Shown: in pieces, positions 1-64,000 of the stretch | Numbering within the stretch: position 1 is the stretch's first letter | Layout of the letters: every line of letters begins with the position of its first letter | Source: Flavobacteriales bacterium | GTDB lineage: Bacteria; Bacteroidota; Bacteroidia; Flavobacteriales; Schleiferiaceae | NCBI GenBank assembly: GCA_017795025.1 | Contig: CP051243.1 | Span: forward strand, 3,000,897 to 3,064,896 | Reading direction: 5' to 3' | DNA length: 64,000 nt | The notes under the pieces: generated by a model | What the model was told of the DNA's origin: nothing | Databases searched by the model: none | What the model saw: the letters and a program-made list of their open reading frames with translations, nothing else | Program-made: the position numbers and the translations under genes

Positions 1-300
1 TTAGGGAGTTTTGACCTATCGAGACTTATTTCGGCAGCAGATATTGTGATAAGCCGCAGTGGTTATAGCTCCTTAATGGATTACCGAAAATTAGGAAAGA
101 AAGCCTTGTTAATCCCAACGCCCGGTCAGTATGAGCAGGAATATCTAGCAAAAAAACACAGTGGAAATTACGGATGGCTGATGGCAGAGCAGGATAATCT
201 GCAATTGGAAAGGAATCTTGACCGTTTAAAGGCACTTCCTCAGCCAGAAGCTTGGGAGCTGAGTTTACCCCCGGATTTATTTAAGCCTTTTTTAGGGTAA
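1..300 (+). CDS. Glycosyltransferase, C-terminal fragment (MurG-like)
   Basis: The reading frame is open from base 1, so the start lies outside the window and only about 99 C-terminal residues are seen. The fragment contains ADIVISRSGYSSLMD followed by KALLIPTPGQYEQEYLA. This is the nucleotide-sugar-binding part of the C-terminal Rossmann lobe in GT28/MurG-like transferases, where a G-Y/G-S turn is followed by a P-x-x-x-Q-x-E-N/Y motif. In this family the protein transfers a sugar from a UDP-sugar; the acceptor cannot be told from the fragment. Its last 20 bases overlap the end of the convergent phoR gene. The fold assignment is fairly safe and the substrate unknown. Confidence 0.7.
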   Translation, partial: LGSFDLSRLISAADIVISRSGYSSLMDYRKLGKKALLIPTPGQYEQEYLAKKHSGNYGWLMAEQDNLQLERNLDRLKALPQPEAWELSLPPDLFKPFLG

Positions 301-1327
301 AAGAAAAGGTAGAGCCTTTGTTCTCGCTGCTGCGCACATTAATCGTTTCTTTATGCGATTCAATAATGTGTTTCACTATGGAAAGACCTAAGCCTGTTCC
401 GCCAGCATCGCGACTACGACTTTTATCAACCCGATAGAACCGCTCAAATACGCGTGGAAGGTCCTCGGGCGGAATGCCAACACCGTCATCATTCACTTCC
501 GTTAGAATATGCTTATCCATATCGAAAAAGCGGATTTCAACTCGGCCATTCTCATTACCATATTTAATGGCATTTCCTACTAGGTTAATAAGCACCTGTT
601 CAATTTTAGCACGATCGGCACGTACCTTTACCGGTCGGTCTAAATCCTTATTGATCAGCAGCTTAATCTTTCGCTTTTTAGCCTTGTCTTCTACCAGTTC
701 ATGCACGCCTTCTACCAGTTCCACAAGGTCGAAGATTTCATAATTGATACGCACCCGATCGGATTCCAAAGCGGAGATGGTTTCTAAATCTTCGATGATA
801 TTAATCATTCGATCCACCGATTTATTGGCGCGTTTTAGGTAGCGGCGATTTATTTCTTGATCATCAATAGCCCCATCGAGCAAGGTTAAGAGGTAACCTT
901 GAATATTAAAGATGGGTGTTTTTAATTCGTGAGAGATATTACCAATAAACTCGCGGCGAAAAGATTCGCGCTCGCGGAGTTCGGCAATTTCGTTGCGGTT
1001 TTGGGTTGCCCATTCCGAAACCTCGCGGGTAACAAGGTCGAGGTCAGTACTACGCGCTAATTCTTCCTCTTCAAATTCAGAACCTATTTTTAGTTCATGA
1101 ATATTCTTATAGATGATTTTCACCTTGCGGTAGATGAATTGCTCTACCCCAAAACGAATTAAAAAATAGGCTAGGGCAAATATCAGGGCGCCAATTAATA
1201 GGGGTAGGTATACCGGAACACTATCCACCATGTAGGCAGCACGAAAGAGGCTCATCACTCCTGCGGCTATCAAACCTAGCACCAAGGCTAGGGTAAAGGC
1301 CAGTATTCCGGGTTTATCTAATCGCAA
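281..1327 (-). CDS. phoR: PhoR-like sensor histidine kinase
   Basis: This 348-residue membrane kinase autophosphorylates on a histidine and passes the phosphate to the response regulator encoded just upstream. Two membrane segments lie at about residues 8-28 and 39-58, with almost no periplasmic loop and no visible PAS domain. The H-box is FIGNISHELKTP with His133. The N-box (NLVGNAIKYG), G1 (DDGVGIP) and G2 (GGTGLGLSIV) boxes complete a HisKA/HATPase pair. The start is TTG, placed directly after the phoB stop codon (TAATTG); the next Met is at residue 25, inside the first membrane helix, so TTG is preferred. The short sensor suits PhoR, which usually senses through the phosphate transporter/PhoU. 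The phosphate role is inferred from neighbours. Confidence 0.85.
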   Translation of the reverse strand: MRLDKPGILAFTLALVLGLIAAGVMSLFRAAYMVDSVPVYLPLLIGALIFALAYFLIRFGVEQFIYRKVKIIYKNIHELKIGSEFEEEELARSTDLDLVTREVSEWATQNRNEIAELRERESFRREFIGNISHELKTPIFNIQGYLLTLLDGAIDDQEINRRYLKRANKSVDRMINIIEDLETISALESDRVRINYEIFDLVELVEGVHELVEDKAKKRKIKLLINKDLDRPVKVRADRAKIEQVLINLVGNAIKYGNENGRVEIRFFDMDKHILTEVNDDGVGIPPEDLPRVFERFYRVDKSRSRDAGGTGLGLSIVKHIIESHKETINVRSSENKGSTFSFTLKKA

Positions 1328-2011
1328 TTACGCTTCAAATTTATAGCCTACGCCTTTTACCGTTTTAATCAGTTTATCACCAATTTTCTCGCGCAGTTTA
1401 CGGATGTGTACATCGATTGTTCTACCGCCTACTACCACTTCATTGCCCCAAATTTTATCGAGAATTTCATCGCGGTGAAACACTTTACCAGGACGTGATA
1501 TTAATAGGCTTAAGAGTTCAAATTCCTTTCGGGGTAAATCTAGCTTTTTACCTTTTAAGCTCACCTGATATTTATCAAGGTCGATGCTTAAATTACCAAA
1601 TTGTTGAAGGGAGTCGTTTTGCGCCGTTTGCCCATATCGGCGTAAGAGGGCTTTTATACGACTTATTAGCACTTTAGGTTTTATGGGTTTGGTGATGTAG
1701 TCATCCGCTCCTGCATCAAAGCCAGCAACCTGCGAATAGTCTTCTCCTCTTGCCGTAAGAAAGGCAATCAAGGTGCCCTCTAATCCCGGTGTTTTCCGAA
1801 TTTGATCGCATGTTTCGATACCATCCATACCGGGCATCATTACATCCAATAAAATTAAATGAGGCTTTTCTTGCTTGGCTTTGCGTAAACCGCTTTCACC
1901 GTCATTGGAGGTTAAAACCTTAAAATCCTCTTTTTTCAAATTATAGGATATAAACTCCAAGATATCGGGTTCATCATCCACTAATAGAATAGTGTAATCG
2001 CTGTTAGTCAT
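1328..2011 (-). CDS. phoB: PhoB-like response regulator, OmpR family
   Basis: A 227-residue two-domain regulator. The receiver domain (about residues 7-122) has the acidic pair D12/D13, the phospho-acceptor Asp56 in LLDVMMPG, a conserved Thr in FLTARGE and Lys in ITKPIKP. The C-terminal winged-helix DNA-binding domain (about 130-226) ends in the usual GRTIDVHIRKLREKIG ... TVKGVGYKF. It is the cognate partner of the kinase that follows with zero spacing and probably binds DNA as a tandem dimer at 11-bp direct repeats. Such repeats occur just upstream of this gene and in front of the divergent lipoprotein gene. Assignment to PhoB, rather than another OmpR-type regulator, rests on these repeats and the phosphate transporter nearby. 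Confidence 0.85.
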   Translation of the reverse strand: MTNSDYTILLVDDEPDILEFISYNLKKEDFKVLTSNDGESGLRKAKQEKPHLILLDVMMPGMDGIETCDQIRKTPGLEGTLIAFLTARGEDYSQVAGFDAGADDYITKPIKPKVLISRIKALLRRYGQTAQNDSLQQFGNLSIDLDKYQVSLKGKKLDLPRKEFELLSLLISRPGKVFHRDEILDKIWGNEVVVGGRTIDVHIRKLREKIGDKLIKTVKGVGYKFEA

Positions 2012-2036
2012 GATTCAGCTTTGAATTTTTCGCCTC

Positions 2037-2044
2037 CAAAAATA
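2037..2044 (-). promoter_or_regulatory. -7 element for phoBR
   Basis: On the minus strand this reads TATTTTTG, an exact match to the Bacteroidota -7 consensus TAnnTTTG. It would give a leader of about 20 bases before the phoB ATG. No -33 TTG is visible at the usual distance; instead the 11-bp repeats begin about 27 bp upstream, which would fit an activator-dependent promoter. Confidence 0.55.
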
Positions 2045-2070
2045 GTTATAAAGCCTAGGGCAGGAGACGT

Positions 2071-2119
2071 CTTAACAATTCGTTAAATTAACAAGGAATA
2101 CCTTAATGTGGGCTTAATG
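2071..2119. promoter_or_regulatory. Candidate Pho boxes, phoB-proximal
   Basis: Two pairs of heptamers sit at exact 11-bp spacing: CTTAACA at 2071 with GTTAAAT at 2082, and CTTAATG at 2102 with CTTAATG at 2113. An 11-bp period of direct repeats is the hallmark of PhoB/PhoP binding sites, and TTAACA is close to the known Bacillus PhoP half-site. The position upstream of phoB suggests autoregulation or a distal site for the divergent gene. Confidence 0.55.
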
Positions 2120-2195
2120 ATTATAAGCTGTTGATTTTAAGACATTAGCAAATTGAATTCTCTTTAGCTGCCCCGTTTCCAAATCGCTAAAGTTC

Positions 2196-2224
2196 CTTAA
2201 AGCTCACTTAACACCTGCTTAACA
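2196..2224 (+). promoter_or_regulatory. Candidate Pho box, triple 11-bp repeat
   Basis: Three heptamers follow one another at exact 11-bp steps: CTTAAAG at 2196, CTTAACA at 2207 and CTTAACA at 2218. They end 10 bases before a near-consensus -7 element (TTCCTTTG, 2234-2241), so they occupy the place of a -33 element. This is the layout of a PhoB-activated promoter. The target is the lipoprotein gene starting at 2270, and possibly the receptor genes behind it. Confidence 0.65.
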
Positions 2225-2233
2225 AGGTGCTTG

Positions 2234-2241
2234 TTCCTTTG
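2234..2241 (+). promoter_or_regulatory. Near-consensus -7 element for the lipoprotein gene
   Basis: TTCCTTTG differs from TAnnTTTG at one position. It lies just downstream of the triple repeat and 28 bases before the ATG at 2270. Weak core plus activator sites is a reasonable reading. Confidence 0.4.
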
Positions 2242-2269
2242 CCGCCAACAAATAACAAGTATTTCTCCG

Positions 2270-3475
2270 ATGAAAAAATTTAAGTCATTTGCTCTTGCTG
2301 CCGTTGCAGCGCTTGCTTTTACTGCGTGTGAGGACGACACTACCGACAATCAAACTACTGATAACGGTATTAATGTTGTTCCTGTTTCTGGTACTATTTC
2401 TAGCGATGCTACCTGGACAAAAGACAATATCTATCGCTTAGACGGTCGTGTTTTAGTTTCTGGTGGTGCTACCCTTACTATCGAAGCTGGAACTATCGTT
2501 AAAGCTTCTCCAGGTTCTGGTGCTTTCGCTTCTGCTCTTATCATTACTCGTGATGGTATGATCAATGCGGTAGGTACTGCTTCTGAGCCTATCATCTTCA
2601 CTACAATTGCTGATGATATTGAGCCAGGACAAATCGTATCTCCAAACATGGATCCAAGTAACACTGGTCTTTGGGGTGGTGTTATCATCTTAGGTGAAGC
2701 TCAAATTTCTGCTTCTAACGACGATGGTGATCAACTTTCTGAGTTACAGATTGAAGGTATTCCTACTTCTGTTGATGCTCGTTACGGTGGTACCAACGAT
2801 GCTGATAACAGCGGTTCTTTTGTATACTGCTCTATCCGTCACGGTGGATCTAACATCGGTGCTGGTAACGAAATCAATGGTTTAACCATGGGTGGTGTAG
2901 GAACCGGTACTACTATTGACCACGTAGAAATCGTAGCTAACGCTGACGATGGTGTTGAGTGGTTCGGTGGTTCTGTAAACACTACTAACATGTTAGTTTG
3001 GAACTGTGGTGACGACGGTTTAGATACCGACCAAGACTGGATTGGTACTTGTACCAACTGGATCGTAGTTGGTCCTGATGGATCAGGTATGGAGCTTGAC
3101 GGTCCTGAAGGTGATTTGAACCGCGGTACGCATCAGTTCACTGACGGTACTATCTATGCTGGTTCTGCTATCTCTGACTTAGTTGACTGGGACGGTAACA
3201 CTAACGCTGGTGTAGAGAATGTATACTTCTTCGGTTGGGATGCTGACTACAAAGACGGTATCTCTTCTTTCGGTGGTGACGGATCAGGAACTAACGCGAA
3301 CTGGGAGTACACTCTTCCTGCTGGTGGCGAGCCTGTTGACTCAGTATTTACTGGTGTTCCTGCTGCTGCTTTAACTTCTGTAGCCGCTAACGCTAACACT
3401 GTAGGTGCTAACAGCGCTGAGTTCGGATTTACCTGGGCTGCTCAGTCAGGTGCCTTAAGTTCAATTGGACTTTAA
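2270..3475 (+). CDS. Beta-helix-like surface lipoprotein, probably phosphate-regulated
   Basis: Starting at the ATG at 2270 (MKKFKSF) gives 401 residues with a lipoprotein signal ending LAFTAC, so Cys is the likely lipidated residue. An upstream in-frame ATG at 2231 would add 13 residues that spoil the signal peptide and lies inside the promoter. The body is rich in G, D, N, S and T with repeated short strands (LTIEAGTIVKA, WGGVIILGEAQ, NSGSFVYCSIRHGG, IDHVEIVANADDGVEWFGG), typical of a right-handed parallel beta-helix. Codons are strongly biased to GGT, GCT, AAC, GAC and ATC, suggesting high expression. It lies between candidate Pho boxes and a TonB receptor, so it may be that receptor's surface partner. 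The ligand is unknown; no T9SS signal is present. Confidence 0.7.
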   Translation: MKKFKSFALAAVAALAFTACEDDTTDNQTTDNGINVVPVSGTISSDATWTKDNIYRLDGRVLVSGGATLTIEAGTIVKASPGSGAFASALIITRDGMINAVGTASEPIIFTTIADDIEPGQIVSPNMDPSNTGLWGGVIILGEAQISASNDDGDQLSELQIEGIPTSVDARYGGTNDADNSGSFVYCSIRHGGSNIGAGNEINGLTMGGVGTGTTIDHVEIVANADDGVEWFGGSVNTTNMLVWNCGDDGLDTDQDWIGTCTNWIVVGPDGSGMELDGPEGDLNRGTHQFTDGTIYAGSAISDLVDWDGNTNAGVENVYFFGWDADYKDGISSFGGDGSGTNANWEYTLPAGGEPVDSVFTGVPAAALTSVAANANTVGANSAEFGFTWAAQSGALSSIGL

Positions 3476-3502
3476 TAGAAGATAAAAGAAATTCATATTT
3501 CG

Positions 3503-3535
3503 AAGTCTGCTCCTTTTCGGGGGCAGACTTTTTTA
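3503..3535 (+). terminator. Intrinsic terminator or attenuator after the lipoprotein gene
   Basis: An AAGTCTGC/GCAGACTT stem with a TCC/GGG extension around a TTTTC loop is followed by a run of T. It sits between the lipoprotein and receptor genes. I see no clear promoter after it, so partial read-through is likely. Confidence 0.75.
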
Positions 3536-3556
3536 GCATTAGAAATAGTCAAAACC

Positions 3557-6448
3557 ATGTCGATGAAGGCTGTAATTAAAAATACCTTAACCATCTTGTT
3601 ATTTGTGCTTCCGACCTTAGTGTTTGCCCAAAAGGGTACCATTAGAGGTCAGGTTTTAGATGGAGAAAACGGTGAGCCCTTGTTTTCTGCGAATGCAGTA
3701 ATAAAAGGCACTATGATAGGCACAACCACGGACTTTGATGGATATTTTGAAATTCAAATTGAGCCGGGTACTTATCAATTAGAAATTAGCTTCATTGGGA
3801 TGAGCAGCTTGGTGATTACTGATGTGGTCGTTACTTCAGGTGAAGTTACCGTAGTTGATCCCGTTACTTTGAAACCAGCAAGTAATGAATTGGCGGAAGT
3901 AGTAGTTACTTCGGAGGCCGTCCGTAATTCAGAAGCGGCTATCGTTACGGTAAAAAGAAAATCCACCAACTTAATAGATGGTGTTTCCGCGGCTAAGCTT
4001 CGTAAAACTGGTGATAGTGATGCTGGTGATGCCGCTAAACGAGTTACTGGTGTTTCGGTAGAAGGCGGTAAATATGTTTACGTACGTGGACTTGGTGATC
4101 GCTATACCAAAACCATGCTCAACGGCATGGATATTCCAGGTTTGGATCCAGATAAGAATAGTATTCAAATTGACATTTTCCCAACGACCTTAATTTCCAA
4201 CCTTACCGTTTTAAAATCGGGATTAGCAGAATTACCAGCGGATTTTACCGGTGGGGTGGTTAATATTGAAACACAGGAGTTTCCAACAACTAAAATTTTC
4301 GACGTAAGTGTAGGGGTAGGCTACAATCCTGCTATGCACTTTAATTCGGAATACATCGCTTACGAAGGGGGCGCTACCGATTTCTTGGGATTTGATGATG
4401 GAACTCGTGAAATTCCCGATCCTAATGGCTCAGGACCACGGGCGATTTTTGATGATGATGCCGAAGTAAGTGCCTTTAACCGTCAATTTTCAAAAACATT
4501 GGGTGCCGAAACTACCACCAGTCCGATGGATTTTGGTATTGGAATCTCTTTCGGAGATCAAAAGTCTTTAGAGGATGGTAGTAAAATCGGTTACATTTTT
4601 TCGGCTACTTACGATAACTCACGTGTGTTTTACGATGATATTCAGTTTGGTGAATATCAACGTCCGATTCCTTCCGATGAGTTTCAATTAATTCCGGCGG
4701 TTGATCAAAGAGGCAAGCTCTCTGAAAATAACATTTTAGTAGGAGGACTAGCAGGTATTACTTACAAGACTTTGCTTTCCAAGTATAAATTTACCGCGAT
4801 GCACTTACAGAGTGCAACAGCTCGTTCGGCCCAGTTGGAAATTGTGAACTTCGAGGGAGCGGTTCAAATTTCAGACTTTGAGGCCTTTGGACATAACTTG
4901 GAATATAATCAACGCGGCTTAACCAATATGCTATTAAGCGGTGAGCATTATATTGATGGCGGTGATTGGGAGATTAATTGGGCCATTGCGCCAACCTTAT
5001 CCTCTTTGCAAGATCCTGATATTCGTAAAACCGCATTTACGGTGAACAACGGAGACTCAACCTTCGGCCCTGGTGAAGGTGGCAACCCAAGTCGTATTTG
5101 GCGTTTTCTATCAGAGGTTAACCTGGCTTCTAAAGTTGATGTTATCCGTCAACATAGCTTGTTGGACGACGATGCTAAGTTGAAATTCGGAATCAGCCAC
5201 CTATTTAAGTACCGCGATTATTCGATTTTCCAATACGATCTTCGTCAGGTTTCTGGAAACCAAATTTTATATAATGGAGATCCTAATTCGGTATTGGTAG
5301 ATCAGAACCTTTACGATACGGGTCTTTTATCTTATGATCCTCTACTTTTAGCCGGTTTTGCCAACCCTAACGAATACCAATCTAATGTTCATAATATTGG
5401 TATTTACGTATCCGAAGAATTTAAACCAACCGAGAGCCTCAAGGCAGTGCTTGGTTTACGGGCCGAAATTTTCCAACAAAGACATACTGGTCGTGATCAA
5501 ATTGCTGCCCAGAATCCAAACAACCCGCTAGGAAATACCTTGGATAATGATTTAGTATTGGATGCGATTGATCTCTTTCCTTCGGCCAACTTGATTTATG
5601 CCATAAGTGAGGATGTGAATCTTCGTGGTTCTTATTATCGCTCCATCGCTCGCCCATCGTTTAAAGAACTTTCCTTTGCTCAAATTTTGGACCCTGTTTC
5701 TAACCGTACTTTTAACGGTGGTTTATTCCAGTATCAAGATTGGGATGGGAACTTACAGTCTACCCGTATTAACAACTTTGACTTGCGCTGGGAGCGCTTC
5801 CTTGATGGAGCAGACATTGTTTCGGTAAGCGCGTTTTATAAGTCCTTCGATTCACCAATCGAATTGGTGCGTATCCCAGCTGCTCTTAACGACTTCCAGC
5901 CACGAAACGTGGGTAATGGAACCTTGATTGGGGGAGAGTTTGAATTGCGTAAGAATTTAGGCTTTATCAGCGAAAGCTTAAAAATGATTGCCTTCTCTGG
6001 AAACTTCACCTATACCTATTCTCAAATTGATATGACCGATGCAGAGTATAATGCTCGATTAACAAATGAGAAGGACGGACAAACTATTGAGCGTACCCGA
6101 CAAATGGCCGGACAAGCGCCTTACATTGTAAATGCTGGCTTTAGTTATGACAATATTGAAAAGGGCATTAGTGCAGGTTTGTTCTACAATGTGAAAGGAC
6201 GTACCCTTGAGATTGTAGGTGGTAACGTAGCTCCGGATATTTACACGGAACCTTTTAATAGTTTAAATGCCACCTTTAACAAGACCTTTGGTGAGGACGG
6301 CAAGCAAGCGGTGAATATTAAAGTGGCCAATATTTTAAATGATGTTCGTGAGAGCTTGTTCCAGGCCTACGAGGCAGACGGACAAGTGTTTAACCGATTA
6401 AACCCAGGTATTGCCGTATCTATCGGTTACACCTATAGTTTTTATTAA
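3557..6448 (+). CDS. TonB-dependent outer membrane receptor
   Basis: A 963-residue receptor that imports a ligand across the outer membrane using TonB energy. It has a signal peptide ending VFAQ near residue 25, a carboxypeptidase-regulatory-like beta-sandwich at about 28-110 (GTIRGQVLDGENGEPL ... TTTDFDGYFEI), and a plug at about 130-250 (YVRGLGDRYTKTMLNG, FTGGVVNIETQEFP). A beta-barrel follows and ends in GYTYSFY with the usual aromatic C terminus. There is no SusD gene next to it; the lipoprotein gene upstream may take that place. ATGs at 3557 and 3563 are equally possible starts. The location beside phoBR and a phosphate transporter suggests a phosphorus-containing ligand, which is inference. 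Confidence 0.88.
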   Translation: MSMKAVIKNTLTILLFVLPTLVFAQKGTIRGQVLDGENGEPLFSANAVIKGTMIGTTTDFDGYFEIQIEPGTYQLEISFIGMSSLVITDVVVTSGEVTVVDPVTLKPASNELAEVVVTSEAVRNSEAAIVTVKRKSTNLIDGVSAAKLRKTGDSDAGDAAKRVTGVSVEGGKYVYVRGLGDRYTKTMLNGMDIPGLDPDKNSIQIDIFPTTLISNLTVLKSGLAELPADFTGGVVNIETQEFPTTKIFDVSVGVGYNPAMHFNSEYIAYEGGATDFLGFDDGTREIPDPNGSGPRAIFDDDAEVSAFNRQFSKTLGAETTTSPMDFGIGISFGDQKSLEDGSKIGYIFSATYDNSRVFYDDIQFGEYQRPIPSDEFQLIPAVDQRGKLSENNILVGGLAGITYKTLLSKYKFTAMHLQSATARSAQLEIVNFEGAVQISDFEAFGHNLEYNQRGLTNMLLSGEHYIDGGDWEINWAIAPTLSSLQDPDIRKTAFTVNNGDSTFGPGEGGNPSRIWRFLSEVNLASKVDVIRQHSLLDDDAKLKFGISHLFKYRDYSIFQYDLRQVSGNQILYNGDPNSVLVDQNLYDTGLLSYDPLLLAGFANPNEYQSNVHNIGIYVSEEFKPTESLKAVLGLRAEIFQQRHTGRDQIAAQNPNNPLGNTLDNDLVLDAIDLFPSANLIYAISEDVNLRGSYYRSIARPSFKELSFAQILDPVSNRTFNGGLFQYQDWDGNLQSTRINNFDLRWERFLDGADIVSVSAFYKSFDSPIELVRIPAALNDFQPRNVGNGTLIGGEFELRKNLGFISESLKMIAFSGNFTYTYSQIDMTDAEYNARLTNEKDGQTIERTRQMAGQAPYIVNAGFSYDNIEKGISAGLFYNVKGRTLEIVGGNVAPDIYTEPFNSLNATFNKTFGEDGKQAVNIKVANILNDVRESLFQAYEADGQVFNRLNPGIAVSIGYTYSFY

Positions 6449-6486
6449 TTAGAATCTATTATTAAGCATTAGATAATGTTTAGCTG

Positions 6487-6515
6487 AGGAAGGTTTTTGA
6501 AAAAAAACCTTCCTT
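6487..6515 (+). terminator. Intrinsic terminator after the TonB receptor gene
   Basis: AGGAAGGTTTTT pairs with AAAAAACCTTCCT around a short loop, followed by a T-rich stretch. No exact TAnnTTTG promoter is visible between it and the next ATG at 6540. Confidence 0.7.
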
Positions 6516-6539
6516 TGTTGTCTTATTAAACCCCGCACT

Positions 6540-9500
6540 ATGAAGCGAAAATTATCTGTCTATTTAGCAACTATAGCCACTTTATTGATTGGCTATCAAG
6601 GTTTCACCAACTCCGGTGGTGCCCCACAAAACCGCAGTGGTTCTCCCGCCAGTAATGGTAATACCTGTTCAACAGGAGGTTGCCACAGTGGTCCTGCTGC
6701 CACTAACCAATCGGTAACGGTGAGCTCCACTATTCCAGCAAGTGGCTATCAAGCAAATACGAACTATACCATTACTATTTCAGTAGATAATGGTACCACT
6801 ATGGGAAGTACCGTAGGTTTTTCTGCCTCAGTGGAAGATGCTTCGGGTCACGTGGGAACAATTAGCAGTCCAGGAAGTGGTGCCCAATTATCGGGCAGTA
6901 ACTTCGTGACGCATACCATTAGTGGAAACTTCGCTTCTGGCGGAAGCCGCACTTGGACCTTTAACTGGAATCCTGGTGCTAACCCACCCGCTAATGCTAC
7001 GGTTTACGTAGCGGCAAACTTTGCGAATGGCACTGGTGGTACGGCTGGCGATGTTATTGTGAGCAATAGCGCCTCCTTCAGTCAGGTGGTTAGCGTACCA
7101 ATGTACACCATCTCCCAAATTAACAGTTTGGATGCCAACTTTGCACCCGATTCGCTTGGGGTTAACTGTGCTCTAACTGGCACGGTTTTCACCGACGATT
7201 TTGATGGCAATAATGGCTATAGCTTTTACATGTACGACAATACCGGCGAAATCAACGTATTCGATTTTGTTGATGAGCCAGGGGGCTACCAGGTAAGTCG
7301 TGGCGATTCTATTCGTGTTTACGGTGACATCGCTTTTTTCAATGGTCTTTTAGAAATTCAAGTAGACTCTATTCAGCTCTTGGCAAGCAACATTGCCTTG
7401 CGGGCCCCTCGCGTGGTAAGCACCTTAGATGAAACGACCGAGAGTGACTACATCCGGGTGAACAATTTCTCGGTGGTAACACCTTCGCAGTGGCCATCAG
7501 CCGGAAGTAGCGCGAATGTGGATATTACCAATGGTACCGACACCTTAACTATGCGTATCGATTCGGATACGGATATTGATGGTAGCCCTGTTCCAACTGG
7601 AAGTTTCGATGTTATCGGAGCCGGTGGTCAGTTCGATAGTTCGGCACCACACGATGAAGGATATCAAATCTTCCCCCGCGACCTGAATGACATTCTACCT
7701 GCAGCGATTAGCTTTAATGGAGTTCCTTTGTATAATGTGAATCAGATTAACAGCTTAGATGCCAATTTTGCTCCCGATTCTTTAGGTGTTAACTGTGCCG
7801 TTCAAGGAGTAGTTTTCACCGATGATTTTGATGGTAATAATGGCTATAGCTTCTACTTATACGATAATACCGATGGGATCAACATCTTCGATTTTGTGGA
7901 TGAGCCCGGTGGTTATCAGGTAAGTCGTGGTGATTCTATCCGCGTATTTGGAGATGTAGCCTTCTTCAATGGCTTATTGGAACTCCAAGTAGACTCTATT
8001 CAAGTATTAGCAACGGGTGTTGCCTTAAAAAGCCCGGCGGTTGTTTCTACCCTGGATGAAAGCACCGAAAGTGAATACATTCGAGTAAACGGATTTGAAT
8101 TGGTGAATCCAGCCCAATGGCCATCTGCAGGTAGCAGTGCCAACGTGGATATTACCAATGGAGTAGACACCCTAACGATGCGTATCGACTCTGATACCGA
8201 TATCGACGGAAGTCCTGCACCTACCGGTTTCTTTGATGTGATTGGAGCGGGTGGTCAGTTTGACGGTTCAGCTCCTCACGACGAAGGGTATCAAATTCTA
8301 CCTCGTGATACCAATGATATTATCCCAGCAATTATGGCGGTTCCCTGTGCGGCGCCATTCTTTAGCGAGTATATCGAAGGTTCTTCTCAAAACAAAGGTT
8401 TTGAAGTGTATAACCCTACTTCTGGTAACCTCGATTTAGGTCCTTATAAAGTTTACTTGAGCGTAAATGGCGGTAGCAGCATGAGCGAGTTTAACCTTAT
8501 GGGTACCCTTGCCTCTGGCGATGTTTACACCATTGTTACCGATCAGGCCGACCCTAGTATGTTAGCGGTTGCCGATACCAACCTATCTTTCCCTAGTGTA
8601 GCTCACTTTAATGGCGATGACGCTTTATTCTTGGTGGATACTGTAATGGGAGATACTCTTGACATTGTAGGAGTAGTAGGTGTTGACCCCGGTTCGAGCT
8701 GGACGGTAGGTAGTGGTTCTACGGCTAATAACACCTTAGTTCGGATGGCGACTGTTAATGCCGGTGAAACGGATTGGAATACGGCCAGCACCCAGTGGAT
8801 GGTTAACCCTACTAATACCTTTAGTTTCTTGGGTAGTCATACCAGTAACTGTGTAAATACCACGCCATCTACCCCTACGGTAGAATTCCGCATGGCTAAT
8901 TACTCTGCTTTAGAAAGTGCGGGTGCAGGAGCTATTACTTTGGATATTAACCCAGCTACTACTGGAGTAGACACCGTATATCTTTCCTTTATGCCGGGTC
9001 CTGGTTTAACTACTGCCGATGGTACTATTACCCCCGCTTTTGATCCAGTAACCGGCTTGCTTAGTTTAGTTGTACCTGCAGGATCAGATTCTATTAACCT
9101 TCTTACCACCATTAATGATGATGCGCTTGTTGAAGGTTTAGAATATGGCGATATGATGATTTTAGGAACTAGTGCTGGACTTACAACCGGTACTATTACT
9201 AGCACCCGTTTTGAGATTATCGACAATGATATTCCTACTTATAATATTGCTCAGGTTAAAGGCATTGATACCGACTTTATCCCCGACTCCCTAGGAGTAC
9301 AGTGTAAATTAATCGGAACCGTGTTTACCGACGATTTTGACGGAAATAATGGTTACAGTTTCTATATGTACGATAACACTGGTGCTATTAATATTTTCAA
9401 TTTTGTTGATGAACCCGGTGGTTACCAAGTGCAACGCGGCGATTCTATTCGTGCCATTGGTCACGTTGAATTTTACAATGGTTTAATTGAGTTGCAGGTA

Positions 9501-10619
9501 GATTCTATAGCGCTTATCTCCAGTGGGGTAAGCCTGCGTCAACCCACTCAGGTGTTCGATCTTAATGAGAATACCGAAAGTGACTATATCCGCTTAAATG
9601 GCTACTACTTGGTTGACCCAAGCACCTGGCCGGTATTTGCGGGTAGTAGCGTAAATATGGAAATCACTAATGGTCAGGATACCTTGGTGATGCGAATTGA
9701 TAGTGATACTGATATTGATGGTACACAGCCACCCCTTGGTTACTTTGATGTGATTGGTGCTGGTGGTCAGTTCGACGCTTCTGCCCCTCACGATGAGAAT
9801 TATCAAATTTTCCCTCGGGATACCATGGATATTATTCCGATAGATCTTCCACAGGTATACATTAGTGAGGTAATGCCAAGCAGCAGCCTAAGTGCTCCAA
9901 TTGATGGTGATTGGTTCGAAATCCGTAATATGGGTAGCACTACCGTTGACCTGAATGGCTTTAGCTGGGATGATGATAGCCGTAATGCGGGTAACCACAC
10001 CGTAACCACTAGCGTTCAAGTGCCTGCAGGAGGCTCAGCCTTATTTGTTGATGTTGCTACAGCCGATGTTAGCGCTTGGGAAACAGATTGGAAGCAAAAT
10101 GGTCAAGGCTTAATCATCCTTAATGAGGGAGATGAGTTTGATAACGGCTTCTCTGGTTTAAGTTCTAGCGGAGATGAAGTTAATTTATATGATGACGGTG
10201 GCCGTTTGGTATCTGCTGTTGCCTATGATGGCGCTTCAGTATCTAGTGGTGTTAGCTTAGAGTTTAATATGAACGGTATGTTTACCGGGGCCGCAGTTGA
10301 TGGGGTTAACGGAGCTTACACCTCTACCAGTGGTGATGTGGGTAGTCCTGGAAATCAGTCGGCTATTGGTTTAGATGAATTAATAGCTACAGAAATCACC
10401 TTGTATCCAAACCCAAGTAATGGGGTGTTTACGGTTGAAACAGGTTCTACTGAGGAAACTGGAATTCAGATTATTGATTTGAATGGGGCCCTTATTTATA
10501 GCGTGTTAAGCACAGATCCTGCCGTTCAAATAGATCTTTCTAATTTAGCGGCTGGTGTTTATTTAGTTAAAGTAAATACGGGGTCAGAAGAAGTAATTCG
10601 CAAAATGGTTTTGCGCTAA
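6540..10619 (+). CDS. Large T9SS-exported surface protein with OB-like repeats and lamin-tail-like domains
   Basis: This 1359-residue protein starts with a signal peptide and a choice-of-anchor V-like domain (about 25-185; GNTCSTGGCHSG, a C-x4-CH motif). Three homologous ~200-residue units begin near residues 189, 398 and 901, each with NGYSFYMYDNT and FDVIGAGGQFD blocks that look like paired OB-fold-type strands. Between units two and three lie a lamin-tail-like domain (about 602-770; FFSEYIEGSSQNKGFEVYNP) and a Calx-beta-like segment. A second lamin-tail-like domain (about 1105-1270; YISEVMPSSS ... DWFEIRN) precedes a T9SS type A sorting domain (ITLYPNPSNGVF ... AGVYLVKV). OB and lamin-tail folds often accompany secreted nucleases, but I see no nuclease domain here. 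It probably binds a polymer at the cell surface. Confidence 0.8.
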   Translation: MKRKLSVYLATIATLLIGYQGFTNSGGAPQNRSGSPASNGNTCSTGGCHSGPAATNQSVTVSSTIPASGYQANTNYTITISVDNGTTMGSTVGFSASVEDASGHVGTISSPGSGAQLSGSNFVTHTISGNFASGGSRTWTFNWNPGANPPANATVYVAANFANGTGGTAGDVIVSNSASFSQVVSVPMYTISQINSLDANFAPDSLGVNCALTGTVFTDDFDGNNGYSFYMYDNTGEINVFDFVDEPGGYQVSRGDSIRVYGDIAFFNGLLEIQVDSIQLLASNIALRAPRVVSTLDETTESDYIRVNNFSVVTPSQWPSAGSSANVDITNGTDTLTMRIDSDTDIDGSPVPTGSFDVIGAGGQFDSSAPHDEGYQIFPRDLNDILPAAISFNGVPLYNVNQINSLDANFAPDSLGVNCAVQGVVFTDDFDGNNGYSFYLYDNTDGINIFDFVDEPGGYQVSRGDSIRVFGDVAFFNGLLELQVDSIQVLATGVALKSPAVVSTLDESTESEYIRVNGFELVNPAQWPSAGSSANVDITNGVDTLTMRIDSDTDIDGSPAPTGFFDVIGAGGQFDGSAPHDEGYQILPRDTNDIIPAIMAVPCAAPFFSEYIEGSSQNKGFEVYNPTSGNLDLGPYKVYLSVNGGSSMSEFNLMGTLASGDVYTIVTDQADPSMLAVADTNLSFPSVAHFNGDDALFLVDTVMGDTLDIVGVVGVDPGSSWTVGSGSTANNTLVRMATVNAGETDWNTASTQWMVNPTNTFSFLGSHTSNCVNTTPSTPTVEFRMANYSALESAGAGAITLDINPATTGVDTVYLSFMPGPGLTTADGTITPAFDPVTGLLSLVVPAGSDSINLLTTINDDALVEGLEYGDMMILGTSAGLTTGTITSTRFEIIDNDIPTYNIAQVKGIDTDFIPDSLGVQCKLIGTVFTDDFDGNNGYSFYMYDNTGAINIFNFVDEPGGYQVQRGDSIRAIGHVEFYNGLIELQVDSIALISSGVSLRQPTQVFDLNENTESDYIRLNGYYLVDPSTWPVFAGSSVNMEITNGQDTLVMRIDSDTDIDGTQPPLGYFDVIGAGGQFDASAPHDENYQIFPRDTMDIIPIDLPQVYISEVMPSSSLSAPIDGDWFEIRNMGSTTVDLNGFSWDDDSRNAGNHTVTTSVQVPAGGSALFVDVATADVSAWETDWKQNGQGLIILNEGDEFDNGFSGLSSSGDEVNLYDDGGRLVSAVAYDGASVSSGVSLEFNMNGMFTGAAVDGVNGAYTSTSGDVGSPGNQSAIGLDELIATEITLYPNPSNGVFTVETGSTEETGIQIIDLNGALIYSVLSTDPAVQIDLSNLAAGVYLVKVNTGSEEVIRKMVLR
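7104..7703 (+). repeat. Internal coding repeat, copy 1
   Basis: First of three homologous ~600-bp units in the surface-protein gene. It encodes SLDANFAPDSLGVNC, TDDFDGNNGYSFY and GAGGQFDSSAPHDEGY. Copies differ mainly at synonymous sites, which points to old duplication kept by selection. Confidence 0.85.
7731..8330 (+). repeat. Internal coding repeat, copy 2
   Basis: Second unit, directly following copy 1 with a short linker. It is closest to copy 1 in protein sequence (SLDANFAPDSLGVNCAV, GAGGQFDGSAPHDEGY). Confidence 0.85.
9240..9840 (+). repeat. Internal coding repeat, copy 3
   Basis: Third unit, separated from copy 2 by about 900 bp that encode the lamin-tail-like and Calx-beta-like domains. 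It is the most diverged copy (GIDTDFIPDSLGVQC, GAGGQFDASAPHDENY). Confidence 0.85.
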
Positions 10620-10650
10620 GTACTTCATTCAGACATAGCAAATAAACTTT

Positions 10651-10678
10651 GGACTCCCGCATTGCGGGAGTCCTTTTT
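10651..10678 (+). terminator. Intrinsic terminator after the surface-protein gene
   Basis: GGACTCCCGC pairs perfectly with GCGGGAGTCC around a four-base loop and is followed by a T run. It is a strong hairpin, yet the next gene begins six bases later. Confidence 0.9.
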
Positions 10679-10683
10679 ATAGT

Positions 10684-12399
10684 ATGAATATCGCCGACCT
10701 TCTTTACAACATTCTCTCCTTAATAGGGGCCTTGGGACTCTTCATATTTGGTATGAAGGTGATGAGCGAATCTGTGCAAAAGTTTGCAGGGGCTCGCCTT
10801 CGAAAAACCCTTCGGGCCATGACCTCCAACCGCACTTGGGGTGTTGTAACTGGTTTGGGCATTACGGGAATTTTACAGTCTTCATCGGCTACAACCGTAA
10901 TGATTATAAGCTTCGTAAATGCAGGCTTGATTACCGTTGAGCATTCGGTAGGTCTGATTATGGGTGCAAATGTGGGTACCACCGTAACGGCTTGGTTGGT
11001 ATCGGTATTGGGAATGGGTAAGTTGTCCATTGCTCAGTTGAGTTTGCCGATATTGGCTTTTGGCTTCCCTATGCTCTTCATGTCCAAGGATAAATGGCGG
11101 TGGTATGGCGAAGCGATTTTTGGGTTTTCCATCCTTTTTATAGGCTTATCATTTATGCGAGAGTCTATGCCCGCTTGGCAAGAGAGTACTCAGTTAATAA
11201 GCTTTTTGCAGAATTATGAGCTGCAATCCGGTAACTGGCTGGCTAATATTGGCGTCATTCTTTTGTTTGTTGGCTTTGGAATGGTAGCCACTTTTTTATT
11301 ACAGTCGTCCAGTGCGGCAATGGCATTGACCTTAGTTTTTACCGCCAATGGTTTGATTTCTTTTCCCTTGGCCGCAGCCATCATTTTAGGAGAGAATATC
11401 GGTACTACCTTTACAGCGAACATTGCGGCAATCGTCGGAAACGTTTACGCCAAGCGGGCAGCGCGCACCCATTTTCTATTTAACCTATTTGGGGTGCTGT
11501 GGATGATTCTCTTTTTGGAGCCCTTCTTGGAATTAATTGCTTGGTTGAGTGGTTTCTTATTTGGTGCGAATCCGATGAATGATTCAGCGGTAATTCCTCT
11601 TTCATTGAGCTTGTTTCACAGCTTATTTAATGTTATTAACCTGCTGATTTTCTATAACCTCGTAAAGCTATTAGTGCGAATAGCAACATGGATGGTGCCT
11701 TCTCGTAGCTCGGAAGATGAGCTCTTTAGCCTGGATTACATCGGCGGAAGCCTAATGGCTACCCCCGAATTATCGATGATTGAAGCGCGTAAAGAACTGG
11801 TGAAGTTTGCGGATTTGATTCGAAAGGCCTATAAGTTTATCCCGCTCCTAATTACGGAGATGGATGATAAGAAATTGGAGTCCTATACGAGTAAATTGGA
11901 GAAGTATGAGGACATCTCGGACCGGATGGAGATGGAAATATCAGCCTACCTAAGTAAGCTAAGTCAGTCGGACCTAAGCATAGAAGGTTCGGGTAGGGTA
12001 CGCAGTATGTTGCACATTGCCAATTACCTTGAACGGATCGGCGATATATATCTGGAGGTGAGTCGCAACTTAAGCAACCGGAAACAACAAAAAGCCTATT
12101 TCACCCCAGAAATGCGTAACAGTGTGATGCGTTTATCGGAATTGACTTCCCGCAGTTTAGATTTGATGGTAAAGAATATTGAATCGGAGGAGGGTGAAGG
12201 TTATTTAGAGGAGGCCAATAAGGTGGAGCGAAATGTAAACACACTATTCGCAGAGCTTAAAGCCGATTACATAAATAAGGTAGAAAAGGGGCGCTTCCGC
12301 ATCCAAAGTGGTATGTACTACGCTGATTTACTCGCGGAAATGGAGCGGATTGCCGATCATGCCAATAGCATTAGCACGGCAATTAGCAAGCAGTATTAG
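10684..12399 (+). CDS. Na+/phosphate cotransporter with PhoU-like tail
   Basis: A 571-residue inner-membrane symporter of the NptA/PNaS type. Two inverted Na/Pi cotransporter repeats carry the paired signature motifs GILQSSSATT (about residue 60) and FLLQSSSAAM (about 205), with GANVGTTVTA and GENIGTTFTA following. About nine membrane segments fill residues 8-330. The last ~200 residues form a soluble helical PhoU-like domain (MIEARKELVKFADLI ... YLERIGDIY ... MERIADHAN). It should import, or in some homologues export, phosphate with sodium. It sits only six bases after a strong terminator, so its own promoter is unclear. Its last four bases interlock with the convergent lipoprotein gene. Confidence 0.92.
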   Translation: MNIADLLYNILSLIGALGLFIFGMKVMSESVQKFAGARLRKTLRAMTSNRTWGVVTGLGITGILQSSSATTVMIISFVNAGLITVEHSVGLIMGANVGTTVTAWLVSVLGMGKLSIAQLSLPILAFGFPMLFMSKDKWRWYGEAIFGFSILFIGLSFMRESMPAWQESTQLISFLQNYELQSGNWLANIGVILLFVGFGMVATFLLQSSSAAMALTLVFTANGLISFPLAAAIILGENIGTTFTANIAAIVGNVYAKRAARTHFLFNLFGVLWMILFLEPFLELIAWLSGFLFGANPMNDSAVIPLSLSLFHSLFNVINLLIFYNLVKLLVRIATWMVPSRSSEDELFSLDYIGGSLMATPELSMIEARKELVKFADLIRKAYKFIPLLITEMDDKKLESYTSKLEKYEDISDRMEMEISAYLSKLSQSDLSIEGSGRVRSMLHIANYLERIGDIYLEVSRNLSNRKQQKAYFTPEMRNSVMRLSELTSRSLDLMVKNIESEEGEGYLEEANKVERNVNTLFAELKADYINKVEKGRFRIQSGMYYADLLAEMERIADHANSISTAISKQY

Positions 12400-12926
12400 T
12401 TAAGGGCGATAGGCTTGCCAATGAGGCGCTGACTTTCATTTCCCGAACGATCTCTTAGCAGAATTTCAAAACGAATGGAATCGGTATTGTTTTCGGGATA
12501 ATTGGCGTAATCAAAAGGAGTGGTAATCTCTCCTTCTAAAGTTTTATTCTGTCCTTTAGGGGTAAGGTTTGGGAGGATGTTATGGAAAGGAAAGCAGGAA
12601 TCGGCGGGCTCTACTTCGCGATATTGTCCATTTACGCGTTCATAGTAGTATATAAACAAATCGTAACGCTCTAAGAAACGATCGTAATCGGCCAAATTGC
12701 AAGTGTCCGAGGAATTTTCATCGGCGCGTCCTACATCTCCGTCCCCATCGGTAAAATAAACCGTTAAGTCTACAACCCTGCGATTATCGGCCGTGTCTCC
12801 TAAAAATCGAAACTCCGCTTTGCGCCAGGTTAAGCTAGGAATATCATCAAACTTTTGATCTTGCTCGCAGGCCAAGGCCGAGGTGAAGATTAGGCCAATT
12901 AGGAGTAGTATCTTTGTGTAGCGCAT
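12396..12926 (-). CDS. Small lipoprotein of unknown function
   Basis: From the ATG at 12926 (MRYTKILLL) the product is 176 residues, with a lipoprotein signal ending SALAC. In-frame starts at 12932 and 12950 would extend the N terminus before the hydrophobic core and are less likely. The mature part is acidic and contains VDLTVYFTDGDGDVGRADEN, an FTDGDGDIG-type stretch common in Bacteroidota lipoproteins that resemble immunoglobulin-like envelope domains. Function is not recognised. Its start region is shared with the divergent LuxE-like gene, and each gene's -7 element lies inside or at the very edge of the other. Confidence 0.65.
   Translation of the reverse strand: MRYTKILLLIGLIFTSALACEQDQKFDDIPSLTWRKAEFRFLGDTADNRRVVDLTVYFTDGDGDVGRADENSSDTCNLADYDRFLERYDLFIYYYERVNGQYREVEPADSCFPFHNILPNLTPKGQNKTLEGEITTPFDYANYPENNTDSIRFEILLRDRSGNESQRLIGKPIALN
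12909..12916 (+). promoter_or_regulatory. -7 element for the LuxE-like gene
   Basis: TATCTTTG matches TAnnTTTG exactly. It lies inside the coding part of the divergent lipoprotein gene and predicts a leader of about 13 bases before the ATG at 12933. Confidence 0.6.
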
Positions 12927-12932
12927 TAGCAT

Positions 12933-13952
12933 ATGTTTACAAACGTACAAGAAGCAGAAAAAATATCCGACTACCTTGCCTTAAAACAAACGCTTATCAA
13001 GTCCGAAAAGTTGGATTTTAAGGAGGCGGCTTTGTCGCTTTTTAATTTGCAGTATAAACATAATCCTATTTATCGCCGCTGGTGCGACTTGCTCGGACAG
13101 CAACCAAACAAGGTGAAGGACCTGCAAAGCATCCCATTTTTACCTATCGATTTTTTTAAGCAAGAGAAGCTGAGCATTTTCCAATCCGAGCCGGAAACCT
13201 ATTTCAAAAGCTCAGGAACCGGGGGCTATGGACAAAGTAAACATGCGGCCTACGATCTTGATTTTTACGATCAGCTTTGTCAGTCGATTTTCGAACAGCA
13301 ATATGGCCCCTTAAAGCAATACTGTGTATTGGCACTATTACCGGCCTACCTAGAGCGGGAGGGTTCCTCTTTAGTCCGTATGGCCCAGCATTTCATTCAG
13401 CAATCGGGAGATGAGGATAGCGGCTTTTACCTCCATGATTTAGATGCATTAGCCGTTCAACTAAGTCGAAAGAAGCAAGCAGGGAAGAAGGTGCTTTTAC
13501 TTGGGGTAAGCTTTGCCCTTTGGGATCTTGCCGAGCAATATCCAATGGATCTTGAGGGGATGGTGGTTATGGAAACCGGTGGTATGAAAGGCCGACGCAA
13601 GGAAATTATCCGAAGCGACTTACATCGACTTTTTAAGGAGGCCTTTAAGGTTTCAAGTATTCATTCGGAGTATGGGATGACCGAACTCTCCTCACAAGCC
13701 TATAGTTCGGGCAATGGCCGTTTTAGCTGCCCGCCAAGTATGAAGGTTTTTATACGTGAAATGGAAGATCCCTTTAGTACTGCCGCTCTTGGAAAAACCG
13801 GTGGTTTGAACATTATTGATTTGGGCAATATGGATACTTGCGCCTTTATCGAAACGCAGGATTTGGGTCGCGTTTTTAAAGACGGCAGCTTCGAGGTCTT
13901 AGGCCGGTTTGACCGGGCTGAGGTACGTGGTTGTAATTTGATGATTAGTTAA
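12933..13952 (+). CDS. LuxE-like acyl transferase / acyl-protein synthetase
   Basis: A 339-residue cytoplasmic protein resembling the LuxE/acyl-protein synthetase branch of the adenylate-forming enzymes. Visible features are IPFLPIDFFKQEKL, the glycine/serine-rich loop FKSSGTGGYGQSKH (about residues 90-103), a central core with VVMETGGMKGRRKEI, and SIHSEYGMTELSSQAY, equivalent to the adenylate-binding YGxTE motif. The C terminus (LGRFDRAEVRGCNLM) resembles the hinge region. The family activates or transfers fatty acyl groups; no lux reductase genes are nearby, so bioluminescence is not implied. In Bacteroidota this protein is widespread and its substrate unknown. Confidence 0.75.
   Translation: MFTNVQEAEKISDYLALKQTLIKSEKLDFKEAALSLFNLQYKHNPIYRRWCDLLGQQPNKVKDLQSIPFLPIDFFKQEKLSIFQSEPETYFKSSGTGGYGQSKHAAYDLDFYDQLCQSIFEQQYGPLKQYCVLALLPAYLEREGSSLVRMAQHFIQQSGDEDSGFYLHDLDALAVQLSRKKQAGKKVLLLGVSFALWDLAEQYPMDLEGMVVMETGGMKGRRKEIIRSDLHRLFKEAFKVSSIHSEYGMTELSSQAYSSGNGRFSCPPSMKVFIREMEDPFSTAALGKTGGLNIIDLGNMDTCAFIETQDLGRVFKDGSFEVLGRFDRAEVRGCNLMIS
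12940..12947 (-). promoter_or_regulatory. -7 element for the divergent lipoprotein gene
   Basis: On the minus strand TACGTTTG matches TAnnTTTG exactly. It lies inside the first codons of the LuxE-like gene and predicts an extremely short leader to the lipoprotein ATG at 12926. Confidence 0.55.
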
Positions 13953-13999
13953 CCAACTTTTTTGATGGCTATCTCGTTAGGCCTACTAAGAATACTCCC

Positions 14000-14746
14000 A
14001 TGAAATATTTCGCACTTACGCTAATTACCCTGCTCAGCCTAAGCTTTAATGTCGAGGCTCAAATATTAGAAGACCAAGCCCAGTTCAGCGATACTAAAAG
14101 GGGTTCTGCCATTTTTGAACTTAATGCCGGAGAGCACTTTTATTCCTTTGAACCTAGCGATGGCTGGTATAAGGCACGTAAAAAAGTATATCTAAAACCA
14201 GCTGATGTTGCTGATGGTCGGCTCAGTGCAGGGGCTCCCTTTTACAATGAGGAAGGGGACAAAATTGGCAAGTCCTTGGAAGCATTGAAGCTTTACGATT
14301 TGGACACTATTGAAGGATTTCGCTCTGATACCCGACTAGTGGCAGTTGTGCAGGGTTATGTTTTTGAAACAAAAATCGAGGAAGGCACAGTGCCAGAGGA
14401 GCGAATCTCTCAAATTCTAACTTTAAAGAATCGCTCTGACCAAAAGCGGGAATTTGAGGCTTTGTGGGACTTGAACGATGCTGAAACCCGGGAGTTTGGC
14501 GACCTCAGTGCCACTGTTATTTATGAGCACAATATGGGTAGTGCCGAGGAGCAAGACTTTCGTCTGATAATGATTTTCCGTGGTTCCAGTCCATATGCTT
14601 TAATAACCAATGACCATACCGTGGAAATTGAGAAAGTAAAGGAGCTCTGGGAAGATGGCAATTTTAAGATCTATTACTTCTACAAAGCCAGTTCTTCACA
14701 AAAAGAAACGGTAGAAGAAATGATCTACACCTTTTTAGCCCTTTAA
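14000..14746 (+). CDS. Secreted protein of unknown function
   Basis: The product has 248 residues with a clear signal peptide ([18 protein letters not shown]). The early mature part resembles a small beta-barrel or SH3-like segment ([21 protein letters not shown]), followed by mixed alpha/beta sequence ending [19 protein letters not shown]. No known catalytic motif is visible. It lies 47 bases after the LuxE-like gene and could be cotranscribed, but its start context has no TAnnTTTG element. The final four bases (TTAA) interlock with the tyrS stop codon. Confidence 0.6.
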
Positions 14747-16032
14747 ACCACGTTAATCAAAAAGTAGTTGCGCTTCCCTTTTTGCGCCAGAATCAGCTTA
14801 CCCGCTATTAGGTCCGCTTTATTGATTTGCTTGTTAAGGTCGACCTTCGATTTATTAATGCTCACGCCGTTTCCTTGCACCATTTTTCGGGCTTCTCCTT
14901 TAGATGGGAAAATGCTGGTTTCCTCGGCTAAGAAGCTGATAATTTCCAGTCCGCCCTCAAGTTTGTCATTGGAGAGCTCAAACTGCGGAACCCCCTGAAA
15001 AACGTCCATTAATGTTTCGGCGTCGAGGCTGCGTAGGTCTTCCTCGGTACTTTTCCCAAACAGAATCTCGGAGGCTTTAATCGCATTTTCCAAAGCTTCC
15101 TGTCCGTGTACCATTCGAGTAACTTCCTCGGCAAGTTTGGTTTGCAGTTCTCGTTGGTGTGCTGCTTCTTGGTGACGAGAAATAAGGCTATCGATCTCCT
15201 CCTTCTCAAGCAGGGTGAAGATTTTGATATAGCGCTCCGCATCTGCATCGGAGGTTGTTTTCCAAAATTGGTAGAACTTGTAAGGGCTAGTGTACTTTGC
15301 GCTTAGCCAAACATTACCTTCTTCTGTTTTACCAAATTTACCGCCGTCTGCTTTGGTGATGAGGGGACAGGTAAGTGCAAAGGCCTCACCACTTTCCTTG
15401 CGGCGGATTAATTCCGTACCGGTGGTAATGTTTCCCCATTGGTCGGAGCCCCCCATTTGCAATTTACAGTCATACTCGCGGTAGAGGTGTAAGAAATCAA
15501 ATCCTTGCACTAGTTGATAGGTGAATTCGGTAAAAGACATTCCCTCGCCTTCGCCACTAAGACGCTTTTTTACCGAATCCTTGGCCATCATGTAATTTAC
15601 GGTGATGTGCTTACCGATATCCCGAATGAAGTCGAGGAAGCTAAAGTCCTTCATCCAATCGTAGTTGTTCACCAATTTGGCGGCATTGGGAGCCTCACTA
15701 TCAAAATCCAGGAATAAAGCCAATTGAGCCTTAATAGATTCCTGATTATGACGTAAACTTTCCTCATCGAGCAGATTTCGCTCTTTGCTTTTTCCCGAAG
15801 GATCTCCAATCATACCGGTAGCTCCGCCGATTAAGGCTAGGGGGCGATGACCGGCATTTTGGAAGTGACGCAGCATCATTATGCTTACCAAGTGCCCAAT
15901 GTGAAGGGAATCAGCAGTGGGATCAATCCCCACATAAGCGGAGGTCATTTCTTTTGCTAATTGTTCTTCAGTACCTGGCATCGCGTCGTGTAGCATCCCA
16001 CGCCAGCGCAGCTCTTCCACGAAATTGCTCAT
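14743..16032 (-). CDS. tyrS: Tyrosyl-tRNA synthetase
   Basis: A class I aminoacyl-tRNA synthetase of 429 residues that charges tRNA-Tyr. The Rossmann core has the HIGH-type motif LHIGHLV (about residues 40-46), the tyrosine-pocket segment [12 protein letters not shown], and the KMSKS equivalent [11 protein letters not shown]. The C terminus has an S4 RNA-binding domain ([20 protein letters not shown]). Length and layout are standard for the bacterial TyrRS with an S4 domain. It is a single-gene unit with its own promoter directly upstream; the end is convergent with the secreted protein gene. Confidence 0.97.
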
Positions 16033-16049
16033 TTGGAAAAATTTTCGTG

Positions 16050-16057
16050 CAAAATTA
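16050..16057 (-). promoter_or_regulatory. -7 element for tyrS
   Basis: TAATTTTG on the minus strand matches TAnnTTTG exactly and predicts a leader of about 14 bases. No T-box-like leader could fit. Confidence 0.6.
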
Positions 16058-16097
16058 GAGTATACGTCTTAGAGGAGCAGTATTTATACGGGATAAT

Positions 16098-16105
16098 TAA
16101 CTTCG
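16098..16105 (+). promoter_or_regulatory. Near-consensus -7 element for the SDR gene
   Basis: TAACTTCG differs from TAnnTTTG at one position. It is followed by a ten-A tract that runs into the ATG at 16116, giving a very short A-rich leader. Confidence 0.4.
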
Positions 16106-16115
16106 CAAAAAAAAA

Positions 16116-17132
16116 ATGCTGCATACGGTTAGCGGTGCCACAGGCCTTGTGGGCTCTCATTTAGTTCATCGTCTCTTAAAAGAAGGTAAGACGGTGCGCG
16201 CTTTGCATCGTGAAAACTCTGATCGCAGTTTGCTAAATCGGGTTTTTGCTTACTATGGCGATGAGCTTAAGGATTATGAGTCGCAGCTAAGTTGGCAGAT
16301 AGCTGATTTACTAGACCCATTAGAGGTTGATCAAGCACTGAAGGGGACGCAAGTTTTTTACCATACGGCAGCAGTTGTTTCTTTCGATCCTCGCGACGAA
16401 AAGGCCGTTATTATTGGGAACCAAGAAATGACCTCCTTGGTTGTGAATGCGGCTTCGCATCATAAGCTGGACCGATTTGTACACGTTAGCTCAGTAGCTG
16501 CTTTAGGGCGCAAACCCGACCAGCAAGAATTTGATGAGTCGAGTTATTGGATTGAGTCCAAGGAGAATTCCAACTACGCAAAAGGCAAGTATGCTTCGGA
16601 GATGCAAGTGTGGCGTGGAATTGAAGAAGGGCTAAATGCGGCTATCATTAACCCCTGTATCATCTTAGGGCCAGGTACTTGGAATGATGGCTCTGCGGCT
16701 ATCTTTAAGAATATCGCCGAAGGCTTTAAGTTTTACACCAAAGGCGTAAACGCTTATGTTGATGTTCGGGATGTTGTGGAAGCTTTAATCCGATTGGCTG
16801 AGGGCCAGCAAAACGAGCGCTATTTGGTGGTGGGTGAAAATCGAAGTTATGAATCGATTTTCAACAGTATAGCCAAGGCCTTGGATGTGCCGCCACCGAG
16901 TTTGGAAGTACAGCCTTGGATGTCGGCCATTGCATGGCGTTGGGAGGCACTAAAGAGCAAGCTCACCGGTAAGCGACCGCTTTTAACGAAGGAGACCGCC
17001 CGAACGGCATTGGGAAAGTATTACTATAAAAATGATAAGGCTAAAAGCGAGCTCAATATGGAGTTTCGCGAGATAGATGAGAGTATCTCATTTATCGCCA
17101 AGTGTTTTAAGAAGGACTTCCCAGGAGTTTAG
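16116..17132 (+). CDS. Extended SDR, NAD-dependent epimerase/dehydratase family
   Basis: The product has 338 residues. The nucleotide-binding motif is SGATGLVGSHLV (the usual TGxxGxxG with the first Thr as Ser) at about residues 6-17. VHVSSVAALG precedes the catalytic pair in NYAKGKYASE (Tyr-x-x-x-Lys), and INPCIILGPG is the substrate-loop motif. The family reduces, oxidises or epimerises hydroxy or keto groups with NAD(P); overall similarity is to dihydroflavonol-reductase-like enzymes. The substrate is not clear. The start has a polyA tract instead of a Shine-Dalgarno sequence. Its stop codon interlocks with that of the DUF4296 gene. Confidence 0.85.
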   Translation: MLHTVSGATGLVGSHLVHRLLKEGKTVRALHRENSDRSLLNRVFAYYGDELKDYESQLSWQIADLLDPLEVDQALKGTQVFYHTAAVVSFDPRDEKAVIIGNQEMTSLVVNAASHHKLDRFVHVSSVAALGRKPDQQEFDESSYWIESKENSNYAKGKYASEMQVWRGIEEGLNAAIINPCIILGPGTWNDGSAAIFKNIAEGFKFYTKGVNAYVDVRDVVEALIRLAEGQQNERYLVVGENRSYESIFNSIAKALDVPPPSLEVQPWMSAIAWRWEALKSKLTGKRPLLTKETARTALGKYYYKNDKAKSELNMEFREIDESISFIAKCFKKDFPGV

Positions 17133-17521
17133 TCTTCTTCTTCCTCCTCTTCTTTTTTGTTTGGATTTGCCTCAAGCTCACTGCTCATTTTGGTGAGTCG
17201 CGTAAGCACTTCTTCATACATGAGGTCCATACGCTCCGCATTGCGACTGTAATAGCGGAAACTGCTGTCGTATAGGGCGGCATTGATGTTGTACTTCTCC
17301 CACACCTTTTGGTAGTGAAATTTTGCTGGTAGGCTATCACCTAGCACCGACTGACCAATGCGGGCTCCTTCTATGATGTGTACATCGGTAAGTACATCCA
17401 CCATTTTTTCTTCTGGAATAATCCAATCCGGCAGGGCTTCCGTTTTTTCGGGAGCCTCAGGTCCGCAAGCTACCAATAGGAGGCCTAGGATGAATAATAT
17501 CGGGATTTTTCTAGCGATCAA
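17129..17521 (-). CDS. DUF4296 lipoprotein
   Basis: A 130-residue lipoprotein with signal ending LLLVAC. The core matches the DUF4296 pattern found across Bacteroidota (IIPEEKMVDVLTDVHIIEGAR ... Y..VWEKYNI split by a short variable part), then a helical segment and an unusually acidic tail (KKEEEEEED). Function is unknown. The start overlaps the dihydroorotase end by 11 bases, so the two are co-translated. The gene order polyprenol-phosphate mannosyltransferase, dihydroorotase, DUF4296 is one I recognise from other Bacteroidota. Confidence 0.8.
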   Translation of the reverse strand: MIARKIPILFILGLLLVACGPEAPEKTEALPDWIIPEEKMVDVLTDVHIIEGARIGQSVLGDSLPAKFHYQKVWEKYNINAALYDSSFRYYSRNAERMDLMYEEVLTRLTKMSSELEANPNKKEEEEEED

Positions 17522-18851
17522 ATTCTAAACGCTGGGCAGCCTTTTGTTCTAAAACTTTACCATTCTCATATACCATAACGCCATTTACGAAGGTGTGTGA
17601 TACGCGGGCTCTAAAAGTAGTGTCTTCGAAGGGGGACCAGCCACATTTGGAGAGGATATTCTCTTTGCTCACCCGCCAAGGACGGGAAGGATCTACGATG
17701 GTAATATCGGCCCAATAGCCCTCTCTAAGGAAGCCACGTTCCTTAATGTTAAAAATCTTCGCGGGGTTGTGACAGGCTTTTTCCACTAACATTTCAATGC
17801 TTAGCTTTTCATCCCTTACAAACTCCATTAATGCCGGAAGAAAGTGCTGAACTAGAGGGCCACCACTTGGGGCTGAGGTATAAGGGTTATCCTTCTCTTC
17901 GATGGTGTGAGGGGCGTGATCGGTGGCTAAGACATCAATCTTTCCATCAATTACAGCTTGTAAGATAGCATCACGGTCACTAGCTTCTTTTACGGCAGGA
18001 TTCCATTTTATATGACTCCCTTTTAAGGCATAATCCTCACGACTAAACCATAAGTGATGCACACAGGCTTCCGAGGTAATGAGTTTCTCTTCCAGTGGCG
18101 TATCGGCATCAAAAAGTTCACATTCATCTGCCGTACTGATATGGAATACATGTAGGCGAGTATTATGCTTTTTAGCCAATTCGACCGCTAGGCTCGATGA
18201 CAGTAGGCAAGCTTCACGGCTTCGAATATCCGGATGTTTCTCCATCGGGATATCGTCGCCAAACTCTTCCATGGCTTCCGCCAAGTTTTTACGGATAGTT
18301 TCTTCGTCTTCGCAATGCGTAATTACAGGAACCTTTGACTCGGAAAAAATCAGCTCCAAGGCCTTACGGTCATCAACCAGCATATTTCCAGTGCTACTTC
18401 CCATAAAGACCTTAACGCCAGGAACTTTGGTGGGGTCCAGCTTACGGATTTCCTCGATATTGTCATTAGCCCCGCCTAAATTGAAGCCATAATTGGCCCA
18501 AGACTTTTGCGCGGCTAAGTCATATTTTTCTTCGAGTTTTTCGAGGGTGGTAGCTGCTGGTTTGGTATTTGGTTGCTCGATATACGAGGTGATGCCGCCG
18601 GCTACCGCAGCACGCGACTCTGAATAGATATCGCCTTTATGGGTTAATCCCGGCTCGCGAAAGTGAACTTGGTCATCGATAATACCAGGAAGTACAAAGG
18701 AACCTGCGGCATCAATTACCACGGTGTCACTATCTCGTTGACTAAGATTTTCGTCTATTTTTTGGATACGGCCTTCTGCAATGTACAGGTCGCGTTCCAA
18801 TACTTCGCCTTCATTTACTAGGCGTGCGTTTTTAATCAAAAATTTTCTCAT
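17511..18851 (-). CDS. pyrC: Dihydroorotase (amidohydrolase family)
   Basis: This 446-residue enzyme is assigned to pyrimidine synthesis, interconverting carbamoyl-aspartate and dihydroorotate. TIM-barrel motifs are present: ITSYIEQPNTKPAA, GVKVFMGSSTGNM with the probable carboxylated Lys, VITHCEDEE, LHVFHISTADE and the catalytic VLATDHAPHT. In the first metal motif the sequence is DDQVHFREPG: Gln61 stands where most dihydroorotases have the first His of HxH. The same QVH form is, from memory, usual in Bacteroidota homologues, so it is probably a family variant rather than a dead enzyme. It follows the mannosyltransferase gene after 12 bases. An allantoinase-like role cannot be excluded. Confidence 0.85.
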   Translation of the reverse strand: MRKFLIKNARLVNEGEVLERDLYIAEGRIQKIDENLSQRDSDTVVIDAAGSFVLPGIIDDQVHFREPGLTHKGDIYSESRAAVAGGITSYIEQPNTKPAATTLEKLEEKYDLAAQKSWANYGFNLGGANDNIEEIRKLDPTKVPGVKVFMGSSTGNMLVDDRKALELIFSESKVPVITHCEDEETIRKNLAEAMEEFGDDIPMEKHPDIRSREACLLSSSLAVELAKKHNTRLHVFHISTADECELFDADTPLEEKLITSEACVHHLWFSREDYALKGSHIKWNPAVKEASDRDAILQAVIDGKIDVLATDHAPHTIEEKDNPYTSAPSGGPLVQHFLPALMEFVRDEKLSIEMLVEKACHNPAKIFNIKERGFLREGYWADITIVDPSRPWRVSKENILSKCGWSPFEDTTFRARVSHTFVNGVMVYENGKVLEQKAAQRLEFDR

Positions 18852-18863
18852 GAGGGAAAAAAA

Positions 18864-19592
18864 CTATTGATGGCGTTTCAGCAGACTGCGCAGCTTTAGT
18901 TTTAAGACTCCAAAGATAGCTTCACTGATAATACCACTGCTCATTTTGGAGTTGCCCAAGGTGCGGTCGGTAAAAATCACTGGAACTTCCTTTATTTTAA
19001 AGCCTAGTTTATAGGTGATAAATTTCATTTCAATTTGGAAGGCATAGCCCACAAAACGAATTTTATTAAAATTCATTTTTTCCAAAACTTCCCTTCGGTA
19101 GCACACAAATCCAGCGGTCGTATCCTCTACTGGAATACCTAAAATCACACGTACATAGCGAGAGGCAAAGTAGCTTAACAGAACCCTGCTCATAGGCCAA
19201 TTTACCACGTTAACTCCCTTCACATAGCGGGAGCCTACCGACATGCCAAATCCTTCTTCTTTGCAGGTAGCATATAGTTTAGGTAAATCGTGGGGATCAT
19301 GCGAAAAATCGGCATCCATCTCAAAGATGAATTGATAATTACGTTCTAAAGCCCATTTAAAACCGGCGATGTAAGCGGTACCTAGTCCTTGTTTACCGGC
19401 TCTAGGCATCAAGAAAAGCTTGTGTTCATACTCTCCTTGTAGATGACGAACAATTTCTTGAGTCCCATCGGGACTGTTATCATCAACAATAAGAATATGG
19501 AAATCAGTTTGGAGCCCAAATACTGTGCGTATAATCCGCTCAATATTTTCCTTTTCGTTGTAAGTGGGTATGATAACCAGAGCTTCCGCCAA
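18864..19592 (-). CDS. Polyprenol-phosphate mannosyltransferase (GT2, DPM1-like)
   Basis: A soluble GT-A fold glycosyltransferase of 242 residues without membrane segments. It has the nucleotide-binding start VIIPTYNEKENI, the metal-binding DADFSHDP (D-x-D type, about residue 95), GSRYVKGV, and the C-terminal block VPVIFTDRTLGNSKMS typical of the dolichol-phosphate-mannose synthase group. The reaction is transfer of mannose (or another hexose) from a GDP-sugar to polyprenyl phosphate at the inner membrane, supplying lipid-linked sugar to envelope glycosylation. It is first gene of a three-gene operon with dihydroorotase and DUF4296. Confidence 0.9.
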   Translation of the reverse strand: MAEALVIIPTYNEKENIERIIRTVFGLQTDFHILIVDDNSPDGTQEIVRHLQGEYEHKLFLMPRAGKQGLGTAYIAGFKWALERNYQFIFEMDADFSHDPHDLPKLYATCKEEGFGMSVGSRYVKGVNVVNWPMSRVLLSYFASRYVRVILGIPVEDTTAGFVCYRREVLEKMNFNKIRFVGYAFQIEMKFITYKLGFKIKEVPVIFTDRTLGNSKMSSGIISEAIFGVLKLKLRSLLKRHQ

Positions 19593-19614
19593 ACTTGCTT
19601 CGTTTTAAGGAGGG

Positions 19615-19622
19615 CAAAAATA
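19615..19622 (-). promoter_or_regulatory. -7 element for the mannosyltransferase-pyrC operon
   Basis: TATTTTTG on the minus strand is an exact TAnnTTTG match about 20 bases before the ATG. Confidence 0.6.
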
Positions 19623-19689
19623 CGTATTAAAGTGCTACCGCTTGAGGCTTTAACGCTTTATTAGCGCCCCTAGGTATTCTTAGGAGGAA

Positions 19690-20373
19690 TTAAAAGCGAT
19701 AGCCCAGATTAAGGCTTGGGGCTAAAATAAAGTGGTTTACTTTATCGAAGGCGTTTAATTGGTAGATTGGGTTGAGTTCGGCATTAACTCTTAGTTTAGG
19801 ACTTAAGCGAAGGGCTATGCCAAGGTTGGCGTTGATGCCATAACCCATAGGGTAACGAGATACCATTTCACTATTAAAGGTCCGCTCCAAATCATAAAAG
19901 CCCCAGATGAAACCGGCCCCGGTATAGACACTCAATCGAGAATGAAATTGATATTGGTAAAGAACACTGGCATTGAGGCCATAACCCGCCACTTCATTAT
20001 CGCTCATGGCAATGCCAATTCTGGGTATGAAAACAATCCGATCTCGCTCAGAGAGTGCCCAAAAGGTTTGAGCGCTGAGGGAGTAGCCGGAGCGAAATCT
20101 ATTGAAAGCCCCTTCCATATCACCCCAAGTTTTAATCCCTAGAACCATCTTATCGGTAAAAGCGTAGCGTATGCGAGCCTGGTAACCTAATGTGCTCTGT
20201 CCGTTAGTTTCTTCAGGTCGTGTTTCGGGTAGTAACTCTATACCACCGCTTAGGTCAATTTCCTTTTCCTCAAACTTTTTATGTTCTAAGTTGAAGGATG
20301 GGCTATAGACTAAGCTAGGGGCGCAGCCATTTAAGATTGAAAGAAGGAGAAGCGATAAAAAAGTTTTTCTCAA
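19690..20373 (-). CDS. Outer-membrane-type lipoprotein, beta-barrel-like
   Basis: The product has 227 residues and a lipoprotein signal ending SILNGC. The rest shows alternating hydrophobic strands (YQARIRYAFTDKMVLGIKTWG, split by turns) and ends in LAPSLNLGYRF with an aromatic C-terminal residue, as in outer-membrane barrels. The combination of lipobox and barrel-like body is common in Bacteroidota. No specific family is recognised. It has its own promoter and lies apart from the neighbouring barrel gene by 75 bases. Confidence 0.6.
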   Translation of the reverse strand: MRKTFLSLLLLSILNGCAPSLVYSPSFNLEHKKFEEKEIDLSGGIELLPETRPEETNGQSTLGYQARIRYAFTDKMVLGIKTWGDMEGAFNRFRSGYSLSAQTFWALSERDRIVFIPRIGIAMSDNEVAGYGLNASVLYQYQFHSRLSVYTGAGFIWGFYDLERTFNSEMVSRYPMGYGINANLGIALRLSPKLRVNAELNPIYQLNAFDKVNHFILAPSLNLGYRF

Positions 20374-20395
20374 TTGTATTTCCTTTTGCGAATCC

Positions 20396-20403
20396 CAAAG
20401 ATA
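20396..20403 (-). promoter_or_regulatory. -7 element for the barrel-like lipoprotein gene
   Basis: TATCTTTG on the minus strand is an exact TAnnTTTG match, about 22 bases before the ATG at 20373. Confidence 0.6.
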
Positions 20404-20448
20404 GGGGTAGCTAATTAGAAATAGATAAGCGCACTGGACTTTATCTTT

Positions 20449-21108
20449 CTACATTTTAATTCGAAATCCAGTGCTAAAGCCTAGGTTGTGGAAATTAACT
20501 TTTTCGGTTTGCCCAATATGAGCGGCGTCTTTAAACTCATATGTGCACAGCGATAATTGACCTCCCATTGAGATTGAGATTCTATCGTTAATCTCTATAA
20601 GTAATTCACTAGAAAACTCCTTATAAAGAGCGGTATACATGGAGTGGAGTACTAGTTCTGTTTCCGATGTCCCAAATGCTCCAGCTCCTTCAATATTCAT
20701 AAAGTTATAACCAAGGTAGAATTTTGTTAGCAGATAAAGACCGTCGGCAACCCGCTCATAGAAGTAGGGTCCGAGTCCGAGTCTAAAGGCGTTAAGGTTG
20801 ATTTGGTTTTCAGTTAGGTTATTGTATACACAAGATAATAGTATCGGATCCTGGTAATAGCTAAGGGGACTTCTTTGTAAACCCGCTTTTAAAGAGATGC
20901 CAAGACCAATCTTACTCAGTAAATTCCAATCGTAACTACAGTCAAAACCTAAGCCTGAACGGTGATAGGTGTTTAATGAGATAAGTTCCTTTGGCAGAGG
21001 CATTAAATAGTTGAACTTAGCTTGTAGGGCGTTTTGCTCGCGTTCTTGGGCCTGAATCGGCTCTCCAAGAAATAGTACTACTGCTAGAACGGGAAATATT
21101 GTTTTCAT
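20449..21108 (-). CDS. Outer-membrane beta-barrel-like protein, unknown function
   Basis: From the ATG at 21108 the product is 219 residues with a signal peptide ending EPIQAQ. An in-frame ATG at 21135 would add nine residues, including a charged stretch before the hydrophobic core, and is less likely. The mature chain has many amphipathic strands with glycine and aromatic residues and ends FSTGFRIKM. It resembles the neighbour at 19690 in style but not obviously in sequence. Function is not recognised. Confidence 0.6.
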   Translation of the reverse strand: MKTIFPVLAVVLFLGEPIQAQEREQNALQAKFNYLMPLPKELISLNTYHRSGLGFDCSYDWNLLSKIGLGISLKAGLQRSPLSYYQDPILLSCVYNNLTENQINLNAFRLGLGPYFYERVADGLYLLTKFYLGYNFMNIEGAGAFGTSETELVLHSMYTALYKEFSSELLIEINDRISISMGGQLSLCTYEFKDAAHIGQTEKVNFHNLGFSTGFRIKM

Positions 21109-21236
21109 AAAAGTTTTATAAAGATTGAAGCGCACATGAATTGATTTTGGACAATAGAAATTTTGAAATCCTAGATGTTAGCATCTGACCTGATTAAATC
21201 CCCTTTGGTATCCGTACACAAAATGCCTCCCGGCCA

Positions 21237-21356
21237 TTATGGAAATACATACACCTCCTTTCTGATTTGTGGAAAGGGCTTACAGAACTCCTTGCCACAA
21301 GAAGAGGTGAAATAAAGTGTACCAATAATCCCTAAAACAATAAGAGTAGTTTTCAT
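21237..21356 (-). CDS. Very small lipoprotein (39 residues)
   Basis: A short frame begins MKTTLIVLGIIGTLYF and continues TSSCGKEFCKPFP. It has a textbook lipoprotein signal with Cys20 as the likely lipidated residue and only 19 residues after the lipobox, including a second Cys. Its ATG overlaps the stop codon of the upstream gene at 21353-21781 as ATGA, the usual sign of translational coupling. The stop codon is at 21237-21239. Function is unknown. It could be a shortened remnant of a longer lipoprotein, since other frames remain open for some way beyond the stop. Confidence 0.55.
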   Translation of the reverse strand: MKTTLIVLGIIGTLYFTSSCGKEFCKPFPQIRKEVYVFP

Positions 21357-21781
21357 TTTTCGCCTAATTCAAATTGCCAGCCGTATTCTCCGTTGAACAA
21401 TTCATTTAATCGCTTCATGGTCTCATTGCAATTCCTTTTCTGCATATGATTAGTATTTTCCATTCTTACATATTCAAATCTCCTCCCCGGATAACCAATC
21501 TGAGATGATTTTAATACCACCCCATCACTTTCTTCTTCGCTAATTTGATGTCGTATTCGGGGGTGAAGGGTGCAGTTAAAATCCAAGCTACTTTGCTGAC
21601 AATCGCTTGGGTTTTGCCCAGAAGGAATTAGGGCATAGCAATTTTCTTCCAAGGTATAACGATAACGGACCCTAGTGCTATCGTTAATTAAATTGGTGAT
21701 GTCCGTTTGGGCTTGCAGATCTTGAGCGCAGGTAGAAAGTTTAAGTGCAAGGAGCAGCAATCCAACAAAGTTTTTGGGCAT
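21353..21781 (-). CDS. Secreted Cys-containing protein of unknown function
   Basis: A 142-residue product with an N-terminal hydrophobic segment and probable signal-peptidase I site after DLQAQ; an LSTC sequence inside the signal is a poor lipobox. The mature part has four Cys residues (ENCYAL, PSDCQQ, DFNCTL, KRNCNE) that could form two disulfides. Charged helical sequence near the C terminus includes NETMKRLNELFNGEYGW. No family is recognised. It is followed, with an ATGA overlap, by the 39-residue lipoprotein gene. No exact promoter element is visible upstream. Confidence 0.55.
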   Translation of the reverse strand: MPKNFVGLLLLALKLSTCAQDLQAQTDITNLINDSTRVRYRYTLEENCYALIPSGQNPSDCQQSSLDFNCTLHPRIRHQISEEESDGVVLKSSQIGYPGRRFEYVRMENTNHMQKRNCNETMKRLNELFNGEYGWQFELGEK

Positions 21782-21898
21782 GGTCTAAGGCTATTTAAAG
21801 ATTAGAAGCCTTGGAAATTGCTGAAAACCTAGAGGCCTGAATAGGCAAGAAATGCATGCTCAGGCAAGAAATTGTGCAAATAATGTCCTGAAGCAGGC

Positions 21899-21926
21899 AA
21901 AAAAAAGGCCCCGTAAAACGAGGCCT
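21899..21926 (-). terminator. Intrinsic terminator of the sdhCAB operon
   Basis: On the minus strand AGGCCTCG pairs with CGGGGCCT (one G-T pair) around a TTTTA loop, followed by eight T. It starts 25 bases after the sdhB stop codon. Confidence 0.9.
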
Positions 21927-21951
21927 AATTCACAATTATATTTCGTGGGGC

Positions 21952-22704
21952 TTATTTGCTGCTCGCAAGACTAGCTCCCAAATATTCGCGGTTCATACGT
22001 GCGATGTTCTCTAAGGAAATTTCCTTCGGACATTCTTCTGCGCAAGCCCCAACATTAGAGCAGTTACCAAAGCCTTCCAAATCCATTTGGTTTACCATGT
22101 TTAGTACACGGTCTTTGGCTTCCACCTTACCTTGTGGTAGCAATGACAGTTGGGAAACCTTGGCGGAAACAAACAACATGGCAGAGGCATTTGGACAGGC
22201 CGCTACACAAGCACCACAACCAATACAGGTTGCCGCGTTAAAGGCCTCATCAGCATCCGCTTTAGGCACAGGAAGGGCATTCGCATCCAAAGTATTTCCA
22301 GAAGTGTTTACAGATACATATCCCCCAGATTGAATGATTCGATCAAAAGCACCGCGATCTACCGATAAGTCTTTTACCACCGGGAAGGCTCTTGCGCGCC
22401 ATGGCTCAATAAAAATGGTGTCCCCATCTTTAAATTTACGCATGTGCAATTGGCAGGTAGTGGTAGCATTCTCTGGTCCATGAGGCTCCCCATTAATGTG
22501 TAAGGAGCACATTCCGCAAATACCTTCTCTACAATCGTGATCAAACACAACCGGATCTTCTCCTTTTTCAATCAACTCCTCATTCAGTTGATCCATCATT
22601 TCCAAGAAGGAACTGTCGGCACTAACATTTTTAATATTGTAGTCCTTAAGTTCTCCTTTGCTATTCTGATTGGCTTGACGCCAGATTTTTAACTTTAAAT
22701 CCAT
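21952..22704 (-). CDS. sdhB: Succinate dehydrogenase/fumarate reductase iron-sulfur subunit
   Basis: A 250-residue peripheral membrane subunit carrying the three Fe-S clusters that conduct electrons between FAD and quinone. The [2Fe-2S] ligands lie in [15 protein letters not shown] (about residues 59-73). The [4Fe-4S] and [3Fe-4S] ligands are in [12 protein letters not shown] and [12 protein letters not shown]. It is last in a C-A-B operon, 18 bases after sdhA. The order and the single cytochrome subunit match the Bacteroidota menaquinone-linked enzyme, which can run in either direction. Confidence 0.96.
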
Positions 22705-22722
22705 GGCAATTTTTTTGAGTGA

Positions 22723-24726
22723 TTACTTGTAACTACGGGTTTTCAATTCAACATTTTCAAAGACAAGGTCTTCTTTAATCAATTCCGCTTTACCCGGGTC
22801 ACCATTGTATTTCCAAGCAGAAACAAAGGCGAATTCTTCATCGCGACGAAGGGCTTCCCCTTCTTCCGTTTGGAATTCCTCACGGAAGTGACCACCGCAA
22901 GATTCTTCGCGCTCTAAGGCATCCATACACATCAGTTGACCTAATTCCATGAAATCGGCCACACGCATCGCTTTATCCAGTTCCGGGTTCATCTCATTAG
23001 CTCCGCCTGGAACTCGTACATTTTGCCAAAACTCTTTGCGTAAAGCCTCAATATCCTTGATAGCTTCTTGCAGTCCTTGGGCATTACGTGCCATACCACA
23101 TTTGTCCCACATAATGCGTCCCAATTGCTTGTGGTAATAATCAACACTTTTTCCATTGCCCTCGGTGTTTAGCAATTTGTCGATAGTCTCTCTTACCTCT
23201 TTCTCTGAAGCTTCAAAGGCTTCGTGATTGGTGTCAATTTCACCGGTACGAATTTCATCGGCGAGGTATTCACCAATGGTGTAAGGAATCACAAAATACC
23301 CGTCGGCTAAACCTTGCATTAATGCGGATGCTCCTAAACGGTTCGCGCCGTGATCGGAGAAGTTGGCTTCACCTAATGCAAATAGCCCAGGTACTGAAGT
23401 CATTAAGTTGTAGTCCACCCAAATACCTCCCATAGTATAATGTACCGCAGGGTAAATCATCATTGGAGTTTGATAGGGATTGTCGTCAACAATCTTCTCG
23501 TACATCGCGAACAGGTTACCATATTTGGCCTCAACAACCTTGGTTCCTAGTTCTTTAATTTTTTCTTCACTCGGATTATCAATGCCTTGGACATTCGCCT
23601 CTGTGCGACCGTAGCGCATAATGGCATCGGCAAAATCCAAGTAAACTGCTTCTCCGGTAGCGTTAACACCATAGCCCTCATCACAACGTTCTTTAGCTGC
23701 GCGAGAGGCCACATCGCGGGGAACTAGATTCCCGAAGGAGGGATAACGACGTTCGAGGTAATAATCTCTTTTTTCTTCTGGAAGATCGGTAGGCTTTAGT
23801 TTTCCGGCACGAATGGCCTCGGCATCTTTGCGATCTTTTGGTACCCAAATACGTCCGTCGTTTCGAAGCGACTCACTCATCAGCGTAAGCTTAGATTGGT
23901 GGTCACCAGAAACCGGAATACAAGTTGGGTGAATTTGGGTGAAACAAGGATTGGCAAAGTGAGCGCCTTTCTTGTGCGCCTTCCAAGCGGCAGATCCATT
24001 AGAGCCCATGGCATTAGTGGATAGGAAGAACACATTACCATAGCCGCCAGAAGCTAGCACTACGGCGTGGGCTCCATGACGCTGAATTTCGCCAGTTACC
24101 AAGTTGCGGGCAATAATTCCACGTGCCTTATCATCTACCATTACAATGTCGAGCATCTCATGGCGGTTGTACATTTTAACCTTGCCTTTGGCAATCTGAC
24201 GGCTTAAAGCGGAGTAGGCCCCTAAAAGTAATTGCTGACCTGTTTGTCCCTTGGCGTAAAAAGTTCGGCTTACTTGTACACCGCCAAAAGAACGGTTATC
24301 CAAGTTGCCACCATATTCACGAGCAAAGGGTACACCCTGAGCCACCGCTTGATCAATAATATTAGCTGATACCTCCGCTAGGCGGTAAACATTGGCCTCT
24401 CGGGAACGGTAATCCCCACCCTTGATGGTATCGTAAAATAGACGGTAAACAGAGTCGCCGTCGTTTTGGTAGTTCTTAGCAGCGTTAATACCCCCCTGAG
24501 CAGCAATGGAGTGCGCACGACGTGGTGAATCTTGAAAACAGAATGCTTTCACATTGTAACCCATCTCCCCTAAGGAGGCAGCGGCAGAAGCGCCGGCAAG
24601 GCCTGTTCCAACAACAATAACGTCGATATTCCTCTTATTGGCAGGGTTTACCAAGCGAATATTGGCCTTATGATTTTGCCACTTTCTTTCGAGTGGTCCC
24701 TCTGGAATTTTCGAATCTAAAATCAT
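22723..24726 (-). CDS. sdhA: Succinate dehydrogenase/fumarate reductase flavoprotein subunit
   Basis: This 667-residue catalytic subunit oxidises succinate to fumarate. The FAD-binding motif [19 protein letters not shown] is near residue 37. [11 protein letters not shown] contains the His that normally holds FAD covalently. The active-site region [10 protein letters not shown] is present, and the C-terminal part ends with a capping helical domain. The length (slightly above the ~590 of the proteobacterial enzyme) fits the B. subtilis/W. succinogenes-type class. It lies 11 bases after sdhC. Confidence 0.96.
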
Positions 24727-24737
24727 GGAGAATGCGT

Positions 24738-25427
24738 TTAATTTTTAGCCATTAAGATGTAAACCGGAATGATTGCATAAAGCAAGGGAACTACCACGGA
24801 GAAACCATATCCCAATTTTTTAATAAAGGGAGTGTAGCGTTTGTGGTTTAGGCCAAAGGTTTGAAAGGCGCTGGCGAATCCATGCCATAAATGAAAGGCA
24901 ATGGCCGCCATTGAAATCACATAAAGCAATACGAATATCATTCCTGCGGTTCCATCTTGATAGGTGGTTATAACCACAGAAGCAAGGTCTTTGTTCCCTT
25001 GTGCATCGGTTCCGATTGGTCCCCAATGCATGGTGTACCAAAATTGACTCATGTGCATGATGATGAAAGCCAAGATGATAACCCCCAATAGACCCATATT
25101 GCGAGATGCCCAAATGGAATTGGTATTAGGCTTCCAGCTTTTATAGCGCTCTGGACGGGCCGCTCGGTTTTGACGAGCTAAGGCAATTCCGTCGATTGCG
25201 TGAAACAAAATACTGAAGTAAAGGACATAACTCACAATCTTAATCAAAGGGAAAGTGGTCATGAATTTAGCGTAGACATTGAATTTTTCTTGACCTTCAA
25301 CGCTGAGGTCAAGTAACTGGAGGTTACCCAGTAAGTGGACGATCAAAAAGCTGATTAAGAAGAGCCCCGTGATCGACATCCAATATTTCTTTGCGATGGA
25401 TGAACCTAAAATCCCTGATTTTGCCAT
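24738..25427 (-). CDS. sdhC: Succinate dehydrogenase cytochrome b subunit
   Basis: From the ATG at 25427 ([10 protein letters not shown]) the product is 229 residues; an earlier in-frame ATG at 25457 would overlap the promoter. Five membrane segments and well-spaced histidines ([30 protein letters not shown]) indicate a single-subunit diheme cytochrome b558 that anchors SdhAB and passes electrons to menaquinone. [15 protein letters not shown]-type N terminus is usual for Bacteroidota. First gene of the operon. Confidence 0.93.
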
Positions 25428-25454
25428 AGTTAGTATTAGAGGATTGTGTTTTCG

Positions 25455-25484
25455 CAAATTTAAGAAGCCAACCTAATAGAACAA
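25455..25484 (-). promoter_or_regulatory. Promoter of sdhCAB
   Basis: On the minus strand a -33 TTG (25484-25482) is separated by 19 bases from TAAATTTG (25462-25455), an exact -7 element. The predicted leader is about 24 bases. This is the most complete Bacteroidota-type promoter in the window. Confidence 0.7.
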
Positions 25485-25554
25485 TGCCCATCATTATTTA
25501 GAATGAATAAAGAAAAGCTGTAAGCCTAAAACCGAAAGGCCAAGGCTTAATTTC

Positions 25555-25562
25555 TAACTTTG
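25555..25562 (+). promoter_or_regulatory. -7 element for the aminopeptidase operon
   Basis: TAACTTTG matches TAnnTTTG exactly and lies 23 bases before the ATG at 25586. Confidence 0.6.
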
Positions 25563-25585
25563 CCTAAATCTCAAAAAAATAGTTC

Positions 25586-26875
25586 ATGCGTTACGATCCC
25601 ATCGATCCGCAATTATTCATTGACAACCGTAAGCGCTTTGTTAAGCATCTGCCCGAAGGAGCCCTTGCGGTATTTAATGCCAACGATATTTTACCCACCA
25701 ACGCCGACGGTACCTTGCCCTTCGTGCAAAACAGAGACCTCTTTTACCTAAGCGGCGTTGATCAAGAGGAAACGATATTGGTTCTTTTCCCCAATGCCTT
25801 TAATCCAGCCCATCGGGAAATTTTATTCTTGGTGGAGACAAACGATACCCTTGCTCGCTGGGAAGGTGCCAAACTCACTAAAGAGCAAGCGACCAAGCAA
25901 ACCGGAATCCAATCTGTTTTTTGGTTAAGCGAGTTTGAGAAAATTTTTAAAGATGTAGTGTCTCAAGCCCAAAAGGTGTATTTGAACAGCAATGAGCACC
26001 TAAGGGCAAGTAGTCCGGTGGAGAGCCGTGATGCCCGTTTCCGCAAATGGATTATGGAGCATTATCCTATGCATAGCTATGACCGCAGTGCACCCATTAT
26101 GCATCGATTACGGGCCGTTAAGTCACAGTTCGAAATTGATATCATGCAAAAGGCTTGTGATATAAACACCAAGGCTTTTAACCGTATCCTTAAAGTGCTG
26201 AAGCCGGGTATCATGGAATACGAGCTGGAAGCAGAATTTATTCACGAGTACAAGCGCAACGGGGCACCCGACTTTAGCTATACGCCTATTATCGCCTCAG
26301 GCGAAAGTGCCTGCGTACTTCATTACATTGAGAATGATAAGGTTTGCAAGGATGGCGATTTAGTATTGTTCGACTGCGGAAACTGGTACGCAAATTATGC
26401 TAGCGATGTAACCCGCTGCTATCCGGTAAACGGCCGCTTTACCGATCGTCAGAAGCAAATTTATAGTGCTGTTTTAAGGGTTGAAAAAGCCGCTATGGAA
26501 CTACTTAGGCCCGGAAACCAATTGCATGAATACCACAAGCAGGTGGGGGAGCTTATGACCAAAGAGCTCCTGGATTTGAAATTGATTGATAAAACGGATG
26601 TCAAAAATGAGGATCCTAATTGGCCAGCCTATAAAAAGTACTTTATGCACGGTACTTCGCATTATATCGGTTTAGATGTACACGATGTGGGTCTTTGGAC
26701 CGAAAAAATGGAAGTTGGTAATGTGTTCACCTGTGAGCCTGGAATTTATATTCCTGAAGAAGGTATCGGCATCCGCATTGAAGACGATATTGTTTTAGGC
26801 GAAGATGGCAACCTTAACATGACCGCCGGTATTCCTAAGGAAATTGAGGAGATTGAAGAAATCATGAATAGCTAA
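25586..26875 (+). CDS. pepP: Xaa-Pro aminopeptidase (aminopeptidase P, M24B)
   Basis: A 429-residue metallopeptidase that removes an N-terminal residue preceding proline. The N-terminal AMP_N domain (about 5-135) is followed by the pita-bread catalytic domain. Metal ligands are visible in LFDCGNWYANYASDVTRCYP (two Asp), HGTSHYIGLDVHD (His), CEPGIYI (Glu) and GIRIEDD (Glu). Length is typical. It is first in a two-gene operon: its TAA shares one base with the ATG of the hydrolase gene (TAATG). Confidence 0.94.
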   Translation: MRYDPIDPQLFIDNRKRFVKHLPEGALAVFNANDILPTNADGTLPFVQNRDLFYLSGVDQEETILVLFPNAFNPAHREILFLVETNDTLARWEGAKLTKEQATKQTGIQSVFWLSEFEKIFKDVVSQAQKVYLNSNEHLRASSPVESRDARFRKWIMEHYPMHSYDRSAPIMHRLRAVKSQFEIDIMQKACDINTKAFNRILKVLKPGIMEYELEAEFIHEYKRNGAPDFSYTPIIASGESACVLHYIENDKVCKDGDLVLFDCGNWYANYASDVTRCYPVNGRFTDRQKQIYSAVLRVEKAAMELLRPGNQLHEYHKQVGELMTKELLDLKLIDKTDVKNEDPNWPAYKKYFMHGTSHYIGLDVHDVGLWTEKMEVGNVFTCEPGIYIPEEGIGIRIEDDIVLGEDGNLNMTAGIPKEIEEIEEIMNS

Positions 26876-27681
26876 TGAATAAATTGGAGTTCCAGTTTAA
26901 AGGAGCTCGCTTTGTAGCGGAAGATGAAGGAAAGGGGCCTGCCTTAATTTTTCTTCATGGATTTTTAGAAAACCGGGGAATGTGGTCTGACTTGAAGAAG
27001 AATCTCCCCCGGTCCTTTCGGAAAATTAGCTTGGATTTACCTGGTCATGGTGACTCTGAAAATTTGGGCTATTTTCACAGCATGGAGGAAATGGCTGAGG
27101 TAGTAATGGCCTTAATTCGCAGGCTTTCCTTACGCAAAGTAGTATTATGCGGACATTCCATGGGTGGCTATGTAGCCCTGGCTTTCGCCGAGAAGTACCC
27201 CGACCATCTCCGCGCCTTGATTTTAATGAATTCCAATAGCCGTTCGGATAGTGAGGCAAAAAAGCTTCATCGCGATCGTGCCATTGCTTTGGTTAAGCAA
27301 AATCCTCAATCTTATATTAAGACTGCGATTCCCATGCTTTTTAGTGAGGGGAACAGGTCGAGTTTAAAGGAGGTGATTGCTCAAGTGCGAAGGGAGGCTC
27401 AAAAAACCAGCCCCCAAGGAGTGGTAGCCGCTTTGGAGGGAATGAAAATTCGCTTAGACCGAGAAGCGATTCTCGCCTTTGCACCGTATCCGGTTTTAAT
27501 GATAGCGGCTAAGCAAGATCCAGTTCTGGATTTTGAAATGATTCGTGAGCAATTTGAGCATCCTGGCGTTGAGCCCTTGCTTTTAGATCAAGGACATATG
27601 AGTCATTTTGAAGAACCAGAAGAATTAAAGCAGGGAATCACTCGATTTTTAAAACAACTTAAAACAAAAAGCCCGCAATGA
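26875..27681 (+). CDS. Alpha/beta hydrolase
   Basis: A 268-residue cytoplasmic hydrolase. It has the oxyanion segment FLHGFLENRGMW (HG motif), the nucleophile elbow GHSMGG (Ser about residue 94), an acid near the segment AAKQDPVLD, and a catalytic His in DQGHMSHFEEP. The cap region is small. Substrate is not predictable; homologues include esterases and BioH-like enzymes. It is coupled to pepP by a one-base overlap. The stop codon lies inside the terminator hairpin that follows. Confidence 0.88.
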   Translation: MNKLEFQFKGARFVAEDEGKGPALIFLHGFLENRGMWSDLKKNLPRSFRKISLDLPGHGDSENLGYFHSMEEMAEVVMALIRRLSLRKVVLCGHSMGGYVALAFAEKYPDHLRALILMNSNSRSDSEAKKLHRDRAIALVKQNPQSYIKTAIPMLFSEGNRSSLKEVIAQVRREAQKTSPQGVVAALEGMKIRLDREAILAFAPYPVLMIAAKQDPVLDFEMIREQFEHPGVEPLLLDQGHMSHFEEPEELKQGITRFLKQLKTKSPQ

Positions 27682-27693
27682 TGCGGGCTTTTT
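27666..27693 (+). terminator. Terminator of the pepP-hydrolase operon
   Basis: AAAAAGCCCGC pairs perfectly with GCGGGCTTTTT around a six-base loop. The hydrolase stop codon is in the loop, so the 5' arm of the hairpin is coding (KSPQ end). Confidence 0.92.
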
Positions 27694-27866
27694 AGGCTGC
27701 GAAGGATAATCAAGCTTGGAGTTGAAATAGAACTTTTAGTTCCGGTGGGGTCCAAGTGTCTTGAGCCTCATTAATCTAGAATCTCATTTTTTTTAGAAGC
27801 TATATTCTTTTTTAGCATAAAACCTTATTGCTTAGGGGTTTATGCGGCAATTTCTAAGGATGCAAT

Positions 27867-27874
27867 TATATTTG
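27867..27874 (+). promoter_or_regulatory. -7 element for the HTH-like gene
   Basis: TATATTTG is an exact TAnnTTTG match. It predicts a leader of about 75 bases to the ATG at 27953. The rest of the 27682-27952 gap shows no other clear feature. Confidence 0.5.
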
Positions 27875-27952
27875 TAAAGCTAACCCCCGGCACATTTTAG
27901 GACTAGGTACAGAAAGCCATAGTCGTTAATTGAATAGGCAAATTCTGAAATT

Positions 27953-28891
27953 ATGGGGGATCGGGACTTACAGAATAATTTAATGGAAAGCTTGCGTCAA
28001 GAGTTTGGCGCTGATGATCGAGTAATAAAATGGCTCGAGAAGGTTTTAGATTGTGATTACAGCTCGGCCAGGCGGAAATACATTTGCGAAACCAAGTTAA
28101 GTATTGCCAATTTAGAGGGTATTGCTCGAAAGGCCCCTCACCTGCTTAATCAAGGCCTGCAAGATCTACTGCCAAGGAACGCGATGCTGGTACATTACAG
28201 TAGCTTTCGCGATCGACGCGAAATCAACCTCTACCTTAGAAGTATTATCAAGCGATTTGAGCAAGCCTATCGCCAAAAGGCAGAGTTAAAATATGTGGCA
28301 AGGGACTTACCGCTATTTTATTTTTTGTCGAATCGCCATTTGGCTGATTTTAAGTTTTCCCTTTGGGCGCATCAGCTACCCGGTCGAGGAATGATTCATA
28401 TTGGGGATGAGACCTTTGCCCTTTGCTTAGAGGTGTTTCGCCTTTACAAAGCAATTGATAGCATTGAAGTTTGGAATCAACATGTTTTGCTCAATCAGTT
28501 TAATATGATTAGGTGGTACTGTTCGTATCAAAAGATTGATGTCAACTTCACAAATTCATTATATCGAGCTATGCACCTTCAGTTGGAGGAGTATAAAAAA
28601 TGGGCCAAGAAAGGGGTAAAGGAGGGCGGTGGAAATCTAGATCTATTATTCACTGATTTTATGACCATGAATAACGGTGGTATGCTGGAAACCGGACGCT
28701 CCAAGGTGCTTATGTCGGCCGTTAGCAATGTGAATTTCATCACCTTTAATGGTGGCTTACCATGTGAAAATTTCACCAACGATTTTGAGCTCCATTGCTC
28801 CTATGCCACCTCGGTAAGCCGTAGCAATGTATTAGCCAGGGACCGAATATTTAATCAGATCTTACAGGATTTAAAAGGTCATGGTGCCTAG
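27953..28891 (+). CDS. Probable HTH-type DNA-binding protein of unknown role
   Basis: This cytoplasmic 312-residue protein has no signal peptide or membrane segment. Residues about 22-50 (VIKWLEKVLDCDYSSARRKY then TKLSIANLEGIARKA) resemble the N-terminal helix-turn-helix of Bacteroidota regulators in which a DSAYRRxRGExxLSxxE block follows a leucine-rich helix. The remaining ~250 residues are mixed helix and strand with no known ligand-binding family; several aromatic and Cys residues cluster at the end. It has a single-gene layout with a longer leader than its neighbours. The stop interlocks with thiL (CTAG). The regulator call is inference. Confidence 0.5.
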   Translation: MGDRDLQNNLMESLRQEFGADDRVIKWLEKVLDCDYSSARRKYICETKLSIANLEGIARKAPHLLNQGLQDLLPRNAMLVHYSSFRDRREINLYLRSIIKRFEQAYRQKAELKYVARDLPLFYFLSNRHLADFKFSLWAHQLPGRGMIHIGDETFALCLEVFRLYKAIDSIEVWNQHVLLNQFNMIRWYCSYQKIDVNFTNSLYRAMHLQLEEYKKWAKKGVKEGGGNLDLLFTDFMTMNNGGMLETGRSKVLMSAVSNVNFITFNGGLPCENFTNDFELHCSYATSVSRSNVLARDRIFNQILQDLKGHGA

Positions 28892-29940
28892 GCCTCATCT
28901 TCCCTTTCGAAGGAATTCCAACCTTGGGCTTTTAAAGGCACCTCTGCACCATCTCGGGCAACTAACTTAGCAGTATCCCCTTTTTCTGTCATATGGCCAA
29001 TCACCGTAAAATGAGGATTGCCCTTAATCTTGTCATGGTCAGCGAGGGGAATAGTGAATAAGAGTTCATAGTCTTCTCCTCCATTTAAGGCAATAGTGGT
29101 GGCGCTAAGTTTAAACTCTTCACAAATCTTATAAATGGAAGGGTCAATGGGGATTTTCTCCTCATAAAGGCGCAATCCTAATTCCGAAGCCTTGCTAAGG
29201 TGCAGGGCCTCCGAGCTTAAACCATCCGAAAGATCAATCATGGCTGTGGGAAGAACGCCTAACTTTTCGAGGAGCTCCGGAATGTCTTTGCGAGCTTCTG
29301 GTTTAAGTTGCCGCTGCACCGCATAGGTATACTCGCTTAGGTCGGGTTGTGCACTGGGGTTGGCCTGGAATACGGTTTTTTCACGCTCCAAGACCTGTAG
29401 TCCCATGTAAGCTCCTCCTAAATCACCACTTACAACCAAGAGATCATTCTCTTTGGCCCCGCTGCGTTCAGTGACCTTAGTTTCTTCTACTTCACCAATG
29501 GCGGTTATGCTTAAAATTAAGCCCGAATAGGAAGAGGTCGTATCGCCGCCCACCAAGTCAACTTCAAATACTTCACAAGCATGACGAATACCTTCATAAA
29601 TCTTATCGAGGTACTCAATGCCAAAGCGGTTACTTACGGCAATGTTAACCGTGATTTGCGTCGGACGCGCATTCATGGCGTATATATCCGAAAGGTTTAC
29701 GGCTACCGCCTTATATCCTAAATGCTGAGGAGGCATATAGCTCAAATCAAAATGTACACCTTCAACAAGCATATCAGAGGAAACTACAGTTCGACCACTT
29801 AGGAATTCTAAGATTGCAGCATCATCGCCGATTCCCTTTATACTTGAAGCCTGGCGAAGCGGAAAATCCTGGGTAAGACGATCTATTAACCCAAATTCTC
29901 CCAAATTGCCTAAGCTGCTAAATTGTTCTTCCTGTTGCAT
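28888..29940 (-). CDS. thiL: Thiamine-monophosphate kinase
   Basis: A 350-residue enzyme that phosphorylates thiamine monophosphate to the active cofactor thiamine diphosphate. It has the AIR-synthase-like fold with GIGDDAAIL near residue 40, VVSSDMLVEGVHFD, KAVAVNLSDIYAMNA, VDLVGGDTTSS, VSGDLGGAYMGL, MIDLSDGLSSEA and NGGEDYELLFT, all ThiL hallmarks. Length is normal. The -7 element ends four bases before the ATG, so the message may be almost leaderless. No TPP riboswitch is visible. It is convergent with the HTH-like gene, sharing four bases. Confidence 0.96.
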   Translation of the reverse strand: MQQEEQFSSLGNLGEFGLIDRLTQDFPLRQASSIKGIGDDAAILEFLSGRTVVSSDMLVEGVHFDLSYMPPQHLGYKAVAVNLSDIYAMNARPTQITVNIAVSNRFGIEYLDKIYEGIRHACEVFEVDLVGGDTTSSYSGLILSITAIGEVEETKVTERSGAKENDLLVVSGDLGGAYMGLQVLEREKTVFQANPSAQPDLSEYTYAVQRQLKPEARKDIPELLEKLGVLPTAMIDLSDGLSSEALHLSKASELGLRLYEEKIPIDPSIYKICEEFKLSATTIALNGGEDYELLFTIPLADHDKIKGNPHFTVIGHMTEKGDTAKLVARDGAEVPLKAQGWNSFEREDEA

Positions 29941-29944
29941 GCCG

Positions 29945-29952
29945 CAAAATTA
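29945..29952 (-). promoter_or_regulatory. -7 element directly in front of thiL
   Basis: TAATTTTG on the minus strand is an exact TAnnTTTG match separated from the ATG by only CGGC. The expected transcription start is at or next to the start codon. Confidence 0.6.
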
Positions 29953-30023
29953 CAATTGTTTTAGCGGGCAATCGTCTTCGATATTTTCAATCAATCATCG
30001 AAAAGCCTGTGGCTTAAGCCGAG

Positions 30024-30051
30024 TTGAATCCTTACCTTTGCATTAATTTTG
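30024..30051 (+). promoter_or_regulatory. suf operon promoter with two -7 elements
   Basis: Two exact TAnnTTTG matches stand in tandem: TACCTTTG at 30033-30040 and TAATTTTG at 30044-30051. A TTG at 30024-30026 lies 17 bases before the second and could be its -33. Predicted leaders are about 27 and 15 bases to the ATG at 30070. No IscR-like palindrome is obvious. Confidence 0.55.
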
Positions 30052-30069
30052 ACTAATTCTAAATAGTTC

Positions 30070-30399
30070 ATGATAAAAGTTTCGGAAACAGCTAAGCAGC
30101 GCTTGAGCAACCTCATGGCCGAAGGCGGGAAAAGTCTGGATAATACCTATGTACGAGTCGGTGTGAGCAGTGGAGGATGCAGTGGTCTTTCCTATCAATT
30201 GGACTTTGATCAGGAAATGTCGGAAAATGATAAACTTTTTGAAGACCAAGGTGTAAGGATATTAGTAGATAAGAAGAGCTTTTTATACCTAATTGGAACC
30301 ACCCTTGATTATAGCGGGGGATTAAACGGAAAGGGCTTTTCATTTAGCAATCCCAATGCTTCGCGAACCTGTGGTTGTGGCGAAAGCTTTGCGGTTTAA
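30070..30399 (+). CDS. sufA: HesB/IscA-family A-type Fe-S carrier
   Basis: A 109-residue A-type carrier that receives an Fe-S cluster from the SufBCD scaffold and hands it to target proteins. The three conserved Cys are in SSGGCSGLSYQ (about residue 37) and the C-terminal TCGCGESF pair. Length is typical. It is first gene of the suf operon, with sufB starting 18 bases after its stop. Confidence 0.94.
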   Translation: MIKVSETAKQRLSNLMAEGGKSLDNTYVRVGVSSGGCSGLSYQLDFDQEMSENDKLFEDQGVRILVDKKSFLYLIGTTLDYSGGLNGKGFSFSNPNASRTCGCGESFAV

Positions 30400-30417
30400 T
30401 GCACTTAAAGTAGTCTT

Positions 30418-31860
30418 ATGAAGACAGAAGAGAGTTACTTAGAAGAGGTTACGGCCTCGGAATACAAATACGGATTTTACACCAACATCGAGGCGGATAA
30501 GGTTCCTCCTGGTTTAAGCGAAGAGGTTATTCGTATTATATCGGCCAAAAAGCAGGAGCCGGAATGGATGACGGAATGGCGGCTAGACGCGTATCGGAAG
30601 TTTCAAAAAATGACCGAGCCCAAATGGCCTAATGTAACCTACCCGGAGCCCGACCTACAAGCCATCTCTTATTATTCGGCACCTAAAAAGAAAAAGGAAC
30701 TAGAGAGCCTCGATGAGGTAGACCCCGAATTATTAGATACCTTCAAAAAACTGGGAATTTCCCTTGAGGAACAAAAGCGCTTAACGGGAGTTGCCATGGA
30801 TGTAGTGGTCGACTCGGTGTCGGTAAAAACTACTTTCAAAGAAAAATTAGGCGAACTCGGCATTATTTTCTGCTCCATGTCGGAGGCCATTCAGGATCAT
30901 CCTGAATTGGTGAAAAAATATTTGGGTACCGTTGTGCCAAAAACGGACAACTTCTATGCGGCCCTCAATTCGGCGGTGTTTACTGATGGTTCTTTCTGTT
31001 ACATTCCTAAAGGGGTTCGTTGCCCTATGGAGTTGAGCACTTATTTCCGGATTAATGAAGCTGGTACCGGTCAGTTCGAACGTACCTTGGTAATTGCTGA
31101 TGAATCTTCGTACGTAAGTTACCTCGAAGGTTGTACGGCCCCAATGCGTGATGAGAACCAATTACACGCGGCAGTTGTAGAGTTAGTGGCTTTAGATGAT
31201 GCCGAAATAAAGTACTCGACCGTACAAAACTGGTATCCGGGAGATAAAGATGGCAAAGGCGGCGTTTACAACTTCGTAACCAAACGAGGCATGTGCGAAC
31301 GCAATGCCAAAATCTCGTGGACCCAAGTGGAAACCGGTTCTGCGGTTACCTGGAAATATCCATCTTGTATTCTAAAAGGGGAAAACTCGGTAGGTGAATT
31401 TTATTCCGTGGCGGTAACCAATAATTACCAACAGGCCGATACGGGTACTAAAATGATTCACCTCGGTAAAAACACCAAGAGCACGATTATCTCTAAAGGG
31501 ATTTGTGCCGGCCATTCGAATGGCTCTTATCGAGGCTTGGTAAAAATCGGTCCCCGCGCCGAAAACGCCCGTAACTTCTCGCAATGCGATTCCCTGTTAA
31601 TGGGTAATGGATGTGGCTCGCACACCTTCCCCTATATAGAAACGCAGAATAAATCAGCCAAGATTGAGCACGAAGCAACCACCTCTAAAATTGGGGAAGA
31701 CCAAATCTTCTATTGCAATCAGAGGGGTATTGGCGAAGAAGAGGCTATCGCTTTAATTGTGAATGGCTACTGTAAAGATGTATTAAATCAATTACCGATG
31801 GAATTTGCGGTGGAAGCACAAAAGTTGCTGGCCATTAGCTTAGAAGGTTCGGTAGGATAA
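30418..31860 (+). CDS. sufB: SufB, Fe-S cluster scaffold subunit
   Basis: A 480-residue component of the SufBC2D scaffold on which clusters are built. It has the long N-terminal helical part ([14 protein letters not shown]), a parallel beta-helix core, and the C-terminal block [15 protein letters not shown] shared with SufD. The Cys in [10 protein letters not shown] is at the position of the proposed sulfur-accepting Cys. The length matches the family. It is the second gene, 21 bases before sufC. Confidence 0.97.
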
Positions 31861-31881
31861 AAAATTTGAATCCCAATTAGC

Positions 31882-32634
31882 ATGTTAAAGATCAATAACC
31901 TTCAGGCCGAAATTGAAGGCAAAAGCATATTAAAAGGCATTGACCTTGAGGTTAAACCCGGAGAGGTTCACGCCATTATGGGGCCTAACGGTTCTGGAAA
32001 AAGTACCCTATCATCAGTAATCGCCGGGAGAGAAGAGTATGAAGTTACCGGTGGTAATATCGATTTTGAAGGGGAGGACTTACTAGACCTTGGTGCGGAT
32101 GAGCGTGCCCATAAAGGTATATTCTTATCCTTCCAGTATCCTGTTGAGATTCCTGGCGTTACGGTGACCAACTTTATTAAAACCGCCATCAACGAAACAC
32201 GCAAAGCCCGCGGACAAGAGACCATGCCCGCCAATGTGATGCTTAAAATGATGCGCGAGAAAATGAGCTTGCTCGAAATTGATAATGCCTTCTTAAGCCG
32301 CAGCCTGAACGAAGGTTTTTCGGGTGGTGAGAAAAAGCGTAATGAGATTTTTCAAATGGCGATGCTCGAGCCCAAATTGGCCATTCTCGACGAAACAGAT
32401 TCTGGTTTAGATATCGATGCTTTGCGGATTGTGGCCAACGGCGTGAATAAGCTTAAGAGTAAAAACAATGCGGTGATTGTGATTACACACTATCAGCGTT
32501 TGTTAGAGCATATTGTGCCCGACTATGTGCACGTACTTTACAAAGGAAAGATTGTGAAAAGTGGCACCAAGGACTTAGCTCTAGAGCTCGAAGCAAAAGG
32601 ATACGATTGGCTTAAGGAAGGAGTTGAAGCCTAA
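31882..32634 (+). CDS. sufC: SufC, Fe-S assembly ATPase
   Basis: A 250-residue ABC-type ATPase that drives conformational change of SufB-SufD. Walker A is GPNGSGKST (about residues 34-42), the Q-loop is in FLSFQYPVEIPGV, the signature is FSGGEKKRNE, and Walker B is LAILDETDSGLD, with Thr-Asp following the catalytic Glu as usual for SufC. The H-switch is VITHYQR. It is followed after 12 bases by sufD. Confidence 0.97.
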   Translation: MLKINNLQAEIEGKSILKGIDLEVKPGEVHAIMGPNGSGKSTLSSVIAGREEYEVTGGNIDFEGEDLLDLGADERAHKGIFLSFQYPVEIPGVTVTNFIKTAINETRKARGQETMPANVMLKMMREKMSLLEIDNAFLSRSLNEGFSGGEKKRNEIFQMAMLEPKLAILDETDSGLDIDALRIVANGVNKLKSKNNAVIVITHYQRLLEHIVPDYVHVLYKGKIVKSGTKDLALELEAKGYDWLKEGVEA

Positions 32635-32646
32635 AAACAAGAAGCA

Positions 32647-33966
32647 TTGGAAGCATTAAAAGATAAACTGGAATCCTCTTTTCTCGTTTTAGAAAACGAA
32701 CTAAACGGCGAAGCCGAAGGTGAGATCCATGGTCGTAGGCGAGAAGCTTTTAAGCGCTTTGTTGATAAGGGTTTCCCAACCAAGCGGGATGAGGAATGGA
32801 AGTACACCAACTTGAAACCCATCCTCAAACACGACTATCGAATTTTTGCGAAGGACGACCGTACGGTAGACTTTAGTACCATTAAGCCCTTCTTTTTAAA
32901 TGATGTAGACACCTATAAATTAGTGTTTATTGATGGTTACTACAGCTCATGGCTTAGCGAAACCACCCATCAAGGATTTGATATTTGCACCTTTAGCAAT
33001 ATGCTGAGCAAGTATCAAGATGTGGCCCAGCAATATTTCGCTAAAGCCCTGCCAAAAGAGGAATCAATGGCGGCCGTAAACACCGCTTTTGCACGTGAAG
33101 GGGCTTTTATTCGCATTAAGAAAGGCGTAACGGTTGACAAACCAGTGGAGATTATCTTCATCACTACCGACCAAAAAGTCGAAACACTGGCTCAACCTCG
33201 CAACTTAGTTGTGGTAGAGGAGAATGCCGAAGTAAGTATTTTAGAGCGCCATCAAAGTTTGAGCGCCAAGCCAGTTTTAACCAACACGGCAACCGAAATT
33301 TTTGCACTTCGCGACTCACGGCTCAACTACTACAAGATTCAGAATGATGCGAAGAATGCCTCTCTGATTGATAGTACTTCGGTAAAGCAGTATCGCGGGA
33401 GTAATGTCTCCTTAGGCACCTTTAGCTTTGGTAATAAGTTCATCCGCAATAACCTGAACTTTTTCCTAGAGGAGGAGCATACCGAATCTCATATGGATGG
33501 GATTACAGTTATTGATAAAGATCAAACTGTTGATCACCATACCCTTGCAGATCATAAAGTGCCTCATTGCTATTCGGATGAGTTATATAAAGGTATTTAT
33601 GATGAGAATGCCCACGGTGTTTTTAATGGCAAAGTGATGGTGCATCCACATGCCCAAAAAACCAATGCTTTCCAGCAAAACAATAATATCCTATTAACCG
33701 ACAAGGCCTCCATCGATACCAAACCGCAACTGGAGATTTTTGCTGATGATGTGCAATGCTCACATGGTTGTACGATTGGACAGTTGGATGAGGAGGCCAT
33801 GTTCTACCTGCAATCACGCGGAATTCCCGAAAAGGAAGCCAAAGCATTATTGCTGTATGCCTTTGCTAATGATGGTTTACGTAATGTGAAAATTCCAGCT
33901 CTGCGCAAAAAACTCAATCGGCAAATAGCCAAAAAACTTAACGTAAATCTCGATTTCGAACTATAG
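32647..33966 (+). CDS. sufD: SufD, Fe-S cluster scaffold subunit
   Basis: A 439-residue partner of SufB. It has the KRDEEWKYTNLKP motif near residue 48, a beta-helix core, and the C-terminal DDVQCSHGCTIGQLDEEAMFYLQSRG region split by the conserved Cys and His. The start is TTG at 32647 (initiating EALKDKL); no in-frame ATG occurs before the conserved N-terminal region, and a purine-rich AAGAAG precedes it. It is followed by sufS after three bases. Confidence 0.94.
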   Translation: MEALKDKLESSFLVLENELNGEAEGEIHGRRREAFKRFVDKGFPTKRDEEWKYTNLKPILKHDYRIFAKDDRTVDFSTIKPFFLNDVDTYKLVFIDGYYSSWLSETTHQGFDICTFSNMLSKYQDVAQQYFAKALPKEESMAAVNTAFAREGAFIRIKKGVTVDKPVEIIFITTDQKVETLAQPRNLVVVEENAEVSILERHQSLSAKPVLTNTATEIFALRDSRLNYYKIQNDAKNASLIDSTSVKQYRGSNVSLGTFSFGNKFIRNNLNFFLEEEHTESHMDGITVIDKDQTVDHHTLADHKVPHCYSDELYKGIYDENAHGVFNGKVMVHPHAQKTNAFQQNNNILLTDKASIDTKPQLEIFADDVQCSHGCTIGQLDEEAMFYLQSRGIPEKEAKALLLYAFANDGLRNVKIPALRKKLNRQIAKKLNVNLDFEL

Positions 33967-33969
33967 GAT

Positions 33970-35211
33970 ATGATGAGTGAAGCGGTGGCCCAATTTCCCA
34001 TTGAGAAAATCAGAAAAGACTTTCCCATCCTCAACCAAGAGGTGTATGGTCGCTCCTTGATTTATTTTGATAATGCGGCCAGCACCCAAAAGCCCCAAGT
34101 GGTTATTGATGCTATTTCCGAGTACTATTCGGATTTTAATAGCAATGTGCATCGCGGAGTTCATTATCTCAGCCAAAAGGCAACAGATGCTTTTGAAGCC
34201 TCTCGGGAGACCATCCGTAAACACCTCAATGCAGAGCACGTTCATGAGGTTCTTTTCACCAAAGGAACTACGGATAGTATTAACCTAGTGGCTAATTCCT
34301 TAGGTCAAGGCTTAATTAAGGCCGGCGACCAGATTATCGTTTCCCATCTGGAACACCACAGCAATATCGTTCCTTGGCAAATGCTTTGCCAGCGTACTGG
34401 GGCCAAGCTCAAGGTTATCCCGATGAATGAAAGAGGGGAGTTGATTCAGGAAGAATACCAGAAACTACTTTCTTCCAAAACCAAATTGGTAGCGGTTAAC
34501 CATATTAGTAATGCCCTTGGGAGTATCAATCCCATCAAAGAGATGATTGCACAGGCACATGCTCATGGGGCTTGGTTTTTAGTGGATGGCGCCCAAAGCA
34601 TTCCTCATCAAAAGGTGGATGTGCAGGACTTGGATGCCGACTTCTACTGTTTTAGCGGGCACAAGGTATTTGGCCCCACCGGAATTGGCGTGCTTTATGG
34701 CAAAGAGCAAATTTTGGAGGAGATGCCACCCTATCAGGGAGGCGGCGAAATGATTGCAGAAGTGCGTTTTGACCAAACCACTTATGCTGGCTTACCCCAT
34801 AAATTTGAAGCCGGTACCCCACATATTGAAGGGGGGATTGTGCTGGGTAAGGCAATTGATTACGTCAATCAAATTGGTTTAGATGAAATTGCCGCCTACG
34901 AGCAAGAGCTTTTACATTACGGAACAAGCTTACTAAAAGACCGCTTTCCTAGCTTCCGCCTGATTGGTGATGCTCAGGAGAAAACATCAGTAATCTCCTT
35001 TTTGATGGGTGACATTCATCCCTATGACATGGGCGTGATTTTAGATAAGCTGGGAATTGCAGTACGTACCGGCCATCACTGTACTCAGCCCATAATGCAG
35101 CACTTTGGCATTCCCGGTACTATGCGCGCTAGCTTTGCATTTTACAATACCAAAGCGGAAATTGATCAAATGGCAGATGCCCTGGAGCGTGCCCAAAATA
35201 TGTTGTCCTAA
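33970..35211 (+). CDS. sufS: SufS, cysteine desulfurase
   Basis: A 413-residue class V PLP enzyme that removes sulfur from cysteine to supply Fe-S assembly. DNAASTQKPQVV near the N terminus, SHLEHHSNIVPWQ, DGAQSIPHQKVD, the PLP-lysine motif CFSGHKVFGPTGIG, and the catalytic cysteine loop RTGHHCTQP are all visible. It is group II (SufS) by loop type. Its sulfur is expected to pass to SufE, encoded two genes downstream. Confidence 0.97.
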   Translation: MMSEAVAQFPIEKIRKDFPILNQEVYGRSLIYFDNAASTQKPQVVIDAISEYYSDFNSNVHRGVHYLSQKATDAFEASRETIRKHLNAEHVHEVLFTKGTTDSINLVANSLGQGLIKAGDQIIVSHLEHHSNIVPWQMLCQRTGAKLKVIPMNERGELIQEEYQKLLSSKTKLVAVNHISNALGSINPIKEMIAQAHAHGAWFLVDGAQSIPHQKVDVQDLDADFYCFSGHKVFGPTGIGVLYGKEQILEEMPPYQGGGEMIAEVRFDQTTYAGLPHKFEAGTPHIEGGIVLGKAIDYVNQIGLDEIAAYEQELLHYGTSLLKDRFPSFRLIGDAQEKTSVISFLMGDIHPYDMGVILDKLGIAVRTGHHCTQPIMQHFGIPGTMRASFAFYNTKAEIDQMADALERAQNMLS

Positions 35212-35214
35212 GCG

Positions 35215-36132
35215 ATGAAAAAATGGGTTTTAAAGGCCATTATCCAGAAGTTTATCTCCTTCTTGCCGGGCAGCCATCGTATTAATTTTTGGTTTCAGAA
35301 ATATGTAACCAAGGGCGTTCAGCTGAGCGATGCCTATTTTAATGATAAGTTGGTGCATGCCTATGATCATCTTCGCCTGTATGCCCAAAATCAAAAGCTT
35401 AGAGGTATTCGCACCTTAGAGTTGGGAACAGGTTGGTACCCCGTTGTACCAATTGCGCTATATCTAGCTGGGGCCGAAAAGATTGTTAGCGTTGATATAA
35501 GTCCGCTAATGAATCTGAAGGCAATGCAAGAATGTGTAGCGAAGTATCAAAATTGGATTCGTAAGGCCTTATTAAGTCAATTCGATCCCTATTGGGAGTC
35601 TGAACGGGTCAAGAGCTTCTTGGCATTAAATCCTTCTAAGATGGATTTTGAAAGCCTAAAAAAGGAATTGCATTTAGAATACCGAGTAGGCGATGCTAGA
35701 GAGCTTTCGGATGCCGATCAAACTTTTGACCTTATTCATTCGAACAACGTTTTCGAACATATTTACCCGGAAGTCTTGAAGCAAATCCTGCAAGAGTTTA
35801 AAAGAGTGCTTAAGCCGGAGGGTAAGATGAGTCATTTTATTGATATGTCGGATCACTTTGCGCATCTCGACTCCAGTATTAGTATTTATAACTTTTTGCG
35901 CTTCGATGCGAAAACTTGGCAACGAATTGACAACAGTGTGCAGCCGCAAAATCGCTGGCGATACCATGATTATCAAGAGCTTTATCAAGACCTTGGTTTT
36001 AACATCACGGTGGCCGAAAAACGTGCTGGTGAGCCCGAGGCCCTGCAGAATTTGAAATTGGCGGAACCTTATGCGCAAAGAGCGCCTGAGGATTTGGCCA
36101 TTAGTCATGTACACTTGGTAAATACCCTTTAA
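35215..36132 (+). CDS. SAM-dependent methyltransferase within the suf operon
   Basis: A 305-residue class I methyltransferase-like protein. The SAM-binding motif I is TLELGTGWYPVVPIALYL (about residues 64-81), followed by VSVDISPLMN, then VGDARELSDADQTFDLIHSN with a motif IV-like FDLIHSNNVFEHI and motif FKRVLKPEGKMSHFID. The N terminus is basic and aromatic (KFISFLPGSHRINFWFQKYV), possibly membrane-associating. It is packed between sufS (three bases) and sufE (one base), so it is co-translated with Fe-S assembly genes. The target is unknown; Bacteroidota homologues with this start (HRINFWFQKYVTKG) usually lie in sugar or envelope clusters. Confidence 0.8.
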   Translation: MKKWVLKAIIQKFISFLPGSHRINFWFQKYVTKGVQLSDAYFNDKLVHAYDHLRLYAQNQKLRGIRTLELGTGWYPVVPIALYLAGAEKIVSVDISPLMNLKAMQECVAKYQNWIRKALLSQFDPYWESERVKSFLALNPSKMDFESLKKELHLEYRVGDARELSDADQTFDLIHSNNVFEHIYPEVLKQILQEFKRVLKPEGKMSHFIDMSDHFAHLDSSISIYNFLRFDAKTWQRIDNSVQPQNRWRYHDYQELYQDLGFNITVAEKRAGEPEALQNLKLAEPYAQRAPEDLAISHVHLVNTL

Positions 36133-36133
36133 A

Positions 36134-36553
36134 ATGGCTGATATTAAAGAGATACAGGAAGAGATAATTGGTGAGTTCCAGATGTTTGATGACTGGATGG
36201 AACGCTATGAATACCTGATTGACCTTGGCAAATCTTTACCGCTTATTGATGAGGAATACAAAGTGGAAGAAAATATTATTAAAGGTTGTCAGAGTCGAGT
36301 TTGGCTGCATGCTGAAGGGGGGCGCGATGAAGTAAGGTTTACCGCCGATTCGGATGCAATCCTCACCAAAGGCTTAATTGCCCTGCTTATTCGAGTTTTG
36401 GATAAGCAAGCGGCAGAACAAATTTCAGGCGCCGAACTTTACTTTTTAGATAAGATTGGTTTAAAGGAACACTTAAGCCCAACACGAGCCAATGGCTTAT
36501 TGAGTATGGTTAAACAAATGAAGTTTTATGCCTTAGCCTTACAGGCTAAGTAA
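36134..36553 (+). CDS. sufE: SufE, sulfur acceptor
   Basis: A 139-residue sulfur-transfer protein that accepts persulfide sulfur from SufS. MERYEYLIDLGKSLP near residue 20 and the active-site loop IIKGCQSRVWL with its Cys (about residue 53) are diagnostic. The LSPTRANGLLSMVKQMK C terminus is typical. It starts one base after the methyltransferase stop codon. Confidence 0.96.
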   Translation: MADIKEIQEEIIGEFQMFDDWMERYEYLIDLGKSLPLIDEEYKVEENIIKGCQSRVWLHAEGGRDEVRFTADSDAILTKGLIALLIRVLDKQAAEQISGAELYFLDKIGLKEHLSPTRANGLLSMVKQMKFYALALQAK

Positions 36554-36561
36554 AAATAAAG

Positions 36562-36885
36562 ATGATGAACGACGCGGAAATGCAAAAGGTAGGGGACGAT
36601 GTAGTAGACATGCTTCGTTCCATTTTTGATCCGGAAATTCCGGTAAACATCTATGAGCTTGGCCTTATTTACGATGTGCAGGTAAGTTCGGAAGGAGACG
36701 TTAAAATCCTAATGACCTTAACCTCGCCAAATTGCCCCGTGGCCGAGAGTATGCCGGAGGAAGTAAAACAAAAAGTGGGCACCCTTACCGAGGTTAAAGA
36801 AGTGGAAGTGGAAATCACCTTCGACCCACCTTGGACCAAGGAGATGATGAGTGAAGAAGCAATGCTAGAACTTGGCTTTCTGTAA
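36562..36885 (+). CDS. sufT: SufT-like DUF59/MIP18-family protein
   Basis: A 107-residue member of the MIP18/DUF59 family, which helps mature Fe-S proteins. DPEIPVNIYELGLIYDV (about residues 24-40) and the TSPNCPVAESMP motif containing the conserved Cys are present, as is the terminal FDPPWTKEMMSEEA. It is one of the common accessory genes of suf operons. Two possible ATGs stand side by side. Confidence 0.92.
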   Translation: MMNDAEMQKVGDDVVDMLRSIFDPEIPVNIYELGLIYDVQVSSEGDVKILMTLTSPNCPVAESMPEEVKQKVGTLTEVKEVEVEITFDPPWTKEMMSEEAMLELGFL

Positions 36886-36887
36886 GT

Positions 36888-37406
36888 ATGGAAGAGATTC
36901 GAAATAAGGTAGCGGAGAGTGGTTTGATTACCCTAAGCTTGGAGGACTTTTATCCTGCGGGCAAACGCCTTAATTTGGATATTGCCCCCTGGCTTTTTGA
37001 AGGCTTAATCTTGCGGGAAAAGGATTTCCGTACTCATCTTAAAAATCACGATTGGTCGCAATACCAAGACAGCTATGTAGCCCTAAACTGCTCGGCCGAT
37101 GCCATTATTCCTCAGTGGGCCTACATGCTTTTAGCGAGCTATTTAGAACCTTATGCCCAAAAAGTAGTCTTCGGCTCAATGGAGCAGCTCGAGGCCATGT
37201 TGATGGAAGAGGCCCTAGAGAATTTAGATTTTGAGAGCTATCGCGATAAGCGAATTATTGTAAAGGGTTGTGGAGCGATTAATATGCCTCCGCATGCTTA
37301 TGTAAAAATGGCCATGCGATTAAAACCCATTGTAAAAAGCCTCTTATTCGGGGAGGCCTGCTCTACCGTTCCGATTTATAAACAGAAGTCTGTAGCGAAG
37401 AAATGA
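36888..37406 (+). CDS. DUF2480 family protein
   Basis: A 172-residue cytoplasmic protein. I recognise it as the DUF2480 family from sequence style (LITLSLEDFYPAGKR, DIAPWLFEGLILREKDFR, DDSYVALNCSADAIIPQWA-like region, KGCGAINMPPHAYVK) and from the position, since DUF2480 genes are common in Bacteroidota suf operons. The conserved Cys residues (NCSAD, KGCGA, EACSTVP) could be functional. Role in Fe-S assembly is inferred from context only. Two bases separate it from sufT. Confidence 0.8.
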   Translation: MEEIRNKVAESGLITLSLEDFYPAGKRLNLDIAPWLFEGLILREKDFRTHLKNHDWSQYQDSYVALNCSADAIIPQWAYMLLASYLEPYAQKVVFGSMEQLEAMLMEEALENLDFESYRDKRIIVKGCGAINMPPHAYVKMAMRLKPIVKSLLFGEACSTVPIYKQKSVAKK

Positions 37407-38221
37407 CCGATTTTGATATTCTATCTGTACAGTCGAACATTGCGGCTCAACGAAAGAAACTATTAGAGCATCCTGTATATTCCGAGTTAAACGACCTTCC
37501 CTCCTTGAGGCTTTTTATGGAGTATCATGTTTATGCGGTTTGGGACTTTATGCTTTTGCTAAAGAGCCTGCAGCGTAAGCTTACTTCCGTAGATGCGGTT
37601 TGGGTGCCTACCGAGAATCGTACGGCACGCCGGTTAATCAACGAAATTGTTTTAGGCGAAGAAAGCGACATTGATTGCAACGGAAATCCAGCCAGCCATT
37701 ACGAGATGTACCTCGACGCCATGAAACAGATTGGCGCAGATGTGGCCCCTATAAATCATTTGGTAGAAAAGAGTAAAGATGGGCATACGCTCAAGTCCTT
37801 GCTTAAGTACAATGTCGCCGAAATTGAAAAGGACCGACTCGAATTCGTTCGCTGCTCCTACGATGTAATTAAAGAGGGAAAAACCCATGCGATTGCGGCG
37901 GCTTTTACTTTCGGACGGGAGGATTTAATTCCAGATCTATTTACTGAAATCGTTCGCGATTTAAATCAACGTTTCGATGGCGAGCTGAGCGCCTTTGTTT
38001 ATTACCTCGAGCGCCATATTGAGTTAGATGCTGATGAGCATGGACCAATGGCCGAGAAGATGATTCGCGAGCTCTGCGGCAACGACCTTGGAAAATGGGA
38101 AGACGTAAAAAAGGCGTCGCAGAAAGCTCTGGACGCCCGATTAAAATTATGGGATGCTATTTATGAAGCTATTCTTCAGTTGAAGCAGAATCCCCAGCAG
38201 GCGCAGCCTCGTTCAGCGTAG
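37403..38221 (+). CDS. DUF3050 family, heme-oxygenase-like fold
   Basis: A 272-residue all-helical protein of the DUF3050 family. RLFMEYHVYAVWDFMLLLKSL near residue 35 carries the His of a heme-oxygenase/TenA-like helical bundle, split here by conserved aromatic residues. NEIVLGEESD, FTFGREDLIPDLF and YLERHIELDADEHG supply further Glu, Asp and His ligands. These look like a possible diiron site. It overlaps DUF2480 as ATGA, so it is the last gene of the suf operon. Its final 53 bases overlap the convergent lipoprotein gene. Catalytic activity is unknown. Confidence 0.8.
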   Translation: MTDFDILSVQSNIAAQRKKLLEHPVYSELNDLPSLRLFMEYHVYAVWDFMLLLKSLQRKLTSVDAVWVPTENRTARRLINEIVLGEESDIDCNGNPASHYEMYLDAMKQIGADVAPINHLVEKSKDGHTLKSLLKYNVAEIEKDRLEFVRCSYDVIKEGKTHAIAAAFTFGREDLIPDLFTEIVRDLNQRFDGELSAFVYYLERHIELDADEHGPMAEKMIRELCGNDLGKWEDVKKASQKALDARLKLWDAIYEAILQLKQNPQQAQPRSA

Positions 38222-38636
38222 CCATTAAGTCCCTTCCAGCGGCCAGGGCTTCTTGGGTTTTTTGATCGATGCGCTCCATTTTGGCTTTTTCATTTTTAAA
38301 GAAGGCTATTTTCTCTTCTTCTGTCCAAGAGTCTTGGAAGTTCCCCGAAAACTCGCGCATCCAAGTCATCATCGCCTCTTTGGCATATCGCAACTCCGTT
38401 GCTGTAGTAATATAATCGATGCTATCGGCCTTACCTACTGAGGCCTGCGTTAATTCGTTTGCTAGGTTTAACATGGGCGTCATTTCGGGCATTACCTTAT
38501 CGTGTAATTCCATCACCTCTTTGCGTAAGGCAGCTGAGGCCTCAGTTGTTTCCGTACTTACTTCTTCTTCTGCGGGGGCATTATTACAAGCCCAAACCAT
38601 AGAGAGGCCAATTAGGGCCAAGGCAAACTTTTTCAT
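38169..38636 (-). CDS. Small lipoprotein, helical, unknown function
   Basis: The product is 155 residues with a lipoprotein signal ending MVWAC. The mature part begins with a low-complexity acidic Glu/Thr linker (EEEVSTETTEAS), then helical sequence (RKEVMELHDKVMPEM, YAKEAMMTWMREFSGNF, KIAFFKNEKAKM-like). It resembles small Bacteroidota viral A-type-inclusion-named lipoproteins, but I cannot assign a function. The last 53 bases overlap the end of the DUF3050 gene on the other strand, the longest antisense overlap in the window. Confidence 0.65.
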   Translation of the reverse strand: MKKFALALIGLSMVWACNNAPAEEEVSTETTEASAALRKEVMELHDKVMPEMTPMLNLANELTQASVGKADSIDYITTATELRYAKEAMMTWMREFSGNFQDSWTEEEKIAFFKNEKAKMERIDQKTQEALAAGRDLMATLNEAAPAGDSASTEE

Positions 38637-38702
38637 GAATCTTATCGTAAAATTTTATGCGAAGGTAGGATATATCACAGCCTTCATCCCGATTAGACCC
38701 CC

Positions 38703-38710
38703 TATTTTTG
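38703..38710 (+). promoter_or_regulatory. -7 element directly in front of the SCO1-like gene
   Basis: TATTTTTG is an exact TAnnTTTG match separated from the ATG at 38715 only by CAGT. A leaderless or nearly leaderless transcript is predicted. Confidence 0.6.
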
Positions 38711-38714
38711 CAGT

Positions 38715-39395
38715 ATGAAATTGAAATTAAACAGTACGGATTATTTGCGTATCGGCATCTTAGTGGTCGTCTTTATTGTGGGTATCACGGGGAGCTATTT
38801 CATTTTAAAGCCTAAGGAAAGACTGCCCATTTACAATCCATCGGAGCTAGACCGTCGATTGGTAGCCGAGGATTTACAGCAAATTGGTCGCAAGCATAGA
38901 GTGCTGCCCTTCGCCTTAATCAATCAGGAAGGAGATAGCATAAGCGAAGCAGATACTGAGGGTAAGATTTATGTGGCCGACTTTTTCTTTACGGTTTGTC
39001 CAGATATCTGTAAAGACATGGCGGTGCAAAAGCGGCGCCTGCAAGAGGTTATGAAGGACGAATCTGACTTTCTGATTCTATCCCACTCAGTTACTCCAGA
39101 AATGGATTCGGTTCCCGTTATTAAGGCCTACGCAGATTTACAGGGCGCGATTCCTGGCAAATGGCATATACTCACGGGCGATAAACCTCAGATTTACAAT
39201 TTGGCAAGACGTTCCTACTTCGCAATTTTCGATCAAGGGGGGAAGGGAGATGAAGCCGACTTTATTCATACCGAGAATTTTATTTTAGTCGATAAGCAAA
39301 AACGCATTAGAGGCTTTTACGATGGAACGAGCGAAGAGGATGTAAACCGCCTTATTGCCGATTATGCCATTTTAAAAGCAGAGTACGAGCCCTAG
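38715..39395 (+). CDS. SCO1/SenC-family copper/thiol protein
   Basis: A 226-residue membrane-anchored thioredoxin-fold protein. One N-terminal membrane segment (about 11-31) is followed by a periplasmic domain with the FFTVCPDICKDM motif (C-x3-C) and the distal His in ADFIHTENFILVDK, the copper ligands of SCO proteins. The family delivers copper to the CuA site of cytochrome oxidase or reduces its cysteines. No oxidase genes are nearby. The nearby end of the next gene is eight bases away on the opposite strand. Confidence 0.92.
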   Translation: MKLKLNSTDYLRIGILVVVFIVGITGSYFILKPKERLPIYNPSELDRRLVAEDLQQIGRKHRVLPFALINQEGDSISEADTEGKIYVADFFFTVCPDICKDMAVQKRRLQEVMKDESDFLILSHSVTPEMDSVPVIKAYADLQGAIPGKWHILTGDKPQIYNLARRSYFAIFDQGGKGDEADFIHTENFILVDKQKRIRGFYDGTSEEDVNRLIADYAILKAEYEP

Positions 39396-39403
39396 CTATA
39401 GGC

Positions 39404-39907
39404 TTAAGTCTTAACAATGCGAATTAAGCCGTTGGTCGTATTACTCGGAGGAATAATGAGTAGGTAGATGATGTATACCCCAGGGTTTTCCTCCTGGCTT
39501 AGGCAGCTGTAAATCTTTGCTGCACAAGACTTATTGCTTCGACAGGTACTAGTCCAAATAAGATCTCCTCGGCTATCACAGCAACAGTCAATACCGTAAC
39601 GTTTTGGTCCTTCGATAGGAGGCTTTGATTTCGCACTTAAGTTGGGGAAGAAGTTCACCTGACCTACCTCCGTGGTGATAATTTTCAAGTCCTCAGTACC
39701 TGCGTTCCAAGTGGCTTTAACCTTAAGCATTTGGTAGCTTTCCGGGTTCACCTCCTTTTCGGCCAAGCGATTTAATGTGCTTATTTGGTGAATCAGTTTT
39801 TCACTGCTTTGATTGCTGGTTGGCCCTGCACTATATTGACTGCACGAACTCAACAAGATGCCCAAGCCTAAGCATGCGAGGCCGTAGCCCCCAACATAGT
39901 TAGTCAT
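39404..39907 (-). CDS. Small lipoprotein of unknown function
   Basis: A 167-residue product with a lipoprotein signal ending LLSSC. The mature part has five further Cys residues concentrated near YGIDCCCDSRGDLIWTS, CRSNKSCA and YSCLSQEE, suggesting disulfides or metal binding. The C terminus is hydrophobic (GVYIIYLLIIPP). No family is recognised. The 254-base gap upstream (39908-40161) contains a CTTAATTTAAG palindrome and a spaced AAGTGTC/GACACTT inverted repeat but no exact promoter element. Confidence 0.55.
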   Translation of the reverse strand: MTNYVGGYGLACLGLGILLSSCSQYSAGPTSNQSSEKLIHQISTLNRLAEKEVNPESYQMLKVKATWNAGTEDLKIITTEVGQVNFFPNLSAKSKPPIEGPKRYGIDCCCDSRGDLIWTSTCRSNKSCAAKIYSCLSQEENPGVYIIYLLIIPPSNTTNGLIRIVKT

Positions 39908-40161
39908 TTCCTTATGCCTTCAAATAACCTACTCTTGCGATTTTCGGTATGCTCGCGAAGGAGGGGCTTCTTCGATAGCTTAATTTAAGCAATAAGCCCT
40001 GCGGAGCTAAAAGAGAGCTCGGGTTTTATTTTAATACGTTTAAATAGTTGCCCCTAATCCAAAGTGTCTGTAAATGAAAATATTAGGCTATTTTAATTTC
40101 CTATGACACTTATGCTGGGAAAGGAAAATTTAAGAGCTAAGGCAAGGGGCTTTGGAACTAT

Positions 40162-40812
40162 CTATTCCTGCTCATCGCTTAAATCGAGGGTATCTAGATT
40201 GGAATAGTCAATTAGATAAAGGGTGTCCATATACCAGGTTTCAAGACTTCTATGAGCTGCGGCAATTAACTTGCCTTCCGCACTATCACCCTGCAAGCCC
40301 ATGCTTAAGCGCATTTTATTCCCACTTTGAGAAAACTGACTTCCTCCCAGAGGATTGCTTTTCACATTGCCGCCTAAGAAACCTTGAGCCTGGGGACTAG
40401 ATTCCATGCGCTTCCATGCTTCTTCATAAACCCAAGAGTCTTTGAACATCGTTAAACCTTGAAACATCATAATTCCAAATAAGGCTACTAATACTACTGG
40501 GCCCGAGGTTATTGCAAGGCCAATATGTAGATTTCGATGGCGATCTTCCTCCTTTTGGGGCGCCGATTCTCGCATACAGATATGGCACACTTCGGACTGC
40601 ACGTTTATTTTGGCGTAGCAATGGGGACATTCTCGCTTTGCCTTAGAAACCGCTATTACGAGATAGCCTATCCAGGCCAGAAAAGGGTGAATGGCAAATA
40701 GCATCCACTTACGGGTAATGCCTTTTTTCTTCGCCAGTCGTAGGCCAAGAACTAAAGGTAAGATCCAGAAAAACAGGGTAGCGAGTAGGGCAAGGCCGAT
40801 GTATTGGGTCAT
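40162..40812 (-). CDS. Membrane protein with zinc-ribbon motif
   Basis: A 216-residue membrane protein of unknown role. Segments at about 3-25, 37-56 and 97-117 are hydrophobic. Between the second and third is a cytoplasmic zinc-ribbon-like loop, ECPHCYAKIN then VCHICM, with Cys at 62, 65, 76 and 79. The C-terminal ~95 residues are soluble and polar (LGGSQFSQSGNKMRLSM). Zinc-ribbon membrane proteins of this kind are often structural or regulatory, but none is recognised. It follows the helicase gene after 44 bases and may be cotranscribed. Confidence 0.55.
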   Translation of the reverse strand: MTQYIGLALLATLFFWILPLVLGLRLAKKKGITRKWMLFAIHPFLAWIGYLVIAVSKAKRECPHCYAKINVQSEVCHICMRESAPQKEEDRHRNLHIGLAITSGPVVLVALFGIMMFQGLTMFKDSWVYEEAWKRMESSPQAQGFLGGNVKSNPLGGSQFSQSGNKMRLSMGLQGDSAEGKLIAAAHRSLETWYMDTLYLIDYSNLDTLDLSDEQE

Positions 40813-40856
40813 ATTAGGGTTGAATCGAAGCTTAGGACGACGAAAATAGCAAAGAA

Positions 40857-43277
40857 TTAGGCGAACTCAATTTGCATCTTCTTCACCCGATCTTCCAAGC
40901 TTTCATTCGTCATCCGCTCTCGTAAGCGATCTACCATAATTGGAAAGCAGAAGGGGCTAGGTTTCTTTAAATCTCGAATACAAATTTTTTGCTCCGCAAT
41001 TCGCTCTAGAGCTAATCGTAAACGACCTTCTTCTAGCTGAAACTCTAAGGCTTCCTCGTAAGCCTCTTGCAAAAGCAGGTTGTCGGGCTCGTAATCGTTT
41101 AAGACCTTAAAAATAAGGGAGCTATGACTCTGTAGATGTTTTTCTTTTACCGGTTCTCCAGGATAGCCGCGGTAAACCAATCCCGAGATTACTGCAATAT
41201 CCCTAAATCGTCTTCCGGCTAATTCAATCGCATTTATAGACTGCATGATATCCTCTCTTAAATCGATGGTGCTGAAGATGTCGGAGTCGAGGGCTTCCTC
41301 TATTGGGATCGGTTTATCGCTAAGTATTTCAAAGCCATAGTCGTTCATGGCAATGCTACTGCTAAAGTTTTCGATTAGGGATAAGCGATAGGCAAGCAAG
41401 GCCGACATCCCCTCATGAACGGCCCGACCTTCGAAAGGATAAACAAAGAGGTGGTAGCCATCGCGACTGCGAAACCGTTCTATTAAAAGCTCGTCTCTAC
41501 TTGGAATTATGGAGCGCTCCTCTTGCACTTCCCACAAGGGAGCAATCAATTTAAGCTCGGGGTCTTCTGCGGTTTTAAGATGACTCTCCTCCAGCTTACG
41601 CCGCAGCATGGCGCCCATTTGAGCCGATAATGGCATCCGTCCGCCCTGCCAACTCGGTACTTGTCCTTTATTACTTCGACTCAGTTTCACTTGGGCTTCC
41701 ATTCCCTTAAAACGCACCAGCTCTAAGTTGCGACCGGCAAACCAAAAAGCATCGCCCGGCTTCAATCGCGAGATAAAGTACTCTTCAATGGTGCCTAAAA
41801 AACCGCCTCTTTCGAGTTTGATTTTAACCACCCCGTCTCCAACAATGGTACCGATGCTCATGCGATGTCGCATTGCCGTGCGGCGACGATGCACTACATA
41901 TTTACCATCATCGTCCACCTCTACCTTATGGTACTCATCATAACTTTCCAGAGATTCTCCACCATCACAGATAAATTTCAGGCACCAAGCCCACTCTTCA
42001 TCGCTTAAACTTTGGTAAGAAAAGGTGTTCAGGACTTCCGCCTTTATCTCATCAGGATAAAAACCATCGCCAACCGCAAGGCTAACCAGGTATTGACAAA
42101 GAACATCAAAGGATCGGAGGTAAGGCATACGCTCTTCCACCAATTCTTCATTAATCGCCTCTCGTAAGGCGGCTGCCTCCACGAGCTCTAAACTATGGGT
42201 GGGCACAAAATAAATTTTACTCTTGGCGCCGGGTTGGTGACCGCTTCTTCCGGCTCTTTGCATAAATCGAGCTACGCCCTTAGGAGAACCTACCTGAATG
42301 ATGGTCTCCACCGGCCGGAAGTCTACCCCTAAGTCGAGGCTACTCGTGCAAACTACTGCTTTTAATTGCCCGGTATACAAGGCGTCTTCCACCCAGTTGC
42401 GAAGCTCTTTACTAATGCTTCCATGATGCATGGCCATTAGGCCGGCTAGTTCCGGAGCTACATCTAAAATGCGTTGATACCAAATTTCGGACTGACTGCG
42501 GGTATTGGTGAAAATGAGGGTCGACTCTGAGGCTTCGATGATGGGGATCACCTGCATTAGCATTTTGATGCCTAAATGGCCCGCCCAAGGCAGGGTTTCG
42601 ATGGAATCTGGCAGGATCGACTCTACTTGAATTTCCTTTCGGGTGCCGGAGCGAACCATGGTTTGTTGCTCTTCGGGAAAACTTGGTCCCAGCAAAACAC
42701 GCATGGCATCTTCCATATTACCAATGGTTGCAGATATTCCCCAGCAGCGTAATTTGGGGTTCATTCCGCGTAAGCGAGAAAGGGCTAATTCCATTTGCAC
42801 CGCCCTTTTTGATCCCATTAGTTCATGCCATTCATCAACCACCACCGTATGGAGCTTACTAAAGGTGCGGTCATTTTGTTTACCAGCCAATAAGAGGTGT
42901 AAACTTTCGGGGGTAGTAATTAATAGATGTGGCATTTTTCGCTTCTGCCGATTGCGCTCGGCGGTGCTGGTGTCGCCCGTGCGAACCCCTACCTCCAATT
43001 CGAGACCCATACCTTCAATGGCCCTTTCGGCGGATTGTCTAATTTCTTTGGCTAAGGCCCGGATGGGAGTAATCCATATCAGCTGCAGCCGATGTTTTGG
43101 ATTGCAGTGTAATAAGGCGGGTAGCAATAAAGAGTAGGTTTTACCACTGCCCGTAGGAGCATTTACAATTCCGCTTTTACCCTCAGCGAAAGCTTGCCAT
43201 GCCGCTTCCTGAAATGAGGCGGGTTCCCAAGACTTGCTTTCAAACCAAGCACGCATCTGATTTGTAGCCGAATTCAT
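40857..43277 (-). CDS. Lhr-type DEXH-box helicase (ligase-associated class)
   Basis: This 806-residue SF2 helicase has Walker A APTGSGKTYSLLLP (about residue 40), Walker B VVVDEWHELMG (DEWH), motif III GISATIG, and motif VI QRAGRSGHQPG. The C-terminal winged-helix and Lhr core follow (GDAFWFAGRNLELVRFKG). I recognise the ligase-associated DNA-damage-response DEXH class, usually encoded beside an ATP-dependent DNA ligase and nucleases; none of these is present here. Instead its ATG overlaps the RES toxin stop codon (ATGA). This links expression to the toxin-antitoxin genes. Confidence 0.92.
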   Translation of the reverse strand: MNSATNQMRAWFESKSWEPASFQEAAWQAFAEGKSGIVNAPTGSGKTYSLLLPALLHCNPKHRLQLIWITPIRALAKEIRQSAERAIEGMGLELEVGVRTGDTSTAERNRQKRKMPHLLITTPESLHLLLAGKQNDRTFSKLHTVVVDEWHELMGSKRAVQMELALSRLRGMNPKLRCWGISATIGNMEDAMRVLLGPSFPEEQQTMVRSGTRKEIQVESILPDSIETLPWAGHLGIKMLMQVIPIIEASESTLIFTNTRSQSEIWYQRILDVAPELAGLMAMHHGSISKELRNWVEDALYTGQLKAVVCTSSLDLGVDFRPVETIIQVGSPKGVARFMQRAGRSGHQPGAKSKIYFVPTHSLELVEAAALREAINEELVEERMPYLRSFDVLCQYLVSLAVGDGFYPDEIKAEVLNTFSYQSLSDEEWAWCLKFICDGGESLESYDEYHKVEVDDDGKYVVHRRRTAMRHRMSIGTIVGDGVVKIKLERGGFLGTIEEYFISRLKPGDAFWFAGRNLELVRFKGMEAQVKLSRSNKGQVPSWQGGRMPLSAQMGAMLRRKLEESHLKTAEDPELKLIAPLWEVQEERSIIPSRDELLIERFRSRDGYHLFVYPFEGRAVHEGMSALLAYRLSLIENFSSSIAMNDYGFEILSDKPIPIEEALDSDIFSTIDLREDIMQSINAIELAGRRFRDIAVISGLVYRGYPGEPVKEKHLQSHSSLIFKVLNDYEPDNLLLQEAYEEALEFQLEEGRLRLALERIAEQKICIRDLKKPSPFCFPIMVDRLRERMTNESLEDRVKKMQIEFA

Positions 43278-43732
43278 CTTTTTAATCTTGGGTCAATGGG
43301 GAAGGGGAGGTTTTGAAGAATAAGTATTTCGTTAAATCTCGGATGATGAGGGTTTAGGAGAAGGTTCTTTTCCCCGCTTACCACCGCTGAGGGAACACTT
43401 AAAATGGCATGGTTGGATTCCGAAATAAACTGGTCACCAATTTTTTGGGTGTATGCAAGCGGAGGACTGGTATTCCAATTAGGAGGCAAATGCGCTGTTT
43501 CTATTTGTTCTTTACTGATGTCATCAGGAATTTCGATTTCCAACAGTCGAAAATCGCTAGGGATGAGCTGCGGATTTAAATGTACCAAGATTTCCACTAA
43601 AGCCAAGGCCTTACTTTGGGCGGTGTACACTATTTCAGTCCCCTTGCTATTCCAGCGATTGTTACCCAAGGCAGCCCCCTTTCCTGAAAGTTCGTGGGCA
43701 TAGGTCGCTCTGGATAGGCGATACACTTTCAT
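43274..43732 (-). CDS. RES-domain toxin (NAD+-degrading family)
   Basis: A 152-residue RES-family protein. The family's toxins break down NAD+ by phosphorolysis or hydrolysis. Family features visible are VYRLSR at the start, NNRWNSKGTEIVY (Arg26, Tyr36), ALALVEILVH (Glu47) and ILSVPSAVVSGEKNLLLNP with Ser115, giving the R/E/S residues for which the fold is named. Length is typical. It begins immediately after the antitoxin stop (TAAATG) and is coupled to the helicase by ATGA. Activity is likely, since no key residue is missing. Confidence 0.9.
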   Translation of the reverse strand: MKVYRLSRATYAHELSGKGAALGNNRWNSKGTEIVYTAQSKALALVEILVHLNPQLIPSDFRLLEIEIPDDISKEQIETAHLPPNWNTSPPLAYTQKIGDQFISESNHAILSVPSAVVSGEKNLLLNPHHPRFNEILILQNLPFPIDPRLKR

Positions 43733-44224
43733 TTATGCGAAAATGCCGTGATTAATGCGATGAAGCTCGTCCATAACGAGCTCTTTACCGTAGGAGTTTT
43801 GGAGTAAATCTTTGGGTAAATGATTGGCAAGCGCCAAGTTTGGAGTATTTAGCCAAGCACGAAATTGATTGGGCGAATCAAATACTTGTAAACCGAGCTG
43901 GCTTACTTCTGCCAGTTCGAAGATTTTTTCGCTGTGAATGGGCTTAAAGTGAAAGTTGCTAAGCTTCCGATTGCGTTGCAAGGTTTTTAAGGAGACATTG
44001 AGGAAATCGGCCCATTCCTCATCTTGGAGAGGCACTAACTTTTGGATGTGCTCGAATAAGGAAAAGGAAACCCCCTTTTGAATGGCTTCAATTAGGAGTA
44101 ATTTATCCTGCAAAAAATTGCCTAAGCCGTAGCTGGAACTAGGCTCGCTAAGCAAGCCTTCTTGCCCCAAATAGCTATTTAAAGCTTCGTTTAATTTCTC
44201 TTCTGAATTCGATTTAAGGCCCAT
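43733..44224 (-). CDS. Xre/MbcA/ParS-type antitoxin
   Basis: From the ATG at 44224 the product is 163 residues; an in-frame TTG at 44233 falls inside the operator palindrome and is rejected. The N-terminal part (to about 100) is a helical Xre-like DNA-binding region (LQDEEWADFLNVSLKTLQRN). The C-terminal part is the MbcA/ParS toxin-binding domain (IFELAEVSQLGLQVFDSPNQ, then FRAWLNTPN.AL). It should bind and block the RES toxin and repress its own promoter. Confidence 0.9.
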   Translation of the reverse strand: MGLKSNSEEKLNEALNSYLGQEGLLSEPSSSYGLGNFLQDKLLLIEAIQKGVSFSLFEHIQKLVPLQDEEWADFLNVSLKTLQRNRKLSNFHFKPIHSEKIFELAEVSQLGLQVFDSPNQFRAWLNTPNLALANHLPKDLLQNSYGKELVMDELHRINHGIFA

Positions 44225-44229
44225 AATAA

Positions 44230-44258
44230 ACAAATGTCTACAAATTTACGACATTTGT
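44230..44258. promoter_or_regulatory. Operator palindrome of the toxin-antitoxin operon
   Basis: ACAAATGTC (44230-44238) and GACATTTGT (44250-44258) form a perfect 9-bp inverted repeat with an 11-base spacer. The arms flank the -7 element, so a bound antitoxin dimer would cover the promoter. Confidence 0.75.
44241..44248 (-). promoter_or_regulatory. -7 element of the toxin-antitoxin-helicase operon
   Basis: TAAATTTG on the minus strand matches TAnnTTTG exactly and lies in the spacer of the operator palindrome. The leader to the ATG at 44224 is about 13 bases. Confidence 0.65.
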
Positions 44259-44265
44259 CTCGGAT

Positions 44266-45258
44266 TTAAAAGGGTGGATGTTCAGGTCGGTTATCCAATA
44301 TGCCTTCAATGCGCTCCATAACCTCTGCTGTTAGTAGGTCCTTGGCTTTACCGGCTTTAAAGTTTTCGACTAGCTGACTGGTTTTAGATGCGCCCAAAAT
44401 GGTGGTGCTAACATTGGGATTCTTTAAGGTCCAAGCAATTGCTAAAACGGGCATGCTAATTCCGAGCTCTTCGGCTAGGGCAGTAAGCTTGCGTACCTTA
44501 GCGAAATACTCCTCTTGCAGATTTTTCTCTGCTAGCCAGGATAATTCGGAAAGGTTTAGGCGAGCGTCATTGGGCACCCCATCATTGTATTTACCAGTTA
44601 AAATACCACTAGCTAAGGGGCTCCAAATGGTGGTTCCTAAGCCAACGGTTTTGTAAATCTGACTAAATTCAACTTCCACCTTTTCGCGAACCAACATGTT
44701 GTATTGCGGCTGCTCCATGGTGGGAGGAATAAGGTTGTACTGTCGAGCGACCATATGCGCTTCCATAATTTCCTGTGCACTCCATTCGCTGGTGCCCCAA
44801 TACAAGATCTTACCCTGTTGGATGAGGTTATGCATGGTCCAAACCGTTTCTTCAATCGGAGTATTTTTATCAGGACGGTGGCAGTAAAACAAATCGAGGT
44901 AATCTACTTGCAAGCGCTGCAAGGCTTGGTGACAAGCTTCTGTGAGGTGCTTGCGGGTGTTGCCTTTTTGCGTGGGTTTAGAGTGCTTTAAACCCCGAAT
45001 CCCGAAGTAGGCTTTGCTTGAAACCAAGTAGGAGTCGCGACTCCATTTAAGGTCGGCGAGAATTTCACCCATCAGGGCTTCACTCTTACCGTCGGCATAA
45101 ACTTCGGCATTATCAAAAAAATTAACGCCATTGTCGTAGGCGGTAAGCATCAATTCTTTAGCGGCCTCTTTACCTATCTGGGTGGCAAAGGTGATCCATG
45201 ATCCAAAACTCATTTCCGAAACTTGTAGTCCCGATTTTCCTAATCTGCGGTATTCCAT
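44266..45258 (-). CDS. Aldo/keto reductase
   Basis: A 330-residue NADPH-dependent oxidoreductase of the voltage-gated K+ channel beta-subunit-like AKR branch. FFDNAEVYADGKSE contains the catalytic Asp and Tyr, LVSSKAYF the Lys, and LFYCHRPD the His. GTTIWSPLASGILTGKY is the typical cofactor loop. The substrate is unknown. It is the last gene of a five-gene operon; its start shares one base with the S41 peptidase stop. Confidence 0.93.
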   Translation of the reverse strand: MEYRRLGKSGLQVSEMSFGSWITFATQIGKEAAKELMLTAYDNGVNFFDNAEVYADGKSEALMGEILADLKWSRDSYLVSSKAYFGIRGLKHSKPTQKGNTRKHLTEACHQALQRLQVDYLDLFYCHRPDKNTPIEETVWTMHNLIQQGKILYWGTSEWSAQEIMEAHMVARQYNLIPPTMEQPQYNMLVREKVEVEFSQIYKTVGLGTTIWSPLASGILTGKYNDGVPNDARLNLSELSWLAEKNLQEEYFAKVRKLTALAEELGISMPVLAIAWTLKNPNVSTTILGASKTSQLVENFKAGKAKDLLTAEVMERIEGILDNRPEHPPF

Positions 45259-46829
45259 TAATCTTCTTCTTTAAGGGCTTTTAGAGCCTCTAGTACATAG
45301 GGGTCATCCTGAGCATAAACTCTTTGATAAGCCCGGTTGCCATATCGGTTATAGGCTATAAATGCTTTTAAGCGATTGCGCAAAGCCAGCAATTGCGCGG
45401 TATCTGCCTCTAAAATGCGCTGGGCGATTGGCGCACCAAAAAAGTCGGCATATACACTGCTATCCGCTTGCCACTCTTCTATAAATCGATCTTCGGTCCA
45501 ATTGTTTAATTCCAATCGCTTTTGATCCACGAATTTAAAAGCACTTTCATCCAGGTCTACGGTCATGGCCAAATGGTAGAGTAATCGCGTGGTTCCACTA
45601 GTGTCATAACCTACCGGGTAATCGGGTATAATTCCGCCTTGATTTCGATGACCTTTAAATTCGGCCGAATCGGGCAGTAAAACGGTAGAGTCTTCTGCAT
45701 CCCCATTTAGGGCCCCGGTATTGCCATGAAAGTAATAGGATTCATCATAAGCTTCATAATCACGCTGAATAGAACGACCATTAGGGGTGTAATAGCGCTG
45801 GGTGGTGAGGCGCATTCGAGAGCCGTCCTTTAAGGTGATTTCTTCCTGAACTAAACCTTTGCCAAAAGAACGACGACCGACAATTGCCGCCCGTTCATGA
45901 TCTTGTAAGGCCCCAGCTACAATTTCACTGGCCGATGCCGAACCCCGATTAATAAGCACGGCCACTTGGCCTTTTTCAAACATTCCTCTACGGGTAGCAA
46001 AAATTTCCTCTACCTGACCGGCGCGGTTTTTAGTAAATACAATCATCTGCCCCCGAGCGAGGAACTCATCCGCTATTTGTTCGGCTGCTCCTAATAATCC
46101 ACCTGGATTATCTCTTAAGTCTAATATTAGATTTCGAGCCCCTTGATTTTGCAAGTCGCGTAAGGCTGCTTTTACTTCTGCGGCGCTGCGTGCCGTAAAT
46201 TTGGTAAGCTTAATTAGCCCAACACTGTCGTTGAGCATAAAAGAAGAGCTTACCGAGTTGAGGTCCACTTCGCCCCGACGAATGGCATACTGGACTACTT
46301 TCTTGTTTTGGGGTCGGTAAACTTCGAGTTCAACGGTACTGCCGCGTGTCCCTTTAAGGGTTTGAACCACTAGTTGACTGGTGAGCTCGGGTCCTAATAA
46401 GGCAACACTATCAGCACGGATAATCCGATCACCCGGTTTTAAACCCACCTTGGCCGAGGGACCGTTTTCCATCACCTGCACTACGGCTAAACTGTCCTTG
46501 TAAATTTTAAACTCTACCCCAATGCCTACAAAGCTGCCGCGAATGGATTCTTCATTGGCACTTACTTGATCTTCGGGGATATAAGTAGAGTGGGGGTCTA
46601 AATGATGGAGTAATTCGGATATGGTTTGATCGAGCAGACTATCGGTATTTACTTGGTCTACGTATTCGTAATCAATGTAATCGATGATCTGACGTAATTT
46701 TTGCTCACGTTCGCTGCGCTCATTGAGCGCTACCGTTTGGTGGGGGAAATTAAAAAAGAGCCCCAGAAGAATTCCGAAGACCACGGCTAATCCCAAAAGA
46801 ATGGGGTAAAGGTGCTTATTATTGCTCAA
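45258..46829 (-). CDS. S41-family C-terminal processing peptidase
   Basis: A 523-residue envelope protease anchored by an N-terminal membrane segment (about 8-28). The PDZ domain is around residues 95-165 (VGIGVEFKIYKDSL, GLKPGDRIIRAD). The tail-specific protease core carries DLRDNPGGLLGAAEQ, the catalytic Ser in RGSASASEIVAGAL and Lys in GRRSFGKGLVQEE. It degrades or trims periplasmic proteins from their C termini. Its start overlaps the dCMP deaminase end by 11 bases. Confidence 0.95.
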   Translation of the reverse strand: MSNNKHLYPILLGLAVVFGILLGLFFNFPHQTVALNERSEREQKLRQIIDYIDYEYVDQVNTDSLLDQTISELLHHLDPHSTYIPEDQVSANEESIRGSFVGIGVEFKIYKDSLAVVQVMENGPSAKVGLKPGDRIIRADSVALLGPELTSQLVVQTLKGTRGSTVELEVYRPQNKKVVQYAIRRGEVDLNSVSSSFMLNDSVGLIKLTKFTARSAAEVKAALRDLQNQGARNLILDLRDNPGGLLGAAEQIADEFLARGQMIVFTKNRAGQVEEIFATRRGMFEKGQVAVLINRGSASASEIVAGALQDHERAAIVGRRSFGKGLVQEEITLKDGSRMRLTTQRYYTPNGRSIQRDYEAYDESYYFHGNTGALNGDAEDSTVLLPDSAEFKGHRNQGGIIPDYPVGYDTSGTTRLLYHLAMTVDLDESAFKFVDQKRLELNNWTEDRFIEEWQADSSVYADFFGAPIAQRILEADTAQLLALRNRLKAFIAYNRYGNRAYQRVYAQDDPYVLEALKALKEED

Positions 46830-47265
46830 GTTCCTGTTCGCTAATCTGTTCCAGCGCTACGCCGGCTTTTTCTAAAAATTTTAATCCACTGTCGTCTTTA
46901 TAACGCTCGAGATAGACCAATCGTTTAATCCCTGATTGGTGCACTAATTTACTGCATTCTTTGCAGGGGGAAAGGGTGAGGTATAAAGTTGCACCAACCG
47001 ATGAATTTGTAGAGCTCGCCATTTTAAGGATGGCATTAGCCTCAGCGTGCAGCACATACCATTTGGTGTAATTTTCATCATCCTCACAGATGTTCTCAAA
47101 GCCGCTAGGAGTGCCGTTGTAGCCATCAGACACAATCATGCGATCCTTAATGATTAAGGCACCGACCTTGCGTCGCTCGCAATACGAAAGCTGGGCCCAT
47201 TCGCGAGCCATCCTTAGGTAGGCGATGTCGTATTTCCTTTGTTTTGCGGGATCTTCCTGCATCAT
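46819..47265 (-). CDS. dCMP/cytidine deaminase-family protein
   Basis: A 148-residue zinc-dependent deaminase. The catalytic motif is WYVLHAEANAIL (His-Ala-Glu, about residue 75) and zinc cysteines are in LSPCKECSKL. DGYNGTPSGFENIC matches the dCMP deaminase substrate loop. It probably turns dCMP into dUMP for thymidylate synthesis. Starts with an ATGA overlap to the esterase gene. Confidence 0.92.
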   Translation of the reverse strand: MMQEDPAKQRKYDIAYLRMAREWAQLSYCERRKVGALIIKDRMIVSDGYNGTPSGFENICEDDENYTKWYVLHAEANAILKMASSTNSSVGATLYLTLSPCKECSKLVHQSGIKRLVYLERYKDDSGLKFLEKAGVALEQISEQELEQ

Positions 47266-48410
47266 GGTAAATTCTTAAAAGGGGCTTGTTCGAAAAACCA
47301 AATTAGGGCTTTCGGGAATTCTTCTTGCCAAAGTTGCTCATTATGTTCTCCACCGGCAACTACATTACTTTGAATGATCCACTGCGTTTGTTCGCCCTGC
47401 AGGAGACTATCCATTTTTAGCATATTGCCTACCACCGTTTTTGGTGTACTTCCTTCTTGGTCTCCACAGCTTTGATAGATATAGCGTCGGCCTGATTCGC
47501 TTGGGTTTTTGGCTTCCATCACCTCCGGGTTAAACCAATAGGCAGGCGAAAAAATCAAGGCGCCTCCAAAACGCTGGGCCTGCTCTCTTAAGGCCCACAT
47601 CGAAAAAAGTCCGCCCAAAGAACTGCCACCAATTAAGCGGTATTCACTTTGCTTTAAGGTCCTAAAATTTGAGTCTATATAAGGAATCACTTTTTGATTA
47701 AGGAAGTTAAAATAGGCCTTGGCTTCACCGCCACCGTACTTTTCTTGTGGATAAGGGCTTAGTTCATTGATGCGTTCTGATTCCCCATGAGAAATCCCCA
47801 CGACAATGAGGTTTAGTTGTAAACTATCTAAACAAGAAGCGACCTGCCATTTAACGGCCGAGCCTTTAATCCCGCGAAACAGATTTTGTCCATCCTGAAG
47901 ATACAGGACCGGGTAGTCTGTTTTAGATAGTTCATATCCCTTAGGTAGGTAAACCCAAACTTTACGAAACTGCTCTTTGAAGCTCATGGCTGCAGAATCA
48001 GTAATAAGTTGCACCCCCCTAGGTGGGCGGTCGCTTTGATCTTCAAAGGAATAAAAGTGAAGGGTGATGCTGGAGTCCTTATACAGCTTGATATTTCGAT
48101 TGGGACGAGGGCTGCCATCAGCATTAGCTTCGGCCAAATCCCAGGAGCCGCCAGTTAATTTCGCTGCAATACTGTCTTGGTCGAGCTTAAGAACAAGCTT
48201 GCCATCTACAAATTGAAAATTAGAGTCGGCCGGATTCCATTGGTTAAAGTCACCCGCCAGATAAATGGGCTCGGGCAAGGGTTTACCATAGCCATGCTTA
48301 AGGTAAATGCTCGTTTGGCCAATCGCCACTTGGTTGAGGAGGCAAAAGCCAATCGGAATGCTAATCTTCAGAATCTGGGAAAGAATCGGTTTTAAGCTGC
48401 TGTGCGCCAT
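47262..48410 (-). CDS. Secreted esterase, enterochelin-esterase-like
   Basis: A 382-residue exported alpha/beta hydrolase with a signal peptide (CLLNQVAIGQ end). An N-terminal immunoglobulin-like/CBM48-like module (about 30-130; PEPIYLAGDFNQWNPAD) is followed by the esterase domain. The nucleophile motif is GGSSLGGLFSMW (Ser about residue 250), with DGQNLF and a catalytic His in GGEHNEQLWQ. Family members hydrolyse siderophore, sugar or xylan esters; the substrate is not clear here. It overlaps the small membrane protein gene by 50 bases. Confidence 0.85.
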   Translation of the reverse strand: MAHSSLKPILSQILKISIPIGFCLLNQVAIGQTSIYLKHGYGKPLPEPIYLAGDFNQWNPADSNFQFVDGKLVLKLDQDSIAAKLTGGSWDLAEANADGSPRPNRNIKLYKDSSITLHFYSFEDQSDRPPRGVQLITDSAAMSFKEQFRKVWVYLPKGYELSKTDYPVLYLQDGQNLFRGIKGSAVKWQVASCLDSLQLNLIVVGISHGESERINELSPYPQEKYGGGEAKAYFNFLNQKVIPYIDSNFRTLKQSEYRLIGGSSLGGLFSMWALREQAQRFGGALIFSPAYWFNPEVMEAKNPSESGRRYIYQSCGDQEGSTPKTVVGNMLKMDSLLQGEQTQWIIQSNVVAGGEHNEQLWQEEFPKALIWFFEQAPFKNLP

Positions 48411-48558
48411 ACACCAAAGATAGACTACAGATAAAAGTAATCAAGGTCATATACCAGTCCTTTTCCACTCCACTAAACACATTATATACACTGGCTAGCA
48501 TACCTAAGAGTCCAATGGTCATTAAGGTGTAATAGCTGGTTTTCTTCTTTTTATCCAT
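48361..48558 (-). CDS. Small two-TM membrane protein
   Basis: A 65-residue protein with two hydrophobic segments (about 11-28 and 36-52) between a basic N terminus (MDKKKKTSYY) and an acidic C terminus (FPDSED). Function is unknown. It is the first gene of the operon and its end overlaps the esterase start by 50 bases in another frame. No exact promoter element is visible upstream. Confidence 0.6.
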   Translation of the reverse strand: MDKKKKTSYYTLMTIGLLGMLASVYNVFSGVEKDWYMTLITFICSLSLVYGAQQLKTDSFPDSED

Positions 48559-48674
48559 AAGCTGTTTTAGTAGTAAGTATCGGTTCTCCTCTAAAAATTA
48601 CAGCACAATTTAAGTTTTCAGAAATCCACTTGTGGCCAATGCGCGTATCTAATACAAACATCAAATCATTAGTC

Positions 48675-49214
48675 ATGAAAAATTTTACTCTACTTCTTTT
48701 TGTTTTAGCCCTAGGATTGCAAAGCCAAGCGCAAACCGTTGCGGTAGGCGGTGCGCCGATGTATCCTCAAAAGGATATTGTTAGCAATGCCCTAAATTCT
48801 GCCGACCATACCACACTGGTGGCTGCTGTTAAAGCCGCCGGTTTGGTATCGGTTTTACAAGGTGATGGCCCATTCACCGTTTTTGCTCCGGTAAATGATG
48901 CCTTCGAAAACCTACCAGAAGGTACGGTGGAGAATTTGCTTAAGAAGAGCAATAAGGAGAAACTACAAGCGGTACTTACCTATCACGTTTTGGCTGGCGA
49001 TTACGACTTTAAAAGTCTTAAAAAGGCCATCTCGAAAGCGGGAGGTAGCTTGGAATTAAAAACGGTTCAAGGGGCGGTATTAACCTTTACCATGAATGGC
49101 CCTAATAACATTCTACTCGAAGATGCCAATGGCAATCAAGCGAATATTACTGTTTATGATGTGTACCAAAAGAATGGCGTGATCCATGTGATCGATAGTG
49201 TTCTTTTGCCATAG
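48675..49214 (+). CDS. Secreted fasciclin-domain protein
   Basis: From the ATG at 48675 the product is 179 residues with a signal peptide ending QSQAQ; an upstream ATG at 48630 would add 15 unlikely residues. A single fasciclin (FAS1) domain covers about 45-178: DHTTLVAAVKAAGLVSVLQG, GPFTVFAPVNDAFENLP, LTYHVLAGDY and GVIHVIDSVLLP. FAS1 domains act in cell adhesion or surface binding. A terminator follows directly. Confidence 0.93.
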   Translation: MKNFTLLLFVLALGLQSQAQTVAVGGAPMYPQKDIVSNALNSADHTTLVAAVKAAGLVSVLQGDGPFTVFAPVNDAFENLPEGTVENLLKKSNKEKLQAVLTYHVLAGDYDFKSLKKAISKAGGSLELKTVQGAVLTFTMNGPNNILLEDANGNQANITVYDVYQKNGVIHVIDSVLLP

Positions 49215-49233
49215 CTTGTTGTTTGGTTGAATG

Positions 49234-49272
49234 AAAGGTGCTTTGGACTTTTTCCGGAGCACCTTTCTTTAT
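49234..49272 (+). terminator. Terminator after the fasciclin gene
   Basis: AAAGGTGCT pairs with AGCACCTTT across a loop of about 15 bases, followed by a T-rich tract. It rules out the upstream extension of the PadR frame as coding. Confidence 0.75.
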
Positions 49273-49278
49273 TTTTAT

Positions 49279-49299
49279 ATACATAGATTTATGATGTAT
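49279..49299. promoter_or_regulatory. Candidate PadR operator
   Basis: ATACAT and ATGTAT form an inverted repeat separated by nine bases, close to the ATGT-N8-ACAT type reported for PadR regulators. It lies 25 bases before the padR ATG at 49324. A T-rich stretch follows but no exact TAnnTTTG. Confidence 0.45.
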
Positions 49300-49323
49300 T
49301 GTATTTTTATGTATTATTGCCCT

Positions 49324-49662
49324 ATGTATTCAAAAGAACTGCTAAAAGGGACCCTTCAAGCGATTATTTTAAAGCTGTTGGCCGAGAATGGAAGCATGTA
49401 TGGTTATGAGATTTCTCAGAAGGTGAAGGAACTCTCCGACGATAAGATTCACCTTAAAGATGGTTCCCTTTACCCTGCCTTGCAAAAAATGTTGAGCGAT
49501 GGCTTAGTGGAATATCGAGAAGAGATGATTGGCAAACGGGTGCGTAAATATTATCAGCTCACTAGCACCGGAAAAAGCCGTCAGATTGATGCCTTAGAGG
49601 AAATTAAGGAGTTTATCCAAACCCTGGATGGTATCCTAAAACTTAAAATGCTTGGTGTATGA
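49324..49662 (+). CDS. PadR-family transcriptional regulator
   Basis: A 112-residue winged-helix repressor from the ATG at 49324 (MYSKELLKGTLQ). ILKLLAENGSMYGYEISQKV and LKDGSLYPALQKMLSDGLV (helix-turn-helix) and KYYQLTSTGKS (wing) are the family signature. Class PadR-s2 by size. It is followed, with an ATGA overlap, by a membrane protein gene. In Bacteroidota and Firmicutes such pairs commonly respond to membrane stress or drugs. Confidence 0.92.
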   Translation: MYSKELLKGTLQAIILKLLAENGSMYGYEISQKVKELSDDKIHLKDGSLYPALQKMLSDGLVEYREEMIGKRVRKYYQLTSTGKSRQIDALEEIKEFIQTLDGILKLKMLGV

Positions 49663-50270
49663 AAATTAGTGAAGCCCAAGAAGAACAGATTCGGCAAGCT
49701 GTACTACGGCATCACTTTAAACTGCAGGGATTGGCCGAAGATTTAATTGATCATATCTACTGTTACCTCTACGAGCATGGCGTAGAAGGGCAGGATTTTG
49801 ATAAACAAGTGCAAGAGGCCATTCGGCGATTAGCGCCGGAGGGTCTCGAAACCATCGAAAACGAAACTTTCTATTTGTTAAACTTCAAAAAGATGATTCT
49901 TATGAAACGATTTATTTATGCCATAGGACTGATTGGTGCTATGGCCTTTGCCGCTGGACTAGTATTCAAATTATTCTACTGGCCCTATGCTAACATTTTA
50001 ACGATGCTCGGCAGTGTGGTGGGCTTACTGATTTTTTTACCCCTTTGGGCCCTTGATCGCTACAAATACCAAATGGTTAAAAAACCCTTGGAACGTTGGA
50101 AACTCATTTTAGGCATTAGCTCAGGTGTGCTTATCGGGCTGGGAACTTTAATGAAGTTTCTTCACCTCATGGGGGCAGGTGTGATTTTCATTTCGGGCTC
50201 CTTCCTATTTGTGGTGGCCTTCTTACCCCTTTATTTTTTAAGCTCCTACCGTCGGTCTATCGAACCCTAA
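49659..50270 (+). CDS. Membrane protein paired with PadR
   Basis: A 203-residue protein. The N-terminal ~75 residues are soluble and helical (RHHFKLQGLAEDLIDHIYCY, QVQEAIRRLAP), like the permease-prefix or DUF1700-like N terminus often found beside PadR. Four membrane segments follow at about 85-103, 111-128, 148-165 and 170-190, the first two with GldL-like sequence (MAFAAGLVFKLFYWPYANIL). Function is unknown. Cotranslated with the PadR gene; a terminator ends the unit. Confidence 0.7.
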   Translation: MKISEAQEEQIRQAVLRHHFKLQGLAEDLIDHIYCYLYEHGVEGQDFDKQVQEAIRRLAPEGLETIENETFYLLNFKKMILMKRFIYAIGLIGAMAFAAGLVFKLFYWPYANILTMLGSVVGLLIFLPLWALDRYKYQMVKKPLERWKLILGISSGVLIGLGTLMKFLHLMGAGVIFISGSFLFVVAFLPLYFLSSYRRSIEP

Positions 50271-50290
50271 TGTGCTCTTCCCATGCATTA

Positions 50291-50320
50291 AACCCCAAGA
50301 TTTACGCTTGGGGTTTTTTT
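50291..50320 (+). terminator. Terminator of the PadR operon
   Basis: AACCCCAAG pairs with CTTGGGGTT around ATTTACG, followed by seven T. Confidence 0.92.
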
Positions 50321-50383
50321 ATGCCCCATTTTAAACTAAGCCCTAAAAAAACATTGTAACTTTCCCCTTGCAACCAAGCCACC

Positions 50384-51244
50384 ATGACCTTATTCAAACT
50401 TCTTAGGGTAAACAATTACATCAAGAATTTCTACATCTTTCTGCCCGCCTTTTTCTCGGGACGAATTTTAGAGCAGGCCATTGCGGTAAATAGCACGATT
50501 GCTTTTGCGCTCTTTTGCCTCATGGCTAGTGCGATTTATATTTTTAATGATATCCGTGATGTAGAAGAGGATCGGAAACATCCTAAAAAACGATTTCGCC
50601 CCATTGCCTCGGGAGCGATAAATCCACGAGCCGCCTTATTGCTGGGGGCTGGATTGGCTCTAACTTCTTTGGGTTTCGCCTGGTTTGTGACTCCAGCACT
50701 TTTTTGGGTGCTTGTCATTTACTTACTACTCAATATTGCTTATTCCTGGCGCTTAAAACACATCGCCATCATCGATATCAGTATCGTGAGTTTGGGTTTT
50801 ATCCTACGTATTGAAGCAGGTCACGCGGTAACCGGTATTGAAATTTCAAAATGGCTAACCATGATGGTGTTTCTGCTTTCGATGTTTCAAGCTATGGCCA
50901 AGCGACTCGATGATATCTCCGTGGCCGAAGATGATGGGGTGATCTCCCGAAAGAGCATTAATGGCTATAGTGCCGACTTCTTAAAAATAGCCCTGTCTAT
51001 TTTTAGTGCGGTTTTGGTAGTATGCTATATCATCTATATCACCCAGCCCCTCAATATTGAAAGATTAGGAGCGCATTCTTATTACACCGTATTCCCTGTT
51101 TTACTTGGTGTTTTACGCTATTTGCAGCAGCTCTATGTTTACAAGAAGTCCTACAATCCGGTTAAAATTTTATTGCAAGATCATTTCTTGCAGGTCATCT
51201 TTTTAATGTGGGTGGGCGGCTTTGCCTATTTGCTTTATGTTTAA
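50384..51244 (+). CDS. UbiA-family prenyltransferase, decaprenyl-P phosphoribosyltransferase-like
   Basis: A 286-residue membrane enzyme with about eight membrane segments. The first Asp-rich motif is NDIRDVEEDRKHPKKRFRPIASG (about residues 55-77, given in parts), and the second lies near LDDISVAED. LRVNNYIKNFYIFLPAFFSG at the N terminus and GHAVTGIEISKWL are typical of the branch that includes the mycobacterial decaprenyl-phosphate phosphoribosyltransferase, rather than quinone enzymes. It may attach phosphoribose to polyprenyl phosphate. A near-consensus -7 (TAACTTTC, 50357-50364) precedes it. It overlaps the next gene by eight bases. Confidence 0.8.
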   Translation: MTLFKLLRVNNYIKNFYIFLPAFFSGRILEQAIAVNSTIAFALFCLMASAIYIFNDIRDVEEDRKHPKKRFRPIASGAINPRAALLLGAGLALTSLGFAWFVTPALFWVLVIYLLLNIAYSWRLKHIAIIDISIVSLGFILRIEAGHAVTGIEISKWLTMMVFLLSMFQAMAKRLDDISVAEDDGVISRKSINGYSADFLKIALSIFSAVLVVCYIIYITQPLNIERLGAHSYYTVFPVLLGVLRYLQQLYVYKKSYNPVKILLQDHFLQVIFLMWVGGFAYLLYV

Positions 51245-52403
51245 ACAACGTGCACCATTACCGCTCTTGCGCGGACTCTATTTTATTCTCTGGGCCATCC
51301 TCACTTGGCGCTTAGTTCAAACTTTAATGGGCCCTTTTTTGGGGGAAGATATAGCCTTTGCCTTTCGATCGGATAACTTCTTTAGTTTTAGTGGCGGACA
51401 CATTCGCCGGGGCTTGATTGGGGAAGTTTTACTCCAATTGCAAAAGCTGGGAGCGCCGGCCATTTTCCTTTATTCACTTTTACTCCTACTCCTTTTCGCC
51501 GGCTTGTACTTATTGGTCTTTCCTAAATTATTGCGAAGCTTTCGCCCTTTAGAGGTAATGCTCATTTTACTGAGCGGCTTCTTCTTAATGCCCGGCTTAG
51601 ATCGTGAGCTGTTTATGCTTTTGCCTGCAGTGTACTATTTCTTTAGGCAGCGATTAGATGGTGGCTTTTTCCTGCTCTTAGGACTGGTGGCCTTTATTCA
51701 CGAGATGGCCCTCTTGCTTTATTTTCCAATTATTTGGTTTGCCTTACGGCAGATGCGACATAAGCTAACATCGGCGCAAGCCTTATATGCTATTCCGGTA
51801 ATCCTGGCTTATGTAGCAGTGATTGTCCTTAAAGGAGACCTTAATCTTAGCCCTGAAAAAACGTTTTGGCCTCAATACGGAATAGAGGGGCTCGAGGATC
51901 GAATTTTATACACCTTTGCAGGGAAGGGCCTTTTAGCTACCCTTAAGCTACATGGCTCGATAATATTGGGTAAAGTGGAAACCCTTTACGCCCTGCCGGG
52001 TTTGCTTTCCTTTTTTGTGCTGGTCTTTCTTCTCTTCAGGAGATTTGGTGCTTCGGCAATTAGCCTCGCCTATTATCTTGCGGTCACCGCCTTGTTTTTT
52101 GTCCTAAGTATTGATTATGGACGCTACTATTACTTTCTGTTTTTCTTTTTCTTACTGCTCACCCAAAGTGGATTATTGCTTAAGGTCGAAACCGCCTTAG
52201 CCGACTTCAACTTTCTACTTCCTAAGTTTTTACGGCCCTGGTTAAATCTGGATTTTAGTCATCGCCATTTCCTAGCTTTCTTGTTCATCTTTGCTTTGGC
52301 CCCCTTTGGTTATTGGCTGGGGGACACCATTTTAGAGCCAGCTTTTTGGCAAGAAGTACAGCAGTTTATACAATTCGAAATGCCTAAGTATGCCGGAGAG
52401 TAA
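51237..52403 (+). CDS. Multi-TM membrane protein, possible GT-C-like transferase
   Basis: Starting at the ATG at 51237 (MFKQRAPLPL) the product is 388 residues; a TTG further upstream would extend into the UbiA gene and is rejected. About nine to ten membrane segments span the chain. A conserved-looking loop FSGGHIRRGLIGEVL follows the first segment, a pattern seen in uncharacterised proteins of polysaccharide clusters. FIHEMALLLYFP lies mid-chain. It sits between UbiA and a HAD phosphatase with overlaps on both sides. Its role is unknown; a lipid-linked-sugar-dependent glycosyltransferase is a guess. Confidence 0.6.
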   Translation: MFKQRAPLPLLRGLYFILWAILTWRLVQTLMGPFLGEDIAFAFRSDNFFSFSGGHIRRGLIGEVLLQLQKLGAPAIFLYSLLLLLLFAGLYLLVFPKLLRSFRPLEVMLILLSGFFLMPGLDRELFMLLPAVYYFFRQRLDGGFFLLLGLVAFIHEMALLLYFPIIWFALRQMRHKLTSAQALYAIPVILAYVAVIVLKGDLNLSPEKTFWPQYGIEGLEDRILYTFAGKGLLATLKLHGSIILGKVETLYALPGLLSFFVLVFLLFRRFGASAISLAYYLAVTALFFVLSIDYGRYYYFLFFFFLLLTQSGLLLKVETALADFNFLLPKFLRPWLNLDFSHRHFLAFLFIFALAPFGYWLGDTILEPAFWQEVQQFIQFEMPKYAGE

Positions 52404-53007
52404 AAGCCTTGTTTTACTCGATTTTGATGGCACCCTCATGAAGGGGGATATCTTCGCGGCTTACCTAAAGTTCCGATTAAAGGAGCCCAAGGTTTTGCTC
52501 CGACTCCCTTTAGCAATCCCCTTTTTCCTGCTTTTTAAATTGGGTTTATTGGATAATGAAAGGGCTAAGCAAGGCCTGTTTCGTAGTCTCTTTGCAGGAG
52601 AAAGAGTATTTGACTTCAGAAGCCGGGCCGAGGATTTTTGGTTAGAGCGGGGCTTGGGCCTCAATCCATTAATAGAAGAGCATATACAAACACACCGTAA
52701 GAATCAGGCGGAGTTTTGGATTGTTTCCGCCAACTTCGAACCGATTATTGCTTCTTTTTGCAAAAGAGCAGGCGCTTACTCCTACCTCTGCACCCAGCTC
52801 GAAGAACGAGAAGGTAAACTCAGTGGAAAGTTTGCCGGTCCTAACTGCTATGGACACGAAAAAGTAAACCGCCTCGAACAACACTTTCCTGACCGAAATC
52901 AATTCGCAAAAGTATACGCCTATGGCGATAGCGCTGGAGACATTCCCATGCTTCGGTGGGCCGACGAAGCGTATTTACTAAAGAATGGCCATTGGCAAAA
53001 AGTATAG
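52390..53007 (+). CDS. HAD-IB phosphatase, phosphoserine-phosphatase-like
   Basis: A 205-residue HAD hydrolase. LLDFDGTLMKGD supplies the Asp nucleophile (about residue 11), FWIVSANFEPII the Ser/Thr motif, HEKVNRLEQ the Lys, and AYGDSAGDIPML the acidic motif. C1-cap helices are hydrophobic (LLRLPLAIPFFLLFKLGLL), suggesting membrane-near action. In other bacteria such HAD domains are fused to UbiA prenyltransferases, so it may remove the 5-phosphate from polyprenyl-phosphoribose. It starts 14 bases before the end of the previous gene. Confidence 0.85.
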   Translation: MPESKSLVLLDFDGTLMKGDIFAAYLKFRLKEPKVLLRLPLAIPFFLLFKLGLLDNERAKQGLFRSLFAGERVFDFRSRAEDFWLERGLGLNPLIEEHIQTHRKNQAEFWIVSANFEPIIASFCKRAGAYSYLCTQLEEREGKLSGKFAGPNCYGHEKVNRLEQHFPDRNQFAKVYAYGDSAGDIPMLRWADEAYLLKNGHWQKV

Positions 53008-53024
53008 TCAGCAATTCCCGGAGT

Positions 53025-54353
53025 ATGGAAAAAAGATACACCCTTCTCACTTCATTAACCGTGGCTTTAGCGGGTTTTCTATTTGGTTTCGATACCGTGG
53101 TCATTTCCGGAGCCAATGAGCCTATCAAAGAAATTTGGGAAACGAGTTCCTGGTTTCACGGTTTCTTTATCATGAGTATGGCCTTGTGGGGTACGGTGAT
53201 TGGCGCCTTATTTGGCGGAATACCTACCGATCGCTATGGCCGAAAGAAGGTTTTAATTTGGATTGGCTTCCTCTACTTGGCCTCCGCCCTGGGCTCGGCC
53301 TTAGCTCCTGACCCCTATACCTTTAGCTTCTTCCGTTTTATCGGCGGATTAGGAGTAGGCGCCTCTTCGGTGGCCGCACCAGCTTATCTTTCAGAAATTA
53401 GTTCGGCCCGCAATCGGGGCAAGCTAGTAGCCTTGTATCAATTTAATTTGGTGCTGGGGATCCTCATTGCCTTTTTAAGTAATTACTTTTTACAAGGTTT
53501 CGGAGGAGTAAACGACTGGCGTTATATGCTAGGGGTAGAAGCCCTTCCGGCATTAATCTATTTCTTGTTGGTTTTACGAGTGCCAAATTCCCCTCGTTGG
53601 CTAGTGATGAAAGGGAAGTATGAGGCGGCCCAAAATGTGCTCTTGCAGTTATTAGGTTCAAAAGAGGCCGCCACTCAAACCTTAGCTGAGGTGAAAGCCC
53701 ATAGCTTGGAGGGTAAGATAAGTCGGGAGGTTCTCTTTCAAAAGAAGTATTATCGCCCCTTGATGTTAGCCTTCTTTATCGCCTTTTTTAATCAGCTCTC
53801 GGGAATCAATTTCGTTTTATACTACGCCCCCGTTATTTTAGAAAAATCGGGTTTTGCCAGTAGCGATTCCCTTCTCAGCTCGGTTTCTATCGGGGCGGTG
53901 AATTTGATTTTCACCATGATTGGCCTCGCCCTTATCGATCGTAGTGGTCGCCGCAGCCTTATGTATATTGGCTCGCTGGCTTATATTATTGGTCTGGGTA
54001 TGATTGCCTACGCTTTTTACACGGAGGCAGAACCGCTGTTTAGCTTGATTTTTATCCTTGTTTTTATTGCAGGTCACGCCGTTGGGCAAGGAGCGGTAAT
54101 TTGGGTTTTCATTGCCGAAATATTTCCAAATTCCATTCGTGGAAAAGGTCAGTCCTTTGGGGTAAGCGTACATTGGATACTAGCCGCTTTAATCACCTTA
54201 TTGGGAGAAGTGGTGATTGAATCCATACCCGCCTGGACCATCTTCGCGTTCTTTGCTTCCTTTATGGTTTTACAACTTCTGTTTACCCATTTCGTGATGC
54301 CCGAAACCAAAGGCAAGTCCTTGGAAACGGTAGAGGATGAAGTCGCTCATTAA
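53025..54353 (+). CDS. MFS sugar transporter (sugar porter family)
   Basis: A 442-residue transporter from the ATG at 53025 (MEKRYTLLTS); the longer frame overlaps the HAD gene and lacks support. Twelve membrane segments. Sugar porter motifs are FGFDTVVISGANEPI, GGIPTDRYGRKKVL, VPNSPRWLVMKG, FNQLSGINFVLYYAP, and PETKGKSLETVE at the end. It probably imports a hexose or pentose with protons. It precedes a sugar kinase gene by seven bases, suggesting fructose as the substrate. Confidence 0.93.
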   Translation: MEKRYTLLTSLTVALAGFLFGFDTVVISGANEPIKEIWETSSWFHGFFIMSMALWGTVIGALFGGIPTDRYGRKKVLIWIGFLYLASALGSALAPDPYTFSFFRFIGGLGVGASSVAAPAYLSEISSARNRGKLVALYQFNLVLGILIAFLSNYFLQGFGGVNDWRYMLGVEALPALIYFLLVLRVPNSPRWLVMKGKYEAAQNVLLQLLGSKEAATQTLAEVKAHSLEGKISREVLFQKKYYRPLMLAFFIAFFNQLSGINFVLYYAPVILEKSGFASSDSLLSSVSIGAVNLIFTMIGLALIDRSGRRSLMYIGSLAYIIGLGMIAYAFYTEAEPLFSLIFILVFIAGHAVGQGAVIWVFIAEIFPNSIRGKGQSFGVSVHWILAALITLLGEVVIESIPAWTIFAFFASFMVLQLLFTHFVMPETKGKSLETVEDEVAH

Positions 54354-54360
54354 ACCGGAT

Positions 54361-55248
54361 ATGAAGGTACTTAGCTTCGGAGAGATCCTGTATGATCAAA
54401 TTGATGGACAGAATTATCTGGGTGGAGCGCCCCTAAATTTTGCCGTGAATATGCATCGTCTTGGAGCCGGAGCTCAAATTGTTTCCGCCCTAGGAAATGA
54501 TCAGCTTGGCCAGCAAATTTTGCAGGAAATCCGGACCCTAGGTTTAGCTGATAAGCAGATTCAAATTTTGGATACTAAAGCGACTGGGACGGTAAGCCTA
54601 GATTTAGTGGAGGGGCAGGCACATTATACTATTCACGAAAATGTAGCTTTTGATTTCATTAAAATAGACGCCCCTAAAGCCAGGTCCTTAAGTTTGGGAG
54701 CCGATCTATTTTATTTCGGAAGCTTGGCGCAGCGAAACTCGATTTCCAGCGCCAGCCTTTGGCAGTTTCTGGAACATGGCAACTTTGAGCAGGTGTTCTT
54801 TGATTGCAATTTGCGGCAAGACTTTTACCAAGCGGATCAAATTCGAGCTTCCTTAAATGCGGCGACTATCTTAAAAATGAATGATGAGGAAGTTTCAGAA
54901 ATTAGCCGCCTTATTTACGGCTTGGCCCAAAGTGAGGCGCAAACTGCTCAGGCTTTGCGGCATGATTTTAAGCTGACTTATGTAATCATTACCGCCGGTG
55001 CCAAAGGAGCTTACGTTTATCATGCCGGTGGCCGGGAATTTGCCCCAGGCAGGACTGTTAAGGTGGCCGATACGGTTGGAGCTGGGGATGCCTTTAGTGC
55101 GGCTTTCGCCCGATGTATAACTTTAGGGAAATCGCCCTTGGCCTCCCTAAAGGCGGCTAATTCTTTAGGGGCCTTTGTAGCTTCCCAAAATGGAGCCCAG
55201 CCCGAAATTCCATCAGAAATTACAAGGCAGATTCTTGCCATGCAATAA
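54361..55248 (+). CDS. PfkB-family sugar kinase, fructokinase-like
   Basis: A 295-residue kinase from the ATG at 54361 (MKVLSFGEILYDQIDG); an ATG at 54337 overlapping the transporter is possible but less like family starts. GGAPLNFAVNMHRLGA, ALGNDQLGQQIL, FDCNLRQDFY and the catalytic VADTVGAGDAFSAAFA match fructokinases of the PfkB group. It should phosphorylate fructose or a related sugar brought in by the neighbouring transporter. Confidence 0.92.
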   Translation: MKVLSFGEILYDQIDGQNYLGGAPLNFAVNMHRLGAGAQIVSALGNDQLGQQILQEIRTLGLADKQIQILDTKATGTVSLDLVEGQAHYTIHENVAFDFIKIDAPKARSLSLGADLFYFGSLAQRNSISSASLWQFLEHGNFEQVFFDCNLRQDFYQADQIRASLNAATILKMNDEEVSEISRLIYGLAQSEAQTAQALRHDFKLTYVIITAGAKGAYVYHAGGREFAPGRTVKVADTVGAGDAFSAAFARCITLGKSPLASLKAANSLGAFVASQNGAQPEIPSEITRQILAMQ

Positions 55249-55284
55249 ATTTAAACGAGCTTCGTATTTGCCTTAAATCTCCCT

Positions 55285-55944
55285 ATGAAAATCCCTTTAT
55301 TCTTCGTAGCCCTTTTAAGTTTTTCCGGCCTTAAGTCTCAGGATCTTGATATCTACACTGTTGTTGATGTAAGCTATGCTTTTAGTTATTCCGATTACAG
55401 TCGATTAGGGGAGCTTACCGCTCTGGAAATTGAGCTTCCCGAGATTCAATTTGGTGGCGGAGTAAACTTGGGTGTTGTGGTGGAGAATATTGAATTTAAT
55501 GTAGGTATTCGAAGCATTATTGCTCAAGAAGGGGAGGAGCAACGCTTTAATCGCAGTCAGGCCCGTATTGCTTTAGGCTACCATATTCAGCTATCGGAAT
55601 CTTGGAAGCTGCGTCCCTTATTTGGCCTCATTGAGGAGGTGGGGGAATTCCAGGCAAAAGCGCCTTCCTACATTTTACCGGGTCCTGTTCCGGTTGGAAA
55701 TTTTAATCATTACATGTTAGAGCAGTATTACCTCTTTGTACAACCCGGACTGGTTTGGATGCCCGACAAAAAAATGGTTCCTTTTTTACCCGACTGGATA
55801 GAGCTTCGTCCGAGCCTAGGGATTCCCCTAGGCACAGGTACTTTAAGATGGCGGGCAGGAGATGATCGAAATTTACTTGACCAGAGCTTATGGGATTATC
55901 AAGCCATGTTGGATCTTAGCTTGGCATGGAAAATTGGACCTTAG
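55285..55944 (+). CDS. Secreted, possibly beta-barrel protein, unknown function
   Basis: A 219-residue product with a short signal peptide (LFFVALLSFSGLKSQ). The mature chain has alternating strands and a barrel-like end (YQAMLDLSLAWKIGP). Residues VNLGVVVENIEFNVGIRSI resemble outer-membrane strands. No family recognised. It starts 36 bases after pfkB and may be read with it. The last four bases (TTAG) interlock with the gene on the other strand. Confidence 0.6.
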   Translation: MKIPLFFVALLSFSGLKSQDLDIYTVVDVSYAFSYSDYSRLGELTALEIELPEIQFGGGVNLGVVVENIEFNVGIRSIIAQEGEEQRFNRSQARIALGYHIQLSESWKLRPLFGLIEEVGEFQAKAPSYILPGPVPVGNFNHYMLEQYYLFVQPGLVWMPDKKMVPFLPDWIELRPSLGIPLGTGTLRWRAGDDRNLLDQSLWDYQAMLDLSLAWKIGP

Positions 55945-57077
55945 GGCTTAAAGCTAAGCGGCCGTTGATCCATGCTGTAGCAAATTCTAAAGTTGATACT
56001 TCCGCCCTGAATTTCGGCATTGCGGTTTAGGGCAAAAAACAGACTCGCTTTCAAGGAATGCCTTAGTTGATAAGCCTCATTGATTACCCAGTAGGGATTA
56101 TTGGTTCGGAAATAATTAAGTACGCTAAACTCATAATCTAATCCGAATTGCCATTGCGGGATTTGGATGTAGTTATTGATGTGGTAGTTAATTTCAAATT
56201 CATCGTAGCTGTGTTCGTATCCGGCATTTAAGTCAATAACCGCGATACCAATAAAGGGGTGTAAGCTATGTTTATCGTTTCGCAAGACTTCATAAGAGAC
56301 CGATAAAGCATAGCGATTGGGGGTCATGCCCCGATTTTTACCCCATTCCACTAAATCACTACTATAGCCCTGTTTTAAGGTTGCTTGCCCTACGCTCAAG
56401 TGCCCCCAAAAACCAAACTTCCGATACTTTAGGGCCATGCCCATAGTGAAGTTCGCACTAGGATTAAGGAGTCGTCCCATCTCGCCAAAGTAGAATTGGG
56501 GCTCAGCGCCAAAATCCAGAGCCAATCCAAGTTTGTCGCTTTCTTTAACCTTGGGTAGCACTTGATGCGGACTTATAGCTAATTCCTTGGCGATATCGGC
56601 TTTCCATTTTTGCAAGGATTTTTGGTCCTTCCCAAAGTCGGTTTCTTGCATTAAGCGTTGCACCTGCATGCGCGCTTCGTAGCGATATTTGGATAAAATT
56701 TTGGGATAATTAAAGCCGCGTGACTCCTGATTTACTTCTATTTGGGCCTTGCGGCGGTAAACTTCAAAAAGGTCGAAGGCGGCCTGTTGTAAATCTAGCA
56801 TCCGACTGGTATCAGCGCTTCGATCCATCCAGCTTAAGCTGTTTTGAATTTTGTTTTGCACCACCAAAACTTTGTAAATGCTGTCGCCAAATCGCTCCGA
56901 ATAACTTTGGGTAGATAGTTCAAAACTGCCAAAGGAAGCCTGTAATCCAAAGAGAGATCCCGTGGCATGAAAGTCACTTACCTGCAAAGGGCCCTCCTTC
57001 CAGTCGCGACTAATGGTGTCTTGAGCATTAAGCCCTTGAAAGCTGAGTAGAAATAGAAAAATAAGGTTACGGTACAT
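55941..57077 (-). CDS. Secreted protein with outer-membrane-like C terminus
   Basis: A 378-residue protein with a signal peptide ending QGLNAQ. Residues 25-190 are helical and charged, with a DUF922-like start (KEGPLQVSDFHATG). The C-terminal half has amphipathic strands typical of an outer-membrane barrel (FWGHLSVGQATLKQGYS, NRYALSVSYEVLRND, FRICYSMDQRPL). Function is unknown. It is 51 bases downstream of the GyrI-like gene. Confidence 0.6.
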   Translation of the reverse strand: MYRNLIFLFLLSFQGLNAQDTISRDWKEGPLQVSDFHATGSLFGLQASFGSFELSTQSYSERFGDSIYKVLVVQNKIQNSLSWMDRSADTSRMLDLQQAAFDLFEVYRRKAQIEVNQESRGFNYPKILSKYRYEARMQVQRLMQETDFGKDQKSLQKWKADIAKELAISPHQVLPKVKESDKLGLALDFGAEPQFYFGEMGRLLNPSANFTMGMALKYRKFGFWGHLSVGQATLKQGYSSDLVEWGKNRGMTPNRYALSVSYEVLRNDKHSLHPFIGIAVIDLNAGYEHSYDEFEINYHINNYIQIPQWQFGLDYEFSVLNYFRTNNPYWVINEAYQLRHSLKASLFFALNRNAEIQGGSINFRICYSMDQRPLSFKP

Positions 57078-57128
57078 GCTGCTTTTAGCAGGAGATGCTT
57101 GGCATAGGCTAAGCGTTGGAAGGAGTTC

Positions 57129-57755
57129 CTACTTTTTTACCTTAAAACGTAAAATAGTTTTCAATTTCTCAGGGGCTGTTTTTCGAGCGTCATTAAGGTA
57201 GACTTCCCGATGCCGCAGCGACAAGCGTTTCCAATTTTGTTCCTCTGTAAAGGCCTGCATTTTTTCGAAGCTGGCCGGTTCCGAATCAAAGGATCCTTGG
57301 TGAAGCATTTGCACAGAGGGTCCATCGGCAATAGCCTCAAAACTTACCTGATTAAGTAAGTCGTTTGGCTTTTCTTTTTTTAGCCAGCTAATAACTTCCT
57401 GAGCATAGGCTTCGGTTACAAAATCGGGCTGACGAATCATTATCCGATATACCAGGTTGTTCTTATCAAAGCCACCGTCGTAATCGGCCCGGCCTTTCTC
57501 GTTGAGATCCCAGATGCCCTCTAAGGGATAGACGGTATATTCAAAGTAGTTTTTAGGGGCGCGATTCTTTTTTGGACTCATCCTAATGGCATAGGACAAG
57601 GCATAAAGTAGGCCTACTTTTTCGGCAAAGGCCTCCGAATTTGGGTTGCCCTCCCCTTCGATTACGAAGTATTTAAAACTGGGAACCTCAATAAATTCAG
57701 GCTTGGCCTTGGGGGCATAAAATTGCTTTTCGTGCTTACGCCATTCGTGTTTCAT
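57129..57755 (-). CDS. GyrI-like small-molecule-binding protein
   Basis: A 208-residue cytoplasmic protein of the GyrI-like/SOUL-like effector-binding family. FIEVPSFKYFVIEGEGNPN, KVGLLYALSYAIRM, FEYTVYPLEGIWDL and LRHREVYLNDARKT are the shared blocks. The family binds small hydrophobic ligands, and some members hydrolyse toxic compounds. It starts four bases after the YrdB-like gene. Confidence 0.85.
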   Translation of the reverse strand: MKHEWRKHEKQFYAPKAKPEFIEVPSFKYFVIEGEGNPNSEAFAEKVGLLYALSYAIRMSPKKNRAPKNYFEYTVYPLEGIWDLNEKGRADYDGGFDKNNLVYRIMIRQPDFVTEAYAQEVISWLKKEKPNDLLNQVSFEAIADGPSVQMLHQGSFDSEPASFEKMQAFTEEQNWKRLSLRHREVYLNDARKTAPEKLKTILRFKVKK

Positions 57756-57759
57756 AGCA

Positions 57760-58137
57760 TTAAGGATTTCTGCTCTTTTGCTTCCATATCCATTGCATGC
57801 GCGGAAAATAGAGCAGGTGATGTAAAACGATTAAGCCTATGATGCTAAAGCCAAGAGAAGGTCCAAAAAGTGCAAAACCAGCCCAAGCGCCTAAGCCAAA
57901 CTCGCAGAGTTCAATTAGAAGTCTGATTTTACCATTAATAGGTATGGCTGCCTTTCCCGAACGGCTCGCATCCTCTAATACGGCAAAGGTTCCCCAAATA
58001 GCTATTAGGGCTAAGCTAGCAGCCAACGCTAACACCCAAGCCACTAGCCCCTCAAATTGCCTAAAAACCCAAATACCCGGCACAATCCAAGACCATAGTT
58101 CGAGAAGAAACCGCAAGCTTAAGTTGAGGGCATTCAT
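57760..58137 (-). CDS. YrdB/DUF2568-like membrane protein
   Basis: A 125-residue protein with four membrane segments (about 7-25, 28-50, 70-88, 92-112). SLRFLLELWSWIV at the start and the loop AVLEDASRSGKAAIPINGK match the YrdB/DUF2568 family. Function is unknown. It lies between the GyrI-like gene and a large secreted protein gene, each four bases away. Confidence 0.8.
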   Translation of the reverse strand: MNALNLSLRFLLELWSWIVPGIWVFRQFEGLVAWVLALAASLALIAIWGTFAVLEDASRSGKAAIPINGKIRLLIELCEFGLGAWAGFALFGPSLGFSIIGLIVLHHLLYFPRMQWIWKQKSRNP

Positions 58138-58141
58138 AGTA

Positions 58142-59983
58142 TTAATATAGCGGATTAAAGGCCGATTCTAAAAGGCCATAAGCGCCTAAAGCGTAAACCG
58201 GGGGCAGGCGATGCCCCAGTAATTGACCCCCTGGAATTTTCATGCGCACGGGTTCCGATAGCAGGTCTTCTCCATTCTCCCGTACCACGCGTAAGCGAAC
58301 CCAAACCAAAAAGTTACCGGGGGCCGGTCGATACTCCCTGCTAAATTTATGTCGGGGCGCTAAGCCTATATGATCGGCGTAATTGTTAAAGCTGGGTGGA
58401 CTATAACTTATGGGACGCCAAAGGCTATCATTCATTTTATATTCCAATTGAATCGAAACCTTGGCATTTTCATATTTAAAGAATACCGTGTCCGTGGTGG
58501 TGTTGGCAATTTCCATCAAGTAACTTCCATCTTCCATTTCTTTGAGGTAGGCCTTTAGGCGAGACCGTTTATAGCCCCGGCGACTATTCATTGCCTTTAT
58601 ATCCTTCCGGCTCATTTCTAGCTTTGGAAAAATATAATCGAGGGGTCCATGGGGGCGCAATTCAGGTCCAAACTCCACGGCGACACGATGGCCATATTGA
58701 TTAAGCCAGATGGTATCTTTGGCATCGTAAACCTTATGAATATTGTTGAGGCTTAAAATCGTTTCCCGGTTGGGACGCCATAGTCTTTTACTAGTTGGCG
58801 GCGGGATAAAGTAGTACTGCTCTGGTCCCCCATTTAGACTGTCGAGATTTTGATAGGCCCAAGCCCTTTCCCAAAATTCAGCCGTAGAATTAGTGGCGAA
58901 AAAACGCTCCTCCTGCAGTCCAAAAGGGTGAATATTTCGCCAGGGAAGTTCTTGCAATTCTTCCGTCCTTTCGCTGTAAAGGAACCAGGTCATTCCCAAT
59001 CGCACCAAGCGCAAGTGCTTATGGTCCGAAGGTAAAACCTCATCAAATAAATAGCGTCCTTCTACCCTGCGCGCAAGGGCATCGTATTGCACCCATTTTT
59101 CGCTTGCGGGTATTCGTGCCATGCTTATGGACCGATAGGGCTCGGCGAGCTCTACCGAAGGACCGTGACGATTTGGGTAATTATTGAAAAGGCAATGAGA
59201 AGCATTGACTATGGGGAAGCTGCTGATTTCATTTTCAAAGTGTTCCCCATGATCTTCTATGCGATTAAGGAAGAGGTATTTTCCCCACATTATTTGGAGG
59301 CCCAGGTAATAACTACTGAGGACCTCTTGATCTTTAAAATAGGGGTCGCCATGATTGCTGGGCACGCAGAACTTTCCTCCTTGCTCAATAAAAGCATAGC
59401 CTTGGTGATTAAAAGCCAGCGTATCGACCTCTTCAAAGCGCTTTAATTCGCGAAAGCTTCCGTAGCTGGCATAATACTGAATAACCCTCCGCTCCTTCTT
59501 ATCCCATTCGAAGATGCCCACCTTTGCGGCCACAAAGAGGGGATTTAAGCTACGGTGATACACTTTCCCATCGGTATCTACCACTTTTCGAAGGCTATCA
59601 CCATACACTAGAAATTCCCCGTAGACTTGAGGCTGGAGGGCGAAATCTAAGGTGTCGAAGAGTAGGCCCTTTTCGCTGATATAGTGATAATGGGGCGTGC
59701 GGCCCACTAAACCATATTTACCAATAAAGGGGTAAGCGGTATGAAAACCGCGCTCCGAGATACGCTTATAAGTATAGGGGTTTATGTAATTGAACTCCCC
59801 ATTTTGGATAACTAGGTAAGTGCTTCCCGATCGCGGGTGGATATAGTCGTAGGGGTATTTGGTGGCAGTATCTCCTTCATAATCGATGAGGTGATAGCCT
59901 TCTTCTAATAATACGGGTACCTGTGCTTCAAATTTCGAAGCTGCCAGTAAAAACAAGAAAAGGAGGAACGTTACCTTTTTCAT
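58142..59983 (-). CDS. Large secreted protein of unknown function
   Basis: A 613-residue product with a signal peptide (LFLFLLAASKFEAQ). The body has repeated short Tyr/Trp/Gly-rich segments such as GKYGLVGRTPHYHYISEKG and HQGYAFIEQGGKFCVPS, reminiscent of WG-type beta repeats, but not matching strictly. It includes a C-terminal beta-sandwich-like region (VSIQLEYKMNDSLWRPIS, NFLVWVRLRVVRENG). No family is recognised. First in a line with YrdB-like and GyrI-like genes at four-base spacing. Confidence 0.6.
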   Translation of the reverse strand: MKKVTFLLFLFLLAASKFEAQVPVLLEEGYHLIDYEGDTATKYPYDYIHPRSGSTYLVIQNGEFNYINPYTYKRISERGFHTAYPFIGKYGLVGRTPHYHYISEKGLLFDTLDFALQPQVYGEFLVYGDSLRKVVDTDGKVYHRSLNPLFVAAKVGIFEWDKKERRVIQYYASYGSFRELKRFEEVDTLAFNHQGYAFIEQGGKFCVPSNHGDPYFKDQEVLSSYYLGLQIMWGKYLFLNRIEDHGEHFENEISSFPIVNASHCLFNNYPNRHGPSVELAEPYRSISMARIPASEKWVQYDALARRVEGRYLFDEVLPSDHKHLRLVRLGMTWFLYSERTEELQELPWRNIHPFGLQEERFFATNSTAEFWERAWAYQNLDSLNGGPEQYYFIPPPTSKRLWRPNRETILSLNNIHKVYDAKDTIWLNQYGHRVAVEFGPELRPHGPLDYIFPKLEMSRKDIKAMNSRRGYKRSRLKAYLKEMEDGSYLMEIANTTTDTVFFKYENAKVSIQLEYKMNDSLWRPISYSPPSFNNYADHIGLAPRHKFSREYRPAPGNFLVWVRLRVVRENGEDLLSEPVRMKIPGGQLLGHRLPPVYALGAYGLLESAFNPLY

Positions 59984-60097
59984 AAAATTAAGGTAGCGGG
60001 CTAGTTCGGTTGCCGTCGCAAGATGCCAATTTTATGCCAATTAAGCATTAAGAGAGCGATGAGCAAGAACCAACAAGTTTTTGGTCGGAGCCCGGCT

Positions 60098-61603
60098 TTA
60101 TTTGCCTGACTGAATACGGAGCTTATTGATGCTGTACACCTTTCGAGACTTATCGCGATCCTCTTTATTTTTAATCCTTTGATAACCGTAGGCTACGAGG
60201 TAAGGGCCGTACCATTTGCTCATGGTAAGGATGCTGCCATGACTGGTTCTTTCGTCTTCATCGGTGAGTAACTGCATTTCCTCAGATTGATACACTTTAT
60301 TCCCATCGTAGTCATAGGCCCGATCTTGGAGGTATCGCCCTCTTTGGTAAATAAAGTTTATCTGTTGCTCATCGAATTCAATGGTAAGGAATCGCTTTAC
60401 TCGATAGGGTTTTTCGAGAGGTAGCACATTAAAGGCGCGGTCCCAAACCATTTGGCCATCCGAATTAATTCGGGCTAAAACCGCATGGGTGGTTTGATAA
60501 CCATCAAAAACCTGAGTGTAAGTAGTAGTGCCATTGGCGCCTGCAGTGGGAACCTGTCGGTAAGTAGGTTGGTATAATTCCGTTACCCAAAGAAAGCCGC
60601 CATCTTCTAATTGTAATATGGGGTGGGAGGTGGTGAGGAGGTCTAATTCAAATTCTTCTCCTTTTTTATGTGCGCGCCTTTTCCGCCATTTTTGCCACAT
60701 CTGACTAAACTTAGGCATCGAAGTCATTAGGCTATCAAAATCCTCCCCAAAGCCATAGCGTTGGATAAGTTGGAATTCTTCCTTTTCCATTTGGCCTAAG
60801 AATAGGCCCGAGGTTCTTCCTCTTTCACCGTAGGAGCCAAAAACAAGGAAGCGATCCGTATTGGGGACCTGCAAAATGCTGAGGTCTTCTACATTGGGTA
60901 ATTGGGAGTTGGTGATGAGGGTTTCATCCATAATGCCATCGGGGTGGAGGCGATATAGTTTATTGATGTAATTCCGACGACCGATGCGCAGGCGACCAAG
61001 AATAAAGATATCGTCCAAATCAAGCTCCGAGTCTGGGAAGTACACGCCCTCAATACCAAAATGCTTGGCTTTTACATCGCGCGGTTTTAAGGGTCGCTTA
61101 AATTGTTCACCGGTCTCGAGGTCCCAGATAACCAGATTAATGAGCTTTTTACTGCTCTCGAAGATGTACAGTTTATTGCGATGAAAGCGCGTAAATAGGC
61201 CGCGATTTTTGCGTTGGGCGGTATAGTCCAACTGGGTGGTGTCGCCCGTTAAAGGGTCGTAAATTACATAGCGCAAGAGCTCGGCATCATCTTCCAAGTT
61301 GATATGCAGTTTACCTTCAATAAACTCCATCTCGCGCAATTCAAATACTTCATTTTCGATTTTGAGCATATCCTCCGAAATGAAGGTTAAATTGCTGTCA
61401 TAGGTTTGCACTCGAACCTTAAGCAAATCCTCGCGACGATCATCTTCTACGGCGAGTTGAAGGATCCCCTTTTCCCCGATGGGTTCGAAGAAAATACGGT
61501 CGTATTCCTTTTCACGCGGAAGCTCAATCCGGTTTACAATGTCAATTTGGGAATAAGTCAAAAAGCTGCTCAGGCAGAGGGCAAGGCTGAGGATTTTTTT
61601 CAT
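60098..61603 (-). CDS. Secreted protein of unknown function, propeller-like
   Basis: A 501-residue product with a signal peptide (ALCLSSFLTYSQ). The chain alternates short strands ending in Asp or Gly with hydrophilic loops (YVIYDPLTGDTTQLDY, LVIWDLETGEQFKRPL, FLVFGSYGERGRTSGLF), suggesting a beta-propeller. It has no C-terminal sorting domain. Function is unknown. The 114 bases upstream towards the next gene contain ATGCCAATT twice but no clear promoter or terminator. Confidence 0.6.
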   Translation of the reverse strand: MKKILSLALCLSSFLTYSQIDIVNRIELPREKEYDRIFFEPIGEKGILQLAVEDDRREDLLKVRVQTYDSNLTFISEDMLKIENEVFELREMEFIEGKLHINLEDDAELLRYVIYDPLTGDTTQLDYTAQRKNRGLFTRFHRNKLYIFESSKKLINLVIWDLETGEQFKRPLKPRDVKAKHFGIEGVYFPDSELDLDDIFILGRLRIGRRNYINKLYRLHPDGIMDETLITNSQLPNVEDLSILQVPNTDRFLVFGSYGERGRTSGLFLGQMEKEEFQLIQRYGFGEDFDSLMTSMPKFSQMWQKWRKRRAHKKGEEFELDLLTTSHPILQLEDGGFLWVTELYQPTYRQVPTAGANGTTTYTQVFDGYQTTHAVLARINSDGQMVWDRAFNVLPLEKPYRVKRFLTIEFDEQQINFIYQRGRYLQDRAYDYDGNKVYQSEEMQLLTDEDERTSHGSILTMSKWYGPYLVAYGYQRIKNKEDRDKSRKVYSINKLRIQSGK

Positions 61604-61660
61604 GGTTAGGTTTTGAGGCCACGAATTAAGAGAAAAATGATTTTCAAGCCTAGCTTTCTA

Positions 61661-62638
61661 TTAAGAAGCTTTCATTTGGGAAGCTACCTTTTCCAGCAGC
61701 TCTGCTAGTTGGAGACTAGTCTTAAGTGGGAGTTTTGGACTTTCTTTCAGGCCTAAGCTCAGGCAGCGATGTACTTCTTCAATTTCATGTACATAGCCCA
61801 AGCCTTTAAAGGGCAGTTCTATAGTTTCCTGTGAACCTGCTTGCTCAATGCTCATTTTAGCGCTGTGGTGGAAACGACTGTGGATCTTTATTTCGGCCTT
61901 TTCGGTGCTAATCCTTGCTTCGGTGGGGGTGTTTTCCTCGAAGCTACTTAAAAGCTCCGCCTCCGCAACAGAATACTGCAAGTGCATTTTGCAATAAACA
62001 TCTACCCCTGTTTCGGCCAGTCGGTAATCGAGGTCGATTCGATTTGGCATTCCCAGACTGATGAGCGCCCAGTACAGAGGATAAATTCCGATGTCTAACA
62101 AGGAGCCGCCTCCCAGCTGCGGATTAAAGAGACGTTTTTGCGGGTCAAAGGCGGGCTTAAAGCCAAAGTCGGCTTTGAGCTTAGTTATTTCGCCCCATTC
62201 GCCTCTGTTTAAAGAGTCAAGATATCTTTCGGTAATAGGGATAAAGCGCGTCCAGATGCCTTCCATTAAAAAAGTATGCTGCGCTTGCGCCTTAGCTACT
62301 AGGGCTTCACTTTGTTGTAGGTTGAGGCCCATAGGTTTTTCCACCAAAACGGCTATTCCGGCTTCTATCCCTAAGGAGGCGTGCTCAAAGTGAAAACTGT
62401 GGGGGGTAGCGATGTAAATAATGTCTAGCTCTGGATCCGCGCAAAGTGCTTCGTAGGAATCATAGGCCTTTTCGGCCTCATGCTCCTCTGCGAAAGCGAC
62501 TGCCTTTGCCATGGAGCGGGAGGCTACGGCCAGAAGTTTAGCGCTTGGCACTAGGGCTAAATCATGGGCCATTTTATGGGCTATTTTCCCTAATCCGATT
62601 ATCCCCCAGCGGTAGGTTTTTAAATGGGCTCCTGTCAT
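61661..62638 (-). CDS. Gfo/Idh/MocA-family oxidoreductase
   Basis: A 325-residue NAD(P)-dependent dehydrogenase. The Rossmann motif is GIIGLGKIAHKMAHDL (about residues 13-28), the active-site Lys is in VLVEKPMGLN, and GGGSLLDIGIYPLY carries the catalytic Asp/Tyr region. Best fit is the dihydrodiol-dehydrogenase-like branch acting on sugars or polyols. It is the third gene of a left-reading operon; its start overlaps the Kazal-type lipoprotein gene as ATGA. Confidence 0.92.
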   Translation of the reverse strand: MTGAHLKTYRWGIIGLGKIAHKMAHDLALVPSAKLLAVASRSMAKAVAFAEEHEAEKAYDSYEALCADPELDIIYIATPHSFHFEHASLGIEAGIAVLVEKPMGLNLQQSEALVAKAQAQHTFLMEGIWTRFIPITERYLDSLNRGEWGEITKLKADFGFKPAFDPQKRLFNPQLGGGSLLDIGIYPLYWALISLGMPNRIDLDYRLAETGVDVYCKMHLQYSVAEAELLSSFEENTPTEARISTEKAEIKIHSRFHHSAKMSIEQAGSQETIELPFKGLGYVHEIEEVHRCLSLGLKESPKLPLKTSLQLAELLEKVASQMKAS

Positions 62639-62853
62639 TTACAAGGCTCGTCTTTATCTACTTTAATGCCTTGCGAGTTGGCGATGCATTCGTTGCAATA
62701 GGTTTTGCCATCACAGCCACAAACCCCGGGGCAATCTTGCGGACAAATACCGGAATGGGCGGCTTCCATTTGGGCGTCGTAGCAATCGGATGAGCAAGCG
62801 CCTAAAAAGCTAAAGCTGAGGATTAGAATAGAACGAAGAAGGAGCTGATGCAT
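62635..62853 (-). CDS. Kazal-type lipoprotein
   Basis: From the ATG at 62853 (MHQLLLRSIL) the product is 72 residues with a lipoprotein signal ending FLGAC; an upstream in-frame ATG would overlap the preceding gene and weaken the signal. The mature part is one small Kazal-like domain: ICPQDCPGVCGCDGKTYCNE then CIANSQGIKV and a final Cys. The family inhibits serine proteases. Such lipoproteins are seen scattered in Bacteroidota. The target protease is unknown. Confidence 0.85.
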   Translation of the reverse strand: MHQLLLRSILILSFSFLGACSSDCYDAQMEAAHSGICPQDCPGVCGCDGKTYCNECIANSQGIKVDKDEPCK

Positions 62854-62860
62854 AGGATAC

Positions 62861-63814
62861 CTAGATAAGTTGAATCTTGTGCATATAACTGCTGCCATTT
62901 TCAAATCGTATTTCCAAAAGGTAAAGTCCAGGTTTTAAATCCAATTTTAAGCTTTGGGTGGGGGCAAAGCTTTGGATGGAGCGTCCTTTAAGGTCGCGGA
63001 TTTCAAGCGAAGCTATTGGTGTTTCTGATTCGATTTGAATTTCGCCCGTACTGGGTTGGGGGTAAACCGTAACGGTATGGACCTCGAGTTCTTCAAGGCC
63101 GATTTTAGAAAAATAGTCGCAGTCTCGGTTGGTGCGGTTAAAACTTATTTGCTGATTTTGAAAGCAGCGCAAACTGTGAGAGGCCAAGCTAAAGGAGCTG
63201 CCATCGCATAAATTTGGAATCGCTTCAAAAAGGCTTACCGCTCTTAAAAAACTAAAGGCCGGGTAAATCCGGTTGGGTAAATAAACACCGCAACTGGGCT
63301 GGTAATTTACCGTGGAACCATAATACACACTGTCCATCGGCATGGAAATATCAATATAGTCTACGGTGCTGCCATTGATTATTTCCGTTCCTACCGCTTC
63401 TACGGTGGCAATAGGAGTGTCCATGCAGGCAGCCGTGGTATCGAGCGGGGCAAATTGCCAGCTATCACCCACATTGGGATTTAAGCGGAAAAGTAAATAG
63501 GGACTGCCGTTTAATAGCCTAAAAACCGAATCATTCCTGGTGGCCACATAGGTAAAGCCCCAGTCGCGAGCGGTATCTTGCACAAAATCGTTGGGGCCCG
63601 GCCCGGTGCGCAATTTACTTGCACCGGTAATCGAAAACTTTAACCAGGTCATGCCATGCATGTTGGTGTCGCCCACATGCTTTACTTCCTGATAGCCGAC
63701 GGGACCAAAGGCATGCCAGTCGTAATGCCAGGTAGCATTTTCACCAAAGGCTTGTTGCGCTTGAGAAAAGAAGGAGAGCAGGCTAAGGCCCAGAATTAAG
63801 AATCGAAGCTTCAT
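62861..63814 (-). CDS. T9SS type A cargo protein, unknown function
   Basis: A 317-residue secreted protein with a signal peptide (LSLLSFFSQAQ). Residues 20-235 begin FGENATWHYDW, a start common in uncharacterised T9SS cargo, and contain possible disulfide cysteines. The C-terminal sorting domain is clear from about residue 240: VTVYPQPSTGEIQIES, then IASLEIRDLKG and PGLYLLEIRF. Exported by the type IX system. First gene of the operon with the Kazal lipoprotein and oxidoreductase. Confidence 0.85.
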   Translation of the reverse strand: MKLRFLILGLSLLSFFSQAQQAFGENATWHYDWHAFGPVGYQEVKHVGDTNMHGMTWLKFSITGASKLRTGPGPNDFVQDTARDWGFTYVATRNDSVFRLLNGSPYLLFRLNPNVGDSWQFAPLDTTAACMDTPIATVEAVGTEIINGSTVDYIDISMPMDSVYYGSTVNYQPSCGVYLPNRIYPAFSFLRAVSLFEAIPNLCDGSSFSLASHSLRCFQNQQISFNRTNRDCDYFSKIGLEELEVHTVTVYPQPSTGEIQIESETPIASLEIRDLKGRSIQSFAPTQSLKLDLKPGLYLLEIRFENGSSYMHKIQLI

Positions 63815-64000
63815 GAGGCAGAGTACTAATGGTTTCGACCAAGTTACAAAATAGTAAGGAGGGCTTTTAGGGATTTGGCTGATGCAAGGAATGGATCGCT
63901 AAATGAAGCTTTCTATCAAGAGCGGAAAAGATTTCAATTTAATCTTACAGGAGATTGTTCTTTGCAGTCTCTAGGAAATTTATCGGTATACGCTTGCGCG
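63813..64000 (+). other. Open frame running off the window edge, coding status unclear
   Basis: A frame starting ATG at 63813 (MRQSTNGFDQVTK) stays open for 62 codons to the end of the window. Its ATG overlaps the start codon of the T9SS gene on the other strand (CATG). Three AGG arginine codons early on, and no ribosome-binding or promoter signal, argue against coding, and 62 open codons can occur by chance. No family is recognised. Confidence 0.2.

Follow-up and report, generated by a model that had tools for sequence, protein, structure and literature searches.

A tandem 11-bp repeat element beside phoB as a probable Pho box of Flavobacteriales

Response regulators of the OmpR/PhoB family bind direct repeats with an 11-bp period (PMC4415409, PMC4832192). 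In E. coli, PhoB-family proteins are arranged head to tail approximately 10 bp from the -10 element, in place of the -35 element (PMC4415409, PMC1906773). The SphR box of the cyanobacterium Synechocystis is composed of three tandem copies of the 8-bp sequence CTTAACCT with a 3-bp linker (PMC1906773). Flavobacteriales have an important role in the breakdown of organic phosphorus, both in soil and in the sea. In Flavobacterium johnsoniae, Pi depletion raised the expression of a TonB-dependent receptor (TBDT), the FII lipoprotein, a glycosyltransferase and phoB by log2 values of 8.0, 9.9, 5.4 and 3.1, respectively, and plcP was also Pi-induced (PMC8115612); the main text of that report contains neither 'Pho box' nor 'motif'. 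In Riemerella, deletion of a PhoP/PhoR-type system increased pstS 8-fold (PMC5399024), which is the opposite of simple activation. Moreover, an EMSA showed binding of Bacteroides fragilis PhoB to a pstC promoter fragment of 512 bp, in a study that defined no consensus (PMC3547664). Searches of the open-access literature found no consensus Pho box for Bacteroidota, an absence that is not proof. A previous sequence-only reading of the present DNA had called the Pho box of Flavobacteriales poorly defined.

In this study, a window of 64,000 nucleotides (the whole stretch of DNA that was analysed) from a Flavobacteriales genome was examined around its phoB-like gene, and the features are collected in Table 1. 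The neighborhood was syntenic with the F. johnsoniae phoBR locus, Fjoh_0541-0546. The phoB-like regulator scored 220.3 bits against a curated cut-off of 296.2 for the PhoB equivalog TIGR02154 and 213.2 bits against a cut-off of 270 for NF053854. The lipoprotein encoded next to phoB was the sole match to the FII lipoprotein in its own genome, and no PstS was found in this genome. In addition, a hairpin-like GGAAGG...CCTTCC lies after the TBDT gene at about 6488-6512 and may be a terminator parting this gene from the T9SS protein and the cotransporter. Co-regulation of the Na+/Pi cotransporter is therefore uncertain, because the transcript may end at this hairpin.

Table 1. Features of the phoB region, with positions counted from the first letter of the window.
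Feature	Position	Strand	Remarks
GT28-type glycosyltransferase, C-terminal end	1..300	+	PF04101; counterpart of Fjoh_0541
phoR-like sensor histidine kinase, short form	281..1327	-	
phoB-like OmpR-family response regulator	1328..2011	-	Best PhoB match of genome, below curated equivalog cut-offs
phoB -7 element	2037..2044	-	Reads TATTTTTG on - strand
Site A, pair CTTAACA/GTTAAAT at 11 bp	2071..2089	+	Nearest phoB; ~34 bp from phoB -7
Site B, pair CTTAATG/CTTAATG at 11 bp	2102..2119	+	31 bp past site A
Site C, core operator (putative)	2196..2224	+	3 x 11-bp units CTTAAAG/CTTAACA/CTTAACA
Spacer, last half-site to -7, 9 bp	2225..2233	+	Length 9 in 66/67 high-scoring loci
-7 element TTCCTTTG of lipoprotein promoter	2234..2241	+	Weak, Bacteroidota TAnnTTTG type
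Lipoprotein, Flavobacterium FII lipoprotein homologue (Fjoh_0546 type)	2270..3475	+	E=1e-33, 38% identity
TonB-dependent receptor (Fjoh_0545 type)	3557..6448	+	Synteny with PMC8115612 Table 1
Large T9SS-secreted LTD protein	6540-10619		Between TonB receptor and Na+/Pi cotransporter
Na+/Pi cotransporter with PhoU domain, NptA type	10684..12399	+	PF02690 9.2e-59, PF01895 6.8e-13

The 258 bp between phoB and the divergent gene contained nine TTAA (at 2072, 2083, 2088, 2103, 2114, 2137, 2197, 2208 and 2219), among which four pairs were spaced by exactly 11 bp. Four pairs at this spacing were found in 0 of 5000 dinucleotide shuffles, and random placement of nine TTAA yielded four pairs that shared one spacing, whichever it was between 6 and 22, in 0.085% of cases. 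No other TTAA spacing in the intergenic region showed comparable clustering. It could be argued that TTAA, which is common, simply clustered by chance in an A+T-rich intergenic region, and the spacing of 11 was indeed not enriched over the full 64 kb (6 pairs, 4 of these in the phoB intergenic region). However, the shuffling result and the conservation of the spacing across families leave this explanation a negligible probability; the repeats are real and far above chance. These positions bore out the repeats of the sequence-only reading, with starts at 2071/2082, 2102/2113 and 2196/2207/2218 in steps of 11 bp. The description of all of them as CTTAAnn-like heptamers held in position and failed in sequence at 2082, which reads GTTAAAT, and the TTAAC at 2088 is an extra copy absent from the earlier list. 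Furthermore, the gap between the triple and the -7 element, previously given as 10 bases, is 9, since the triple extends to 2224 and TTCCTTTG begins at 2234.

The triple was kept within the same genus, and the promoters of Flavobacteriaceae showed the form ATAACA-N5-STAACA-N5-TTTACA-N9-TTTCTTTG. The core of the half-site is accordingly TAACA and not CTTAA as had been proposed: the true half-site is NTAACA (at 2197-2202, 2208-2213 and 2219-2224 in site C), and CTTAAC is the version of this genus. The element was present at 67 of 79 Flavobacteriaceae TonB-receptor promoters divergent from phoB at a threshold of 11 or more of the 15 core bases, which was reached by 0.8% of shuffles; at the same threshold, an altered period was found in at most 1 locus and an altered spacer in at most 5 loci of the 79. 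A scoring matrix trained solely on the Flavobacteriaceae promoters of the phoB locus located the element of the window at 2197-2241 with 31.2 bits (99.9th percentile of shuffled sequence, 9.6), the highest score among 127,912 positions of the 64 kb, and recovered the equivalent site in most relatives of the family. The next best score of the window (13.7 bits), at 3576-3620 just inside the annotated TBDT start, is probably due to chance or else to a mis-set start of that gene. In the matrix, the -7 element of the lipoprotein promoter was conserved as KTNCTTTG. The conservation of the repeats was thus confirmed for the genus, the family and Flavobacteriaceae, with an invariant 11-bp period and 9-bp spacer, in counts whose independence is overstated, since the loci are related and not phylogenetically independent. 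The name 'Bacteroidota Pho box' is too broad: the element was demonstrated for Flavobacteriales, and it was not obvious at the one Chryseobacterium-like locus examined (L122).

On the phoB side, an 11-bp TTAA pair was found no more than 140 bp from phoB at 21 of 30 family loci, against 2.7% of shuffles, and at the spacing of 11 only. CAAAAnTA was conserved in relatives at the position of the phoB -7 element, and site B was conserved in some of them (L025, L027, L028, L030 and L032). Site A is a probable autoregulation site of phoB. A helical-phase reading of the distance from site A to site C was too weak, with few independent loci, and was dropped.

The FII lipoprotein, which has its own promoter in Flavobacteriaceae, allowed the matrix to be applied to promoters that were taken from the same loci and were not part of its training. 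An 11-bp half-site pair was present 25 bases from TTTG in 61 of 72 FII promoters, compared with 1 of 107 control genes; it was seen at none of the other distances tested from the -7 element. The matrix scores of the non-redundant FII promoters were clearly raised (Mann-Whitney p=2e-11). The third slot beside the -7 element is mostly not a half-site in this family, which indicates that two arrangements exist. No convincing element was found before the non-lipoprotein FII paralogues or the MKNFF-type lipoproteins. These data also bear on the view that the repeats belong to a constitutive promoter, in which a conserved -33/-7 with A+T-rich UP-like sequence would act with no regulator. The A+T-rich TTAA do lie at promoter distance, and the -7 element is within the conserved block. 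However, such a promoter would hardly explain the exact 11-bp period, the 9-bp spacer and the sequence-specific TAACA cores; a matrix score of 10 was reached by only 1 of 107 promoters of other genes in the same loci, itself FII-like, and the orthologous genes are strongly Pi-induced. A constitutive promoter is therefore considered very unlikely.

The element is rare genome-wide, and the number of matches with up to 2 mismatches was not above that of a reversed-pattern control. In the own genome and three further genomes of the genus (G000, own; G001, G003 and G005), the site at the phoB locus was the only perfect match to the consensus. The sole one-mismatch match of the own genome preceded a metallophosphoesterase-glycosyltransferase operon of the plcP type, and the orthologous operon of G003 (L353) also had the site. 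This pair is known for lipid remodelling in phosphorus starvation (PMC4796936). The plcP site (L327 1500-1562; G000:979790-979833) is 18 bp before the plcP-type phosphoesterase, which is followed by the glycosyltransferase. Weaker matches preceded a PhoX-like gene and a phytase operon in G009, a PhoX-like and a beta-propeller phosphatase-like gene in G033, and, in both G001 and G005, a metallophosphoesterase; these count solely for gene identity and cross-genome recurrence, because the same search chose them and the totals were not above the reversed control. The composite element was absent at phoD and phoX of the own genome. The expected recurrence before phosphate genes was thus seen at the FII lipoprotein, at plcP-glycosyltransferase in two genomes and at PhoX-like and phytase genes in some relatives, and was not seen at the own phoD and phoX. 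By orthology to F. johnsoniae, whose published genes were tested through the genomes of relatives, the element precedes genes predicted to be induced by Pi starvation.

Other patterns were also considered. The TTAAYN6TTAAYR pair gave 29 matches against 36 for the reversed control and was dropped as a genome-wide regulon finder in favor of the composite element, because it is not specific. The sequence ATTAAGATTAAGTTAAG, conserved in some members of the genus, was rejected as an independent Pho box of the own phoD, as it does not show the promoter geometry; it is located at the -7 element of a gene that diverges from the PhoD-like phosphatase, in the region between the two (L058 1500-1520; G000:991532). 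Most Flavobacterium phytase promoters kept only the last half-site, together with a displaced pair. Upstream of the TBDT of these phytase operons (L231-L247), GTAACA is followed after 9 bp by TAGTTTCG, and an ATAACA/TTAATT pair stands three units upstream; this layout is possibly a third arrangement. Additionally, three genomes of the genus have a conserved composite-like element in front of the gene for an LTD-domain T9SS protein (L348, L349 and L350, the last at G000:3203027), downstream of a D-aminoacyl-tRNA deacylase-like gene.

The 11-bp repeats might also be the operator of another OmpR-family regulator (e.g. G000:1964850 or G000:266946) or of an unknown activator of the lipoprotein and TBDT genes, with PhoB merely a neighbor. 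More response regulators of the family are encoded in the genome, and, according to the sources cited above, 11-bp direct-repeat operators are common to the family. Against this, the element keeps its place beside phoB in almost every genus examined, although the first divergent gene varies, being a lipoprotein in the family of the window and a TBDT in Flavobacterium, and it recurs at plcP and FII, with Pi-regulated orthologues. A different regulator is thus regarded as improbable.

In our opinion, the element is very probably a Pho box, namely a tandem operator of the adjacent PhoB-like regulator that drives the lipoprotein and TonB-receptor genes in low phosphate. Direct repeats with an 11-bp period stand 9 bp upstream of TTCCTTTG in place of the upstream promoter element, which is the layout of a Pho box. 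The earlier Pho box proposal was supported by geometry, conservation and the link to phosphate genes, and fell short in its half-site and at the own phoD and phoX. We infer PhoB as the binder, activation as the effect and low phosphate as the signal in this organism. In such a mechanism, phosphate starvation would lead PhoR to phosphorylate PhoB, which would bind head to tail on the three NTAACA units at 2196-2224. The resulting array at the -33 position, 9 bp before the weak -7 element, would recruit RNA polymerase for transcription of the FII-type lipoprotein and the TonB receptor, whose products may import or process phosphorus compounds. Sites A and B would probably serve autoregulation of phoB or act as upstream helper sites. 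In S. aureus, the PhoU domain of such a Na+/Pi cotransporter modulates PhoPR (PMC13170248). A broader and tentative proposal, which we consider rather doubtful, is a Pho regulon without PstS in which the box drives lipoprotein/TonB import and the PhoU domain of the cotransporter, instead of Pst-PhoU, reports phosphate to PhoR in a feedback loop with the PhoB locus; three NTAACA units, 9 bp and a -7 element would then make up the Pho promoter used generally in Flavobacteriales. A consensus of fixed geometry would make Pho-regulated genes predictable from sequence, including the poorly understood Pi-induced TonB receptors and lipoproteins, and the geometry suggests how an 11-bp PhoB array may dock on the unusual -7/-33 promoter of Bacteroidota.

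Among documented Pho boxes, the cyanobacterial CTTAACCT box comes closest in sequence. Both have an 11-bp period, three tandem copies, a nearly identical CTTAAC half-site and a PhoB-family regulator (putative here); CTTAAC and the layout match, and the final CT of the cyanobacterial sequence is not conserved in the matrix. Unlike the SphR box, which precedes a sigma70 -10 element, the present element has NTAACA half-sites 9 bp before a Bacteroidota -7 element and TonB-receptor and lipoprotein genes as targets. The E. coli PhoB box likewise consists of 11-bp direct repeats approximately 10 bp upstream of the downstream promoter element and replaces the upstream one. In contrast to its CTGTCAT repeats, TAACA stands here in place of TGTCA, three units are typical and the promoter is of the Bacteroidota type; the CTGTCAT half-site was not found, as the matrix gives NTAACA, and the element would thus resemble an E. 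coli box in its working without being one. The PhoP box of Bacillus subtilis has TTAACA-type half-sites and an 11-bp period, both like those found here, and differs in lineage, promoter type and regulon. The phoBR locus and PHO regulon of F. johnsoniae share the neighborhood of glycosyltransferase, phoR, phoB, TBDT and FII lipoprotein (PMC8115612), whereas in the window the lipoprotein precedes the TBDT, and the genome has no PstS. Bacteroides fragilis belongs to a different order and has a Pst system, which is absent here. Taken together, the element is regarded as a lineage-specific form of a known operator type.
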